DNA of 40,976 nt from Candidatus Vecturithrix granuli. GTDB taxonomy: Bacteria > Moduliflexota > Moduliflexia > Moduliflexales > Moduliflexaceae. The stretch lies in NCBI GenBank assembly GCA_000739535.1, contig DF820464.1:95573-136548 (forward strand), written 5' to 3'. A program made the translations under genes and the position numbers. The first letter of the stretch is position 1, and each line of letters starts with the position of its first letter. Of the stretch, positions 1 to 40,976 are shown one piece after another. The notes under the pieces were generated by a model, which saw nothing but the letters and a program-made list of their open reading frames with translations, was not told the DNA's origin and made no database searches.

Positions 1-227
1 CTCCGACACCAACGGCTACGCCCACTCCGACACCAACGGCTACGCCCACTCCGACACCAACGGCTACATCCACTCCGGAACCAAAGATCACGCCCACTCC
101 AGAACCACTACCAACAAGAACTCCGGAACCAGATATTCCAACTGTTCCGGAACCAGGAACATTCTTCCTGATCGGCATAGGGCTGCTCGGGCTGAGGTTT
201 GTCATCAAAAAGAAATACAGAAAATAG
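1..227 (+). CDS. PEP-CTERM sorting-domain protein, C-terminal fragment
   Basis: Only the 3' end of this gene is in the window; the open frame runs in from the left edge (codons start at base 3) and ends at TAG 225-227. The visible 74 residues begin with a Thr/Pro/Ala low-complexity tract encoded by near-identical 18-bp DNA repeats (units reading PTPTAT), then Pro-Glu rich spacers. It ends in a textbook PEP-CTERM signal: VPEPGTF, a hydrophobic stretch (FLIGIGLLGL), then a basic tail (KKKYRK). By family knowledge this tail is recognised by an exosortase, which sorts the protein to the cell envelope or exopolysaccharide. No exosortase gene is in the window. The function of the missing N-terminal part is unknown. 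The tandem repeat makes length variation between strains likely. Confidence 0.85.
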   Translation, partial: PTPTATPTPTPTATPTPTPTATSTPEPKITPTPEPLPTRTPEPDIPTVPEPGTFFLIGIGLLGLRFVIKKKYRK

Positions 228-255
228 CCCGTTCAAAAGATTGCGTAACAACGAG

Positions 256-285
256 AGCAAAAGCCGCCTGAGAGCGGCTTTTGCT
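256..285 (+). terminator. Intrinsic terminator after the PEP-CTERM gene
   Basis: A perfect 12-bp inverted repeat (AGCAAAAGCCGC / GCGGCTTTTGCT) with a 6-nt loop lies 28 bases after the stop codon. A T-rich stretch follows. It separates the PEP-CTERM gene from the polysaccharide operon. Confidence 0.8.
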
Positions 286-389
286 TTATCTAAATATTCT
301 CTCCTTGACTGAAATTGCCTTGTGCGTTTTTATATCCCTGAAAAACTATGTAACTTGATTCAACTCACTGACTGGAAGCTTGCCTGCTC

Positions 390-1178
390 GTGAAATATTC
401 TCTTATACTCAATTTGTATCATTATAGACATTATATCTGGCGCAATGCCTGGAGTGAATTACGACATCGGTATGCCGGCACGGGAATGGGGATTTTTTGG
501 AATCTGCTTCATCCGCTTGTCGAGATCATGACCTATACGCTGGTATTTTCCTTGCTTTTCTCGCATCGGACGCATGGAATAATGTCTTATCGTTTGTATA
601 TTACAAGCGGAGTGCTCACATGGGGAGTGTTTACAAGTTCTGTTCAGCGCGGCAGCAACACATTTATCGAGCATAGCCGCTATTTGAAACAATTAAATCT
701 TCCTTTAGAAATTTTTGTTGCGAAAATTATTTTGACATTTACTCTGATACTTCATATCTACTACTGCCTCTTTCTGCTAACTAGTACCTTGTTGGGAAAT
801 CCATTGCAATGGAAGTTCCTATTATTACCCATATTTCTGATATTATTGCAGGTATTAGCATTGGGGATGACTCTGATTTTAGCGCATTTACGGGTGTTAT
901 TTCCAGATGTGAAAGAAATGCTTCAGGCGTTTATCACGTTGTGGCGTTGGACCCTGCCAGTGATCTACCCGGAAGAGGTCTTGCCGGAATCCCTTCGCCG
1001 CTGGCTGTTTTTGAATCCTCCTTATGTATTTTTACGCTCAATTCGTGCCCTGATATTAGAACACGCCCTTCCAGGGTGGCAGGACTGGCTGATCATGGGA
1101 ATCTGGATATTTCTTTTGCTGGGATGCGGCATGATCGTTACCCACAAACTTCAACATGATGTCAGAGAATCGCTATGA
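390..1178 (+). CDS. ABC-2 type polysaccharide/polyol phosphate export permease (Wzm-like)
   Basis: A 262-residue integral membrane protein of the ABC2_membrane family. The N-terminus (RNAWSELRHRYAGTGMG.FWNLLHPLVEI) carries the amphipathic segment and first membrane helix typical of Wzm/TagG permeases. About six hydrophobic segments follow, and the length matches the family. With the ATPase next door it should form the inner-membrane exporter that moves a lipid-linked glycan to the periplasm. Start is GTG at 390 with a weak GGAAG upstream; the homology-like N-terminus begins there. The stop overlaps the next start by 4 bp (ATGA), so the two are probably translationally coupled. The substrate cannot be read from the sequence, but the downstream sulfotransferases and glycosyltransferases suggest a sulfated polysaccharide. 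Confidence 0.9.
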   Translation: MKYSLILNLYHYRHYIWRNAWSELRHRYAGTGMGIFWNLLHPLVEIMTYTLVFSLLFSHRTHGIMSYRLYITSGVLTWGVFTSSVQRGSNTFIEHSRYLKQLNLPLEIFVAKIILTFTLILHIYYCLFLLTSTLLGNPLQWKFLLLPIFLILLQVLALGMTLILAHLRVLFPDVKEMLQAFITLWRWTLPVIYPEEVLPESLRRWLFLNPPYVFLRSIRALILEHALPGWQDWLIMGIWIFLLLGCGMIVTHKLQHDVRESL

Positions 1179-2563
1179 ATGATGATCTTGTGCTTAAGGT
1201 TGAAAATGTAGGAAAATGTTTTAAAATCTATCCGAATCCCTGGCTACGGGCGTTTGAATGGGCAAGTCTGGGAAATTGTTCTTATCATCAGCCGTTTTGG
1301 GCGTTACAAAATATTTCTTTCAGCGTGCGGCGAGGGGAATTCCTGGGGGTTATCGGCCAAAACGGCGCAGGGAAGAGCACGTTGCTCAAAATTTTGACCG
1401 GCATCATCCAGCCCACAACCGGGGCATATCACGTTCAAGGAAAGATCCTTTCCCTGTTTGGATTGAGTTCCGATTTTAATATGGAACTGAGTGGCCGGGA
1501 GAATGTGTGCCGAAGTTCCGAACTCCTGGGGTTCCCGAATGACTATGTTCAAACACAACTTGAGCACATTCTCGAATTTTCCGAACTGGGAGAATTTTTT
1601 GATCGCCCTGTGAAAACCTATTCAACAGGAATGCGAACACGACTGGCGTTTTCCTTATTCGCGTTCTTGGAATGTGATGTACTGATTCTGGATGAAGTAT
1701 TAGCCACTGGCGATATTTTCTTCAAACAGAAATGTTATGCTCGATTAGAAGAATTGATCACAAAGAATACAACGATCATCCTGGTGACCCATGCAATGAA
1801 TGTGGTGCAGCAGTTTTGTCAGCATGTGCTCGTTCTTGACAAAGGTTATAAACTTTTTGATGGTGATTCTCAACAAGGAATTCAGTTGTATTTACAGAAA
1901 AAACATACCACCAAAACAACCCATACTATTTTGATGGATGACTTTCCTGAGCGATCACGGTCAACCTCTGAGATACTCTTCTGGCCTGCTGATGAGACGT
2001 TTACTATCATAACAGATTCAGAGAAACATTGTCAAGCCAGGCTTGTTCGATTTGCAATCTGTAATGAAAAGGGAGAGGCGTGTATCCATTTTAAGAAAGG
2101 GGAAATTGCTTATTTCTGCTGCGAATTCCAATTACGCATGGCAATCGGGGTGCCAATCAGTCGGATGATGGTGACGAATCAATTTAATGTGCTTGTGCAT
2201 GGAAAAAATTCTTTCTATGCTTCTGAACATGCCCCCTATCCTGGAAAAGTAGGAGATTCTCTTCGCCTGTGCCAACAAATAACGCTCGGATTAAAGCCGG
2301 GGCAGTATGGACTTGGGATCATCCTATCAACGCTGCATCCTGAAGATTATGACTCTTTACCCAGGTTATCAGCAGAGGAATTGGGCCTGAAAATCGTCCA
2401 GATCTATCGAAACGATCAGGTCGCGTCCTTTACAATTCTGCCAGATCAGGCCCATCCACTGCAACAATCGTTCTGCGGAATATGCGACCTTCCTGGTCAT
2501 GTACAATTTGAGATCATAGCCAGTAGAGAGAGTTTCTATAAAAATGTCAAGGTATCCCAATGA
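1175..2563 (+). CDS. ABC transporter ATP-binding protein with C-terminal glycan-recognition domain (Wzt-like)
   Basis: A 462-residue ATPase partner of the preceding permease. Walker A GQNGAGKST is at residues 61-69. The signature region reads YSTGMRTRLAF, the form usual in Wzt/TagH proteins. Walker B is LILDEVLATGD, with a following TH switch histidine (VTHAM). The nucleotide-binding domain ends near residue 240. The remaining ~220 residues match the position and size of the Wzt C-terminal domain, which in characterised systems binds the modified non-reducing end of the polymer before export. The gene overlaps its neighbours by 4 bp on each side. An export-coupled terminal modification by the adjacent sulfotransferases would fit, but that link is inference. 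Confidence 0.92.
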   Translation: MNDDLVLKVENVGKCFKIYPNPWLRAFEWASLGNCSYHQPFWALQNISFSVRRGEFLGVIGQNGAGKSTLLKILTGIIQPTTGAYHVQGKILSLFGLSSDFNMELSGRENVCRSSELLGFPNDYVQTQLEHILEFSELGEFFDRPVKTYSTGMRTRLAFSLFAFLECDVLILDEVLATGDIFFKQKCYARLEELITKNTTIILVTHAMNVVQQFCQHVLVLDKGYKLFDGDSQQGIQLYLQKKHTTKTTHTILMDDFPERSRSTSEILFWPADETFTIITDSEKHCQARLVRFAICNEKGEACIHFKKGEIAYFCCEFQLRMAIGVPISRMMVTNQFNVLVHGKNSFYASEHAPYPGKVGDSLRLCQQITLGLKPGQYGLGIILSTLHPEDYDSLPRLSAEELGLKIVQIYRNDQVASFTILPDQAHPLQQSFCGICDLPGHVQFEIIASRESFYKNVKVSQ

Positions 2564-3372
2564 CTAATCAACCAACAGTTTTTCATCTGACGCACCATAA
2601 AGCCGGTTCGCAATGGGTGGCTGAAATTTTAAAACGCTGTGCTCCGGAAAGGTTTGTTTTGCCTCAGATTCAAGTGGCTCATTTTTTAACAAATCCTATT
2701 AAAATCGGAGGAATATATCCTACGGTATATGTGTCCAGAGCAAAATTTGAAACGACGCTGGGCTTAAGAAAATGGTCTGACAGGCAGACACATCGTTATT
2801 TTTTCCGTCATCCTGTGACTTTTATGTTTAATTGGCTTCATTTCCGACTTCAAAAACGACCATATCGTAAATTTATCGTCATCCGAGACTTACGCGACAC
2901 CTTAATATCGCTTTACTTTAGCCTGAAAATCAGCCATCCCCAAATTACTTCACGGCATGTGACCTTGAGGCAATCTCTTAATGCTCTTGATCAAGAACGA
3001 GGGCTGATGTTGCTGATGGATCAGATCATTCCCGGAGTAGCAGATAAACAATTATCCTGGCTACATACTCCTGATACGCTTTTTCTGAAATATGAACATC
3101 TCTTAGCTGATGAATATACAACCTTTCAGCACATCATTGCTTACTGCCAGATTCAGATTCATCACCAAACCCTGTCTGATATTATTAAATATAACTCGTT
3201 CGAGAGTGTCACGGGGCGGAAAAGAGGAGATGAAGATATAACGCTTCACCAGCGTAAAGGCATTGCCGGCGACTGGCGCAATTATTTTTCCGAACGAATC
3301 AAAGAAGAATTTAAAAGGCGATTTGGCAACGTGCTTATCCAGACTGGATATGAACGTGATGATAATTGGTAA
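2560..3372 (+). CDS. Sulfotransferase domain protein
   Basis: A 270-residue protein that starts inside the stop of the Wzt gene (ATGA overlap at 2560). The N-terminus has the PAPS 5'-phosphosulfate loop pattern (HHKAGSQW, near residue 11). The RDLRDTLIS segment is the expected 3'-phosphate motif (RDPRD-S in the family). The C-terminal KRKGD.....QRKGIAGDWRNYF motif is the conserved RKG...W PAPS-binding segment of sulfotransferases. It probably transfers sulfate from PAPS to a hydroxyl of the polymer or lipid carrier. No signal peptide or membrane helix is evident, so it should act in the cytoplasm before export. The acceptor is unknown. Confidence 0.85.
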   Translation: MTNQPTVFHLTHHKAGSQWVAEILKRCAPERFVLPQIQVAHFLTNPIKIGGIYPTVYVSRAKFETTLGLRKWSDRQTHRYFFRHPVTFMFNWLHFRLQKRPYRKFIVIRDLRDTLISLYFSLKISHPQITSRHVTLRQSLNALDQERGLMLLMDQIIPGVADKQLSWLHTPDTLFLKYEHLLADEYTTFQHIIAYCQIQIHHQTLSDIIKYNSFESVTGRKRGDEDITLHQRKGIAGDWRNYFSERIKEEFKRRFGNVLIQTGYERDDNW

Positions 3373-3378
3373 CCTGCT

Positions 3379-5349
3379 ATGATTCTCTGGCTTGCTTCCT
3401 ATCCTCGTTCCGGCAATACCTATTTTCGGATACTTCTTCACCATTTTTATGGTATCCGGACGACTTCCCTCTATTCAGAAACCATGCTCTCGACAACATT
3501 TGAATCCTCTGGATTTTATCCTCTCTTAAAGCCTCTTGAAGAGAGGATCGCGGACAAAACATTGTTCTGGATAAAATCCCATGAACTTCCTTCTGGCGAT
3601 TTTCCCGCCATTTATCTGGTACGTGACGGCAGGGATGCGTTACTTTCGTACACCTGGTACATTCTCACCATAGAAAACGCGCGTTCTGAGATATCCCCTG
3701 CTCTCTTCTGGCAAACCTTTCATGATTTGATTACTGATAATAGATATTTTGGTGGTTGGAGTTCTCATGTATTAGAGTGGAGTCGTCGTAAAGCTCCTAC
3801 AGCTATTCTCAAGTTTGAAGATCTTATTAGTGTTCCACATCCATTACCTATTATTCAACAGGCATGTTGCGCAATAGGTTATCCCTTTGCTGAAGAAATA
3901 CACACTCCATCGCTGCCATCTTTTTCAGAACTTCGCCGCAAAATACCGGATTTTTTTCGCCAGGGACACATTGGAGCCTGGAAAACACAAATGCCGCCAA
4001 AACTTCATGATCTCTTCTGGCAGTATCACGGAAATGCTATGAAGGCAATGGGGTATCCAAGAGAGATTCTGGAGTATGCTGAGCTTCCAATAGAGCAACA
4101 GGCACACCTTCTGCCTCGTTATGATGAAGAGCTGACAATAACGGAGAGGATCATCCGATCTCAAAAACAAGAACTGTTAGCTAAAGAACACGTTCTTCAG
4201 GAAAAAGAACAGGTGATTCAGACACAACAGCGAGAACAGTCTTTCAAAAATGAGTTAATAGCGCGGATGGGTCAGGAACTCGCTGACAAAGAAGCTTGTA
4301 TTCAAGCTCAGCATCAGGATTTGATCGCAAAAGAGGCCGTGATTCAGCAGTTCATCGCGGCACGGCAATCCTTGTTCCGCTTCTGCGACATCTATTATGT
4401 CCGTCCTTGTCTGAAACGGCTGCTTCCAGCTTGTCTGCAAGCGCGTCTGCGGCAATGGAGGCGGTATGTTCAACCGAAACTCGGCGTTTTTTACCAATAT
4501 CCTCCGCGCCCGGTACTCATCCCGGCATCCTATCACGAAATCTCACTTGTTCGGAAAGAGTCATCGCCGGTAGTATCTATTGTCACTCCTTCCTTTAATC
4601 ACGCTCGTTTTTTGGAGCGCACCATACAGAGCGTGCTTGGACAGCATTACCCGGACGTGGAGTATATTGTGCAGGACGGCGCTTCGACTGATGACACACT
4701 CCGGATTTTAGAGTCTTATCGCGACCGGCTGACCCATCTGGAATCCTGCCAGGATGGCGGTCAGGCTAATGCGATTAATCGCGGATTTTGCCATGCTACA
4801 GGCGAGATCATGGCGTGGCTCAATTCTGATGATGTGCTGCTGCCCGGTACGGTCGCGTATGTTGTCAATTTTTTTCTGGAACATCCTGAAATTGACGTGG
4901 TATATGGGCATCGCATTATTATTAACGAACAGGATCAGGAAATCGGGCGCTGGGTGCTGCCGCCGCATGACAACAATATGTTGCTCTGGGCCGATTATGT
5001 GCCCCAGGAAACGCTCTTCTGGCGCCGGCGTATCTGGGAAAAGGTCGGAGGCTATGTAAATGAATCTTATCATTTTGCGCTGGATTGGGAACTGCTGCTG
5101 CGCTTTTATGACGCCAGCGCGAAATTTGCGCGTTTGCCTCGTTTCCTGGCGGCGTTCAGAGTGCATGAGGCCCAAAAAACTTCTCAAGAATTAGAGGGGT
5201 ACGGGTGGCAGGAAATGTCGAAATTACGAAAGCAACGGCATGGACGCGATATTTCAAACGAAGAGGCTTTGTATCATCTTCGAAATTACATGCACAGACA
5301 TCTGCTTTATCATGCCTTTTATCGAACAGGATTGTTAAAATATTGGTAG
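3379..5349 (+). CDS. Sulfotransferase / coiled-coil / family 2 glycosyltransferase fusion
   Basis: A 656-residue, three-part protein. Residues 1-~235 are a second sulfotransferase (PAPS loop YPRSGNT near residue 8; VRDGRDALLSY as the 3'-phosphate motif; RQGHIGAWK near 195). Residues ~250-325 are a charged Gln/Glu/Lys-rich coiled coil with repeating KE and QE heptads. Residues ~395-656 are a GT2 (GT-A fold) domain: VSIVTPSFNHARFLERTI, QDGASTDDT, the donor-binding LNSDD, and W..LLLRF. The linker and GT2 part are paralogous to the stand-alone GT at 6464. The gene starts 6 bp after the previous stop. The last codons (Lys-Tyr-Trp-stop) lie in the left arm of a 134-bp palindrome, so the native 3' end may have been altered by insertion. 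Confidence 0.88.
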   Translation: MILWLASYPRSGNTYFRILLHHFYGIRTTSLYSETMLSTTFESSGFYPLLKPLEERIADKTLFWIKSHELPSGDFPAIYLVRDGRDALLSYTWYILTIENARSEISPALFWQTFHDLITDNRYFGGWSSHVLEWSRRKAPTAILKFEDLISVPHPLPIIQQACCAIGYPFAEEIHTPSLPSFSELRRKIPDFFRQGHIGAWKTQMPPKLHDLFWQYHGNAMKAMGYPREILEYAELPIEQQAHLLPRYDEELTITERIIRSQKQELLAKEHVLQEKEQVIQTQQREQSFKNELIARMGQELADKEACIQAQHQDLIAKEAVIQQFIAARQSLFRFCDIYYVRPCLKRLLPACLQARLRQWRRYVQPKLGVFYQYPPRPVLIPASYHEISLVRKESSPVVSIVTPSFNHARFLERTIQSVLGQHYPDVEYIVQDGASTDDTLRILESYRDRLTHLESCQDGGQANAINRGFCHATGEIMAWLNSDDVLLPGTVAYVVNFFLEHPEIDVVYGHRIIINEQDQEIGRWVLPPHDNNMLLWADYVPQETLFWRRRIWEKVGGYVNESYHFALDWELLLRFYDASAKFARLPRFLAAFRVHEAQKTSQELEGYGWQEMSKLRKQRHGRDISNEEALYHLRNYMHRHLLYHAFYRTGLLKYW

Positions 5350-5468
5350 TGGTTAAATGGCAAGTGATGCGTTCCCTGAGCGAAGTCGAAGGAAACAGTG
5401 AACGGCTCGTTTCGACTTCGCTCAACGAGCGGGCATCACTTACTATTTAACCACTACCAATATTTTAA
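5335..5468. repeat. 134-bp palindromic element (MITE-like) at the 3' end of the fusion gene
   Basis: Outer arms 5335-5358 and 5445-5468 are perfect 24-nt inverted repeats starting TTAAAATATTGG. A second paired block lies inside (AAGTGATGC 5362-5370 with GCATCACTT 5433-5441). A third is nested (TGAGCGAAGTCGAA 5377-5390 with TTCGACTTCGCTCA 5411-5424). No ORF of note is inside, so this is non-autonomous. The ends read TTAA, but that tetramer is also part of the repeat, so a target duplication cannot be claimed. The stop codon of the upstream gene lies within the left arm. Confidence 0.85.
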
Positions 5469-5579
5469 GTCATGAAAAAGTCACGTTTCGGGGTTGACAA
5501 AAATCCTGGAACTCCTAATGGTAATTGTAGCTTCAAGAATGAAGAATAAGCAAGAATTTTCGAAGTATTAAAGTATCCT

Positions 5580-5894
5580 ATGAATAGTCCGGAAATCAAA
5601 GCCTTTATTCGGGAAAACAGCCATTTATTCTGGTGGATCAAGCCGGAAGAAAAAGAGAATATTGACGCGAATTTTTTGGTTGAGGCGGTGTTAAATTATG
5701 GTAACGAACACAGCGTGAAACGTCTGTTCGAGGTACTCGGCATCCAACAGGTTGCAGAAATATTTTTTCGCCAAATCTCCCGTGTACGCGTCAATTATCA
5801 TCCGCGCACGATCCATTATTTCACGCTTTATTTTCAACGTCATGCACACACATATTCTGACAGCGCAACAAATCGAACTTTTGCCGCTCATTAA
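5580..5894 (+). CDS. Small partner of AbiEii-type nucleotidyltransferase (putative antitoxin)
   Basis: A 104-residue soluble protein beginning MNSPEIKAFIRENSHLFWW, followed by EAVLNYGNE and VKRLFEVLGI. I recognise this as the small conserved protein usually encoded just before AbiEii-like nucleotidyltransferases. I recall no experimentally assigned function for it. Its 3' end overlaps the following gene by 53 bp in another frame, so translation is probably coupled. A TTGACA lies at 5494-5499, upstream of the pair, but no convincing -10 accompanies it. Antitoxin is the natural reading from gene order alone and is not shown by a DNA-binding motif. Confidence 0.7.
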   Translation: MNSPEIKAFIRENSHLFWWIKPEEKENIDANFLVEAVLNYGNEHSVKRLFEVLGIQQVAEIFFRQISRVRVNYHPRTIHYFTLYFQRHAHTYSDSATNRTFAAH

Positions 5895-6459
5895 AGAGTT
5901 TGCCCAGGAGTTTTATCTGGTCGGCGGAACAGCAATTGCTCTCTATATTGGGCATCGTCGTTCAATTGATTTTGATCTGTTTACGCGGCAGGATCTGAAG
6001 CGCAGGCGTATCAAACGGCTGATTGAAAAACATGAATTTACTGCCACAGAGATTCTCTATGAGGCGTCTGAGCAACTTCATCTGGTTGTGAATGACGTGA
6101 AGCTCACTTTTTTTCAATTTCCCCATGCGGTTGAACATCCGATCATGTTTGAAAACGTGATCCAACTCCCTGCACTTCCGGATCTGGCAGCCATGAAAGC
6201 TTATGCGTTGGGGGGCAGAGCAAAATGGAAAGATTATGTTGATCTCTATTTTCTGTTAAAAGACCATTTTCGTTTGCAAGAAATTTCAGCTCATGCGAAA
6301 AAGATGTTCGAACGGTTTTTTAATGAAAAGCTCTTTCGTGAGCAATTAGCCTATTTCGAGGATATTGATTATCGAGAACAGGTTGAATTTGTCGGAACTG
6401 ATGTCAGCGACGATGAGATTAAGGCATTTTTGACTGAGGTGGCCCTGACACCTTTTTAA
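5842..6459 (+). CDS. AbiEii/AbiGii-type nucleotidyltransferase (putative toxin)
   Basis: A 205-residue protein. The open frame extends to 5752, but ATG 5842 gives the conserved N-terminus (MHTHILTAQQIELLP). The nucleotidyltransferase signature is clear: YLVGGTAIALYIGHR, then SIDFDLFTR, giving the GGT/A and D-x-D metal motifs. A later basic motif (LGGRAKWKDYVDLYFLL) is the usual K-x-x-D-x-x-D-x-x-x-L signature of the AbiEii family. AbiEii proteins act as abortive-infection or toxin-antitoxin effectors by transferring nucleotides to targets such as tRNA. Here it may be a TA or defence pair sitting between two glycosyltransferase paralogs, unrelated to glycan synthesis. Confidence 0.82.
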   Translation: MHTHILTAQQIELLPLIKEFAQEFYLVGGTAIALYIGHRRSIDFDLFTRQDLKRRRIKRLIEKHEFTATEILYEASEQLHLVVNDVKLTFFQFPHAVEHPIMFENVIQLPALPDLAAMKAYALGGRAKWKDYVDLYFLLKDHFRLQEISAHAKKMFERFFNEKLFREQLAYFEDIDYREQVEFVGTDVSDDEIKAFLTEVALTPF

Positions 6460-6463
6460 AAAC

Positions 6464-7483
6464 ATGAAAAAGTCATTCACAGCGGTTTGCCGTTCTCCCT
6501 GGTTTGTTTTGAATTGGTGCTACCTCCGCCCGTTTCTGAAACGCATCACTTCTGCAAAAATCCATGTGGCTGTGTGTCGAATTCGCAACAGATTTCAACC
6601 ATCGTTTTGTCAATATGCTCCTCGTCCCTTACAACTTCCGGCCTCCTATTCTACTCCGATTGCTCTTCCTGCGCCTGACCGTTTGCCGGTAGTGTCAATC
6701 GTCACGCCCTCTTTGAACCAGGCCGCCTTTCTTGAACGCACGATGCAGAGCGTACTCCGGCAAAACTATCCGAAACTCGAATACATTATCATGGATGGGG
6801 CCTCAAAGGATGGCACAGACCGGATATTAACGAGTTATGCCGATCAGGTGGCATACCTTGACTCGCGCAAGGATGGGGGACAGGCCCATGCGCTTAATCA
6901 CGGCTTTCGGTATGCGAGCGGCGAAATTATGGCCTGGCTCAACGCCGATGATTTGCTGCTTCCCGGAGCAATTGCTTGTATTGTGCAATTTTTTCTGGAT
7001 CATCCTGAAGTTGATGTGGTCTATGGTCATCGCATCTGCATTGATGAAGAAGATCGGGAAATCGGACGTTGGATTCTTCCATCTCACGATCCGACGATTT
7101 TGTCCTGGGCAAATTATGTTCCGCAGGAAACTCTTTTCTGGCGCAGGAGACTTTGGGAACAGGTTGGCGCTTCTGTTGACGAATCCTATCAATTCGCCCT
7201 GGATTGGGAATTACTGCTCCGTTTTCAGAAGTCCGGTGCAAATTTTGCACGTATTCCACGTTTTCTGGGGGCTTTCAGGGTACACCCTGCTCAGAAAACC
7301 TCGAGATTAGCGGACATTGGCCAACAAGAAGCTGCACGCCTGCACGCATCTGCTCACAGTCGTCCGGTAGAATGGCTGGAAGTGCGGTATCATGTGCGAA
7401 AATATTTAATGCGTACAGTCTGGCAATATCTGTTGTTGTATATGAAATGCTGTCGCTCTGGGAACCTCTCAGCCTGGAAATAG
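6464..7483 (+). CDS. Family 2 glycosyltransferase
   Basis: A 339-residue GT-A-fold glycosyltransferase starting 4 bp after the nucleotidyltransferase stop. Motifs in order: VSIVTPSLNQAAFLERTM, MDGASKDGT, KDGGQAHALNHGF, the donor/metal-binding LNADD, PQETLFWRR, and FALDWELLLRF. It is a clear paralog of the C-terminal part of the fusion protein at 3379. The shared region includes the ~90-residue basic lead-in (RP.LKR.....Y.PRP..LPASY), not only the catalytic domain. No membrane helix is obvious. It probably adds a sugar to the exported polymer from a nucleotide-sugar; donor and linkage are unknown. This is the last + strand gene of the cluster. Confidence 0.9.
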   Translation: MKKSFTAVCRSPWFVLNWCYLRPFLKRITSAKIHVAVCRIRNRFQPSFCQYAPRPLQLPASYSTPIALPAPDRLPVVSIVTPSLNQAAFLERTMQSVLRQNYPKLEYIIMDGASKDGTDRILTSYADQVAYLDSRKDGGQAHALNHGFRYASGEIMAWLNADDLLLPGAIACIVQFFLDHPEVDVVYGHRICIDEEDREIGRWILPSHDPTILSWANYVPQETLFWRRRLWEQVGASVDESYQFALDWELLLRFQKSGANFARIPRFLGAFRVHPAQKTSRLADIGQQEAARLHASAHSRPVEWLEVRYHVRKYLMRTVWQYLLLYMKCCRSGNLSAWK

Positions 7484-7606
7484 CCCGCGAAACACGCCAA
7501 ACACACGAAAAGAAGAACAAAAAGATGGGCTGTAGAATTTTAGCAATAAGCAATATACAATAGCTCTCCTCGCTTATATTACCAAAAACTATTTTATCCA
7601 GTTCCC

Positions 7607-8611
7607 TTATTTTCCCGAACTTTCGCGCAGAAAGTTCTTGAGGTGCGACGTCGGAATCCCCAAAAATGAATTCCGATAGAGTAGATCACAGCTCGCGCAG
7701 GGGTGCAAATTCTGATACTGCTTTGTTTTCATCTTTGCGCGGATTGTGATCGCTGACTGGCCATGCCAGATATCTTTAAGACTGGCATCATTGAGATTGC
7801 CCAGGCAAAGGTTATTGAAGAAATCTTGCGGGCAGGGGGAGACATTGCCATTCCAGAACACAACCAACGCGTACCAGGGAAAGGTACAGGCACAATATTT
7901 ATCAGGGTGCAGCGGATTGCCTTCGGCATCGTAGGTACCAGCCCAGTTGTGCGGGGCTTTGAGGACAAATCTGTCCAAGGGCAACGCTTCAAATTGTTTT
8001 TGAAACGCGATTTGTTCGTCCGTGACTTTGAGTAAACTGGCGGGCGTACCCGGTTTCGCGCTGAAATCAATCACTTCAAACACGGTAAAGGGGCGCGTTT
8101 TGCCCTGCGCCTTTTTCAGGCGTAAAAATCTGAGAATATTCTCTAAAGTGTGTTCAAAATTCGCGCCGCGCCGAATGCTCTCATAAGTTGCTTTATCGTA
8201 GCCATCAAAGGAAAAGGAGAGAAAATCCAGCCCCGTATCCAGAATGCCTCTGGCCTTCTCCTCATCCAATTTCGTAGCGTTGGTGTGCAGGCGGGTGTAA
8301 ATCCCGGCCTGTTTGACGTAACGGATCATGTCGAGAATCTGCGGGTGCAATAAGGATTCACCGGTATGGTGCAGATTCATATCGTAAACGCAGTGTTTGG
8401 CTTCGTCAATAATCTTCTGAAATAACGCGAATTCCATGAAGCCGCGTTGAAATTTTGTCTCCGAACTTTGCGGACACATGACACATTTCAAGTTACAAGC
8501 ATTGGTGGGTTCGACCCACATTCTGATTGGGAGATAGCCGGGTTTAAGCGTTCGAGTCCAATAACCAAAGGCCATCTGAGCCAGGCGCAGGGTATGTTCA
8601 ATTTGAGTCAT
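7607..8611 (-). CDS. Radical SAM / SPASM domain protein
   Basis: A 334-residue protein with the radical SAM cluster motif CNLKCVMC (Cys39, Cys43, Cys46), preceded by WVEPTNA as is typical. FDGYDKATYESIRRG follows in the barrel. The C-terminal region has SPASM-type cysteines: CACTFPW, VSPCPQDF, LGNLNDASLKDIW, then CASCDLL, which should hold one or two extra Fe-S clusters. The family includes peptide-modifying enzymes and uncharacterised sugar or lipid modifying enzymes found in glycan clusters. The substrate is not evident. It lies downstream of asnB on the same strand with a 115-bp gap, and converges with the + strand GT gene. Confidence 0.88.
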   Translation of the reverse strand: MTQIEHTLRLAQMAFGYWTRTLKPGYLPIRMWVEPTNACNLKCVMCPQSSETKFQRGFMEFALFQKIIDEAKHCVYDMNLHHTGESLLHPQILDMIRYVKQAGIYTRLHTNATKLDEEKARGILDTGLDFLSFSFDGYDKATYESIRRGANFEHTLENILRFLRLKKAQGKTRPFTVFEVIDFSAKPGTPASLLKVTDEQIAFQKQFEALPLDRFVLKAPHNWAGTYDAEGNPLHPDKYCACTFPWYALVVFWNGNVSPCPQDFFNNLCLGNLNDASLKDIWHGQSAITIRAKMKTKQYQNLHPCASCDLLYRNSFLGIPTSHLKNFLRESSGK

Positions 8612-8726
8612 AAGTTCCAGGTAGCAAGTTACAGGTTGATATTATTAAGGAAAATGAACCACAGATTACTCTGATTACTCTGATTTAAAAACAATCTGCC
8701 TCCCCTGTCCAATCTGTGGCTATTTC

Positions 8727-10622
8727 TCATGGCTTCTGATCCAGATACATCTGATGCCAGATTTCGAATACCATCAAGGCCCACAAACGATGGCTGTGGT
8801 TAGCTTTGCCAGCCAGATGTTCCTGCACCAGACGCTGCACGTATTCGGGCTGAAAATAGCCGCGTTGTTTGATACGTTCTGCCGACAGAGTATCCAGCAG
8901 CAAAGGCCGGAGTTCGTGCATCAGCCAGTTTTTGATTGGAATGCTGAAGCCTTCTTTGCCTCGCGTTAAGATTTTTTCAGGCAGCAAATCAGCGACCGCT
9001 TTTTTCAAAATATATTTGGTCGTGAAACCTTTTAATTTCAGATGCGTCGGAATGGCTGCCGCAAACTCCATGACCTTATGATCCAGGAACGGCACACGGG
9101 CTTCCAGAGAGGGGGCCATGCTCATGCGATCCACTTTCACCAGAATATCATCCGTCAGGTAGGTTTTAATATCCACATATTCCTGTTGAGCCAGAGGACT
9201 GACGCCGTTGGCGGAACGGGTGAAATATTCCTGAATGTATTGATAGGAATTTCCGTATTTATAGGTATTCAACAGATCGCCCGCATAAAGTTGCCGTTTT
9301 TCCTGATCTTGCAAAAACATCATCCAGCGCGTGTGCATCAATTCCGGCGACAGCATCGCGCCTTCAATAAAGCGTTTTGTGCGATTCACCAGTCCTTTTT
9401 TCTTTGGAGATGGCGGAATGCGTTCGATCAGCGGTTTGAGTACCTGATTCCTGAAAACTGCCGGAAGTTTTTGATACTTTCGTGCCAGCCGGTCTGCAAT
9501 ATACGTATCATAACCGGCAAACAATTCATCGCCGCCGTCGCCGGAAAGTGCAACCGTGACATGTTCACGCGCCATTTTAGAGACCAGATAGGTCGGAAAA
9601 ATCGAAAAATCCCCAAAAGGTTCGTCCAGATTTTTGACTAATTTTTCGACCAGATCAACGGCGTCCGGCTTGATGATAAATTCATAATGTTCTGTGCCGA
9701 AATGTTTTGAGACGGTGCGGGCGTATTCCAGTTCATTATAGGTCTGATCTTCGAAACCAATAGAAAAGGTTTTGACCGGCTGACTGGAATGTTTCGCCAT
9801 GAATCCCACGATCGTGCTCGAATCAATTCCGCCGCTCAATAAGGCTCCCAGCGGGACATCGCTGATCATCCGTATTTTGACGGCATGCTCTAGCAGTTCG
9901 GCCAGATGCTGCGCATAATACGCTTCGTCATGGTCTTCCGGAGTAACAGGCAGATTGTCCCAATATTGTTCAATCCGAAGTTCTCCGCGCTGAAAGAGCA
10001 AAAAATGTCCGGGTGGAAGTTTATGAATCCCTTGAAAAATCGTTTCCGGCGAAAACACATATTCAAACGTCAAAAAACGATCCAGGGCTTCCAGATTCAC
10101 CTCTCTGGGCACCCGTTCGCACTGTAAAATCGCTTTGATTTCCGACCCGAAAAGAAATTTTTCCTCATCGAGGTAATAGTGCATCGGTTTAATCCCAGGA
10201 CGGTCTCTGGCAAGGAATAACGTGTCTGATTTACTATCCCAGATCGCAAAAGCAAACATACCGCGCAGGTGATGCACCACCTCTGCGCCATATTCTTCAT
10301 AACCATGCACAATGGCTTCAGTATCGCTTTTGGTGTAAAAACGATGGCCAGCTTCTTCCAACGATTGCCGGAGTTCCTGGTAATTATAAATTTCGCCATT
10401 AAACACGATCTGGAACGATTCGTCTTCATTGTGGATGGGTTGATGACCAGTATTCAGATCGATAATGCTCAAACGCCGCATAGCCAGTCCGACGTTCGAA
10501 GCGACGTAAAATCCTTCATCATCAGGCCCGCGATGGGTGATGGCATCATTCATACGTTGTAACGTCTCTCGGCGGATGGTAAAGGCCTCACGACGTTGAA
10601 CGATTCCGCAAATTCCACACAT
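8727..10622 (-). CDS. asnB: Asparagine synthase (glutamine-hydrolysing) / AsnB-type amidotransferase
   Basis: A 631-residue protein. The start is fixed at 10622 because the class II glutamine amidotransferase needs the nucleophile Cys as residue 2 (MCGICG), and AAGGAAG lies just upstream. The longer open frame to 10679 only reads through a repeat hairpin. The N-terminal Gln-hydrolysing domain shows RGPDDEG and FNGEIYN. The C-terminal synthetase has the ATP-binding SGGIDSS motif and SGDGGDELF. It could be cellular asparagine synthetase. Close relatives in exopolysaccharide/PEP-CTERM loci are thought to amidate sugars, and the glycan cluster and PEP-CTERM proteins nearby make that alternative reasonable. 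The sequence does not decide between them. Confidence 0.93.
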   Translation of the reverse strand: MCGICGIVQRREAFTIRRETLQRMNDAITHRGPDDEGFYVASNVGLAMRRLSIIDLNTGHQPIHNEDESFQIVFNGEIYNYQELRQSLEEAGHRFYTKSDTEAIVHGYEEYGAEVVHHLRGMFAFAIWDSKSDTLFLARDRPGIKPMHYYLDEEKFLFGSEIKAILQCERVPREVNLEALDRFLTFEYVFSPETIFQGIHKLPPGHFLLFQRGELRIEQYWDNLPVTPEDHDEAYYAQHLAELLEHAVKIRMISDVPLGALLSGGIDSSTIVGFMAKHSSQPVKTFSIGFEDQTYNELEYARTVSKHFGTEHYEFIIKPDAVDLVEKLVKNLDEPFGDFSIFPTYLVSKMAREHVTVALSGDGGDELFAGYDTYIADRLARKYQKLPAVFRNQVLKPLIERIPPSPKKKGLVNRTKRFIEGAMLSPELMHTRWMMFLQDQEKRQLYAGDLLNTYKYGNSYQYIQEYFTRSANGVSPLAQQEYVDIKTYLTDDILVKVDRMSMAPSLEARVPFLDHKVMEFAAAIPTHLKLKGFTTKYILKKAVADLLPEKILTRGKEGFSIPIKNWLMHELRPLLLDTLSAERIKQRGYFQPEYVQRLVQEHLAGKANHSHRLWALMVFEIWHQMYLDQKP

Positions 10623-10642
10623 TATATCTTCCTTACATATTA

Positions 10643-10675
10643 AGAAACCGGGTTTTTCGAAAAAACCCGGTTTCT
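10643..10675. repeat. AAACCGGGTTT hairpin repeat, copy 1
   Basis: A perfect 15-bp inverted repeat (AGAAACCGGGTTTTT and its complement) with a 3-nt loop. It lies between the solute-binding protein gene and asnB, both on the - strand, so it could terminate or attenuate transcription entering asnB. It belongs to a five-copy family in the window (also 19958, 28871, 34188, 36366). Confidence 0.85.
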
Positions 10676-10691
10676 GCACTGTATCCCTTTT

Positions 10692-12059
10692 CTAGTGAGA
10701 AGTCGTGCTCATCAGCGTTTCGATGTCAGTTTTGGCTGCTTTCAGCGCATCGGCAGGCAGAGCCTGTCCTTGTAATGCGGTGAAAATCGCCTGCTGCAAA
10801 ATCCGGGAAATTTCTGTATAATTCACGAGTTTGGGACGGTGATAAACATTTTCCAATTGCGTACGTTTCACGGGCATGAGCGGATCAAAGAGCAGGGTAT
10901 CTTCAGCGGTTTGCACCGAGGTCCAGATTGGGATTTCAGACAAAAATGCACGTTGTACCAGGGGACTGGTCAGAAAGGCGATCCATTTCCAGGCAGCCTC
11001 CTGATATTCCGATTTTGCAGTGATTGCAAGCCCTTGAAACCCACTGACAGACGCACTTTTGTTGGTAATCGTTTTGGCAACCGGGATTAACCCTACTGCT
11101 CCTCGAAAAGGAATGATCCCGCCTGCTGCCCCTCCTGTGGTGGCGCTGACTGTCGTACTTGTCGCAGTAGCCGGCGCGGTGCCGACTGTTGTACTTGCCG
11201 TAGCAGCGGGTGCCGCGCCGACTGCGGTCGGTGTCGAGGTTCTCTGAGTAAACCGCAGTACCCCTTCCAGAAAGGCCCAATTGGTTGTAAACGCCGCTTC
11301 ACCTGAAAGAAAATCGTTTTTCGCGGCAATGTCATCATTTGTGAGGATATTCGGATGAGTGAGCTGCTCTTTGATTAGCGTCACCATGAATTCCAACGCT
11401 TTTATGCCAGGTCCCTCGTCAAAAATCGGCTTGCCATCTTTATCAAACAGATTTCCTCCAAAGGCGCCTGTCAGCCAAACATATTCACACAGAAGATTTT
11501 CGCCCTGACGCCAGGCGTCAGTCCAGGGATATTTGACAATCCCTTTCTCTTTGAGTGTGATCATCTGATCCAGCATGTCTTCCAGCGTGGTTGGCTGAGT
11601 GAAACCGGCTTTTTCGAGCATCGCGCTATTATAAAACAACAGTTGGTAATTGAGCAAAAACGGAACCGCCCAGATTTGCTGCTGATACCGAAACGCATTT
11701 AAAATCGTTGGCAACAAATCGTCCCGCATTTTTCTTGAAATATAGGAATCTACCGGAGCTAATATGCCTTGTTCCACCATGTCTGCTAACCAGATCTGGT
11801 CAAGAGATAGAACATCATAGGTGAGCGCCAGTTCCTGAATTTTTTCATATTGCTGTTCGTAAGGCACATAGTCAATATTCACTCGAATACCGCTGATGGC
11901 ATGAAACACCTCTTGCAGCATCGTCATATCGCGTACACGATATCCCGATTGAGCTGTATACATCATATTGATCGTGATGTCATCTTCCGCTGCCAAAGTA
12001 TCATCGGCCATTCCTGGACAACATAAAATACACACTATAAGTAGAAAGAATTTTTTCAT
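10692..12059 (-). CDS. ABC transporter extracellular solute-binding protein (family 1)
   Basis: A 455-residue secreted protein. ATG 12059 is chosen because AGAGGAGG lies just upstream and it starts the signal peptide (MKKFFLLIVCILCC...LAA). The mature protein has family 1 sugar-binding features: VNIDYVPYEQQYEKIQ, DVLSLDQIWLADMVEQGIL, PFLLNYQLLFYNSAML, EGVLRF and W.WI.FLTSP. An unusual ~40-residue Thr/Ala/Val/Gly low-complexity insert (DNA about 11120-11245) interrupts the C-terminal lobe after EGVLRFTQRTS. No ABC permease or ATPase lies next to it, so its partners are elsewhere or it acts as a receptor. Substrate unknown; carbohydrate is likely by family. Confidence 0.88.
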   Translation of the reverse strand: MKKFFLLIVCILCCPGMADDTLAAEDDITINMMYTAQSGYRVRDMTMLQEVFHAISGIRVNIDYVPYEQQYEKIQELALTYDVLSLDQIWLADMVEQGILAPVDSYISRKMRDDLLPTILNAFRYQQQIWAVPFLLNYQLLFYNSAMLEKAGFTQPTTLEDMLDQMITLKEKGIVKYPWTDAWRQGENLLCEYVWLTGAFGGNLFDKDGKPIFDEGPGIKALEFMVTLIKEQLTHPNILTNDDIAAKNDFLSGEAAFTTNWAFLEGVLRFTQRTSTPTAVGAAPAATASTTVGTAPATATSTTVSATTGGAAGGIIPFRGAVGLIPVAKTITNKSASVSGFQGLAITAKSEYQEAAWKWIAFLTSPLVQRAFLSEIPIWTSVQTAEDTLLFDPLMPVKRTQLENVYHRPKLVNYTEISRILQQAIFTALQGQALPADALKAAKTDIETLMSTTSH

Positions 12060-12167
12060 AACGCCTCCTCTGTTAATTGTCAATTGTCAATTAAGAAGAT
12101 GCAAATTAAAGCATGGAAATTTGTCAAGAATTCACAGAAGAGTTTATCAAATTTTCAGGATAAAGCA

Positions 12168-12196
12168 TTGACACGAAATATGTTTTTTAGTATTAT
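12168..12196 (+). promoter_or_regulatory. Sigma-70-type promoter of the sensor kinase gene
   Basis: A TTGACA -35 box (12168-12173), a 17-bp spacer and TATTAT -10 (12191-12196) lie 72 bp before the kinase start. Spacing is optimal and five of six -10 bases match the consensus. Confidence 0.7.
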
Positions 12197-12268
12197 TGCA
12201 CATATTATGATTCCTTCATGTTGGTGATACATTTTCGGAAACGAGGGAAAATCAGAGGGATGTTAACT

Positions 12269-13741
12269 ATGAAGTATGTGAATACCGTCTTGATTGTCGA
12301 TGATGATCCCGGGGTTCGTGATACATTAAAAGCTTTGCTAGGGCGGGAAGAATACCAGTTAACATTCGCGAGTTGTGGACAGGAGGCGTTAGAAAAAGCT
12401 CAAAAAGTGATGCCGAGTGTCATTTTGTTAGATGTGATGATGCCGGAGATGGATGGCTTTGAAGTCTGTCAACGTTTACGGGCAATGCCGTTATTAGCGG
12501 AAGCGCCGATTATTATGTTGACAGCCTGTGATGATCGGAATGCGCGCTTGCGAGGGATTCAATCTGGCGCCGATGATTTTCTCTCCAAGCCCTTTGATCG
12601 GGAAGAATTACGGGTGCGAATTCGCACAATTCTCAGGCTGAATCGGTATCGGCGGCTTCACCAGGAACGGGCAAAATTTGAATGGGTTGTTCAACATGCG
12701 AGAGATGGGTATCTGATCATCAATGACCAGGATAAGATTGTCTATGCGAACTCTCATGCGCGACACTTTCTGGGTATGAGTTCAAAACAGCAGGAACATG
12801 AGGCGCCGGCCCGATTTTTACCACTGGTCAGGAAACAATATCTGCTTGTACCAGAAGATGCCTGGAAATCCTGGGCTGAGCAAAGCTCCTATACTCCCTA
12901 TCCTATACGGTATCTGGTCAGACCAGAATCGCAAAGTTCAGAAGCGTTCTGGCTTCAGGTCGAGGTGTTGGAACTTCCATCAGAATCAAAGACGGAGAAA
13001 GTCCTGCGATTATTGGATGTTACTCCCCAAATCAAAGCTCAGCGCAATCGGTGGGGATTTCATACGATGATTTGTCATAAGCTTCGGACTCCTTTAGTAG
13101 GAATTTTAGGCAGCCTGGAATTTCTCATGTCTCATTTTTCAACATTGGGGGACCAAGAACTTTTGGATTTTGTGAAAATGGCGTATCTCAGCACACAACG
13201 CCTGCACAGTGAAATTGAGGATATTCTTCAATATCTGACCGCATCGAGACGGGCCAAAGCCGGAACAGAGTGTTGCGTGACGGAATTACCTCCAATTATA
13301 GAGGAGACCCGCCAGGAGTTACAGCTAAAAACGATCAAGATAGCTATCTCTCCGACTCTCCCTTCTTCGCCTCTGCCTCTTTCCCGACAAGCCATAAAGC
13401 TTATTTTGTGGGAAATTCTGGAAAATGCTGTCAAATTTCATCCTACCCGAACCCCTGAAGTGAATGTTGTTATCACCGGATCGGCTACACAAGAGATTTG
13501 TATTCAGATTCAGGATAATGGTATCACGCTTTCTCCATTCCAACTCTCTCAGTTATGGATTCCTTACTATCAGGCTGAGAAATTCTCAACCGGCGAAATT
13601 TCCGGCATGGGCTTAGGTCTGGCTATGGTCGCAACCTTGATTTGGGAAGTTGGAGGGCAGTGTCAAGCATATAACAGACTGGATCAGCCTGGGCTTGTGA
13701 TTGAGTTACACGTCCCGTTTTTAGAATCACAAAGATCATGA
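12269..13741 (+). CDS. Response regulator-PAS-histidine kinase (cytoplasmic hybrid sensor)
   Basis: A 490-residue protein. ATG 12269 has AGAGGG nine bases upstream, so I prefer it to the longer frames at 12218 or 12260. The N-terminal receiver domain has the acidic pair DDD, phospho-acceptor Asp in ILLDVMMPEMDGFEVC, and SKPFDREEL with the conserved Lys. A PAS-like segment follows (FEWVVQHARDGYLIINDQDKI). The dimerisation helix has the H-box HKLRTPLVG. The ATPase domain shows the N box (EILENAVKFHP), a DNG, and GMGLGLAM. There is no membrane segment, so the receiver probably takes input from another kinase and the protein relays it. No cognate output regulator is adjacent. Confidence 0.9.
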   Translation: MKYVNTVLIVDDDPGVRDTLKALLGREEYQLTFASCGQEALEKAQKVMPSVILLDVMMPEMDGFEVCQRLRAMPLLAEAPIIMLTACDDRNARLRGIQSGADDFLSKPFDREELRVRIRTILRLNRYRRLHQERAKFEWVVQHARDGYLIINDQDKIVYANSHARHFLGMSSKQQEHEAPARFLPLVRKQYLLVPEDAWKSWAEQSSYTPYPIRYLVRPESQSSEAFWLQVEVLELPSESKTEKVLRLLDVTPQIKAQRNRWGFHTMICHKLRTPLVGILGSLEFLMSHFSTLGDQELLDFVKMAYLSTQRLHSEIEDILQYLTASRRAKAGTECCVTELPPIIEETRQELQLKTIKIAISPTLPSSPLPLSRQAIKLILWEILENAVKFHPTRTPEVNVVITGSATQEICIQIQDNGITLSPFQLSQLWIPYYQAEKFSTGEISGMGLGLAMVATLIWEVGGQCQAYNRLDQPGLVIELHVPFLESQRS

Positions 13742-13950
13742 TCAAGGAATCAGAAGTTAGTTGTGTTCCCGTTTTGGCGAATTTTTCCGCCTGAAGGTGG
13801 AAACTATGAACAGATCAATACTCTCTTTCCCAATGCAAGACGTATGACATGACCACATTACTTTTGATAAGTTTGTCGTTCGCGCTTTAGCGAGTTTTTC
13901 TGACTGAAGTCAGAACTACGAGCCTGTCAAAATTAAGATGGCGAGGTATT
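13742..13950. repeat. Two related palindromic repeat fragments before hutH
   Basis: Two similar units lie in tandem at about 13760-13810 and 13870-13922. Each has the plan ...GCGAATTTTTCCGCCTGAAG / ...GCGAGTTTTTCTGACTGAAG, followed by the complementary GGTGGAAACT or GTCAGAACTA. Each can form a small hairpin (TCTGACTGAAGTCAGAA type). No ORF or clear promoter was seen between the kinase and hutH. Confidence 0.5.
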
Positions 13951-15483
13951 ATGAATGTTGTCCTGATTGATGGCGAACAATTAACATTAGAACAGGTATA
14001 TGCCGTAGCCGTGGAAAATCTGCCGGTCGAACTTTCGCGTGAGGCGATTCAAAAGATCAAACAATCTCGACAATATGTTGAGCGGCTAGTGGATGAAGAT
14101 GCTGTTGTATATGGAGTCACTACAGGATTCGGAAAATTCAGTAACGTCAAAATCAATCATCAGGATGTGCTCAAATTACAGGAAAATCTGATTATGAGCC
14201 ATCAAACCGGAGTTGGAGAACCATTCCCGGAAGATATTACCCGGGCGATTATGCTGTTACGCGCCAATACGCTGGCGAAGGGCTATTCCGGTATTCGTCT
14301 CTGCGTCCTGCAAACCCTGATTGATATGCTGAATAAACGCGTTCATCCGTTAATTCCGCGCAAAGGCTCTGTTGGAGCCAGCGGCGATCTGGCCCCACTG
14401 GCGCATTTAGCCGGAGTCGTGATAGGCCAGGGAGACGCCTGGTATAACGGACATCGTCTGGCCGGAGCAGATGCAATGAAACGGGCTGGTATTCAACCAG
14501 TTCAACTTCAGGCCAAAGAAGGCTTAGCCCTGATCAACGGCACACCAGTGATGACCGGGGTAGGTGTGTTTGTTCAGTTGGAAGCAGAACGTCTGGCAAA
14601 GGTATTGGATATTGCTGGTGCAACGACGTTAGAGGCGTTAAAAGGCACGAATACCGCATTTCTGGAACTCACGCACAATGTGCGTCCTCATAAAGGGCAA
14701 CGGGTTTCCGCCCGGAATTTTTTAAAATTGCTTCAGAACAGTGAAATTATTCGTTCACATGAAAACTGTGATAAAGTGCAGGATGCCTATTCCTTACGAT
14801 GTATGCCGCAAGTTCACGGCGCATCGAAAGATGTGCTGCGTTATGTGCGCAGCGTGCTCGAAGTGGAAGTGAACTCAGCAACCGATAATCCGTTGATTTT
14901 TGCGGAACAGGAAAAAGTGATCTCAGGCGGCAATTTTCACGGACAGCCCATCGCGATGGCCATGGATTTTCTGGCGATTGCACTGGCGGAATTAGCGGAT
15001 ATTTCCGAACGCCGGATTGAACATCTGGTTGACCCGGATGTGAGCGGATTACCTGGTTTTTTGGTCAAAGAAGGCGGATTAAACTCCGGCTTTATGATTG
15101 CTCAGGTTACGGCGGTTGCGCTGGTCTCAGAGAATAAAATCCTGTGTCATCCGGCCAGCGTTGATTCGATTCCGACCTCGGCGAATAAAGAAGATCATGT
15201 CAGCATGGGCACGACCGCGGCGGTCAAAGCGTATGAAGTCTTGAAAAATGTACAGCATGTAGCAGCCATCGAACTGCTGTGCGGCTGTCAGGGCTTAGAT
15301 TTTGTCAAACCTTTACAACCAGGGGATGGCGTGCGTAAAGCCTACGAGACGATCCGCCAAAACGTACCTTACCTGGATAGTGATCGCGCCTTGCACCACG
15401 ATATTCACCGCTGCCTGGAATTGATTATTAACAATACCCTGCTTCAGGTGGTTGAACAGGAAATCGGCGCGTTAGAATTGTGA
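13951..15483 (+). CDS. hutH: Histidine ammonia-lyase
   Basis: A 510-residue protein of normal family length. The Ala-Ser-Gly triad that forms the MIO electrophile is at residues 143-145 within GSVGASGDLAPLAHLAG. YGVTTGFGKF lies near residue 54 and carries the catalytic Tyr region. QDAYSLRC.PQVHGA, SATDNPLIF and GGNFHGQP are further family signatures. It should deaminate L-histidine to urocanate and ammonia, the first step of histidine degradation. No other hut genes are nearby, so the pathway is either dispersed or incomplete. A related ammonia lyase or aminomutase is possible but less likely given the motifs. The region before it holds repeats and no recognisable promoter. Confidence 0.95.
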   Translation: MNVVLIDGEQLTLEQVYAVAVENLPVELSREAIQKIKQSRQYVERLVDEDAVVYGVTTGFGKFSNVKINHQDVLKLQENLIMSHQTGVGEPFPEDITRAIMLLRANTLAKGYSGIRLCVLQTLIDMLNKRVHPLIPRKGSVGASGDLAPLAHLAGVVIGQGDAWYNGHRLAGADAMKRAGIQPVQLQAKEGLALINGTPVMTGVGVFVQLEAERLAKVLDIAGATTLEALKGTNTAFLELTHNVRPHKGQRVSARNFLKLLQNSEIIRSHENCDKVQDAYSLRCMPQVHGASKDVLRYVRSVLEVEVNSATDNPLIFAEQEKVISGGNFHGQPIAMAMDFLAIALAELADISERRIEHLVDPDVSGLPGFLVKEGGLNSGFMIAQVTAVALVSENKILCHPASVDSIPTSANKEDHVSMGTTAAVKAYEVLKNVQHVAAIELLCGCQGLDFVKPLQPGDGVRKAYETIRQNVPYLDSDRALHHDIHRCLELIINNTLLQVVEQEIGALEL

Positions 15484-15502
15484 TAAATGTTTTATGTTGG
15501 GT

Positions 15503-15560
15503 AGGAGTGCAAGTTTGAGCTTGCCAAAAAAGCGATTGGCGCACTGAAGTTTGCACTCCT
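15503..15560. repeat. Inverted repeat between hutH and the isochorismatase gene
   Basis: AGGAGTGCAA (15503-15512) pairs with TTGCACTCCT (15551-15560) across a 38-nt interior that itself contains GCTTGCCAAAAAAGCGATTGGC. It sits between two convergent genes and could serve as a weak bidirectional terminator. There is no ORF. Confidence 0.55.
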
Positions 15561-15603
15561 GTCACTCGCCAAACAGAGCGTAAAAGAACCATAAGCCCTC
15601 AGA

Positions 15604-16278
15604 TCATTCGGCTTCAAGCTCGGCGAGAATTTCGGCAGAAGACATCACACGGGCAAAACCTTTTCTGAGCACTTTCAGTTCTGCCTCGTGCATCTCTGGG
15701 AGATCGGTTGCATTGATGTCGCTGCCAAAAATCACTTTGTATCCGCGCTCATAGGCCTGACGGGCGGTCGTGCCGCAGCAGAAATTCGTCATTGCTCCTG
15801 AGATGATCACTGTATCTTTTCCCAGATTTTTGAGAATGGTTTCAAGCGGAGTATCGTAAAATGCGCCGTAGGAGGGTTTGAAAATGACGATTTCATCCTC
15901 CAATGGGGTAAGTTCATGATAAATTTTCCCCTCAACAAATAATCCGGAACGTTCAAAATCCAGATCAGGAAAACGATTGGGCATATATTCGCCGCTTTTC
16001 GGACGATCAAGATACGCATGAGTACGTCCGAATACTGTGTAAATGATCGGAATTCCCATCCGGCGACAGGCGTTAATCATCTGTTTGATTTTGGGAACCT
16101 GATGCGTGCTTTCCGGCACCCAATACGGACAAAAATGCGGTTTGACAAACTCGTCCTGCATGTCAATGACGAGCAAGGCGCATTTCTCTTTGATAATCGG
16201 AAAATTCGCCTGGCCATGCTCGTAAGCAGAACGAGCCAATTCCATGATGTCTTGTTCGCTGAATATGTTTGCCTTCAT
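15604..16278 (-). CDS. Isochorismatase-family cysteine hydrolase
   Basis: A 224-residue protein. ATG 16278 is preceded by GGAGAAACGAT. The open frame extending to 16578 only reads a palindromic repeat and the neighbouring gene. The catalytic triad of the family is visible: Asp39 (LLVIDMQDEF), Lys134 (VIFKPSYGAF) and Cys167 (SGAMTNFCCGTTAR), with the usual preceding cis-peptide region. Members hydrolyse amides, such as nicotinamide, biuret, N-carbamoylsarcosine or ureidoacrylate, or the vinyl ether of isochorismate. The motifs do not identify which. It follows the alpha/beta hydrolase gene on the same strand with a 121-bp gap filled by a double-hairpin repeat. Confidence 0.9.
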   Translation of the reverse strand: MKANIFSEQDIMELARSAYEHGQANFPIIKEKCALLVIDMQDEFVKPHFCPYWVPESTHQVPKIKQMINACRRMGIPIIYTVFGRTHAYLDRPKSGEYMPNRFPDLDFERSGLFVEGKIYHELTPLEDEIVIFKPSYGAFYDTPLETILKNLGKDTVIISGAMTNFCCGTTARQAYERGYKVIFGSDINATDLPEMHEAELKVLRKGFARVMSSAEILAELEAE

Positions 16279-16302
16279 ATCGTTTCTCCACTGAAAATAA
16301 TT

Positions 16303-16360
16303 GTACCGACGGACAGCCTTGTCCGTCGAACTCCTCTGCGGACAGGGCTGTCCGCGGTAC
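16303..16360. repeat. Double-hairpin palindromic repeat, GGACAG family copy 1
   Basis: Two adjacent hairpins (CGACGGACA/TGTCCGTCG and GCGGACA/TGTCCGC) whose outer ends (GTACCG...CGGTAC) also pair, so the whole block can fold as two small stems or one long stem. It lies between two - strand genes. Relatives are at 17325-17397 and 28834-28857. Confidence 0.8.
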
Positions 16361-16399
16361 GAATTCATTATTTTTATTACGTTGGGTGAGCGGCGACGT

Positions 16400-17224
16400 T
16401 CATGCCAGATACTCCTCAACCCGGTCAAGCCATTCGTTGACCAGCGCGTGAAACAGAGCGGCCTGCTCAATTTGCAAATTATGTCCGGCGCGGTCCAGAA
16501 TGACAAAGCTCGCACGTGGATAGTTCTCAAGAATATTCCACGCATTGCGGTAGCCAACGCTGATATCTTGCCGTCCAAGCAGGACTAAGGTCGGTTTTTC
16601 AAAGGGAACAGGCAGGGCGTCAACGGCAAAGGAAAATGCATATCCCTCGACTTGTAATCTGGCCAGGAACGGTTCATCTGCAAGTTGTAATCCGCTCATA
16701 ATTTCCTTTTGAAAACGTTCCCAGATTGCAGCAGTTTGAACGACCGTAATCGCTTCAAATTCTTCTCTGTCAGCCGGTGTGAGGCGGGTTAGCAATTGTT
16801 CATCTTTCACTAGCACAACCGGCGCAGGAAGTACGCGTTTGGTTCTATCGGCCTCAATCAGGGGACATAACAAAAACAGGCCGTCAACCTGCATCGGACG
16901 CTGTTTGATAATTCCGCGCGCCAGATAGCCCCCATAGGATTCTCCGGCAATGATGACGCGTTGATTGGGGAACATCTGATCCATAAATTCCAGAACAATG
17001 CTCAACATCTGATCTGAATTTGTGATCCATGACTTTCCAGGGGTCTTTCCCATCCCGGGTAAGTCGAAGTAAATGCGCTGCCATCCCGGGTGCCCTTGAA
17101 AAACGGGTTCCATACAACCGGTCATAAGCTGATGGTCAGGGCCAAAACCATGAATCATGAGGAGCGGACGCCCCTCGCCATAAATTTCATAATACACATC
17201 AATGTCTCTGATTTGGCACTGCAT
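16400..17224 (-). CDS. Alpha/beta hydrolase
   Basis: A 274-residue alpha/beta-hydrolase-fold protein. The oxyanion motif HGFG is at residues 25-28. The nucleophile elbow is GESYGG with Ser96. The probable acid is Asp220 (LGRQDISVG) and the base His248 (DRAGHNLQIEQ). Length and motif order match MhpC/proline iminopeptidase-like enzymes. No signal peptide is seen, so it should be cytoplasmic. The substrate is not evident. It lies between marR and an isochorismatase-family hydrolase on the same strand, so the three may be co-regulated in catabolism of a small molecule; this is inference from gene order only. Confidence 0.9.
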   Translation of the reverse strand: MQCQIRDIDVYYEIYGEGRPLLMIHGFGPDHQLMTGCMEPVFQGHPGWQRIYFDLPGMGKTPGKSWITNSDQMLSIVLEFMDQMFPNQRVIIAGESYGGYLARGIIKQRPMQVDGLFLLCPLIEADRTKRVLPAPVVLVKDEQLLTRLTPADREEFEAITVVQTAAIWERFQKEIMSGLQLADEPFLARLQVEGYAFSFAVDALPVPFEKPTLVLLGRQDISVGYRNAWNILENYPRASFVILDRAGHNLQIEQAALFHALVNEWLDRVEEYLA

Positions 17225-17247
17225 ATTGCTGATTCCTCCTTTGAAAA

Positions 17248-17310
17248 TGTAGCGCGAAACTCCAGTTTCGCGGCTGTCAATGATGCGCGAAACTGGAGTT
17301 TCGCGCTACA
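17248..17310. repeat. 63-bp perfect palindrome upstream of the alpha/beta hydrolase
   Basis: Perfect 25-nt arms (17248-17272 and 17286-17310) flank a 13-nt loop. Each arm is itself a hairpin (CGCGAAACT-CC-AGTTTCGCG), so the DNA or RNA can fold as one long stem or two short ones. It begins 23 bp upstream of the hydrolase start codon, so it would lie in that gene's leader. Confidence 0.85.
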
Positions 17311-17324
17311 TCTGAAAATACTCG

Positions 17325-17397
17325 TACCGACGGACAGCCTTGTCCGTCGATCTGCTTGTTAAGAAAGAACTTTGGCGAACAAGGCTGTTCGCCGGTA
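17325..17397. repeat. Double-hairpin palindromic repeat, GGACAG family copy 2
   Basis: The left hairpin CGACGGACA/TGTCCGTCG is identical to that at 16308-16328. The right hairpin (GGCGAAC/GTTCGCC) is a compensated variant. Outer TACCG...CGGTA also pairs. It lies between marR and the hydrolase gene. Confidence 0.8.
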
Positions 17398-17402
17398 TAA
17401 TT

Positions 17403-17858
17403 CTATGCTTGCAGTTGGCGAAGATGTTCTGTCAATTTTGTCAGAAGTTGCTCTAACGCAGCTTGTTCTTGTTCTGTGAAACACGCCAACGGATCAAACT
17501 CAGTTTTGCTGGTTCTATAGGCTGATTCCGGAATAGAGGCAAGCTTGGCCTGCCCTGCCGGAGTAATGCAAATCCTGCGACGTTTGCGGTTATCAGGATC
17601 TTGTTCGCGCGATACCCATCCCTGGCGTTCCATATTTTTAATAATCACAGTCGCAGTCGGTCGGTCGCAAAACACCAGACGAGCGATTTGCGCCGGAAAA
17701 AGAAAATTGTTCCTGGCTAACCGCCGCAAAACATAAATCTGCTGCGGTGTGATGCCATAAGCACTCAATTCTTTTTGAATATAACGTTTCCAGGTCAGGT
17801 GAACGGCGCTGATTTTTTCGAGGATTCCGGATATTTTTTTCTCTTGTGGTGAATTCAT
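17403..17858 (-). CDS. MarR-family transcriptional regulator
   Basis: A 151-residue winged-helix regulator. The pattern LTWKRYIQKELSAYGITPQQIYVLRRLA, then LVFCDRPTATVIIKNMERQGWVSRE, then the wing DPDNRKRRRICIT, is the MarR DNA-binding domain, flanked by dimerisation helices. Such proteins usually repress nearby genes and themselves, and are released by small aromatic or other ligands. The most likely targets are its own gene and the two hydrolase genes downstream on the same strand. A TTAGA-AC-TCTAA inverted repeat (17861-17872) lies immediately upstream of the start codon and is a candidate operator. Confidence 0.9.
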   Translation of the reverse strand: MNSPQEKKISGILEKISAVHLTWKRYIQKELSAYGITPQQIYVLRRLARNNFLFPAQIARLVFCDRPTATVIIKNMERQGWVSREQDPDNRKRRRICITPAGQAKLASIPESAYRTSKTEFDPLACFTEQEQAALEQLLTKLTEHLRQLQA

Positions 17859-17860
17859 AG

Positions 17861-17896
17861 TTAGAACTCTAATTATAAAATTGATTTTGCTGTCAA
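17861..17896 (-). promoter_or_regulatory. Candidate marR promoter/operator region
   Basis: On the - strand a TTGACA (17896-17891) is followed by TATAAT (17877-17872), but the 13-bp spacing is too short for a standard promoter. TTAGA-AC-TCTAA (17861-17872) is a perfect short palindrome touching the -10-like box and ending 3 bp before the start codon. I give it as a candidate self-operator only. Confidence 0.35.
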
Positions 17897-18082
17897 GAAA
17901 ATTTAGAGGATAAGAGGAAAAATTTTCAGAGAGGAAAAAACAATATGTATCAAACTATTGACAAAATTCACATCAAAACAAAAATTATCTCCTGATGATT
18001 TCACCACAACCGATGGACATCATGTTGTGATGAGTACGTGCTCAAGAGGATAATATTTTTGAAGAATACGGAGGTATGAAAC

Positions 18083-19951
18083 ATGTCAGAGCAAACAACA
18101 GGACCAGTGCAAGAATTCGAATATCAAGCGGAGATGAAGCAATTGCTTCACCTGATTGTCCATTCGTTGTACACGCATCGTGAGGTCTTTCTGCGAGAAC
18201 TTATTTCGAATGCGTCAGATGCATTGAATGTCGCACGATTTCGACAATTGACCGATAAATCCATTGTCGATCATGATGCGCCGCTGGAAGTCAAGATTGT
18301 GTTAGATAAGGAGAAAGGGACATTCTCTATTGAAGACACCGGCATTGGCATGACAAAGGACGAGTTGATCAATAATATCGGAACAATTGCCAAATCGGGC
18401 ACCCTGGAATTCCTGCACAAAATGAAGAGTGATCAGAAGATGTTGGACGCCGATTTGATCGGACAATTCGGAGTCGGATTTTATTCGGTATTTATGGTCA
18501 CGGATGAAGTCACCATAGAAACCCGTCATGCTGACGCTGATTCGCCGGCCTATCGCTGGAAATCAGTCGGAGAAGGAAAATTCACGATTGAAGAAATCGA
18601 TCGGGCAAAACGTGGCACGAAAATCAGCTTTACTTTGAAAGAAGACGCCAAAGAATTCAGCGAGGATTGGCGCGTCAAGAATATTATCAAAAAATATTCG
18701 AACTTTGTGGATTTCCCCGTCTATGTGGGCGATGAAAAAGTCAACACCGTCAGTGCATTGTGGCAGAAACGTAAAGATGATCTCAAAGACGAGGAACTCA
18801 CAGAGTTTTACAAATATCTTTCCAATGATTATCAGGCCCCCTTAGGCCATTTACATGTGGCTCTGGAAGGCAGCGTCAATTTCAAAGCCTTGCTCTTTAT
18901 TCCAGAAACCGCGCCCTTAGGGTTCTTCCGAGAAACGGAATATAAAGGCTTACACTTGTACGCGCACCGCATTTTAATTCAGGACGATTGTAAGGATTTA
19001 TTGCCGGAATATCTGCGCTTTGTGAAAGGGGTCGTGGATACGGAAGATCTGCCGTTAAATGTGTCGCGTGAAGTCACGCAATCCAGCCCGGTCATGGGCA
19101 AAATTAATAAAGTCTTAACCGGCAAAGTGCTCTCCTTTCTCGAAGATTGGGCCCAGAATGATACTGAAAAATATGAGAAATTTTATAAAAATTTCTCACC
19201 CTTATTGAAAACCGGCGTCAACAGTGATTTTTCGAACAAAGACAAAATCATTGAATTGTTCCGGTTTGAATCATCGGCGGCAGAAAAGGGCAAGATGACC
19301 TCGCTGAAAGAGTATGTGGCGCGCATGAAAGCAGAGCAGAAGGAGATCTATTACGTGAGCGGCGATTCGCGGGAATCCGCTGAACGCAATCCGAATCTGG
19401 AATACTTCAAGAAACATGGGATTGAAGTGCTCTATCTGCTCGACCCGGTCGATCTGTTTGTCGTGCCTTCCATTCATGAATATGAGAAAAAATCCTTGAA
19501 GTCAATTGACAAGGCCGACGTTCAGGTCAGTAAAGACGAGGAAAAGCAAGAGGAAAACGCGATCCAGGAAAGCATGTCAAAATCCTTCCTGAGCGCGTTC
19601 AAAGAAGTGCTGATTGACAAAGTAGAAGACGTCATCGCCTCGAAACGTCTGGTAGAATCGCCGGTAACGCTGGTTGTGGGGAAAGAAGGCATGGACATCC
19701 AGACCGAACGCATGATGAAAATGTTCAACAAGGATTTTACCGGATCAAAGAAGATCATGGAAGTGAATCTTGCGCATCCTCTGATTAAAAATCTGTGGGA
19801 CATCTATCAGCAAGATACGAAAGATCCTTTCCTGCGCAATTGCATTGTGCAGCTCTATGAAGGTGCGCTGCTGCGCGAAGGGAATTTGACGGATCCGACC
19901 GCATTTCTCAGTCGTATGACCGAAATTATGGAAAAAGCCAGCCGCAAGTAA
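18083..19951 (+). CDS. htpG: Molecular chaperone HtpG (Hsp90)
   Basis: A 622-residue protein of normal HtpG length. The N-terminal ATPase domain has YTHREVFLRELISNASDA, DTGIGMTKDEL, GTIAKSGT and the lid/G2 motif GQFGVGFYSVF. The middle domain has SREVTQSSPVM with the catalytic-loop Arg region, and the C-terminal dimerisation domain is complete. It is an ATP-dependent cytosolic chaperone. The start at 18083 has GGAGG eight bases upstream. A TTGACA lies ~130 bp upstream but with a poor -10. No CIRCE element was found. A perfect 17-bp hairpin just after the stop probably terminates it. There is no neighbouring operon partner. Confidence 0.97.
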   Translation: MSEQTTGPVQEFEYQAEMKQLLHLIVHSLYTHREVFLRELISNASDALNVARFRQLTDKSIVDHDAPLEVKIVLDKEKGTFSIEDTGIGMTKDELINNIGTIAKSGTLEFLHKMKSDQKMLDADLIGQFGVGFYSVFMVTDEVTIETRHADADSPAYRWKSVGEGKFTIEEIDRAKRGTKISFTLKEDAKEFSEDWRVKNIIKKYSNFVDFPVYVGDEKVNTVSALWQKRKDDLKDEELTEFYKYLSNDYQAPLGHLHVALEGSVNFKALLFIPETAPLGFFRETEYKGLHLYAHRILIQDDCKDLLPEYLRFVKGVVDTEDLPLNVSREVTQSSPVMGKINKVLTGKVLSFLEDWAQNDTEKYEKFYKNFSPLLKTGVNSDFSNKDKIIELFRFESSAAEKGKMTSLKEYVARMKAEQKEIYYVSGDSRESAERNPNLEYFKKHGIEVLYLLDPVDLFVVPSIHEYEKKSLKSIDKADVQVSKDEEKQEENAIQESMSKSFLSAFKEVLIDKVEDVIASKRLVESPVTLVVGKEGMDIQTERMMKMFNKDFTGSKKIMEVNLAHPLIKNLWDIYQQDTKDPFLRNCIVQLYEGALLREGNLTDPTAFLSRMTEIMEKASRK

Positions 19952-19957
19952 CACAGG

Positions 19958-19992
19958 AAAAAACCAGGTTTCTTGAAGAAACCTGGTTTTTT
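19958..19992. terminator. AAACCAGGTTT hairpin repeat, copy 2 (htpG terminator)
   Basis: A perfect 17-bp inverted repeat with a 1-nt loop, beginning with A6 and ending with T6, six bases after the htpG stop. It would act as a terminator in either direction. It is also a member of the dispersed AAACC[A/G]GGTTT family. Confidence 0.85.
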
Positions 19993-20027
19993 TCTTCTGC
20001 GATGCCAGCGATTCGACGCTATCAATC

Positions 20028-20669
20028 CTATTGTAATCTGCGTCGCCGCTTCAGCATCGCGCCGAGGCCAAGCAGACCGCCAGCGAATAGCAGCAGCGTG
20101 CCGGGTTCGGGCACCACGCTCGTCGGATTCCCTGGCGTGGCTGTGGGAACCACCACGACGTCGGTCGCGAAACACCAGACCGGACCGGCGGTAGATGCCT
20201 GATACACATCAGTCGCGATCACCTGCCAGCAATAATACTGCCCGCCTGAAAGGGCTTCCGGCGTATATTCCGCCGTGGTCACGGTTGCCTGATACATCAG
20301 GTTCTCCTCCGAGGCGCCCAGATACACGGCATACGCCAGCGGGTCGCCGTCCGGATCGCTGCCCAGCCAGGTCAGCGTCGGCCGCACCGAAACCTCAGTC
20401 GCGTCGTCGGCAATTGACGGCTCAGATGGCGCGTTCGGCGGCTGATTCTGCGAGACCTCTGTGCCGGTTATAGCCGCAAGCACGCGGTTTCCCACGCGGT
20501 CGTACCCAAACGACTGCGTCGCGCCGCTGTCACTCGTACTGCGCAACACACGCCCCATGGCGTCGTAGCTGTAATGCAGCGTCTCACTCCGAACGCTGCC
20601 AGTGAAGAGACATAGCAGGCATACCAGCAGACTGAACAGGTATGCAACATCTTTTCGTTGAACAAACAT
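20028..20669 (-). CDS. Secreted YD-repeat / fibronectin III-like / PEP-CTERM protein
   Basis: A 213-residue protein with a strong AAGGAGG before ATG 20669. It has a signal peptide (VAYLFSLLVCLLCLFTGSVRS). Two YD (Rhs-type) repeats follow (LHYSYDAMGRVLRSTSDSG, then FGYDRVGNRVLAA). Next is an ~85-residue fibronectin III-like domain (PPNAPSEPSIADDA ... LTWLGSDPDGDPLAYAVYLG ... GGQYYCWQVIATD). It ends in a PEP-CTERM tail (VVPEPGTLLLFAGGLLGLG, then KRRRR). By family the tail directs exosortase-dependent surface sorting. The YD part resembles the repeats of the large Rhs protein on the same strand, so it may derive from it. YD repeats and PEP-CTERM in one short protein are unusual. Confidence 0.85.
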   Translation of the reverse strand: MFVQRKDVAYLFSLLVCLLCLFTGSVRSETLHYSYDAMGRVLRSTSDSGATQSFGYDRVGNRVLAAITGTEVSQNQPPNAPSEPSIADDATEVSVRPTLTWLGSDPDGDPLAYAVYLGASEENLMYQATVTTAEYTPEALSGGQYYCWQVIATDVYQASTAGPVWCFATDVVVVPTATPGNPTSVVPEPGTLLLFAGGLLGLGAMLKRRRRLQ

Positions 20670-21117
20670 GATGTCCTCCTTCTGTGTGAATACGCGTTTG
20701 TTTTCTCTCTATCTTTTATTATTATTCATTTATTATTATTCATTAATACGACTTTGTTAGATTCGAAAACATGGCATGTTGCCCTGAACGGGCAACATCT
20801 GTCAGCATCGGGTGAAACCCGATGGCCTCATGGCGCACCGCGCTCACAGCCCTGAAAGGGCGGGATATTCGGGGATGCAGCATCCCGGCAGCATGCGGAG
20901 ATGACGCCCTTACAGGGCTCAATGCGAACGACACCACGATCCCATCGGGCTTCACCCGATGCTGACAGATGACGCCCTTTCAGGGCTGTGAGATCACGCA
21001 AAATGTTGGAGTGAGTGTCTGCACTCCACATGTTCACCTGTCAAAATTAATGTGATCGTGTACTAGTACCGCTTTCACATTCCCCTAAAACTCATCAATC
21101 AGAGAGGGTTTTTAGAG
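20670..21117. repeat. Repeat-filled intergenic region with a 176-bp mosaic palindrome
   Basis: This 450-bp stretch carries no gene that I can support. 20796-20825 and 20942-20971 are 30-nt inverted arms with one mismatch (both contain CAGCATCGGGTGAA). Inside and beside them are smaller hairpins of the type GCCCTGAAAGGGC (20849-20861), GTTGCCCTGAACGGGCAAC (20779-20795) and GCCCTTTCAGGGC. These resemble widely dispersed GC-rich repeats in environmental bacteria. The block separates the YD/PEP-CTERM gene from the third Rhs tip. Confidence 0.75.
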
Positions 21118-21336
21118 TCAATCATTGCTCTTTTGTAATCCTTGCATACTCACCAATAGATGATACGTCTGCTTTAATAACTCTTTTGCCGAATGAAGAT
21201 CTGTCCCCATTCGAGTTGAAAAATCATCGATATCAAGAGCATTACAGACCTCATTTAATGCTTGATGGAATGTCATCATTTCATTCAAATTGAGTTGAAT
21301 ACTTGCTGTATTTTTTTCAATAGAGATTATTCGCAT
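21118..21336 (-). CDS. Small immunity-protein candidate for Rhs tip 3
   Basis: A 72-residue acidic soluble protein (MRIISIEKNTASIQLNLNEM...). It starts 4 bp after the stop of the orphan Rhs tip at 21341, on the same strand, which is the standard toxin-immunity arrangement. I do not recognise a named family. The mostly helical, Leu-rich pattern (AKELLKQTYHLLVSM) fits many small immunity proteins. The function is inferred from position only. Confidence 0.65.
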   Translation of the reverse strand: MRIISIEKNTASIQLNLNEMMTFHQALNEVCNALDIDDFSTRMGTDLHSAKELLKQTYHLLVSMQGLQKSND

Positions 21337-21340
21337 AGAT

Positions 21341-22162
21341 CTATCTTGGCATCAAGTTATTAAAATACTCTCTCCCAACAAGAAAAGAAGTCCCTCCATG
21401 AGGATGCAAGGGGTCTAATATAACGATTCTCCCTGTCAAATCATCATAATATGCTTCTCGTCCTCCTGGTAAGAGCTTTTGATCGCCTCGTTGTATCACT
21501 TCACTGATTAACTCAACAATGTCTTCTATCAACATCCGTGGGTTATGTTTTCGAGCATGGTCGGAAGCAATCTTGTCAATCAGCTCTTTAATGCTCTTAT
21601 TGGTTAAATTTTTTCCACTGTTAATATTCAACGGGCATACCAAATTCATCGCAGCATCTGTAACAATGTCCTGAGGATTGACAGGTAGAAGCATCTCAAG
21701 GAGCCACCCTGGAAGAAAATCTAAGTATCCCTGGATTTTTCCATTCAGTTCAGCCATTGCCTGAGCGTTCTTCTCTAACCCAGGATATTTGATTGCTAAT
21801 CCAAAAGGATCCACCCAATTGACCGGATTATTACCCACGAAGGCATACAGGTTCAGGCCGCTTTGCTCGCCGAGTGGGTCACGTCTATCCCATCGCGCAA
21901 GTTCAGGAAAATAGTTCCTGAATTCATATTGCATCATGCCAACGGGTGCATTGTAACGTTTGGTGGAAAAACCGTAGGGCTGCTCCAAACTGCCGATGTT
22001 GGCGAGCAACACGCCAAACTGATCGTACCGGTACGCCGCAACAACAGACTGCGAGGCATTCAGCACCGTTTCCACGTTGCCTTTACCATCGTACAGATAG
22101 GCGTAGTCAGCGTCATCTTGCTTGAGGTTCAGCAGACCGCCGATGCCGCCGCCGAGGTTCAA
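21341..22162 (-). CDS. Orphan Rhs C-terminal tip 3 with toxin candidate
   Basis: A 273-residue frame lacking the Rhs body. It begins at codons for LNLGGGIGGLLNLKQ, in the middle of the Rhs core, and continues through AYLYDGKGNVE, AAYRYD.FGVLL, RWDRRDPLGE and the hallmark YAFVGNNPVNWVDPFGL. Homology to the full-length gene stops abruptly just upstream of 22162, so this is a displaced tip, not an independently evolved gene. The ~150-residue unique end has LPGGREAYYDDLTGRIVILD, then LHPHGGTSFL and YF. This pattern recalls BECR-fold RNase toxins, which I state only as a possibility. It has no clear ribosome site. Confidence 0.75.
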   Translation of the reverse strand: MNLGGGIGGLLNLKQDDADYAYLYDGKGNVETVLNASQSVVAAYRYDQFGVLLANIGSLEQPYGFSTKRYNAPVGMMQYEFRNYFPELARWDRRDPLGEQSGLNLYAFVGNNPVNWVDPFGLAIKYPGLEKNAQAMAELNGKIQGYLDFLPGWLLEMLLPVNPQDIVTDAAMNLVCPLNINSGKNLTNKSIKELIDKIASDHARKHNPRMLIEDIVELISEVIQRGDQKLLPGGREAYYDDLTGRIVILDPLHPHGGTSFLVGREYFNNLMPR

Positions 22163-22370
22163 GCAATGACAGCCTCAAAGGAATTGCTGCCTCGGTCATG
22201 ATCTCCTGGCATGTATATTCTGAATATTGTCCGTAAACATGTGCTCGTGAAGAACTTTTACAGACAAATTCTTGTTTGTGCTCTCTATCAGGCTGTGAGG
22301 CTACATCAGAAAAAATATCTGGTTATGTCAAAGAACGTAATCGGTTGATATTTCCAATCTATAGTCTCAA
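22163..22370. other. Unassigned spacer between Rhs tip 3 and the membrane protein gene
   Basis: There is no standard gene. On the - strand one frame stays open for about 50 codons (near 22330-22165) without an ATG start and enters the Rhs region out of frame. It may be the remains of an earlier tip or immunity gene, but I cannot identify it. Confidence 0.4.
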
Positions 22371-22658
22371 TTATCGAGAGTTCAGTTGATGAGCATTGGA
22401 ATTATTTTTAAACATTCGTGTTCTCACGTAATTTATCAAGTAATAAGCTGTAATGGGTGATAAGAGTAAGAATAATATTCCAAAAAATGGATGCCATTCA
22501 TCACCCATATCAATAGGCGAAATCATTTCAAAATGAATCAATAGCATTTGAAGCCGATACAGTATGCCTGCCCAAAAAGATATTGATAGAAGAATAATGA
22601 TTGTGCACAAACAGACAAAAACTACTATTTGAGTTATTTTGATAATTATCTCTTTCAT
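22371..22658 (-). CDS. Two-helix membrane protein, immunity candidate for Rhs tip 2
   Basis: A 95-residue protein. ATG 22658 is preferred, with a weak GGA seven bases upstream; the longer frame starts at TTG 22670. Two membrane helices are evident: ITQIVVFVCLCTIIILLSI near the N-terminus and FFGILFLLLSPITAYYLI near residue 65. A basic C-terminus follows. It is encoded 153 bp downstream of the second orphan Rhs tip on the same strand. A membrane immunity protein would suit a toxin acting on or crossing the inner membrane. The assignment is positional and weaker than for the other two pairs because of the gap. Confidence 0.55.
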   Translation of the reverse strand: MKEIIIKITQIVVFVCLCTIIILLSISFWAGILYRLQMLLIHFEMISPIDMGDEWHPFFGILFLLLSPITAYYLINYVRTRMFKNNSNAHQLNSR

Positions 22659-22811
22659 AGTAAATTCCAATCAATTCATCCAAGATAATGTGTAAGCATG
22701 CTTTGTAACAGGCAATATTTTACATAATTGTGAGATTAAGGTAAAGGAATCCCCCTCTTTTTCCAGAAAGCTGCTTATACATTATGACCTAAATTTATGG
22801 TTCTCATTTTC

Positions 22812-23855
22812 TTATTTGCATGGGCCGTCATCTTCTGGAAAAACAAACGGTCCCCCAAATTCTGTTTCAGGATCTAGAATTATTTTCGGCCCAAGTAAGA
22901 AATCAGCTCCCGTCAAGAGTGGAATAAGACCAAGATCATCAATAAGTTGACCTAATGGGCTTATATAACGTAAATCTGATTCCTCAAATGTATTTAATGC
23001 ATCCGAATCTTTTATTACGACGGTGGTATAGTCGGGAATTTTGACAACAGTCCCATCGGCAAATATGAGTGTGTCGGGATCATTGTTGGTCGTTATAGAA
23101 GTTCTCCCTGGATTTATTGGGAAAACGACTTGTCCCGGTGTTTGAGGATTACTATATGACGAATAAATTGGATTATCGCCTAAATTGATAATAATTGTAA
23201 GTTTTGGTCTTTGGCCGTAAGGATCTATCCAATTGACCGGATTATTGCCCACAAAGGCGTACAGGTTCAACCCACCGGCTTCGCCGATTGGGTCGCGGGA
23301 ATCCCAACGGACAATCTCAGGAAAATAATTCCGGGCTTCATACTGCACCATGCCAACCGGCGCATTGTAACGTTTGGTAGAAAAAGCATACGGTTGATTC
23401 AAGGAACCAGTTTGGTTCAATAACACACCAAACGGATCATATCGGTATGCTGCCACAACCGCCTGCGTACTGTCAAGGATCGCTTCGACATTGCCTTTGC
23501 CATCATACAGATAGGCATAATTTTGCCCGCCCTGTTTCAGGTTCAGCAGGCCGCCGATGCCACCGCCGAGGTTCAGGCCCCAGGTGTATTCGCGCAGCAC
23601 AGCATTATTTCCGTCTCTGTCCTGAATGACCAGCATCCCATCGCGGATAATGCGCAGGGTGTCAACCAGCACGCCATTCTCGTAGAACTTCTGTTCTGCA
23701 AGGAGATTGTCGCCGCTGCAGAGGAATTCCTGGCGGTGCGCCATGCCGCTGCTGTCGGTGTATGCCAACGAGGTTATACGGTTTTCGGCGTCATACTCGG
23801 CCGTAAACACGTCGCCGTCCTGTGTGTAGCCCTGCGTCAGGTTGCCGTCGGTGTC
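22812..23855 (-). CDS. Orphan Rhs C-terminal tip 2 with toxin candidate
   Basis: Homology to the full-length Rhs protein begins near 23855 (TDGNLTQGYTQDGD). The first usable start is GTG 23810, giving 332 residues; neither has a recognisable ribosome site. The Rhs core follows (VFTAEYDAENRITSLAYTDSSG, then EYTWGLNLGGGIGG, YDGKGNVEAILDS, RWDSRDPIGEAGG) up to VGNNPVNWIDPYG near 23215. The ~133-residue unique tail starts RPKLTIIINLGDNPIY and ends in an acidic stretch before KIILDPETEFGGPFVFPED. I recognise no toxin family. It starts only ~20 bp after the immunity gene of the main Rhs. It is probably a silent cassette that becomes expressed by recombination with the main gene. Confidence 0.72.
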   Translation of the reverse strand, partial: DTDGNLTQGYTQDGDVFTAEYDAENRITSLAYTDSSGMAHRQEFLCSGDNLLAEQKFYENGVLVDTLRIIRDGMLVIQDRDGNNAVLREYTWGLNLGGGIGGLLNLKQGGQNYAYLYDGKGNVEAILDSTQAVVAAYRYDPFGVLLNQTGSLNQPYAFSTKRYNAPVGMVQYEARNYFPEIVRWDSRDPIGEAGGLNLYAFVGNNPVNWIDPYGQRPKLTIIINLGDNPIYSSYSNPQTPGQVVFPINPGRTSITTNNDPDTLIFADGTVVKIPDYTTVVIKDSDALNTFEESDLRYISPLGQLIDDLGLIPLLTGADFLLGPKIILDPETEFGGPFVFPEDDGPCK

Positions 23856-23872
23856 ATTACTCGGCTTTATAT

Positions 23873-24223
23873 TTAATCGCTACGCTCTCTATATTGCTCA
23901 AGTAGTCTCAATGAACGAGTGAAAGCAGACAATATTTGATGGCCAATTGGTGTCATGTCTTCATCATCTGGAAGTTGAGCCAAGAACATTTCAGACGGCA
24001 CAGCTAAATTATCTCCTGCTAGGCATAAGTGCACTGCCGATACCACGCGATGTAAAGATTCGTTAAACTCACGAAGACGTTCGGGATCACAAACTCCTTT
24101 GGTTCCAGGATCGTAAGTATCTCGTGCTTGAATGGTGAGTTCGAACGCAAAACATATTCCTAACATCGCTAATTGCGCTCTGTTTAACTGTTGAATATAT
24201 AATGTTGCTTCCGTCTTTTTCAT
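23873..24223 (-). CDS. Immunity-protein candidate for the full-length Rhs toxin
   Basis: A 116-residue soluble protein starting MKKTEATLYIQQLNRAQLAMLG. Its ATG overlaps the TGA of the large Rhs gene (ATGA at 24223-24220), giving the translational coupling expected for a toxin-immunity pair. It looks all-helical and has no transmembrane segment. I do not recognise a named immunity family. Because it shares the mRNA of the riboswitch-controlled gene, toxin and protection would be regulated together. Function is inferred from position. Confidence 0.72.
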   Translation of the reverse strand: MKKTEATLYIQQLNRAQLAMLGICFAFELTIQARDTYDPGTKGVCDPERLREFNESLHRVVSAVHLCLAGDNLAVPSEMFLAQLPDDEDMTPIGHQILSAFTRSLRLLEQYRERSD

Positions 24224-27200
24224 TCTAAAATCTCCCGGGGAAGACTGTTAATCGGATAACCTCGTTCTTCCAATACTTTAATTCGTGTATTTCCATTAAA
24301 GATTCGCCCATCCGGTTTGACTTTGAGGCTCTCTTTATAACCCGGTTTTAGAGATTCAATAATATCTTCAGTAGATTGTTTGCGCCAGAAGTCCAAACTA
24401 TATTTCCTACTCCCGGTTTCGAGTAGTTCATCAGTATGTATCCGTTTCAAAGGAATTTCAGCTAAATCATCCCATTCTATACTAAAGGGGCACATCAAAT
24501 TCAGAATAGCATCAGTAAATAGAACTTCAGGATCAACCGGCAACAACATGTCAAGTAACCAGTCCGGAAGAAAATCGACATAACCTCTGAGCCGCCCATT
24601 GAGTTGCACAATACTGTCCACATTAAGTGGTGCGATTATTCTGGTTAATCCCCACGGATCGATCCAATTGATTGGATTATTCCCCACAAAGGCATATAAA
24701 TTTATTCCACCAGTTTCGCCCAATCGGTCGCGCGTAAACCACTTGCCAATTTCCGGACCGTATGGCCGGTATTGGTAGAACACCATCCCTGTTCTGGCAT
24801 CGGTGCGTTTGGTGGAAAAGCCAAAGGGCTGATTCAAAGAGCCTGTTTGGTTCAGTAACACGCCAAACGGGTCGTAGCGGTACGCGGCCGCCACATTCTG
24901 CGAGGCATTCAACACCACTTCCACATTCCCTTTACCATCATACAGATAGGCATAGTCAGCGTCGTCTTGCTTGAGGTTCAGCAGGCCGCCGATGCCTCCG
25001 CCGAGGTGCAGGCCCCAGGTGTATTCGCGTACGATGGCATTTTCTCCGTCGCGGTCTTGCAACGCCAGCATCCCGTCGCGGACAATGCGCAGGGTGTCAA
25101 CCAGCACGCCATTTTCGTACACCTTCTGTTCTGCCAGGAGATTGTCGCCACTGTAGCGGAATTCCTGGCGGTACAGCACGCCGCTGCTATCCGTGTATTC
25201 CAACGAGGTCAGGCGGTTTTCGGCGTCATACTCGGCTGTAAACACATCGTCATCCTTTGTGTAGCCCTGCGTCAGGTTGCCGTCGGCGTCGTAGGTGTAG
25301 GCAGCATCCGGATCAGTGGTGGTCAGGAGTTGGTTGGCCTCGTTATGCGTGTAGGCGGTTTTCGTCTCGGCAGCGTCGGGTTCCGGCAGGATGGCTGTGC
25401 CTTCACGGGTCTCACTATCGCGCAGATCCTGATCGTTATAGGTGTAAATATGGCGGCTCAGCACCTCGCCGCTTGACGCGCGGTTCAGGATCTCGGTCAG
25501 TTGATTGAGTGCGTTGTATTGATATGTGGTGGCGCTGCCGTTGGGACGGGTTAATTGCTGCACCAGCGGATTGACACCGGTATAGCTGTAGGTGTAAGCA
25601 TTATCCGCTGTCCCCACCTGAATCTCAGTCAAACGATGGAAGGTATCATACAGGTAAGTCAACGGCGTGCCGGACTCCGGCTGCACACGCGTGCGCTGTC
25701 CGAGGGCGTCGTACTCGTAGCTCAGGGCGTCGGCCTCCCAGGGGCCGTCCACACCGGTGAGTTGAGCATTCGTGTCGTAGCTGTAGCCCCAGGTTCCGAG
25801 ACCATCCGTCATCTGCGTGATCCGGTCGTAGGCGTCATACGAATAGTTAACATCCGGTGTCTCATCGTCATAGCTGATAGCGGTCAGATTACCATTGGCA
25901 TCGTAACTGTAGTTCGCCGCCGTCCCGCGCGCATTGGTGGCACGCGCCACCAGACCGGCATCATTATACTCCCAGTTCACGGTATCGCCGTTCGCATAAC
26001 TTTTCTGAATCACGCGATTATCCAGATCGTAATCAAAGGTCGTGACCTGTTGTTCCGGATTCGTCAGTTGGATCAGGTTGCCGTTGGAGTCGTAGGCATA
26101 CTGCGTCACGCCGCCTTCGGGATTCGTGCTGCTGATCAGGCGTTTCAAGGCGTCATACGTGAACTCAGTCGCGCGTCCGGCGCGGTCGGTCGCCCTGTCC
26201 ACCAGACGAGGACAACAGCCGGAATAGGTGTAGCTTTCAGAGCGACCATCCGGATAGGTGACCGCCGTGATGTGATTCAGGTCATTATAGGTGTAGGTCA
26301 GGGTCAGTCCGGTCGCATCGGTCGCCGTGTCCACCCGGCCGAGAGCGTCGTAGGTAAATTCTGCGATCACCTGCCCGTCGCGGGTCACCTGAGAAAGCCG
26401 CCCCTTCGGGTCATACACATACGCGCTCAACCCACCCAGAGCGTCCCGCTGCGAGGCGAGTTGACCGTCATCGTGATAGCTGAAGCTCGTGGTGTGTCCC
26501 AGGCGGTCGGTGATGGCGGTGACATCATGGGCGTCATTATAGGTCAGAGTCAGCGTGCCCAGACCGTTGTCGATTCGTTCCAGGTCCACCCCGTTGGCCG
26601 CATAGCTCAGCGTGGTCATCTGTCCTTTCGCGTCGGTGACCGATGTGATGCGTCCCTGCTCGTTGTACGTGTACGTGGTCGTCCCCAGGGTCGTGGTCAC
26701 GCTGCGACGATTGCCGTCGTCATCATAGCTATAGGTGATCGTGTCGCCTTCCGGAGATGTAACCTGCGCGATTTCCCCGATACGGGTCGCTGCGGAAACG
26801 TTCGTGAAGGTATAACGGGTTTTCGGGACATCGTCGGCCGCATTATTGTGAGACGGACTCTCATACTCGACATAATCTCTGGGACTGACGTACCAGCTTT
26901 CCCCACTGACGCTCTCGTAATAATACTCTGTGCGCCCGCCCAGCGGATCGGTCACGGTCAGACGATAATTTTCTCCCATCGCCATGCCCGGGGCCGGATA
27001 CGACATGACGCCAGACGTTTCGCCGTCGGCAGGTTCAATCGCAAATTCCCAGGTCCCGCGCGCATTCTGCAAGGCCGTGAGGTAGGACTGGTCATCGTAA
27101 CTAAATCTCGTCCAATAGCCGCCCATATCCGTAATCTGACTCAAGCGGCGATCTTCGTCATACGCCAGGGTCGCGCGACGGCCAAAGGGATCCTCCACCG

Positions 27201-28416
27201 CTTCAAGCAGACCATCGTCGGTATAGCTGAAGGTGGTCGTCTGGTTCAACGCATCGGTGATGCTACTCACATGCCCATCAGTAGTGTATGCCAGCGTGAG
27301 CTGGTGCCCGTGCGCATCCTGCATCCCGGTCAACACCGGCTGCGACAGCGACGCGCCGTCTGGCACGCGATAGAGAAACAGACTGTCATCTGGAAAGCGC
27401 AGCGTGAATTCTGTATCGGAATGCTTTGTCAGCGTGTTCCACACGTGATACGGCGGCTGATAGGCTCCGGAGTCCTCCAGCGTATACCTCTCCTGGCGAC
27501 CGTCGGGCATCACGACGATGACCGATCCGTCAGATTCACGTTCGATGTAACTGGAATAAGCCATCTGCCACTTACGCCCCACAGGCCCGACATCTTCTGT
27601 CACGTTGGCCTGCGAGTTATAACTCAGCACCAGCGAGACCGACGGTCCAAGTGCCGGATTATACCACAAGGGCACATCTTTGACATACAGATTCAAATTC
27701 ACCATATTGACCGACCAGATCGGCGAGCCGCAGGCATCTTGCGGATCCGCATCCGGTTCACCCTTATTGCGGCCAGGATCGCCGAGCGGACTGAAGGGCC
27801 TGGGCGTCCACTGTTCGAGCGGCGTGGTGGTCGGCTCTGGCGTGAAGGTCGGGGCCGGGGTGGGCGTAGGCTCCGGCGTTGGTGTGGGCGTGGGTGTGGG
27901 CGTCTCCTCTACCCACTCTTTCCAGGTGGTCGTTTCCTCATATCCGGCGCATTCATTGCTACATTCCACAAATTGCTGGTCGGAACCGGTATACTTTGAC
28001 GGGCATGTCTGCAAGACCGTCCTGTCACAGTCTCCCTCTCGCATCCACAGGCGGCTGCATTCGGAGATCTGTAACGTATAGGTGACGCTTTCGAGATAAC
28101 TGATGCCCGGCACCGGCGTCCCGGAGGCATGAAACTCCTCGGGCGGGTCCAGGGGATAGGGATCCCTGAGGGTCGGTTCCGTATACTCGTAATGAGACTG
28201 ATCGCCTTCACAGCGCGGCGTGATGGGATACTCGCCATCCCAACACGCCAGGCCCCAGCATCCGGTCTGATGGGTATATTTCGTGGTTTCATTGATAAGA
28301 TGGTCGCTGATGAAAATCGTGGTTTTCCAATAGCCGGCGGCAAATCCGTGTTGGCTCGTGAGACAGAGCAGCGCCAGGAAGAGGCCCAGCGTCCATCCCT
28401 GCTTTCCCTGTGTCAT
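24220..28416 (-). CDS. Full-length secreted YD-repeat/Rhs polymorphic toxin
   Basis: A 1398-residue protein. ATG 28416 is chosen because it starts a good signal peptide (WTLGLFLALLCLTSQHGFAA). The GTG extension to 28500 would cross the terminator region. Order: a Cys-rich N-terminal domain, a Pro/Thr/Glu spacer (PTPTPTPEPTPTPAP), a beta-rich entry domain (NLYVKDVPLWYNPALGPSVSL), then ~25 YD repeats (such as YSYDDDGNRRSVTT). The Rhs core ends VGNNPINWIDPWGL near residue 1256. The ~142-residue tip has a linker shared with tip 3, then EDIIESLKPG, PDGRIFNGNTRIKVLEERGY, a ParB/Srx-like pattern. Such shells encapsulate a toxic tip and deliver it to neighbours. A c-di-GMP-I riboswitch and terminator lie upstream. 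Confidence 0.9.
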   Translation of the reverse strand: MTQGKQGWTLGLFLALLCLTSQHGFAAGYWKTTIFISDHLINETTKYTHQTGCWGLACWDGEYPITPRCEGDQSHYEYTEPTLRDPYPLDPPEEFHASGTPVPGISYLESVTYTLQISECSRLWMREGDCDRTVLQTCPSKYTGSDQQFVECSNECAGYEETTTWKEWVEETPTPTPTPTPEPTPTPAPTFTPEPTTTPLEQWTPRPFSPLGDPGRNKGEPDADPQDACGSPIWSVNMVNLNLYVKDVPLWYNPALGPSVSLVLSYNSQANVTEDVGPVGRKWQMAYSSYIERESDGSVIVVMPDGRQERYTLEDSGAYQPPYHVWNTLTKHSDTEFTLRFPDDSLFLYRVPDGASLSQPVLTGMQDAHGHQLTLAYTTDGHVSSITDALNQTTTFSYTDDGLLEAVEDPFGRRATLAYDEDRRLSQITDMGGYWTRFSYDDQSYLTALQNARGTWEFAIEPADGETSGVMSYPAPGMAMGENYRLTVTDPLGGRTEYYYESVSGESWYVSPRDYVEYESPSHNNAADDVPKTRYTFTNVSAATRIGEIAQVTSPEGDTITYSYDDDGNRRSVTTTLGTTTYTYNEQGRITSVTDAKGQMTTLSYAANGVDLERIDNGLGTLTLTYNDAHDVTAITDRLGHTTSFSYHDDGQLASQRDALGGLSAYVYDPKGRLSQVTRDGQVIAEFTYDALGRVDTATDATGLTLTYTYNDLNHITAVTYPDGRSESYTYSGCCPRLVDRATDRAGRATEFTYDALKRLISSTNPEGGVTQYAYDSNGNLIQLTNPEQQVTTFDYDLDNRVIQKSYANGDTVNWEYNDAGLVARATNARGTAANYSYDANGNLTAISYDDETPDVNYSYDAYDRITQMTDGLGTWGYSYDTNAQLTGVDGPWEADALSYEYDALGQRTRVQPESGTPLTYLYDTFHRLTEIQVGTADNAYTYSYTGVNPLVQQLTRPNGSATTYQYNALNQLTEILNRASSGEVLSRHIYTYNDQDLRDSETREGTAILPEPDAAETKTAYTHNEANQLLTTTDPDAAYTYDADGNLTQGYTKDDDVFTAEYDAENRLTSLEYTDSSGVLYRQEFRYSGDNLLAEQKVYENGVLVDTLRIVRDGMLALQDRDGENAIVREYTWGLHLGGGIGGLLNLKQDDADYAYLYDGKGNVEVVLNASQNVAAAYRYDPFGVLLNQTGSLNQPFGFSTKRTDARTGMVFYQYRPYGPEIGKWFTRDRLGETGGINLYAFVGNNPINWIDPWGLTRIIAPLNVDSIVQLNGRLRGYVDFLPDWLLDMLLPVDPEVLFTDAILNLMCPFSIEWDDLAEIPLKRIHTDELLETGSRKYSLDFWRKQSTEDIIESLKPGYKESLKVKPDGRIFNGNTRIKVLEERGYPINSLPREILE

Positions 28417-28500
28417 GATAAAGATAAATGGCGTCCTGTGCAATGGAGGCCTGCCGAAACGATGGTGCGCGTCAGAAGGCTCACGATGCCAGACCCTCAC

Positions 28501-28539
28501 AAAAAAACGCCGGAGACCACGGGGAGTCGTCCGGCGTTT
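28501..28539 (-). terminator. Intrinsic terminator, expression platform of the riboswitch
   Basis: Read on the - strand: a 10-bp stem AAACGCCGGA / TCCGGCGTTT with a 15-nt loop, running straight into a stretch of seven T (28507-28501). It lies between the c-di-GMP aptamer (12 nt downstream of its 3' end) and the Rhs start codon (84 nt further). The segment CGCCGG of the left arm also occurs in the aptamer's 3' part, so alternative pairing is possible. Confidence 0.85.
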
Positions 28540-28550
28540 CTACGCACATA

Positions 28551-28630
28551 CCAGGCAACCCGGCGATCCTGCGTTATCAGGACCCGTGGCTTTCCGTCCC
28601 CACCTTACGATGGGTTTGGCGTGTTCAGGT
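28551..28630 (-). ncRNA. Cyclic di-GMP-I (GEMM-I) riboswitch aptamer
   Basis: On the - strand, 5' to 3': ACACGCCAAACC, then the stem CCCATC-GTAA-GGTGGG with a GNRA tetraloop. GGGACGGAAAGCC follows, then ACGGGTCC, a second stem TCCTG/CAGGA, and the closing GCCGGGTTGCC. This is the conserved GEMM-I plan: tetraloop hairpin, AAAGCC joining segment, tetraloop-receptor hairpin and 3' GGGTTGCC. The usual GGCAAACC and ACGCAAAGCC become GCCAAACC and ACGGAAAGCC, one G-to-C and one C-to-G change. As I recall the Vc2 structure, these two bases pair with each other, so the changes would compensate. It sits ahead of the Rhs gene and its terminator. Confidence 0.88.
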
Positions 28631-28632
28631 AA

Positions 28633-28674
28633 TAAAATACAACAGAGAAAAAAAGATACTGTCAATCCTGTCAA
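28633..28674 (-). promoter_or_regulatory. Candidate promoter for the riboswitch-Rhs transcript
   Basis: Two TTGACA boxes in tandem on the - strand (28674-28669 and 28665-28660) precede a TATTTT (28639-28634). The spacing of 20 from the nearer box is long. Position just upstream of the aptamer is right, but the -10 is weak. Confidence 0.35.
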
Positions 28675-28870
28675 GAAAATTGTTGCTAAAATATGAGAAC
28701 ATGCAAGAGAAGCAACCGAATGAACAACGGAGTATTTACGTGAAAATCAAATAAATTGAAAATGTTGGCTGTTCAGGAAAGTGGACGACATCATTCCTGT
28801 TGTCTGCGAACGTCATTCATCTAACGATGGACAGGCGGACAGGGCTGTCCGCGGTACAAATCTTCTTGAA

Positions 28871-28907
28871 TAAAAAACCAGGTTTCTTCAAGAAACCTGG
28901 TTTTTTA
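28871..28907. repeat. AAACCAGGTTT hairpin repeat, copy 3
   Basis: A perfect 18-bp inverted repeat with a 1-nt loop, A6 at the left and T6 at the right. The core is the same as copy 2 after htpG. It is not directly behind a gene here, so it is a repeat first and only possibly a terminator. Confidence 0.85.
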
Positions 28908-28929
28908 TTTTTATAACCCTATTTTTTCT

Positions 28930-28957
28930 TTGACAAAACCTCGTTTTCTGCTATAGT
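28930..28957 (+). promoter_or_regulatory. Sigma-70-type promoter of the beta-helix/GH99-like operon
   Basis: TTGACA (28930-28935), a 16-bp spacer and TATAGT (28952-28957), 64 bp before the lipoprotein start at 29022. Confidence 0.65.
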
Positions 28958-29021
28958 ATTGTTTTATTATCTCTCTGGAGTTCATGTATCACTCGACGTT
29001 TATCAGCAGGAGCCTGAGTCT

Positions 29022-29834
29022 ATGAGGTGGTTCACGTGTATTTTTTGTATAGCGATTCTGGTATTCAGCGGATGCGATTCCGATTCCAATCTGGATTCTT
29101 CCCCTTCTTCCATCACAACTGTCAGCCCAACGAAAACCCTTGAAGTTCCGGCTATGTATATGACGATTCAACAGGCCATCAAGGCCGCTGGAAGTGGAGA
29201 TTTTGTGCGAGTGGCGGCGGGCGTGTATGTAGAAAATCTTCAGATAAAAGGCAAAGATATTAGTCTGCGCGGAGCCGGAATCGGCCAGACAATTCTGATT
29301 GGAACGCTGAATATTTCCGAGACAAGTGAAACCTCGGTTGAGGGGTTTACCATTAAAGGCGGGGGAATTCACGCCAGGAAGTCGTCGGTCAGAATTTCTG
29401 GCAATGAAATTCTTGAGAACCCTGGCGTCGGATTATGGATTGAAAACTGCCCCAATGTGGTGATCAGCGGAAATACTGTCAAGAATAACGCCACAGAGGG
29501 AATTGTGTTTGATGATTCTAGTGGGGTCATTGGCAGTTCTGTGGTGACGCAAAATCTGGCTGATGGAATCGTGTTAAACAATTCCTCGCCCACCCTGTTG
29601 GATAACGAAGTCACTCTGAACGGCAGAGATGGGATTTCTATTCGGGGATTTACGGCCTATGCCGCTCCGTTCCTGCTTGAAAACCTTGCCCGCGATAATG
29701 GCGGCGCGAGTAATTATGACATTATCTGCTTTGGGGGCAACACAAATCCTACCGGACTTGGGAATCGCTTTGATCGCTGTATCAATTGCGCTGAGTGTCA
29801 AGCCTTTGCCGCCCCCGTCACCTATCGAGACTAA
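29022..29834 (+). CDS. Lipoprotein with right-handed parallel beta-helix
   Basis: A 270-residue protein. ATG 29022 has AGGAG nine bases upstream; the frame open from 28959 has no such site. It has a lipoprotein signal peptide with lipobox VFSGC. Then come a Ser/Asp linker and repeated beta-helix coils: MTIQQAIKAAGSGDFVRVAAGVY, LQIKGKDISLRGAG, VRISGNEILENPGVGLWIENC, VVISGNTVKNNATEGIVFDD and LLDNEVTLNGRDGISIRG. The pattern is that of NosD/CASH or pectin-lyase-fold proteins, which bind or cleave polysaccharides. No catalytic set can be named. It is followed 18 bp later by a second lipoprotein gene, with which it forms an operon. Confidence 0.85.
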   Translation: MRWFTCIFCIAILVFSGCDSDSNLDSSPSSITTVSPTKTLEVPAMYMTIQQAIKAAGSGDFVRVAAGVYVENLQIKGKDISLRGAGIGQTILIGTLNISETSETSVEGFTIKGGGIHARKSSVRISGNEILENPGVGLWIENCPNVVISGNTVKNNATEGIVFDDSSGVIGSSVVTQNLADGIVLNNSSPTLLDNEVTLNGRDGISIRGFTAYAAPFLLENLARDNGGASNYDIICFGGNTNPTGLGNRFDRCINCAECQAFAAPVTYRD

Positions 29835-29852
29835 TTGAAGGAAAAATGTATT

Positions 29853-31232
29853 ATGAAAATCAAACCGATTATCGTCTTTGTTCTGATTGCGACAGCGATT
29901 TTTTTTCAGGGATGTTCCCTGGTTCAGGATCTTATCAAACTCGTGAGCGGAAAAGATAGCAAAAAGGATACCTCAGAAGAGGTGGCGAAACAAGCAGAAC
30001 CACCGAAAGTCTTTTGCACGTATTTTCATTATTTTAAAGCCGGCCCGGAGTCGTTTGATCAATGGTGGATTTCTGGGAAAGATCCGAAAAAGATTCTTGG
30101 AAAGGAGAATTGGCGGAGGGATATTTGGGTCGGACGCGCTGGTGATTATCCTTACATCGGCATCTATAATAATATGACGGATGGAGAAATCATGCGTTGG
30201 CACATTCGCATGGCAAAGGCTGCGGGGATTTCAGCCTTTTTGTTGTATATCAATGATTGGCAGGCGGAACGTTCCCAGACCAATTTATTGCTGAATGTCG
30301 CCGCGCAAGAGAATTTTAAAATTGGGTTTATTGAGCACCACAGTTTTCTCGGCGCGCGATCGCTCAAGGTGTTAGACGGTAAACCTCAACCGATGTTGCC
30401 GCAAAAATATACCGGTTATGCGCAGATCAGCAAGGAACTCTCGCAAAAGCGTGGGATTGTCTTGCCCTTCTCCAATGTTGACTATCAACAGCCGATGCCG
30501 CGTAGTTGGCGTAATGTGCCGATTGATGCGTTGAACCGGGCCATTGAACGCATAGCAGGCATGTTGAAACAGTGGAAAACGCACTCAGCCTACTTGCGCA
30601 TTGACGGTAAACCGATTATTGTGGTTCCCTATATGGTTGCCGAATTAGAACCGCATGAATTCAAGCAGCTTGTGGATACCGTGCAAGCGAAAGTCGCAGA
30701 AGAAGTGTATGTGGTGGCAATTGTCCCGGCAGTCTATTGGTATTTTGCTCCTGAAGCAGTACTCGGTACCGGAATTACGAAGGAATGGTCCGATACAGGA
30801 ACAAGCGCCTTTACGCATTGGACGCCTAATGGGATGGTGACAGCTCCACAAAAAACGCGCATCAAAGTAACGAAATTCAATGTCAGTGATTCGCGTAAAT
30901 GGAAAAAAGACGCCATGATTCCGATTATGCCGGGATTTGAAGATGACGCCTGGCGTCCCGGCGACGATCCCGCACCAACCGCGCCAAGGCTGAATGGACA
31001 AGCCTGGAGTTCTCAACTTGAAGCTTCGTTGGCAGCCAAACCGCGGTTTATCTTTATTCAGGGTTGGAATGAATGGCATGAAGGTGCGCAAATTGAACCG
31101 TCAACCCATTATAGCGATCCCTATCTGTATTTACGCATCTTAGCGCAAAAACTCAATATTCCCTGGCAGACTCCAGCGCTCCCTCCGAAAAAAAGCGTGG
31201 ATCCCTTACGCCTGCCATATCTGCCATACTAA
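29853..31232 (+). CDS. Lipoprotein with GH99/WbsX-like glycosidase domain
   Basis: A 459-residue protein. ATG 29853 has GAAGGA ten bases upstream. The lipoprotein signal has lipobox FFQGC, so it should be anchored to a membrane surface. The catalytic-like domain begins VFCTYFHYFKAGPESFDQWW, then HIRMAKAAGISAFLLYINDW. It ends with the signature GWNEWHEGAQIEPSTHYSDPYLYL. That WNEW.EG..IEPS motif is characteristic of GH99-like/WbsX proteins linked to glycan processing, with the Glu residues as candidate catalytic groups. Together with the upstream beta-helix lipoprotein it may trim or bind surface polysaccharide. An alternative is a GH71-type alpha-glucanase. Confidence 0.82.
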   Translation: MKIKPIIVFVLIATAIFFQGCSLVQDLIKLVSGKDSKKDTSEEVAKQAEPPKVFCTYFHYFKAGPESFDQWWISGKDPKKILGKENWRRDIWVGRAGDYPYIGIYNNMTDGEIMRWHIRMAKAAGISAFLLYINDWQAERSQTNLLLNVAAQENFKIGFIEHHSFLGARSLKVLDGKPQPMLPQKYTGYAQISKELSQKRGIVLPFSNVDYQQPMPRSWRNVPIDALNRAIERIAGMLKQWKTHSAYLRIDGKPIIVVPYMVAELEPHEFKQLVDTVQAKVAEEVYVVAIVPAVYWYFAPEAVLGTGITKEWSDTGTSAFTHWTPNGMVTAPQKTRIKVTKFNVSDSRKWKKDAMIPIMPGFEDDAWRPGDDPAPTAPRLNGQAWSSQLEASLAAKPRFIFIQGWNEWHEGAQIEPSTHYSDPYLYLRILAQKLNIPWQTPALPPKKSVDPLRLPYLPY

Positions 31233-31241
31233 AAACTTAGA

Positions 31242-31280
31242 GAGTTGAAGAAACTCCCGGAGTTTCTTCAACTCCGGGAG
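31242..31280. terminator. Overlapping alternative hairpins after the GH99-like gene
   Basis: Two mutually exclusive stems share bases: GAGTTGAAGAAACTCC (31242-31257) with its complement at 31259-31274 (16 bp), and ACTCCCGGAGT with ACTCCGGGAGT (11 bp). It lies ten bases after the stop codon between convergent genes, so a bidirectional terminator role is likely. The sequence is a permuted relative of the AAACC[A/G]GGTTTC family. Confidence 0.6.
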
Positions 31281-31361
31281 TCTTGCTAATTCAAACACGC
31301 GACCCATTAAGAGTGACATAATTGAATACGAGTATTTTAAGCAATAGCATTTTTCGCCGTG

Positions 31362-32780
31362 TTACTGTTTTATGTCCTGCTGCTGCCAGGCTCGTCGAAT
31401 GCGAATAGATGGAATCACCTGTTCTAAATCCGCCATATTGAGTTTAATTGCTTCTCGCAGCAGGCCACGATCTTCATCATCCAGGATAGCAATTTCCGCC
31501 GCAATCTTAAAATTGGACAGATAATCGCGATAGATTTCCGATTGGCGGCGTTCGAGTTGGGTATGGGCCGATTTGACTTTTTCCTCCAATACCTCATAGA
31601 TCGGCTGAAATGGAAACTTCCCGGCATGGTATTCTTCAAACATATACTGGCCTGGCGTATAAACGACGCCGGTAAATTTACAAATATCTTGCACAATCCG
31701 CATGTATTCCTGGCGATCATCCAACATATCGAGGGCAAGATGACAGCGTTGGATTTTTTCCATGTCTCGCAGGCTGGCTTTGACTTCCGTATAACTGACA
31801 TTATCAATCAAAAAATAATCGCGTACATCAATGTGCAGATGTTTTTTGCCATATTCAGTAAAGGCGACCGGCAGGATGAGCGTTTTATGCCGGGGCTGCA
31901 CCGTAACGCCAAGCACAGGGTCAATGCCTTGTAAGGCTCCGAAGCGTTCCCCCCAACTCATGAGAAGTTCATCAATAATTTCATCAATATCCAGAGAAAA
32001 TCCCTGGGGAATATGCCAGAGAAACAATTGACGCACATGTTCGAGCACATGATCTGAAATTTTTCCGCTCCGGTAGGCGCCTTTATCTTCCCGATCAATC
32101 AATTCCTGAACCTGACGCACCAGTTCATTCACAAATGTGGCTTTATTTGCAGAGGCAGGCAAAATATTTTTATTTTTGAGTTTGGTGTAAAATGATTCGA
32201 CCACATTCGGAATATCGACATATTTCCGGGAATCATGGCGCGGATACCCTTCACCGGCCATGACAACAATGGATTGATTCCGCAGTAACCGAGCAATATC
32301 AATACCGGCGCGAAAAGAACTATTGGGATCGTTGCGGTTGAGCATGATATGCTGACTTAAATTCCCGATAAACCGGTAAAGACGCTGAATAAGTTTATTC
32401 AGAAACGCCAGTTTAATATAGACAAACGTAATTTCGTCAGTGGCGAGAACAACATGGGGGCTTTTCCCGCTGATTTGTTCTGAAATTTTGATACAGTGAT
32501 ACATCATCCCCAACGTGTGCCGTCTATCCATAGGGTGTGAAGGAATCATGATGACAGAGTATCCTTCGCGATATTTTTTGGCGACTTTGCCGATACACTC
32601 AATGCTGTGAGCGGTACGTTCCGCCGTAATTGAACGGATTCCCAGGCGGAGAAACGGTTTCACCAGGAAGCGATTGACGAAATCTGCAATGATGGATTTG
32701 GTCGCTTGTTCTTTCCAGGGCAGCAGTGGTTTCCAAACCCGATCAAAAAGTGTTCTATACGTCATGCTGTTCTCACACAT
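31362..32780 (-). CDS. Uncharacterised protein with PlsC-like acyltransferase pattern
   Basis: A 472-residue cytoplasmic protein. I do not recognise a named family. The N-terminal half has a pattern reminiscent of lysophospholipid acyltransferases: VIMIPSHPMDRRHT (motif I position, but with His-x2-Asp rather than His-x4-Asp). Then come HIMLNRNDPNSSFRAGI (like motif II) and VVMAGEGYPRHDSRK (like the PEGTRS motif III). The C-terminal ~200 residues are charged and mostly helical. An acyl transfer role is therefore possible but weakly supported. ATG 32780 is the longest start; ATG 32765 is an equally good alternative, and neither has a strong ribosome site. It has no co-directional neighbours. 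Confidence 0.75.
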   Translation of the reverse strand: MCENSMTYRTLFDRVWKPLLPWKEQATKSIIADFVNRFLVKPFLRLGIRSITAERTAHSIECIGKVAKKYREGYSVIMIPSHPMDRRHTLGMMYHCIKISEQISGKSPHVVLATDEITFVYIKLAFLNKLIQRLYRFIGNLSQHIMLNRNDPNSSFRAGIDIARLLRNQSIVVMAGEGYPRHDSRKYVDIPNVVESFYTKLKNKNILPASANKATFVNELVRQVQELIDREDKGAYRSGKISDHVLEHVRQLFLWHIPQGFSLDIDEIIDELLMSWGERFGALQGIDPVLGVTVQPRHKTLILPVAFTEYGKKHLHIDVRDYFLIDNVSYTEVKASLRDMEKIQRCHLALDMLDDRQEYMRIVQDICKFTGVVYTPGQYMFEEYHAGKFPFQPIYEVLEEKVKSAHTQLERRQSEIYRDYLSNFKIAAEIAILDDEDRGLLREAIKLNMADLEQVIPSIRIRRAWQQQDIKQ

Positions 32781-32963
32781 TACACTATTTGTGAACTCGT
32801 GATCCGATTATTGATTACATCAATCTTGTCGTAATGAAAGACAATACGGAGAGATGGAAGTTTAATGTCAATAAAGTCTATGAAATATTTATTGTCAAGC
32901 ACGCAAAGAGGGTTTCTTTCAGAAAATTTTCTCACGATGTGCTGTCCTTCACGGTATAAATTT

Positions 32964-33075
32964 GTTGTACCTGTAAATAATTCCGTGCTGAGTGCGAAAG
33001 TTCTACTTTCACATGTGTCACGCGCGAAAGTAGAACTTTCGCACTCCAGCGGCACAGAAATATTTACAGCAACAA
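32964..33075. repeat. MITE-like palindromic element, GTTCTACTTT family copy 1
   Basis: Outer arms TTGTACCTGTAAATAATTCC / GGCACAGAAATATTTACAGC pair imperfectly. The inner arms GAGTGCGAAAGTTCTACTTT and AAAGTAGAACTTTCGCACTC pair perfectly (20 nt) around ~17 nt. A second copy with the same outer and inner arms lies at 35484-35615. Confidence 0.82.
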
Positions 33076-33101
33076 TTTCTTTGAATAATTTGTCAACATT
33101 C

Positions 33102-33131
33102 TTGACAGGTGATTGAGTTTTGTCTTATTAT
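33102..33131 (+). promoter_or_regulatory. Sigma-70-type promoter of the dnaJ-like gene
   Basis: TTGACA (33102-33107), an 18-bp spacer and TATTAT (33126-33131), 75 bp before the start codon. No CIRCE or heat-shock sigma box was seen. Confidence 0.65.
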
Positions 33132-33205
33132 ATAGAGGCTACCCGGAAAGACAAAAATATGTTTATGAAATGAATACGTTCTGATAAAGAGGTGAAAAGG
33201 ACACT

Positions 33206-34156
33206 ATGAGAGATTATTATGACGTCCTCGGGGTGAAAAAAGATGCGAGCGAGGCTGAGTTGAAAAAAGCCTATCGTAAACTTGCGATGAAATATCACCC
33301 GGATCGAAATAAAGATGATAAAACCGCAGAAGAAAAGTTTAAGGAAATTAATGAAGCCTATGCGGTATTAAGCGACGCTGAAAAACGCAAACAATATGAT
33401 ATGTTTGGGAAAGATGGTTTCCATCAACGCTATTCTCAGGAAGACATCTTTCGCGGCACCGATTTTTCCAGTATCTTTTCCGAATTCGGATTTGGGGGGG
33501 ATCTGTTTGAACACTTATTTGGCGGCATGGGCGGACAGCGGCGAAGCAGCGGATTCAGAACCGGCTCGAATCCGTTTGGACAGCAGAATCCTTTCGGCGG
33601 ATTTGGCGGCGCCGGGCAGGCGTATCAACCGATGAAAGGCCAGGATATTGAAACCAGCATCACAATTCCATTTCAAATGGCCTATCAAGGCGGAAAACAA
33701 CGACTTAGCCTACAACTTCCGGATGGAAAACGCCAGGATGTGGAAGTGAAAATTCCGGCTGGCATCGAAGATGGAAAAAAGCTCCGGTTGTCCGGCAAAG
33801 GCGGATCTCTTCCGGGGGGAGCAACCCCGGGAGACTTGTACATCGTGGTGAATATCGCGCCGCATCCCATGTTTGAACGTCATGGGGCGGACCTTGAAGT
33901 CCAACATACGATTGGATTGACAGAAGCCTTGTTAGGCGCGACCATCAAAGTGCCGACCATGGAAGAGCAGAAACAGTTGAAAATTCCGGCCGGCGTTTCT
34001 CCCGGAACGAAAATGCGGATTAAGGGACAGGGGTTTCCCAAAATGGGCAAGAAGGAGAAAGGCGATCTGTATGTGAAAATCAATGTCAAATTTCCGTCTG
34101 CCTTAACCGAGCAGCAGCGTCAGTTGATTGAGCAGCTCAAGGACACCGGCTTATAA
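33206..34156 (+). CDS. cbpA: DnaJ-family co-chaperone without zinc domain (CbpA type)
   Basis: A 316-residue protein. The J domain occupies residues 1-70 with [34 protein letters not shown] is at 31-33 and would stimulate the ATPase of a DnaK. A Gly/Phe-rich region (about residues 75-145) follows, with repeats such as FGGFGGAGQ. The C-terminal substrate-binding domains are present ([85 protein letters not shown]). The four CxxCxGxG zinc repeats of canonical DnaJ are absent, which places it with CbpA/DnaJ class II proteins. It has its own promoter and an imperfect terminator-like hairpin downstream. Confidence 0.93.
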
Positions 34157-34187
34157 GACAGTATTATTCATAACGATTGACACGGCT

Positions 34188-34220
34188 AAAAACCAGGTTT
34201 TTTCAAGAAACCTGATTTTT
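34188..34220. terminator. AAACCAGGTTT hairpin repeat, copy 4 (degenerate)
   Basis: AAAACCAGGTTTTTT pairs with AAGAAACCTGATTTTT with one mismatch and one G-T pair, followed by T5. It lies 32 bp after the dnaJ stop and could terminate it. It is the most degenerate member of the family. Confidence 0.7.
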
Positions 34221-34263
34221 ATGCCAGGTACCAGGTCAACGGTTCTGCATAATGCTGTACTAA

Positions 34264-34298
34264 TACCCTTCCGAAGCCTTCAAGACTTCGGAAGGGTA
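34264..34298 (+). promoter_or_regulatory. Leader hairpin directly upstream of the glpA-like ribosome site
   Basis: A perfect 13-bp inverted repeat (TACCCTTCCGAAG and its complement) with a 9-nt loop ends one base before the AGGAG (34300-34304) of the next gene. A stem this close could limit ribosome access or be a repeat that landed here. No T-run follows. Confidence 0.45.
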
Positions 34299-34311
34299 AA
34301 GGAGATACGAT

Positions 34312-35481
34312 ATGGAGCACATCTTGATCATCGGCGGCGGCGGAACGGGAGCCGCCTTAGCGCACGATTTGACGCTGCGAGGGTTTCAGGTCTCGCTGTT
34401 TGAAAAAGGCGAATACTTTTCCGGAGCCACAGGCCGGCATCATGGGTTGCTGCACAGCGGCGGACGCTATGCTGTAGGCGATGCTGAAGCGGCGCGAGAA
34501 TGTATTGAAGAAAACAGGATTCTGCGCCGTCTGGCTCCCGAAGCGATTGAACAAAACGACGGGTTGTTTGTCGCTTTGAACGATGAAGATGTTGAATTTT
34601 CAATCCGGTTTCTGAAAGCCTGTGAACGGGCTGAAATTCCAACGAATGTCCTGACGCCGCAGCAAGCTCTGGCGTGTGAGCCTGAACTGAATCCTGATCT
34701 GAAATTGGCGATCCAGGTTCCCGATGCTGCCTTTGATGCCTGGCGTCTGCCCTTACATTTTTTAGCGACTGCCAGGGTGCATGGCGCTCAATTGCACCAT
34801 TTCACAGAAGTGATCGGAATTCACCGCAGCGCCGGCACGGTGACCGGCCTTCGCGTCTTGGATCATACTACTGGTCATGAACGAGATGTGGCTGGCGATC
34901 TCGTGGTGAATGCGACTGGTGCCTGGGCCGGGCGCATCACGGCAATGGTTGATGTGGAAGTGCCTATTCGTCCAGGGCCCGGGGTGATGGTGGCAATTGC
35001 CAAACGCGTGACCAATATGGTCATTAACCGGCTGCACCCGGCGGGCGAGGGTGATATTATCGTGCCGCAGCGTAAATTTTCGGTACTGGGGACATCCCTG
35101 TGGCTGGCTGAAGACCCGGATAAAGAAGAGACGCCTCACGATCATATCCAACGCATGGTGGAACTCTGCACTGAAATGGTCCCGGCCGTCAGACATATTG
35201 CGAAGCATTCAGCCTGGAGCGCGTCGCGTCCGCTGATTGGTGTGGGAAAATATGAGAACCCGCAACAGATCAGTCGAACTTTCGACTGTTTTGATCATCA
35301 AGTGAAAGATCAGCTTGAAGGCTTTATTTCGATTATCGGCGGCAAAGCCACGACGCTGCGGGCCATGGCCGAGAAAACCGCTGATGTAGTGTGCAGCAAA
35401 CTCGGACGAGATATTCCGTGTCGAACCAAGACGACCCCACTGGTCTCGTACCGAAAATTTTATAAATATGACGGCCAATAA
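34312..35481 (+). CDS. FAD-dependent glycerol-3-phosphate dehydrogenase-like protein (GlpA type, short)
   Basis: A 389-residue DAO-fold flavoprotein with AGGAG seven bases before ATG. It has the dinucleotide-binding motif LIIGGGGTGAALAHDLTLRG at residues 5-24, then ATGRHHGLLHSGGRYAV, which matches the GlpA/GlpD FAD and substrate region. VVNATGAWAGRI follows, and later SASRPLIGVGKYENPQQISRTF. It should oxidise sn-glycerol 3-phosphate or a related hydroxy-acid to the ketone. It lacks the ~150-residue C-terminal 2Fe-2S domain of anaerobic GlpA, and no glpB or glpC follows. Instead an FrdB-like iron-sulfur gene lies 152 bp downstream on the same strand, separated by a MITE-like palindrome. It may accept electrons from this enzyme. 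Confidence 0.85.
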   Translation: MEHILIIGGGGTGAALAHDLTLRGFQVSLFEKGEYFSGATGRHHGLLHSGGRYAVGDAEAARECIEENRILRRLAPEAIEQNDGLFVALNDEDVEFSIRFLKACERAEIPTNVLTPQQALACEPELNPDLKLAIQVPDAAFDAWRLPLHFLATARVHGAQLHHFTEVIGIHRSAGTVTGLRVLDHTTGHERDVAGDLVVNATGAWAGRITAMVDVEVPIRPGPGVMVAIAKRVTNMVINRLHPAGEGDIIVPQRKFSVLGTSLWLAEDPDKEETPHDHIQRMVELCTEMVPAVRHIAKHSAWSASRPLIGVGKYENPQQISRTFDCFDHQVKDQLEGFISIIGGKATTLRAMAEKTADVVCSKLGRDIPCRTKTTPLVSYRKFYKYDGQ

Positions 35482-35483
35482 CT

Positions 35484-35615
35484 TTGTTACTGTAAACAAT
35501 TCTGTGCTGGAGTGCAAAAGTTCTACTTTTGCGTGTCAATTTCTCGGCAAACACACTGGCGAAAGTAGAACTTTCGTACTCAACTGGCGGCACAGAATTA
35601 TTTACAGTAACATAA
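35484..35615. repeat. MITE-like palindromic element, GTTCTACTTT family copy 2
   Basis: Outer arms TTGTTACTGTAAACAATTCT / TGTTACTGTAAATAATTCT (the right arm read as complement) are nearly identical, and the inner arms (AAAAGTTCTACTTTT / GAAAGTAGAACTTTC) match copy 1 at 32964-33075. It fills the gap between the GlpA-like and FrdB-like genes. It begins three bases after the glpA-like stop and ends just before the next gene's ribosome site. Confidence 0.82.
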
Positions 35616-35633
35616 CTTTTAAAAGAGTCATCC

Positions 35634-36356
35634 GTGTCGATCATTATGAAAGAAAGAACATTGAGATTTTGCATTCTTCGCTATAAACCGGGGAAAATTG
35701 ACCCGCCCAGGTTTCAAGGGTTTCACCTGCCAGTAAATGAGGATATGAGCGTGTTGGATGCGCTTGAAAAAATCCGCCTGGAACAGGATTCTTCCTTAAT
35801 GTATCGCCATTCCTGCCATCATTCTTCCTGCGGAACCTGCGCCTGCAAAATCAACGGAAAAGAGAAACTCACGTGTGTGACAAAGGTGTTTGCCCTGGAA
35901 ACTGAGACGGTCACCCTGGAACCTCTCGACGGTTTTCGTAAAGAAGGGGATCTGGTGGTGAATATGACCGGATTTTATGATGAGATCGCTGATGATTGGA
36001 CCTATATTCGGAAAACCGAACAAGTTCACTCAACAGCCTTGCCAGAGGATGTGACCGCCTATACGCGCCTTGAAAGCTGCATAGAATGCGGTTCTTGTGT
36101 GTCGGCCTGTCCGGCGGTGCATGAAGAGAGCCAATTTATGGGGCCGGCGGCCTTGGCGACTCTTCATAATGAATTGCTGAAATTTCCTGAAAAAGAGCAG
36201 GAATTATTGCTATTAGCCGGGAGCAAACACGGGGAACGCTGGTGTGAGCGGGCAATCGAATGCAGCCGCGTCTGTCCGACTCAGGTGTCGCCTGCCAAAC
36301 ATATTCTCGACCTACGAAAAGCTCTGGGTAAAGTCGAAAAAATACCTCAAACCTAA
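35634..36356 (+). CDS. Succinate dehydrogenase/fumarate reductase-type iron-sulfur protein (FrdB/SdhB-like)
   Basis: A 240-residue two-domain ferredoxin. The N-terminal plant-type 2Fe-2S domain has CHHSSCGTCACKINGKEKLTC (about residues 60-80). The C-terminal bacterial domain has CIECGSCVSACP (near residue 150), plus CSRVCPTQVSPAKHI, giving the 4Fe-4S and 3Fe-4S clusters of SdhB/FrdB. GTG 35634 follows AAGAG at good distance; ATG 35646 is the alternative. No SdhA/FrdA or membrane anchor is present. The co-directional neighbour is a GlpA-like flavoprotein, so the two may form a dehydrogenase complex feeding electrons to quinone through an unlinked partner. This pairing is inference. A strong hairpin follows the stop. 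Confidence 0.88.
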   Translation: MSIIMKERTLRFCILRYKPGKIDPPRFQGFHLPVNEDMSVLDALEKIRLEQDSSLMYRHSCHHSSCGTCACKINGKEKLTCVTKVFALETETVTLEPLDGFRKEGDLVVNMTGFYDEIADDWTYIRKTEQVHSTALPEDVTAYTRLESCIECGSCVSACPAVHEESQFMGPAALATLHNELLKFPEKEQELLLLAGSKHGERWCERAIECSRVCPTQVSPAKHILDLRKALGKVEKIPQT

Positions 36357-36365
36357 CCAGACCAT

Positions 36366-36401
36366 AAAAACCGGGTTTCTCGAAGAAACCCGGTTTTTTT
36401 A
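36366..36401 (+). terminator. AAACCGGGTTT hairpin repeat, copy 5 (terminator)
   Basis: A perfect 15-bp inverted repeat (AAAAACCGGGTTTCT and its complement) with a 3-nt loop and a T7 tail, ten bases after the FrdB-like stop. Confidence 0.85.
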
Positions 36402-36506
36402 TTACTCAATGAGCTATTTTTACTGACTCGCCTGCTATAAAGCTGTTTCAAGCGTGAGAGATAAATTTCCGTAGCAACTTCAAACGCCTTCCTGATTGAA
36501 AATAAC

Positions 36507-36535
36507 TTGACTTTCCTTGAAAGTTTCGGTAAACG
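36507..36535 (+). promoter_or_regulatory. Candidate promoter of the hisD-hisB fusion gene
   Basis: TTGACT (36507-36512), a 17-bp spacer and TAAACG (36530-36535), 71 bp before the start. The -10 is weak. Confidence 0.4.
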
Positions 36536-36606
36536 TATTGCATCGGAATTTCAATGCGAAGTATGTTTTTTATTGAGGAGAGAGTTGTGAAGGAGGATAA
36601 GATTGC

Positions 36607-38586
36607 ATGAATTTTTTCAAATTATGGGAACTCTCGAAGGAAGAAAGAGCCAATTTATTTCAGCGAACCCAGGTGGATGCCGCAGAATTGCTCAATGCTG
36701 TCCGTCCGATTATTGAAGAGGTTCGTCAACACGGGGATGCGGCGGTTGTACGTTATACCAGGCAATTTGATGGAGCAGATATTCCTGTTGACCAACTGAA
36801 AGTGCGCCCTGAAGAATTTACTCAGGCCTCTACCTTGATTGAGCCGTTTATCCGGGCGGCAATTGAGAAATCCGCCGGAAATATCAGAGCTTTTCACCAA
36901 CTCCAAAAGCCGGAACCGTTTTGGATCAAAGAAATTGCTCCGGGAGTCTTTGCCGGCGAACAAACCACGCCGATTGACTCGGTCGCTCTGTACGTTCCGC
37001 GCGGAAAAGGATCGTTTCCCTCTGTGATGCTGATGTTAGGCGTTCCGGCCGTGGTCGCTGGCGTTGAAAGCATCCATGTCTTCACGCCGCCATTACCAGA
37101 TGGCACAATTGATGCTGCCACCTTAGTTGCAGCGGATATTTGCGGCATTCATCATGTCTATAAAACTGGTGGAGTGCAGGCGATTGCAGCCCTGGCGTAT
37201 GGGACGGAAACTATTCCGAAATTGCTAAAAGTGTTAGGACCGGGAAGCGGATACGTGACGGCCGCTAAACGTCTGCTTCAGGGAGTAGTTGATTCAGGCT
37301 TACCAGCCGGACCGAGTGAATCCCTGGTACTGGCCGATGAACAGGCTGACCCGTATTTAACGGCGTTAGATTTGTTGAATGAAGCGGAACATGGCCCGGA
37401 TTCCTCAGCTTATCTGGTCACAAACTCGCTTGATGTGGCGCAGAGAGCATTGGATTTTCTCCCGGCATTGCTGCAAAAACTTCCTCCGCAGCGCAAAGCC
37501 TTTTGTGAAACGGTGCTCTCAGGCCATGGAGGCATTGTGGTGACATCCACCCTGGATGAAGCCATCCAATTTGTCAATGAATACGCGCCTGAACATTTGT
37601 CTGTACACGTTCGGGATTTATTTGGCGTAACTAAACAACTGCGCAATGCCGGCGAGATTATTCTCGGCGAATATACCCCGATTGCCGCGTGCAACTATTC
37701 CTTAGGACCGAATGCTGTGCTGCCGACGACCGGATATGCCAAAACGTTCTCCGCGCTCTCGGTCCGAGATTTTATGAAAACCAGTTCCGTGAGTTATCTC
37801 ACCAAAGCCGGCTATGAGGATTTGCGCGAACATGTGATTCACTTTGCCGAGCATGAAGGCTTTGCAGCCCATGCGATGTCATTGAAGGAACGCAAATTCA
37901 GAACCGACGGCAAGGCGCAATCGGAAACATTGGTTCCACCGCAACCAGTGTCAGGTTTAGGGTATCATATTCTTCATGCCAATCCTTCCCGCGTGGTGTG
38001 TAAGCGCATCACCAGAGAATCAACGATTGACGTGGAAATTGATACTGGAGAACGGTATCCTGATATTAATGAAAAACTTACCACGCCATTTCATTTTTTG
38101 AATCACATGCTTGAGCATATCTCCTGGCGCGCGTGTATGAATATTGGCGTATCAACCAGCGTAACCCATTATCCTTTTGGCCATGTGATTTGCGAAGATG
38201 TGGGGATGACTATGGGCTATGCTTTTGCAGAACTGTGGCGGCAGCAGAGGGGCTGCGGCGTGAATGGAGAAGGCGAAGCGACCGGAATTATTGATGAAGC
38301 CATGACGCGAGCCGCAATGAGCTTTGAAGATCGGGCGCAATTCTGCTTTACCTCAGCAGTTCCGCTGCATGAACGTGTGGAAGATATGCTTTCTGTTGAT
38401 CTCAATAACTTTTTTGCTGGTTTTGCGCAGGGCGCAAAGTGTACAATTCATGTTGATCTGTTAAAAGGCGATGATCCGCACCATCTATGGGAAAGCGCGT
38501 TTCGAGCGTTCGGATTGTGTCTGCGTCAGGTCTTTGGACCGAATCCCTGGCGGAAAGGCACAACTCCGGGGGTGAAAGGCATTTAA
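36607..38586 (+). CDS. Fused histidinol dehydrogenase-like / imidazoleglycerol-phosphate dehydratase-like protein
   Basis: A 659-residue two-domain protein with AGGAGG ten bases before ATG. Residues 1-~430 are HisD-like (LGPGSGYVTAAKR, DSGLPAGPSESLVLAD, YAPEHLSVHV with Glu329 and His330). Residues ~460-659 are HisB-like (FHFLNHMLEH, EDVGMTMGYAFAE, GDDPHHLWESAFRAFG). Several conserved positions appear changed. The usual SQAEHG reads NEAEHG (Gln to Glu259), GDY reads CNY (Asp to Asn363), and NHVLPT reads NAVLPT. In HisB the tandem HHTVED reads HVICED. A HisD-HisB fusion is not the usual his operon arrangement, and no other his gene is nearby. It may have a different job from histidine synthesis. 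It stands alone with its own promoter region. Confidence 0.85.
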   Translation: MNFFKLWELSKEERANLFQRTQVDAAELLNAVRPIIEEVRQHGDAAVVRYTRQFDGADIPVDQLKVRPEEFTQASTLIEPFIRAAIEKSAGNIRAFHQLQKPEPFWIKEIAPGVFAGEQTTPIDSVALYVPRGKGSFPSVMLMLGVPAVVAGVESIHVFTPPLPDGTIDAATLVAADICGIHHVYKTGGVQAIAALAYGTETIPKLLKVLGPGSGYVTAAKRLLQGVVDSGLPAGPSESLVLADEQADPYLTALDLLNEAEHGPDSSAYLVTNSLDVAQRALDFLPALLQKLPPQRKAFCETVLSGHGGIVVTSTLDEAIQFVNEYAPEHLSVHVRDLFGVTKQLRNAGEIILGEYTPIAACNYSLGPNAVLPTTGYAKTFSALSVRDFMKTSSVSYLTKAGYEDLREHVIHFAEHEGFAAHAMSLKERKFRTDGKAQSETLVPPQPVSGLGYHILHANPSRVVCKRITRESTIDVEIDTGERYPDINEKLTTPFHFLNHMLEHISWRACMNIGVSTSVTHYPFGHVICEDVGMTMGYAFAELWRQQRGCGVNGEGEATGIIDEAMTRAAMSFEDRAQFCFTSAVPLHERVEDMLSVDLNNFFAGFAQGAKCTIHVDLLKGDDPHHLWESAFRAFGLCLRQVFGPNPWRKGTTPGVKGI

Positions 38587-38627
38587 TTACTGGCGTATGT
38601 CAAAAACGCCGCTATTTAACCAGAATA

Positions 38628-38679
38628 CACCGTGTTTTTACCAGGCGAGCCACGCAGGCGGCGTCCGGGAAACACGGTG
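38628..38679. repeat. Structured element upstream of the 143-residue lipoprotein gene
   Basis: A perfect 10-bp stem (CACCGTGTTT 38628-38637 / AAACACGGTG 38670-38679) encloses a GC-rich 32-nt interior that can form a smaller ACGC/GCGT hairpin. It ends 30 bp before the lipoprotein start codon, inside the probable leader. I matched it to no riboswitch class; a dispersed repeat is the likelier explanation. Confidence 0.6.
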
Positions 38680-38709
38680 CATGACTATCAGGAAGATGGA
38701 GGTATATCT

Positions 38710-39141
38710 ATGAAAAAGCAGGTTCTCCTGGCTCTCAGGATTGTTTTTGTGTTCACTCTCTGCATAGGAATGCTGAGTGGGTGTGATGATGACGATAATG
38801 GAAATAAAAACGCAATCACTACCGCAATTGATAAACCCGATGCCTCGCATGGGTATATCATGAACTCACTCAGTTATACTGTGCTCATTGATATTGATGA
38901 AAAGGAAAAATTTAATCTGTCGCTGAGTCCCGGAATGACTGTTGAACTGCGTTTGAAGGCGAACAAGACGCACCTGTTGCACGCTGTGGTCTTGAATGCA
39001 CAAGGGAGAGTTATGCAAGAGTTTGTAAACAGTTTTTACATTGATGACGTTCCCCTTGATAATCAATTAAAAGACTACTTGTGCAGTTGGTATGTCGAAT
39101 TAACTTCCGAATACGGATTCGGCAATAATTTGGGGACCTGA
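38710..39141 (+). CDS. Small lipoprotein of unknown function
   Basis: A 143-residue protein. ATG 38710 has TGGAGG eight bases upstream; the frame open from 38632 only reads the hairpin. The signal peptide (VLLALRIVFVFTLCIGML) ends in lipobox LSGC. It is followed by an Asp/Asn-rich linker and a ~100-residue beta-rich domain (YTVLIDIDEKEKFNLSLSPGMTVELRL). I do not recognise a family. It should be membrane-anchored on the periplasmic or outer surface. The next gene downstream is another lipoprotein, 405 bp away. Confidence 0.82.
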   Translation: MKKQVLLALRIVFVFTLCIGMLSGCDDDDNGNKNAITTAIDKPDASHGYIMNSLSYTVLIDIDEKEKFNLSLSPGMTVELRLKANKTHLLHAVVLNAQGRVMQEFVNSFYIDDVPLDNQLKDYLCSWYVELTSEYGFGNNLGT

Positions 39142-39546
39142 GAAAGGCGAATACCGTTCAATATCATTTCTCGTTCCAACGCGCCTGCGTTGGAACGCAC
39201 CTCTTCCACTCTTTGCACATATCCGTTTCAGCGTCTAATATTTTCCGATGTTGTTTCGGGGTATCACTGCTCGTATTTCGGGAATTCCGATGTATTCTGC
39301 CTGTTTGCGTGCAACGTACAGGCAGATTCCCGAAACAACGCAAACAACTGGATCATCGAGTCTAAATAACCAAATTGCTGAGTTAGAAAATAGCCGAAAA
39401 TATCCCTTGCTTTTTTGAACAGACGACAGATATTTGACTTTTGTGGATTGATTTTTAACGCTTTAACATGTTATCTGCAAAAATGCTTGTTGCTGACGTG
39501 AAAAAGAGAAACAGCAAGCTATTGAGAAGACGAGAGGAAACTATTT
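39142..39546. other. Intergenic region with two palindromes, no gene
   Basis: CGTTCCAACGC / GCGTTGGAACG (39172-39182 and 39187-39197) forms a perfect 11-bp hairpin soon after the lipoprotein stop and may terminate it. Around 39250-39345 further inverted segments occur (TTGTTTCGGG with CCCGAAACAA; GAATTCCG; CTGCCTGT with ACAGGCAG). No ORF or clear promoter was recognised. Confidence 0.6.
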
Positions 39547-40383
39547 ATGAAAGCATGGTATCGAGGAAAGAGATATTTTTATCTTATCATCGTATTGTAT
39601 ATATTCGTTTTTGTTCTTGCCGGTTGTTCGGAGGATGGGGAGAATGGGAATTCAACATCACCGATTGATCAGAACCTGCCCGCGACCTTACATGCGATTC
39701 TCTGTATTGCTGATCACGAGTCGGATATTGGGGAGGCAGGGATAGTTGACATGAATTCAATGAATAGCTGGCTCAATCAGATCAGTCAAAACACCAGCAT
39801 GTCCCTCAATCGCATTGTTCTGAAGGGGACGAGCAGAAATTTAAGCCAAAACGCCCTGCTGAATGTGATCGCGACGCTGCCTGTCGAATCGAACGATGTG
39901 ATTGTGTTTTATTATACAGGTCATGGCGGGGCGAATGAATTTCTCGGCGGGTCAAAATGGCCGTTGATGTTGTTTCAGAATAATGAATTGGTAGATTATG
40001 CCGTTATTAGCGAAGTGATCAAGGCCAAAGGCGCTCGATTTGTCGTGACAATCGCTGATTGCTGTAACAATTATTCCTTTCAAGCCAAATCCAGAGCTCT
40101 CGTTCCTAAAGGAACCTCCGATGGCTACCAGAGCTTGTTTTTGAAGCAAAGCGGATATATCGTGATGTCAGCCGCTTCAAAAGGAGAATTTTCATTAGCA
40201 GGAAGTGATGGCGGCATGTTCACAAATCAATTTCTCAGTGTATTTTATGCCAATGTCAGCACGGATAGCCCTGGTTGGAAAACCATCATGCAGCAGGCAT
40301 CTCAAACGCTTGGCGCCTATGAAAGCACCGGAAGGTTAATCATCTTCCATCCGCAATATGATCTGGATGTGTCGTCACTCTAA
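39547..40383 (+). CDS. Lipoprotein with caspase-like (peptidase C14) domain
   Basis: A 278-residue protein with AGAGG nine bases before ATG. The lipoprotein signal peptide ends in lipobox LAGC (Cys27). The domain reads LHAILCIADHESD...MNSWLNQI, then NDVIVFYYTGHGGANE with candidate catalytic His126. Next is ARFVVTIADCCNN with candidate catalytic Cys173 (Cys172 adjacent). SGYIVMSAASKGEFSLAGSDGGMFTNQFL follows. This order, GHGG then D-x-C-N, is that of bacterial metacaspases/orthocaspases. Cleavage after basic or acidic residues cannot be predicted. Membrane anchoring of a single caspase-like domain is notable. It lies next to another lipoprotein on the same strand. Confidence 0.85.
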   Translation: MKAWYRGKRYFYLIIVLYIFVFVLAGCSEDGENGNSTSPIDQNLPATLHAILCIADHESDIGEAGIVDMNSMNSWLNQISQNTSMSLNRIVLKGTSRNLSQNALLNVIATLPVESNDVIVFYYTGHGGANEFLGGSKWPLMLFQNNELVDYAVISEVIKAKGARFVVTIADCCNNYSFQAKSRALVPKGTSDGYQSLFLKQSGYIVMSAASKGEFSLAGSDGGMFTNQFLSVFYANVSTDSPGWKTIMQQASQTLGAYESTGRLIIFHPQYDLDVSSL

Positions 40384-40976
40384 GAAACGCGAGTTCGGGA
40401 GAAGCTCTGACCCGAAATCGTCAATGAGAGCAGCTTGTTGAGCCAGTATCACGATTCATCGTGCTGTCCAGAGACACGAAGCAGGAATCCGTGAACCACC
40501 GTTTCAGCGGTTTCCGGCGTGCGGGGCAACCCCGATGAAGCGGTTCACAGGTGGTCTATACACCCCAGACTCCCCTGAGAGGGGCAGGGCTGTTAAGTTC
40601 TACCCCCTCAATCCCCCGCAAGCGGGGGAGGTTGATCCGTTTCCCCCCGCTTGCGGGGGGAACAAAAGGGGGGGCACAGCTTTTCCTCGCGAGAACTTAA
40701 CAGCCCTGCGAGCAATCGGGGGGCTGGCTCAAGAATCTTATCCCGAAGTCATGTTATTGTAGAAAAGATAAATACCTCTCCCTTCCCAAATTCGCCGTAG
40801 GCAATCTACAGGGCAACTGCTATGCGATAGGAGGAACGATGACGGTGTTCCTGCGTGCTACAATACTTGAAGCCCTACGGGCTATCACTGCTAAATAATT
40901 AACGTGAGTTCGGGATAAGCTTGTAAGCCCCAACGGGGCGGAATCTGGTAGCCCAGGGTGTCAGCCCTGGGACACT
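40384..40976. repeat. Repeat-rich non-coding end of the window
   Basis: No gene is supported in the last ~590 bp. A 17-nt perfect inverted pair CAGGGCTGTTAAGTTCT / AGAACTTAACAGCCCTG (40585-40601 and 40692-40708) encloses G- and C-run hairpins (CCCCCGCAAGCGGGGG, CCCCCCGCTTGCGGGGGG). GTGAACC...GGTTCAC-type arms flank 40490-40550. GCCCTACGGGC, GCCCCAACGGGGC and CCCAGGGTGTCAGCCCTGGG follow near 40872-40972. The last three resemble the repeats at 20780-20990. Confidence 0.75.

What the first reader, a model, noticed from the sequence alone, without database searches (positions are those of the whole stretch)
28416..28640. A c-di-GMP-I riboswitch with terminator appears to control an Rhs polymorphic toxin
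On the - strand, GCCAAACC, a GTAA-capped stem, GGGACGGAAAGCC, ACGGGTCC, a second stem and GCCGGGTTGCC follow the GEMM-I plan. A strong intrinsic terminator comes next, then the 1398-residue Rhs gene. The two departures from the usual sequence (G to C, and C to G) fall at positions I recall as paired in the Vc2 aptamer, so they may covary. GEMM switches usually govern motility, pili, exopolysaccharide or chitin-binding genes. Contact-toxin control by c-di-GMP would link inter-bacterial killing to the switch to surface life. The sign of regulation cannot be read by eye; CGCCGG occurs both in the aptamer and in the terminator stem.
Basis: partly seen in the sequence, partly recalled or inferred. 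Interest (0 to 1): 0.9.

Follow-up and report, generated by a model that had tools for sequence, protein, structure and literature searches.

The report
c-di-GMP riboswitch before an Rhs toxin
An RNA switch of the known class that senses the bacterial signal c-di-GMP lies directly in front of a gene for a large secreted Rhs protein with a predicted toxin tip; the same pairing occurs in two unrelated bacteria, so control of this weapon by that signal looks real, although which way the switch works is unproven.

Summary
The aptamer at 28629-28550 (-) passes Rfam's thresholds (RF03167 66.4 bits, cut-off 59; RF01051 66.8 bits, cut-off 35). A strong terminator hairpin and the 1398-residue Rhs gene follow. 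The two 'departures' are a true compensatory pair (C21-G46), present in all 29 GEMM-I sites of this genome and all 11 in three relatives, and reversed (G21-C46) in all 12 sites from other lineages. This site keeps G20 and A47, so c-di-GMP is the expected ligand. GEMM-I directly upstream of a secreted Rhs gene recurs in two genera of an unrelated family and heads an Rhs-ending operon in a third: rare but not unique. Coupling is less clear than at sibling sites: in 17 of 29 the terminator's 5' arm is the aptamer's own 3' strand; here the terminator can fold beside the aptamer. A competing antiterminator that would make c-di-GMP an OFF signal is predicted, but not beyond chance (47/600). I found no paper reporting a c-di-GMP riboswitch on an Rhs gene. 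Known RNA class, apparently new target. Ligand binding, sign of control and toxicity are inferred, not tested.

The parts
28550..28629 (-). c-di-GMP-I (GEMM-I) riboswitch aptamer; P1 = ACC/GGU at 28630-28628 and 28551-28549; GUAA tetraloop; G20, A47 and the C21-G46 pair kept
   Evidence: cmscan RF03167 66.4 bits, RF01051 66.8 bits; key positions tabulated
28501..28540 (-). intrinsic terminator: 15-pair hairpin (28540-28504) running into seven U (28507-28501)
   Evidence: -21.7 kcal/mol, z -4.8
28516..28535 (-). terminator 5' arm and loop, predicted to be captured by an alternative antiterminator (28535-28524 with aptamer 28561-28550; 28523-28516 with aptamer 28590-28583)
   Evidence: MFE at transcript lengths 114-121; not beyond chance
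28660..28674 (-). two TTGACA boxes, possible -35 elements; no good -10 found
   Evidence: sequence; promoter scan negative here
24220..28416 (-). Rhs gene, 1398 aa: Sec-type signal peptide (by eye), Pro/Thr-rich linker, 12 RHS repeats, Rhs-associated core (aa 1181-1257), DPWGL boundary, C-terminal tip
24223..24645 (-). variable C-terminal tip (aa 1258-1398), presumed toxin; GNTR motif reminiscent of the Tox-ParBL1 motif of Zhang et al. 2012
   Evidence: no Pfam or PDB match; cassette alignment; motif read in PMC3482391
23873..24223 (-). 116-aa ORF overlapping the Rhs stop by 4 nt, candidate immunity gene
   Evidence: position and size; no family match
22812..23810 (-). orphan Rhs core plus different tip (332 aa), followed by a 99-aa membrane-like ORF at 22670-22371
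21341..22162 (-). second orphan Rhs core plus tip (273 aa), followed by a 72-aa ORF at 21336-21118
20028..20669 (-). 213-aa secreted protein with RHS repeats and a PEP-CTERM sorting signal at the end of the array
   Evidence: PF07589 3.7e-6, PF05593 8.8e-5

Best explanation
The leader of the Rhs gene carries a genuine c-di-GMP-I riboswitch aptamer followed by an intrinsic terminator, and c-di-GMP tunes how much transcription reads through into the Rhs gene and its overlapping small ORF. Most likely sign: OFF. Without ligand, the nascent RNA can refold so that the aptamer's 3' strand (28561-28550) and P3 5' strand (28590-28583) hold the terminator's 5' arm and loop before the 3' arm is made, letting polymerase pass. 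With c-di-GMP bound, the aptamer keeps those strands and the terminator forms. The Rhs protein is exported by the Sec route and acts at the cell surface, probably as a contact toxin with a swappable tip. Shown: aptamer, terminator, gene order, covariation, recurrence elsewhere. Inferred: ligand binding, co-transcription, sign, toxin activity.
For: Rfam hits above threshold. Lineage-specific compensatory pair C21-G46, 40/40 versus G21-C46, 12/12. G20 and A47 retained. Strong terminator between aptamer and gene. Sibling switches in the same genome show aptamer/terminator exclusion in 17 of 29, so transcriptional attenuation is the rule here. GGDEF (GGEEF) domains in this genome mean c-di-GMP can be made. 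GEMM-I sits directly upstream of secreted Rhs genes in G065 (90.3 bits) and G122 (85.6 bits), two genera of another family, and heads an operon ending in an Rhs gene in G078. For the sign: the antiterminator is the MFE at transcript lengths 114-121 (-44.8 versus -37.9 for the forced canonical aptamer at 117), and at full length is 1.7 kcal/mol better than canonical aptamer plus terminator, so ligand energy could flip it.
Against: The unconstrained full-length MFE (-56.8) contains the terminator without ligand, 4 kcal/mol below the antiterminator, so read-through would need kinetic trapping. The antiterminator is not beyond chance: duplex test 155/500, joint-fold test 215-280/500, no-terminator energy 47/600. 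None of the other Rhs-core loci in this genome (C17, C19, C21) has a GEMM hit near it, and the same-family relative G001 has none beside its Rhs fragment. No promoter was identified and no transcript data exist.
Confidence: 0.66

Rival explanations
1. The aptamer and terminator are an attenuated or relic unit no longer coupled to each other: the hairpin terminates constitutively and the Rhs gene is mainly read from its own promoter between 28500 and 28416, or at a low leaky level.
For: Terminator and aptamer fit side by side in the MFE, unlike most siblings. A weak promoter-like match lies at 28442-28415 (9 of 12). Expression-platform complementarity is within chance.
Against: The aptamer shows no decay in its core. 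The same gene pairing recurs in unrelated genomes. The promoter match overlaps the start codon.
Confidence: 0.22
2. It is an ON switch: c-di-GMP raises Rhs expression, so killing rises with surface life.
For: 17 of 29 sibling platforms have the ON layout, where the terminator's 5' arm is the aptamer's 3' strand.
Against: This site lacks that layout: one of the last 22 aptamer bases pairs downstream in the MFE, against 8-20 in those siblings. The alternative fold found here is of the opposite sense.
Confidence: 0.15
3. The aptamer senses c-AMP-GMP (3',3'-cGAMP) rather than c-di-GMP.
For: Four of 29 sites in the same genome carry A20, the base associated with the c-AMP-GMP subclass (from general knowledge of GEMM-Ib), so both ligands may be in use in this cell. 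c-AMP-GMP variants exist within GEMM-I (PMC7266159).
Against: This site has G20.
Confidence: 0.06
4. The Rhs protein is not a toxin but a surface or matrix protein, like the other exported members of this riboswitch regulon.
For: Many downstream genes are PEP-CTERM or other exported proteins, and the array ends in an RHS fragment with a PEP-CTERM. The tip matches no toxin family.
Against: Three cassettes share a 73-78% identical core and then diverge after DPxG (16-30% over the last part), each followed by a small ORF, the hallmark of polymorphic toxins. G065 and G122 Rhs genes also end in distinct tips with small ORFs.
Confidence: 0.25

Closest known systems
c-di-GMP-I (GEMM-I) riboswitches, RF01051 / RF03167, e.g. 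Vc2 upstream of tfoY in Vibrio cholerae
   Same: Aptamer fold, ligand-contact positions G20 and A47, cis position in a 5' leader
   Different: C21-G46 in place of G21-C46; target is an Rhs gene rather than motility, pilus, chitin, competence or signalling genes
c-di-GMP control of type VI secretion (TfoY in Vibrio, PMC6618264; Agrobacterium, PMC6771610)
   Same: Low c-di-GMP goes with antibacterial killing, the same sense as the OFF switch predicted here
   Different: There control is through regulators or secretion machinery; here it would act directly on the toxin's own mRNA
c-di-GMP riboswitches upstream of PEP-CTERM genes in Methylophaga nitratireducenticrescens GP59 (PMC12530212)
   Same: Riboswitches ahead of exported PEP-CTERM proteins, as in this genome's regulon
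   Different: No Rhs gene among the targets listed there
Rhs / YD-repeat polymorphic toxins with Sec signal (Zhang et al. 2012, PMC3482391)
   Same: Signal peptide, RHS repeats, DPxG boundary, variable tip, small downstream ORF, orphan cassettes
   Different: No recognised toxin or immunity family; leader carries a riboswitch, a feature that paper's held text does not mention

Membership tests
c-di-GMP-I riboswitch (RF01051, clan CL00126) | Covariance-model score above the curated cut-off over the full model | tested here: met
   66.8 bits vs 35, model 1-87
c-di-GMP-I riboswitch (RF01051, clan CL00126) | Base pair 21-46 next to the ligand pocket | tested here: met
   C-G here, kept by compensatory change across lineages
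c-di-GMP-I riboswitch (RF01051, clan CL00126) | G20 (c-di-GMP) rather than A20 (c-AMP-GMP) | tested here: met
   G20 at this site
c-di-GMP-I riboswitch (RF01051, clan CL00126) | Ligand binding and ligand-dependent gene control | not testable with these tools
   needs in-line probing and transcription assays
c-di-GMP-I-GGC variant (RF03167) | Score above the curated cut-off | tested here: met
   66.4 bits vs 59
c-di-GMP-I-GGC variant (RF03167) | Model's consensus G at the position equivalent to A47 | tested here: not met
   A at this site (alignment), so I do not file it as a GGC variant; both models score alike
Transcription-attenuating riboswitch | Mutually exclusive aptamer and terminator, or aptamer and antiterminator | tested here: inconclusive
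   antiterminator predicted but not beyond chance
Rhs polymorphic toxin | RHS repeats and Rhs-associated core | tested here: met
   PF05593 1.3e-74, TIGR03696 3.6e-21
Rhs polymorphic toxin | Conserved core with divergent tips in orphan cassettes | tested here: met
   73-78% identity before DPxG, 16-30% over the last 110 columns
Rhs polymorphic toxin | Recognised toxin domain in the tip and immunity family in the small ORF (usual, but not required: many tips are unclassified) | tested here: not met
   no Pfam or PDB match; single-sequence structure model useless, pLDDT 36
Rhs polymorphic toxin | Toxicity neutralised by the adjacent gene | not testable with these tools
   needs expression in a laboratory strain

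The most novel reading that the evidence does not exclude
Direct riboswitch gating of a contact-toxin gene by c-di-GMP, acquired independently in unrelated phyla, with c-di-GMP acting as an OFF signal so that killing is released when cells leave the sessile state.
Probability: 0.35. Interest if true: 0.7.

Novelty: new member of a known kind. Interest (0 to 1): 0.52.

Why it matters
It would place an interbacterial weapon under the direct control of the molecule that sets motile versus sessile life, without a protein regulator in between, and the same pairing in unrelated genomes gives independent systems in which to test it. A genome with about 29 such switches, both ON-like and OFF-like, mostly ahead of exported proteins, is also a natural panel for comparing expression platforms built on one aptamer type.

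Tried and rejected
Uniqueness of the G/C swap to this site: rejected, it is lineage-wide. Regulation shared by all Rhs loci of the genome: rejected, only this one of the Rhs-core loci is near a GEMM. G066 as a further GEMM-Rhs case: rejected, its GEMM precedes a 372-aa protein and the Rhs fragment is 10 kb away. Relatives of the tip in genome contigs: none by tblastn. Rhs-core scan of genome contigs: three loci, all from one Phycisphaerales MAG, not pursued. Single-sequence structure prediction of the tip: unusable, so no fold search was made. The first attempt to forbid the terminator was set up wrongly (it left the platform unpaired); replaced. In one search the position labels are off by one for this lineage; one search replaces it. 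Literature for a c-di-GMP riboswitch on Rhs, YD-repeat or polymorphic-toxin genes: nothing found; the library lacks most subscription papers.

Full report
What was checked. The window's whole-length Rfam scan returns a c-di-GMP-I type aptamer at 28629-28550 on the minus strand (RF03167, 66.4 bits, cut-off 59); the classical model RF01051 gives the same place 66.8 bits against 35. The Rfam alignment covers the full model: P1 (ACC/GGU), the GUAA-capped P2, and the P3 strands. The hairpin at 28540-28504, followed by seven U, is far stronger than shuffled sequence (z -4.8). The next gene on the strand is the 1398-aa Rhs gene, 28416-24220.

The odd bases. In 29 own-genome sites and 11 sites of the three nearest relatives the pair is C-G; in 12 sites from other lineages it is G-C. 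That is a clean compensatory change fixed in one lineage. It supports the RNA fold, but it says nothing special about this locus. It also argues that the 29 sites belong to one organism although the assembly is rated 10.75% contaminated. Four of the 29 (C18:511148, C4:76917, C18:508542, C21:116509) carry A20, which from general knowledge of GEMM-Ib predicts c-AMP-GMP; the site in question has G20.

The regulon. Reading the genes after the 29 sites shows mostly exported proteins: PEP-CTERM proteins, large repeat proteins, and a set that ends in the same pentapeptide LLWTK. Two platform layouts are visible by eye and by folding. In 17 sites the aptamer's 3' strand is itself the terminator's 5' arm, the ON layout. 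In about six (R01, R02, R04, R08, R12, R19) it can pair with the terminator's 5' arm, the OFF layout. The automatic duplex test cut several OFF-type platforms too early at a first run of U, so it is not a fair positive control for them; the OFF assignment is by inspection. GGDEF domains in two of the fetched stretches show that the genome can make c-di-GMP.

How this site could work. In the unconstrained full-length fold the terminator stands beside an aptamer-like fold (-56.8 kcal/mol). As the RNA grows, at lengths 114 to 121 the best fold is different: 70-81 pair with 96-107 and 41-48 pair with 108-115, which disrupts the ligand core and holds the terminator's 5' arm and loop (transcript position p is window 28631 minus p). 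Forced at full length this fold scores -52.6, against -50.9 for canonical aptamer plus terminator. Ligand binding would therefore favour the terminator: an OFF switch. Three chance tests do not make this significant: joint folding 215-280 of 500, duplex 155 of 500, and random terminators of the same composition 47 of 600. I therefore call the sign likely, not shown.

Recurrence. I searched 249 genomes of one other class for GEMM-I and for the Rhs core and compared the listed positions by eye. Two genomes of one family of that class, in different genera, have GEMM-I directly upstream of a giant secreted Rhs gene: G065 C9:42368-42454 with a 2402-aa ORF, and G122 C54:134735-134822. The G122 Rhs reading frame changes once near its N-terminus in this assembly, which I report and leave as it is. 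G122's platform shows, by inspection, a terminator whose 5' arm (CUCCAC) can pair with the aptamer's P1 3' strand (GUGGAG), again an OFF layout. G078 has a GEMM (50.7 bits) at the head of a tight five-gene run whose last gene is an Rhs ORF of more than 2950 aa. In 32 further genomes with both elements no other direct case was seen. The pairing is rare. A rough estimate by my own arithmetic: with about 29 switches, about four Rhs loci and some 7000 genes, chance adjacency in this genome is about 2%.

The Rhs gene. It carries a Sec-type signal by eye, a Pro/Thr linker, RHS repeats, and a tip after DPWGL. Two orphan core-plus-tip cassettes follow. Cores are 73-78% identical, tails far less, and each tip is followed by a small ORF. 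This is polymorphic-toxin anatomy as described by Zhang et al. 2012 (PMC3482391). The tip matches no Pfam family or solved structure. Its GNTR motif fits the [NT][RT][RT] pattern given there for Tox-ParBL1, a lead only. The array ends with a 213-aa protein that has RHS repeats and a PEP-CTERM.

Literature. Low c-di-GMP is already linked to antibacterial type VI secretion through TfoY in Vibrio (PMC6618264) and in Agrobacterium (PMC6771610). That Vc2 lies upstream of tfoY is from my own knowledge. PEP-CTERM genes behind c-di-GMP riboswitches are reported in Methylophaga (PMC12530212). I found no report of such a switch on an Rhs gene.

Verdict. Real riboswitch of a known class, apparently new kind of target, recurrent but rare, sign and toxicity unproven.

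Noticed in passing
own genome, 31 places, e.g. C18:477690-521701 and C4:77755-90281; loci L098-L127: About 30 otherwise unrelated, mostly exported proteins end in the same C-terminus, typically SYLLWTK*. The stop-anchored DNA pattern occurs 31 times here against 1 in a reversed-pattern control, and 0-1 times in each of 58 other genomes, including the same family and order. No relevant paper mentions it. It looks like an undescribed C-terminal sorting tag; about a third of the GEMM-I sites lead into such genes.
   Followed up: partly
own genome C18:511148, C4:76917, C18:508542, C21:116509: Four GEMM-I aptamers carry A20, predicting c-AMP-GMP sensing, in the same genome as 25 G20 aptamers.
   Followed up: partly
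own genome C14:491403-491909: Three GEMM-I riboswitches in tandem, each with its own ON-layout terminator, ahead of one 1350-aa exported protein.
   Followed up: no
C20:94220-94298 (+), 1.3 kb before window position 1: Another GEMM-I site leads through a Pro/Thr-rich exported protein into the ABC-2 transporter-like gene at window 390-1178 and the following genes.
   Followed up: no
window 10642-10676, 19958-19992, 28872-28906, 36383-36399: A dispersed palindrome like AAAAAACCAGGTTTCTTGAAGAAACCTGGTTTTTT lies at gene borders, three times as a pair of inverted halves; 7 matches against 0.01 expected. It may act as a two-way terminator or REP-like element.
   Followed up: partly
window 40971-40926 (-): Acido-Lenti-1 RNA, 45.5 bits above its cut-off of 37, an RNA of unknown function.
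   Followed up: no
own genome C15:68327, C18:508542, C18:516605: Three GEMM-I aptamers are enlarged to 130-139 nt by AT-rich inverted inserts in the P3 loop.
   Followed up: no
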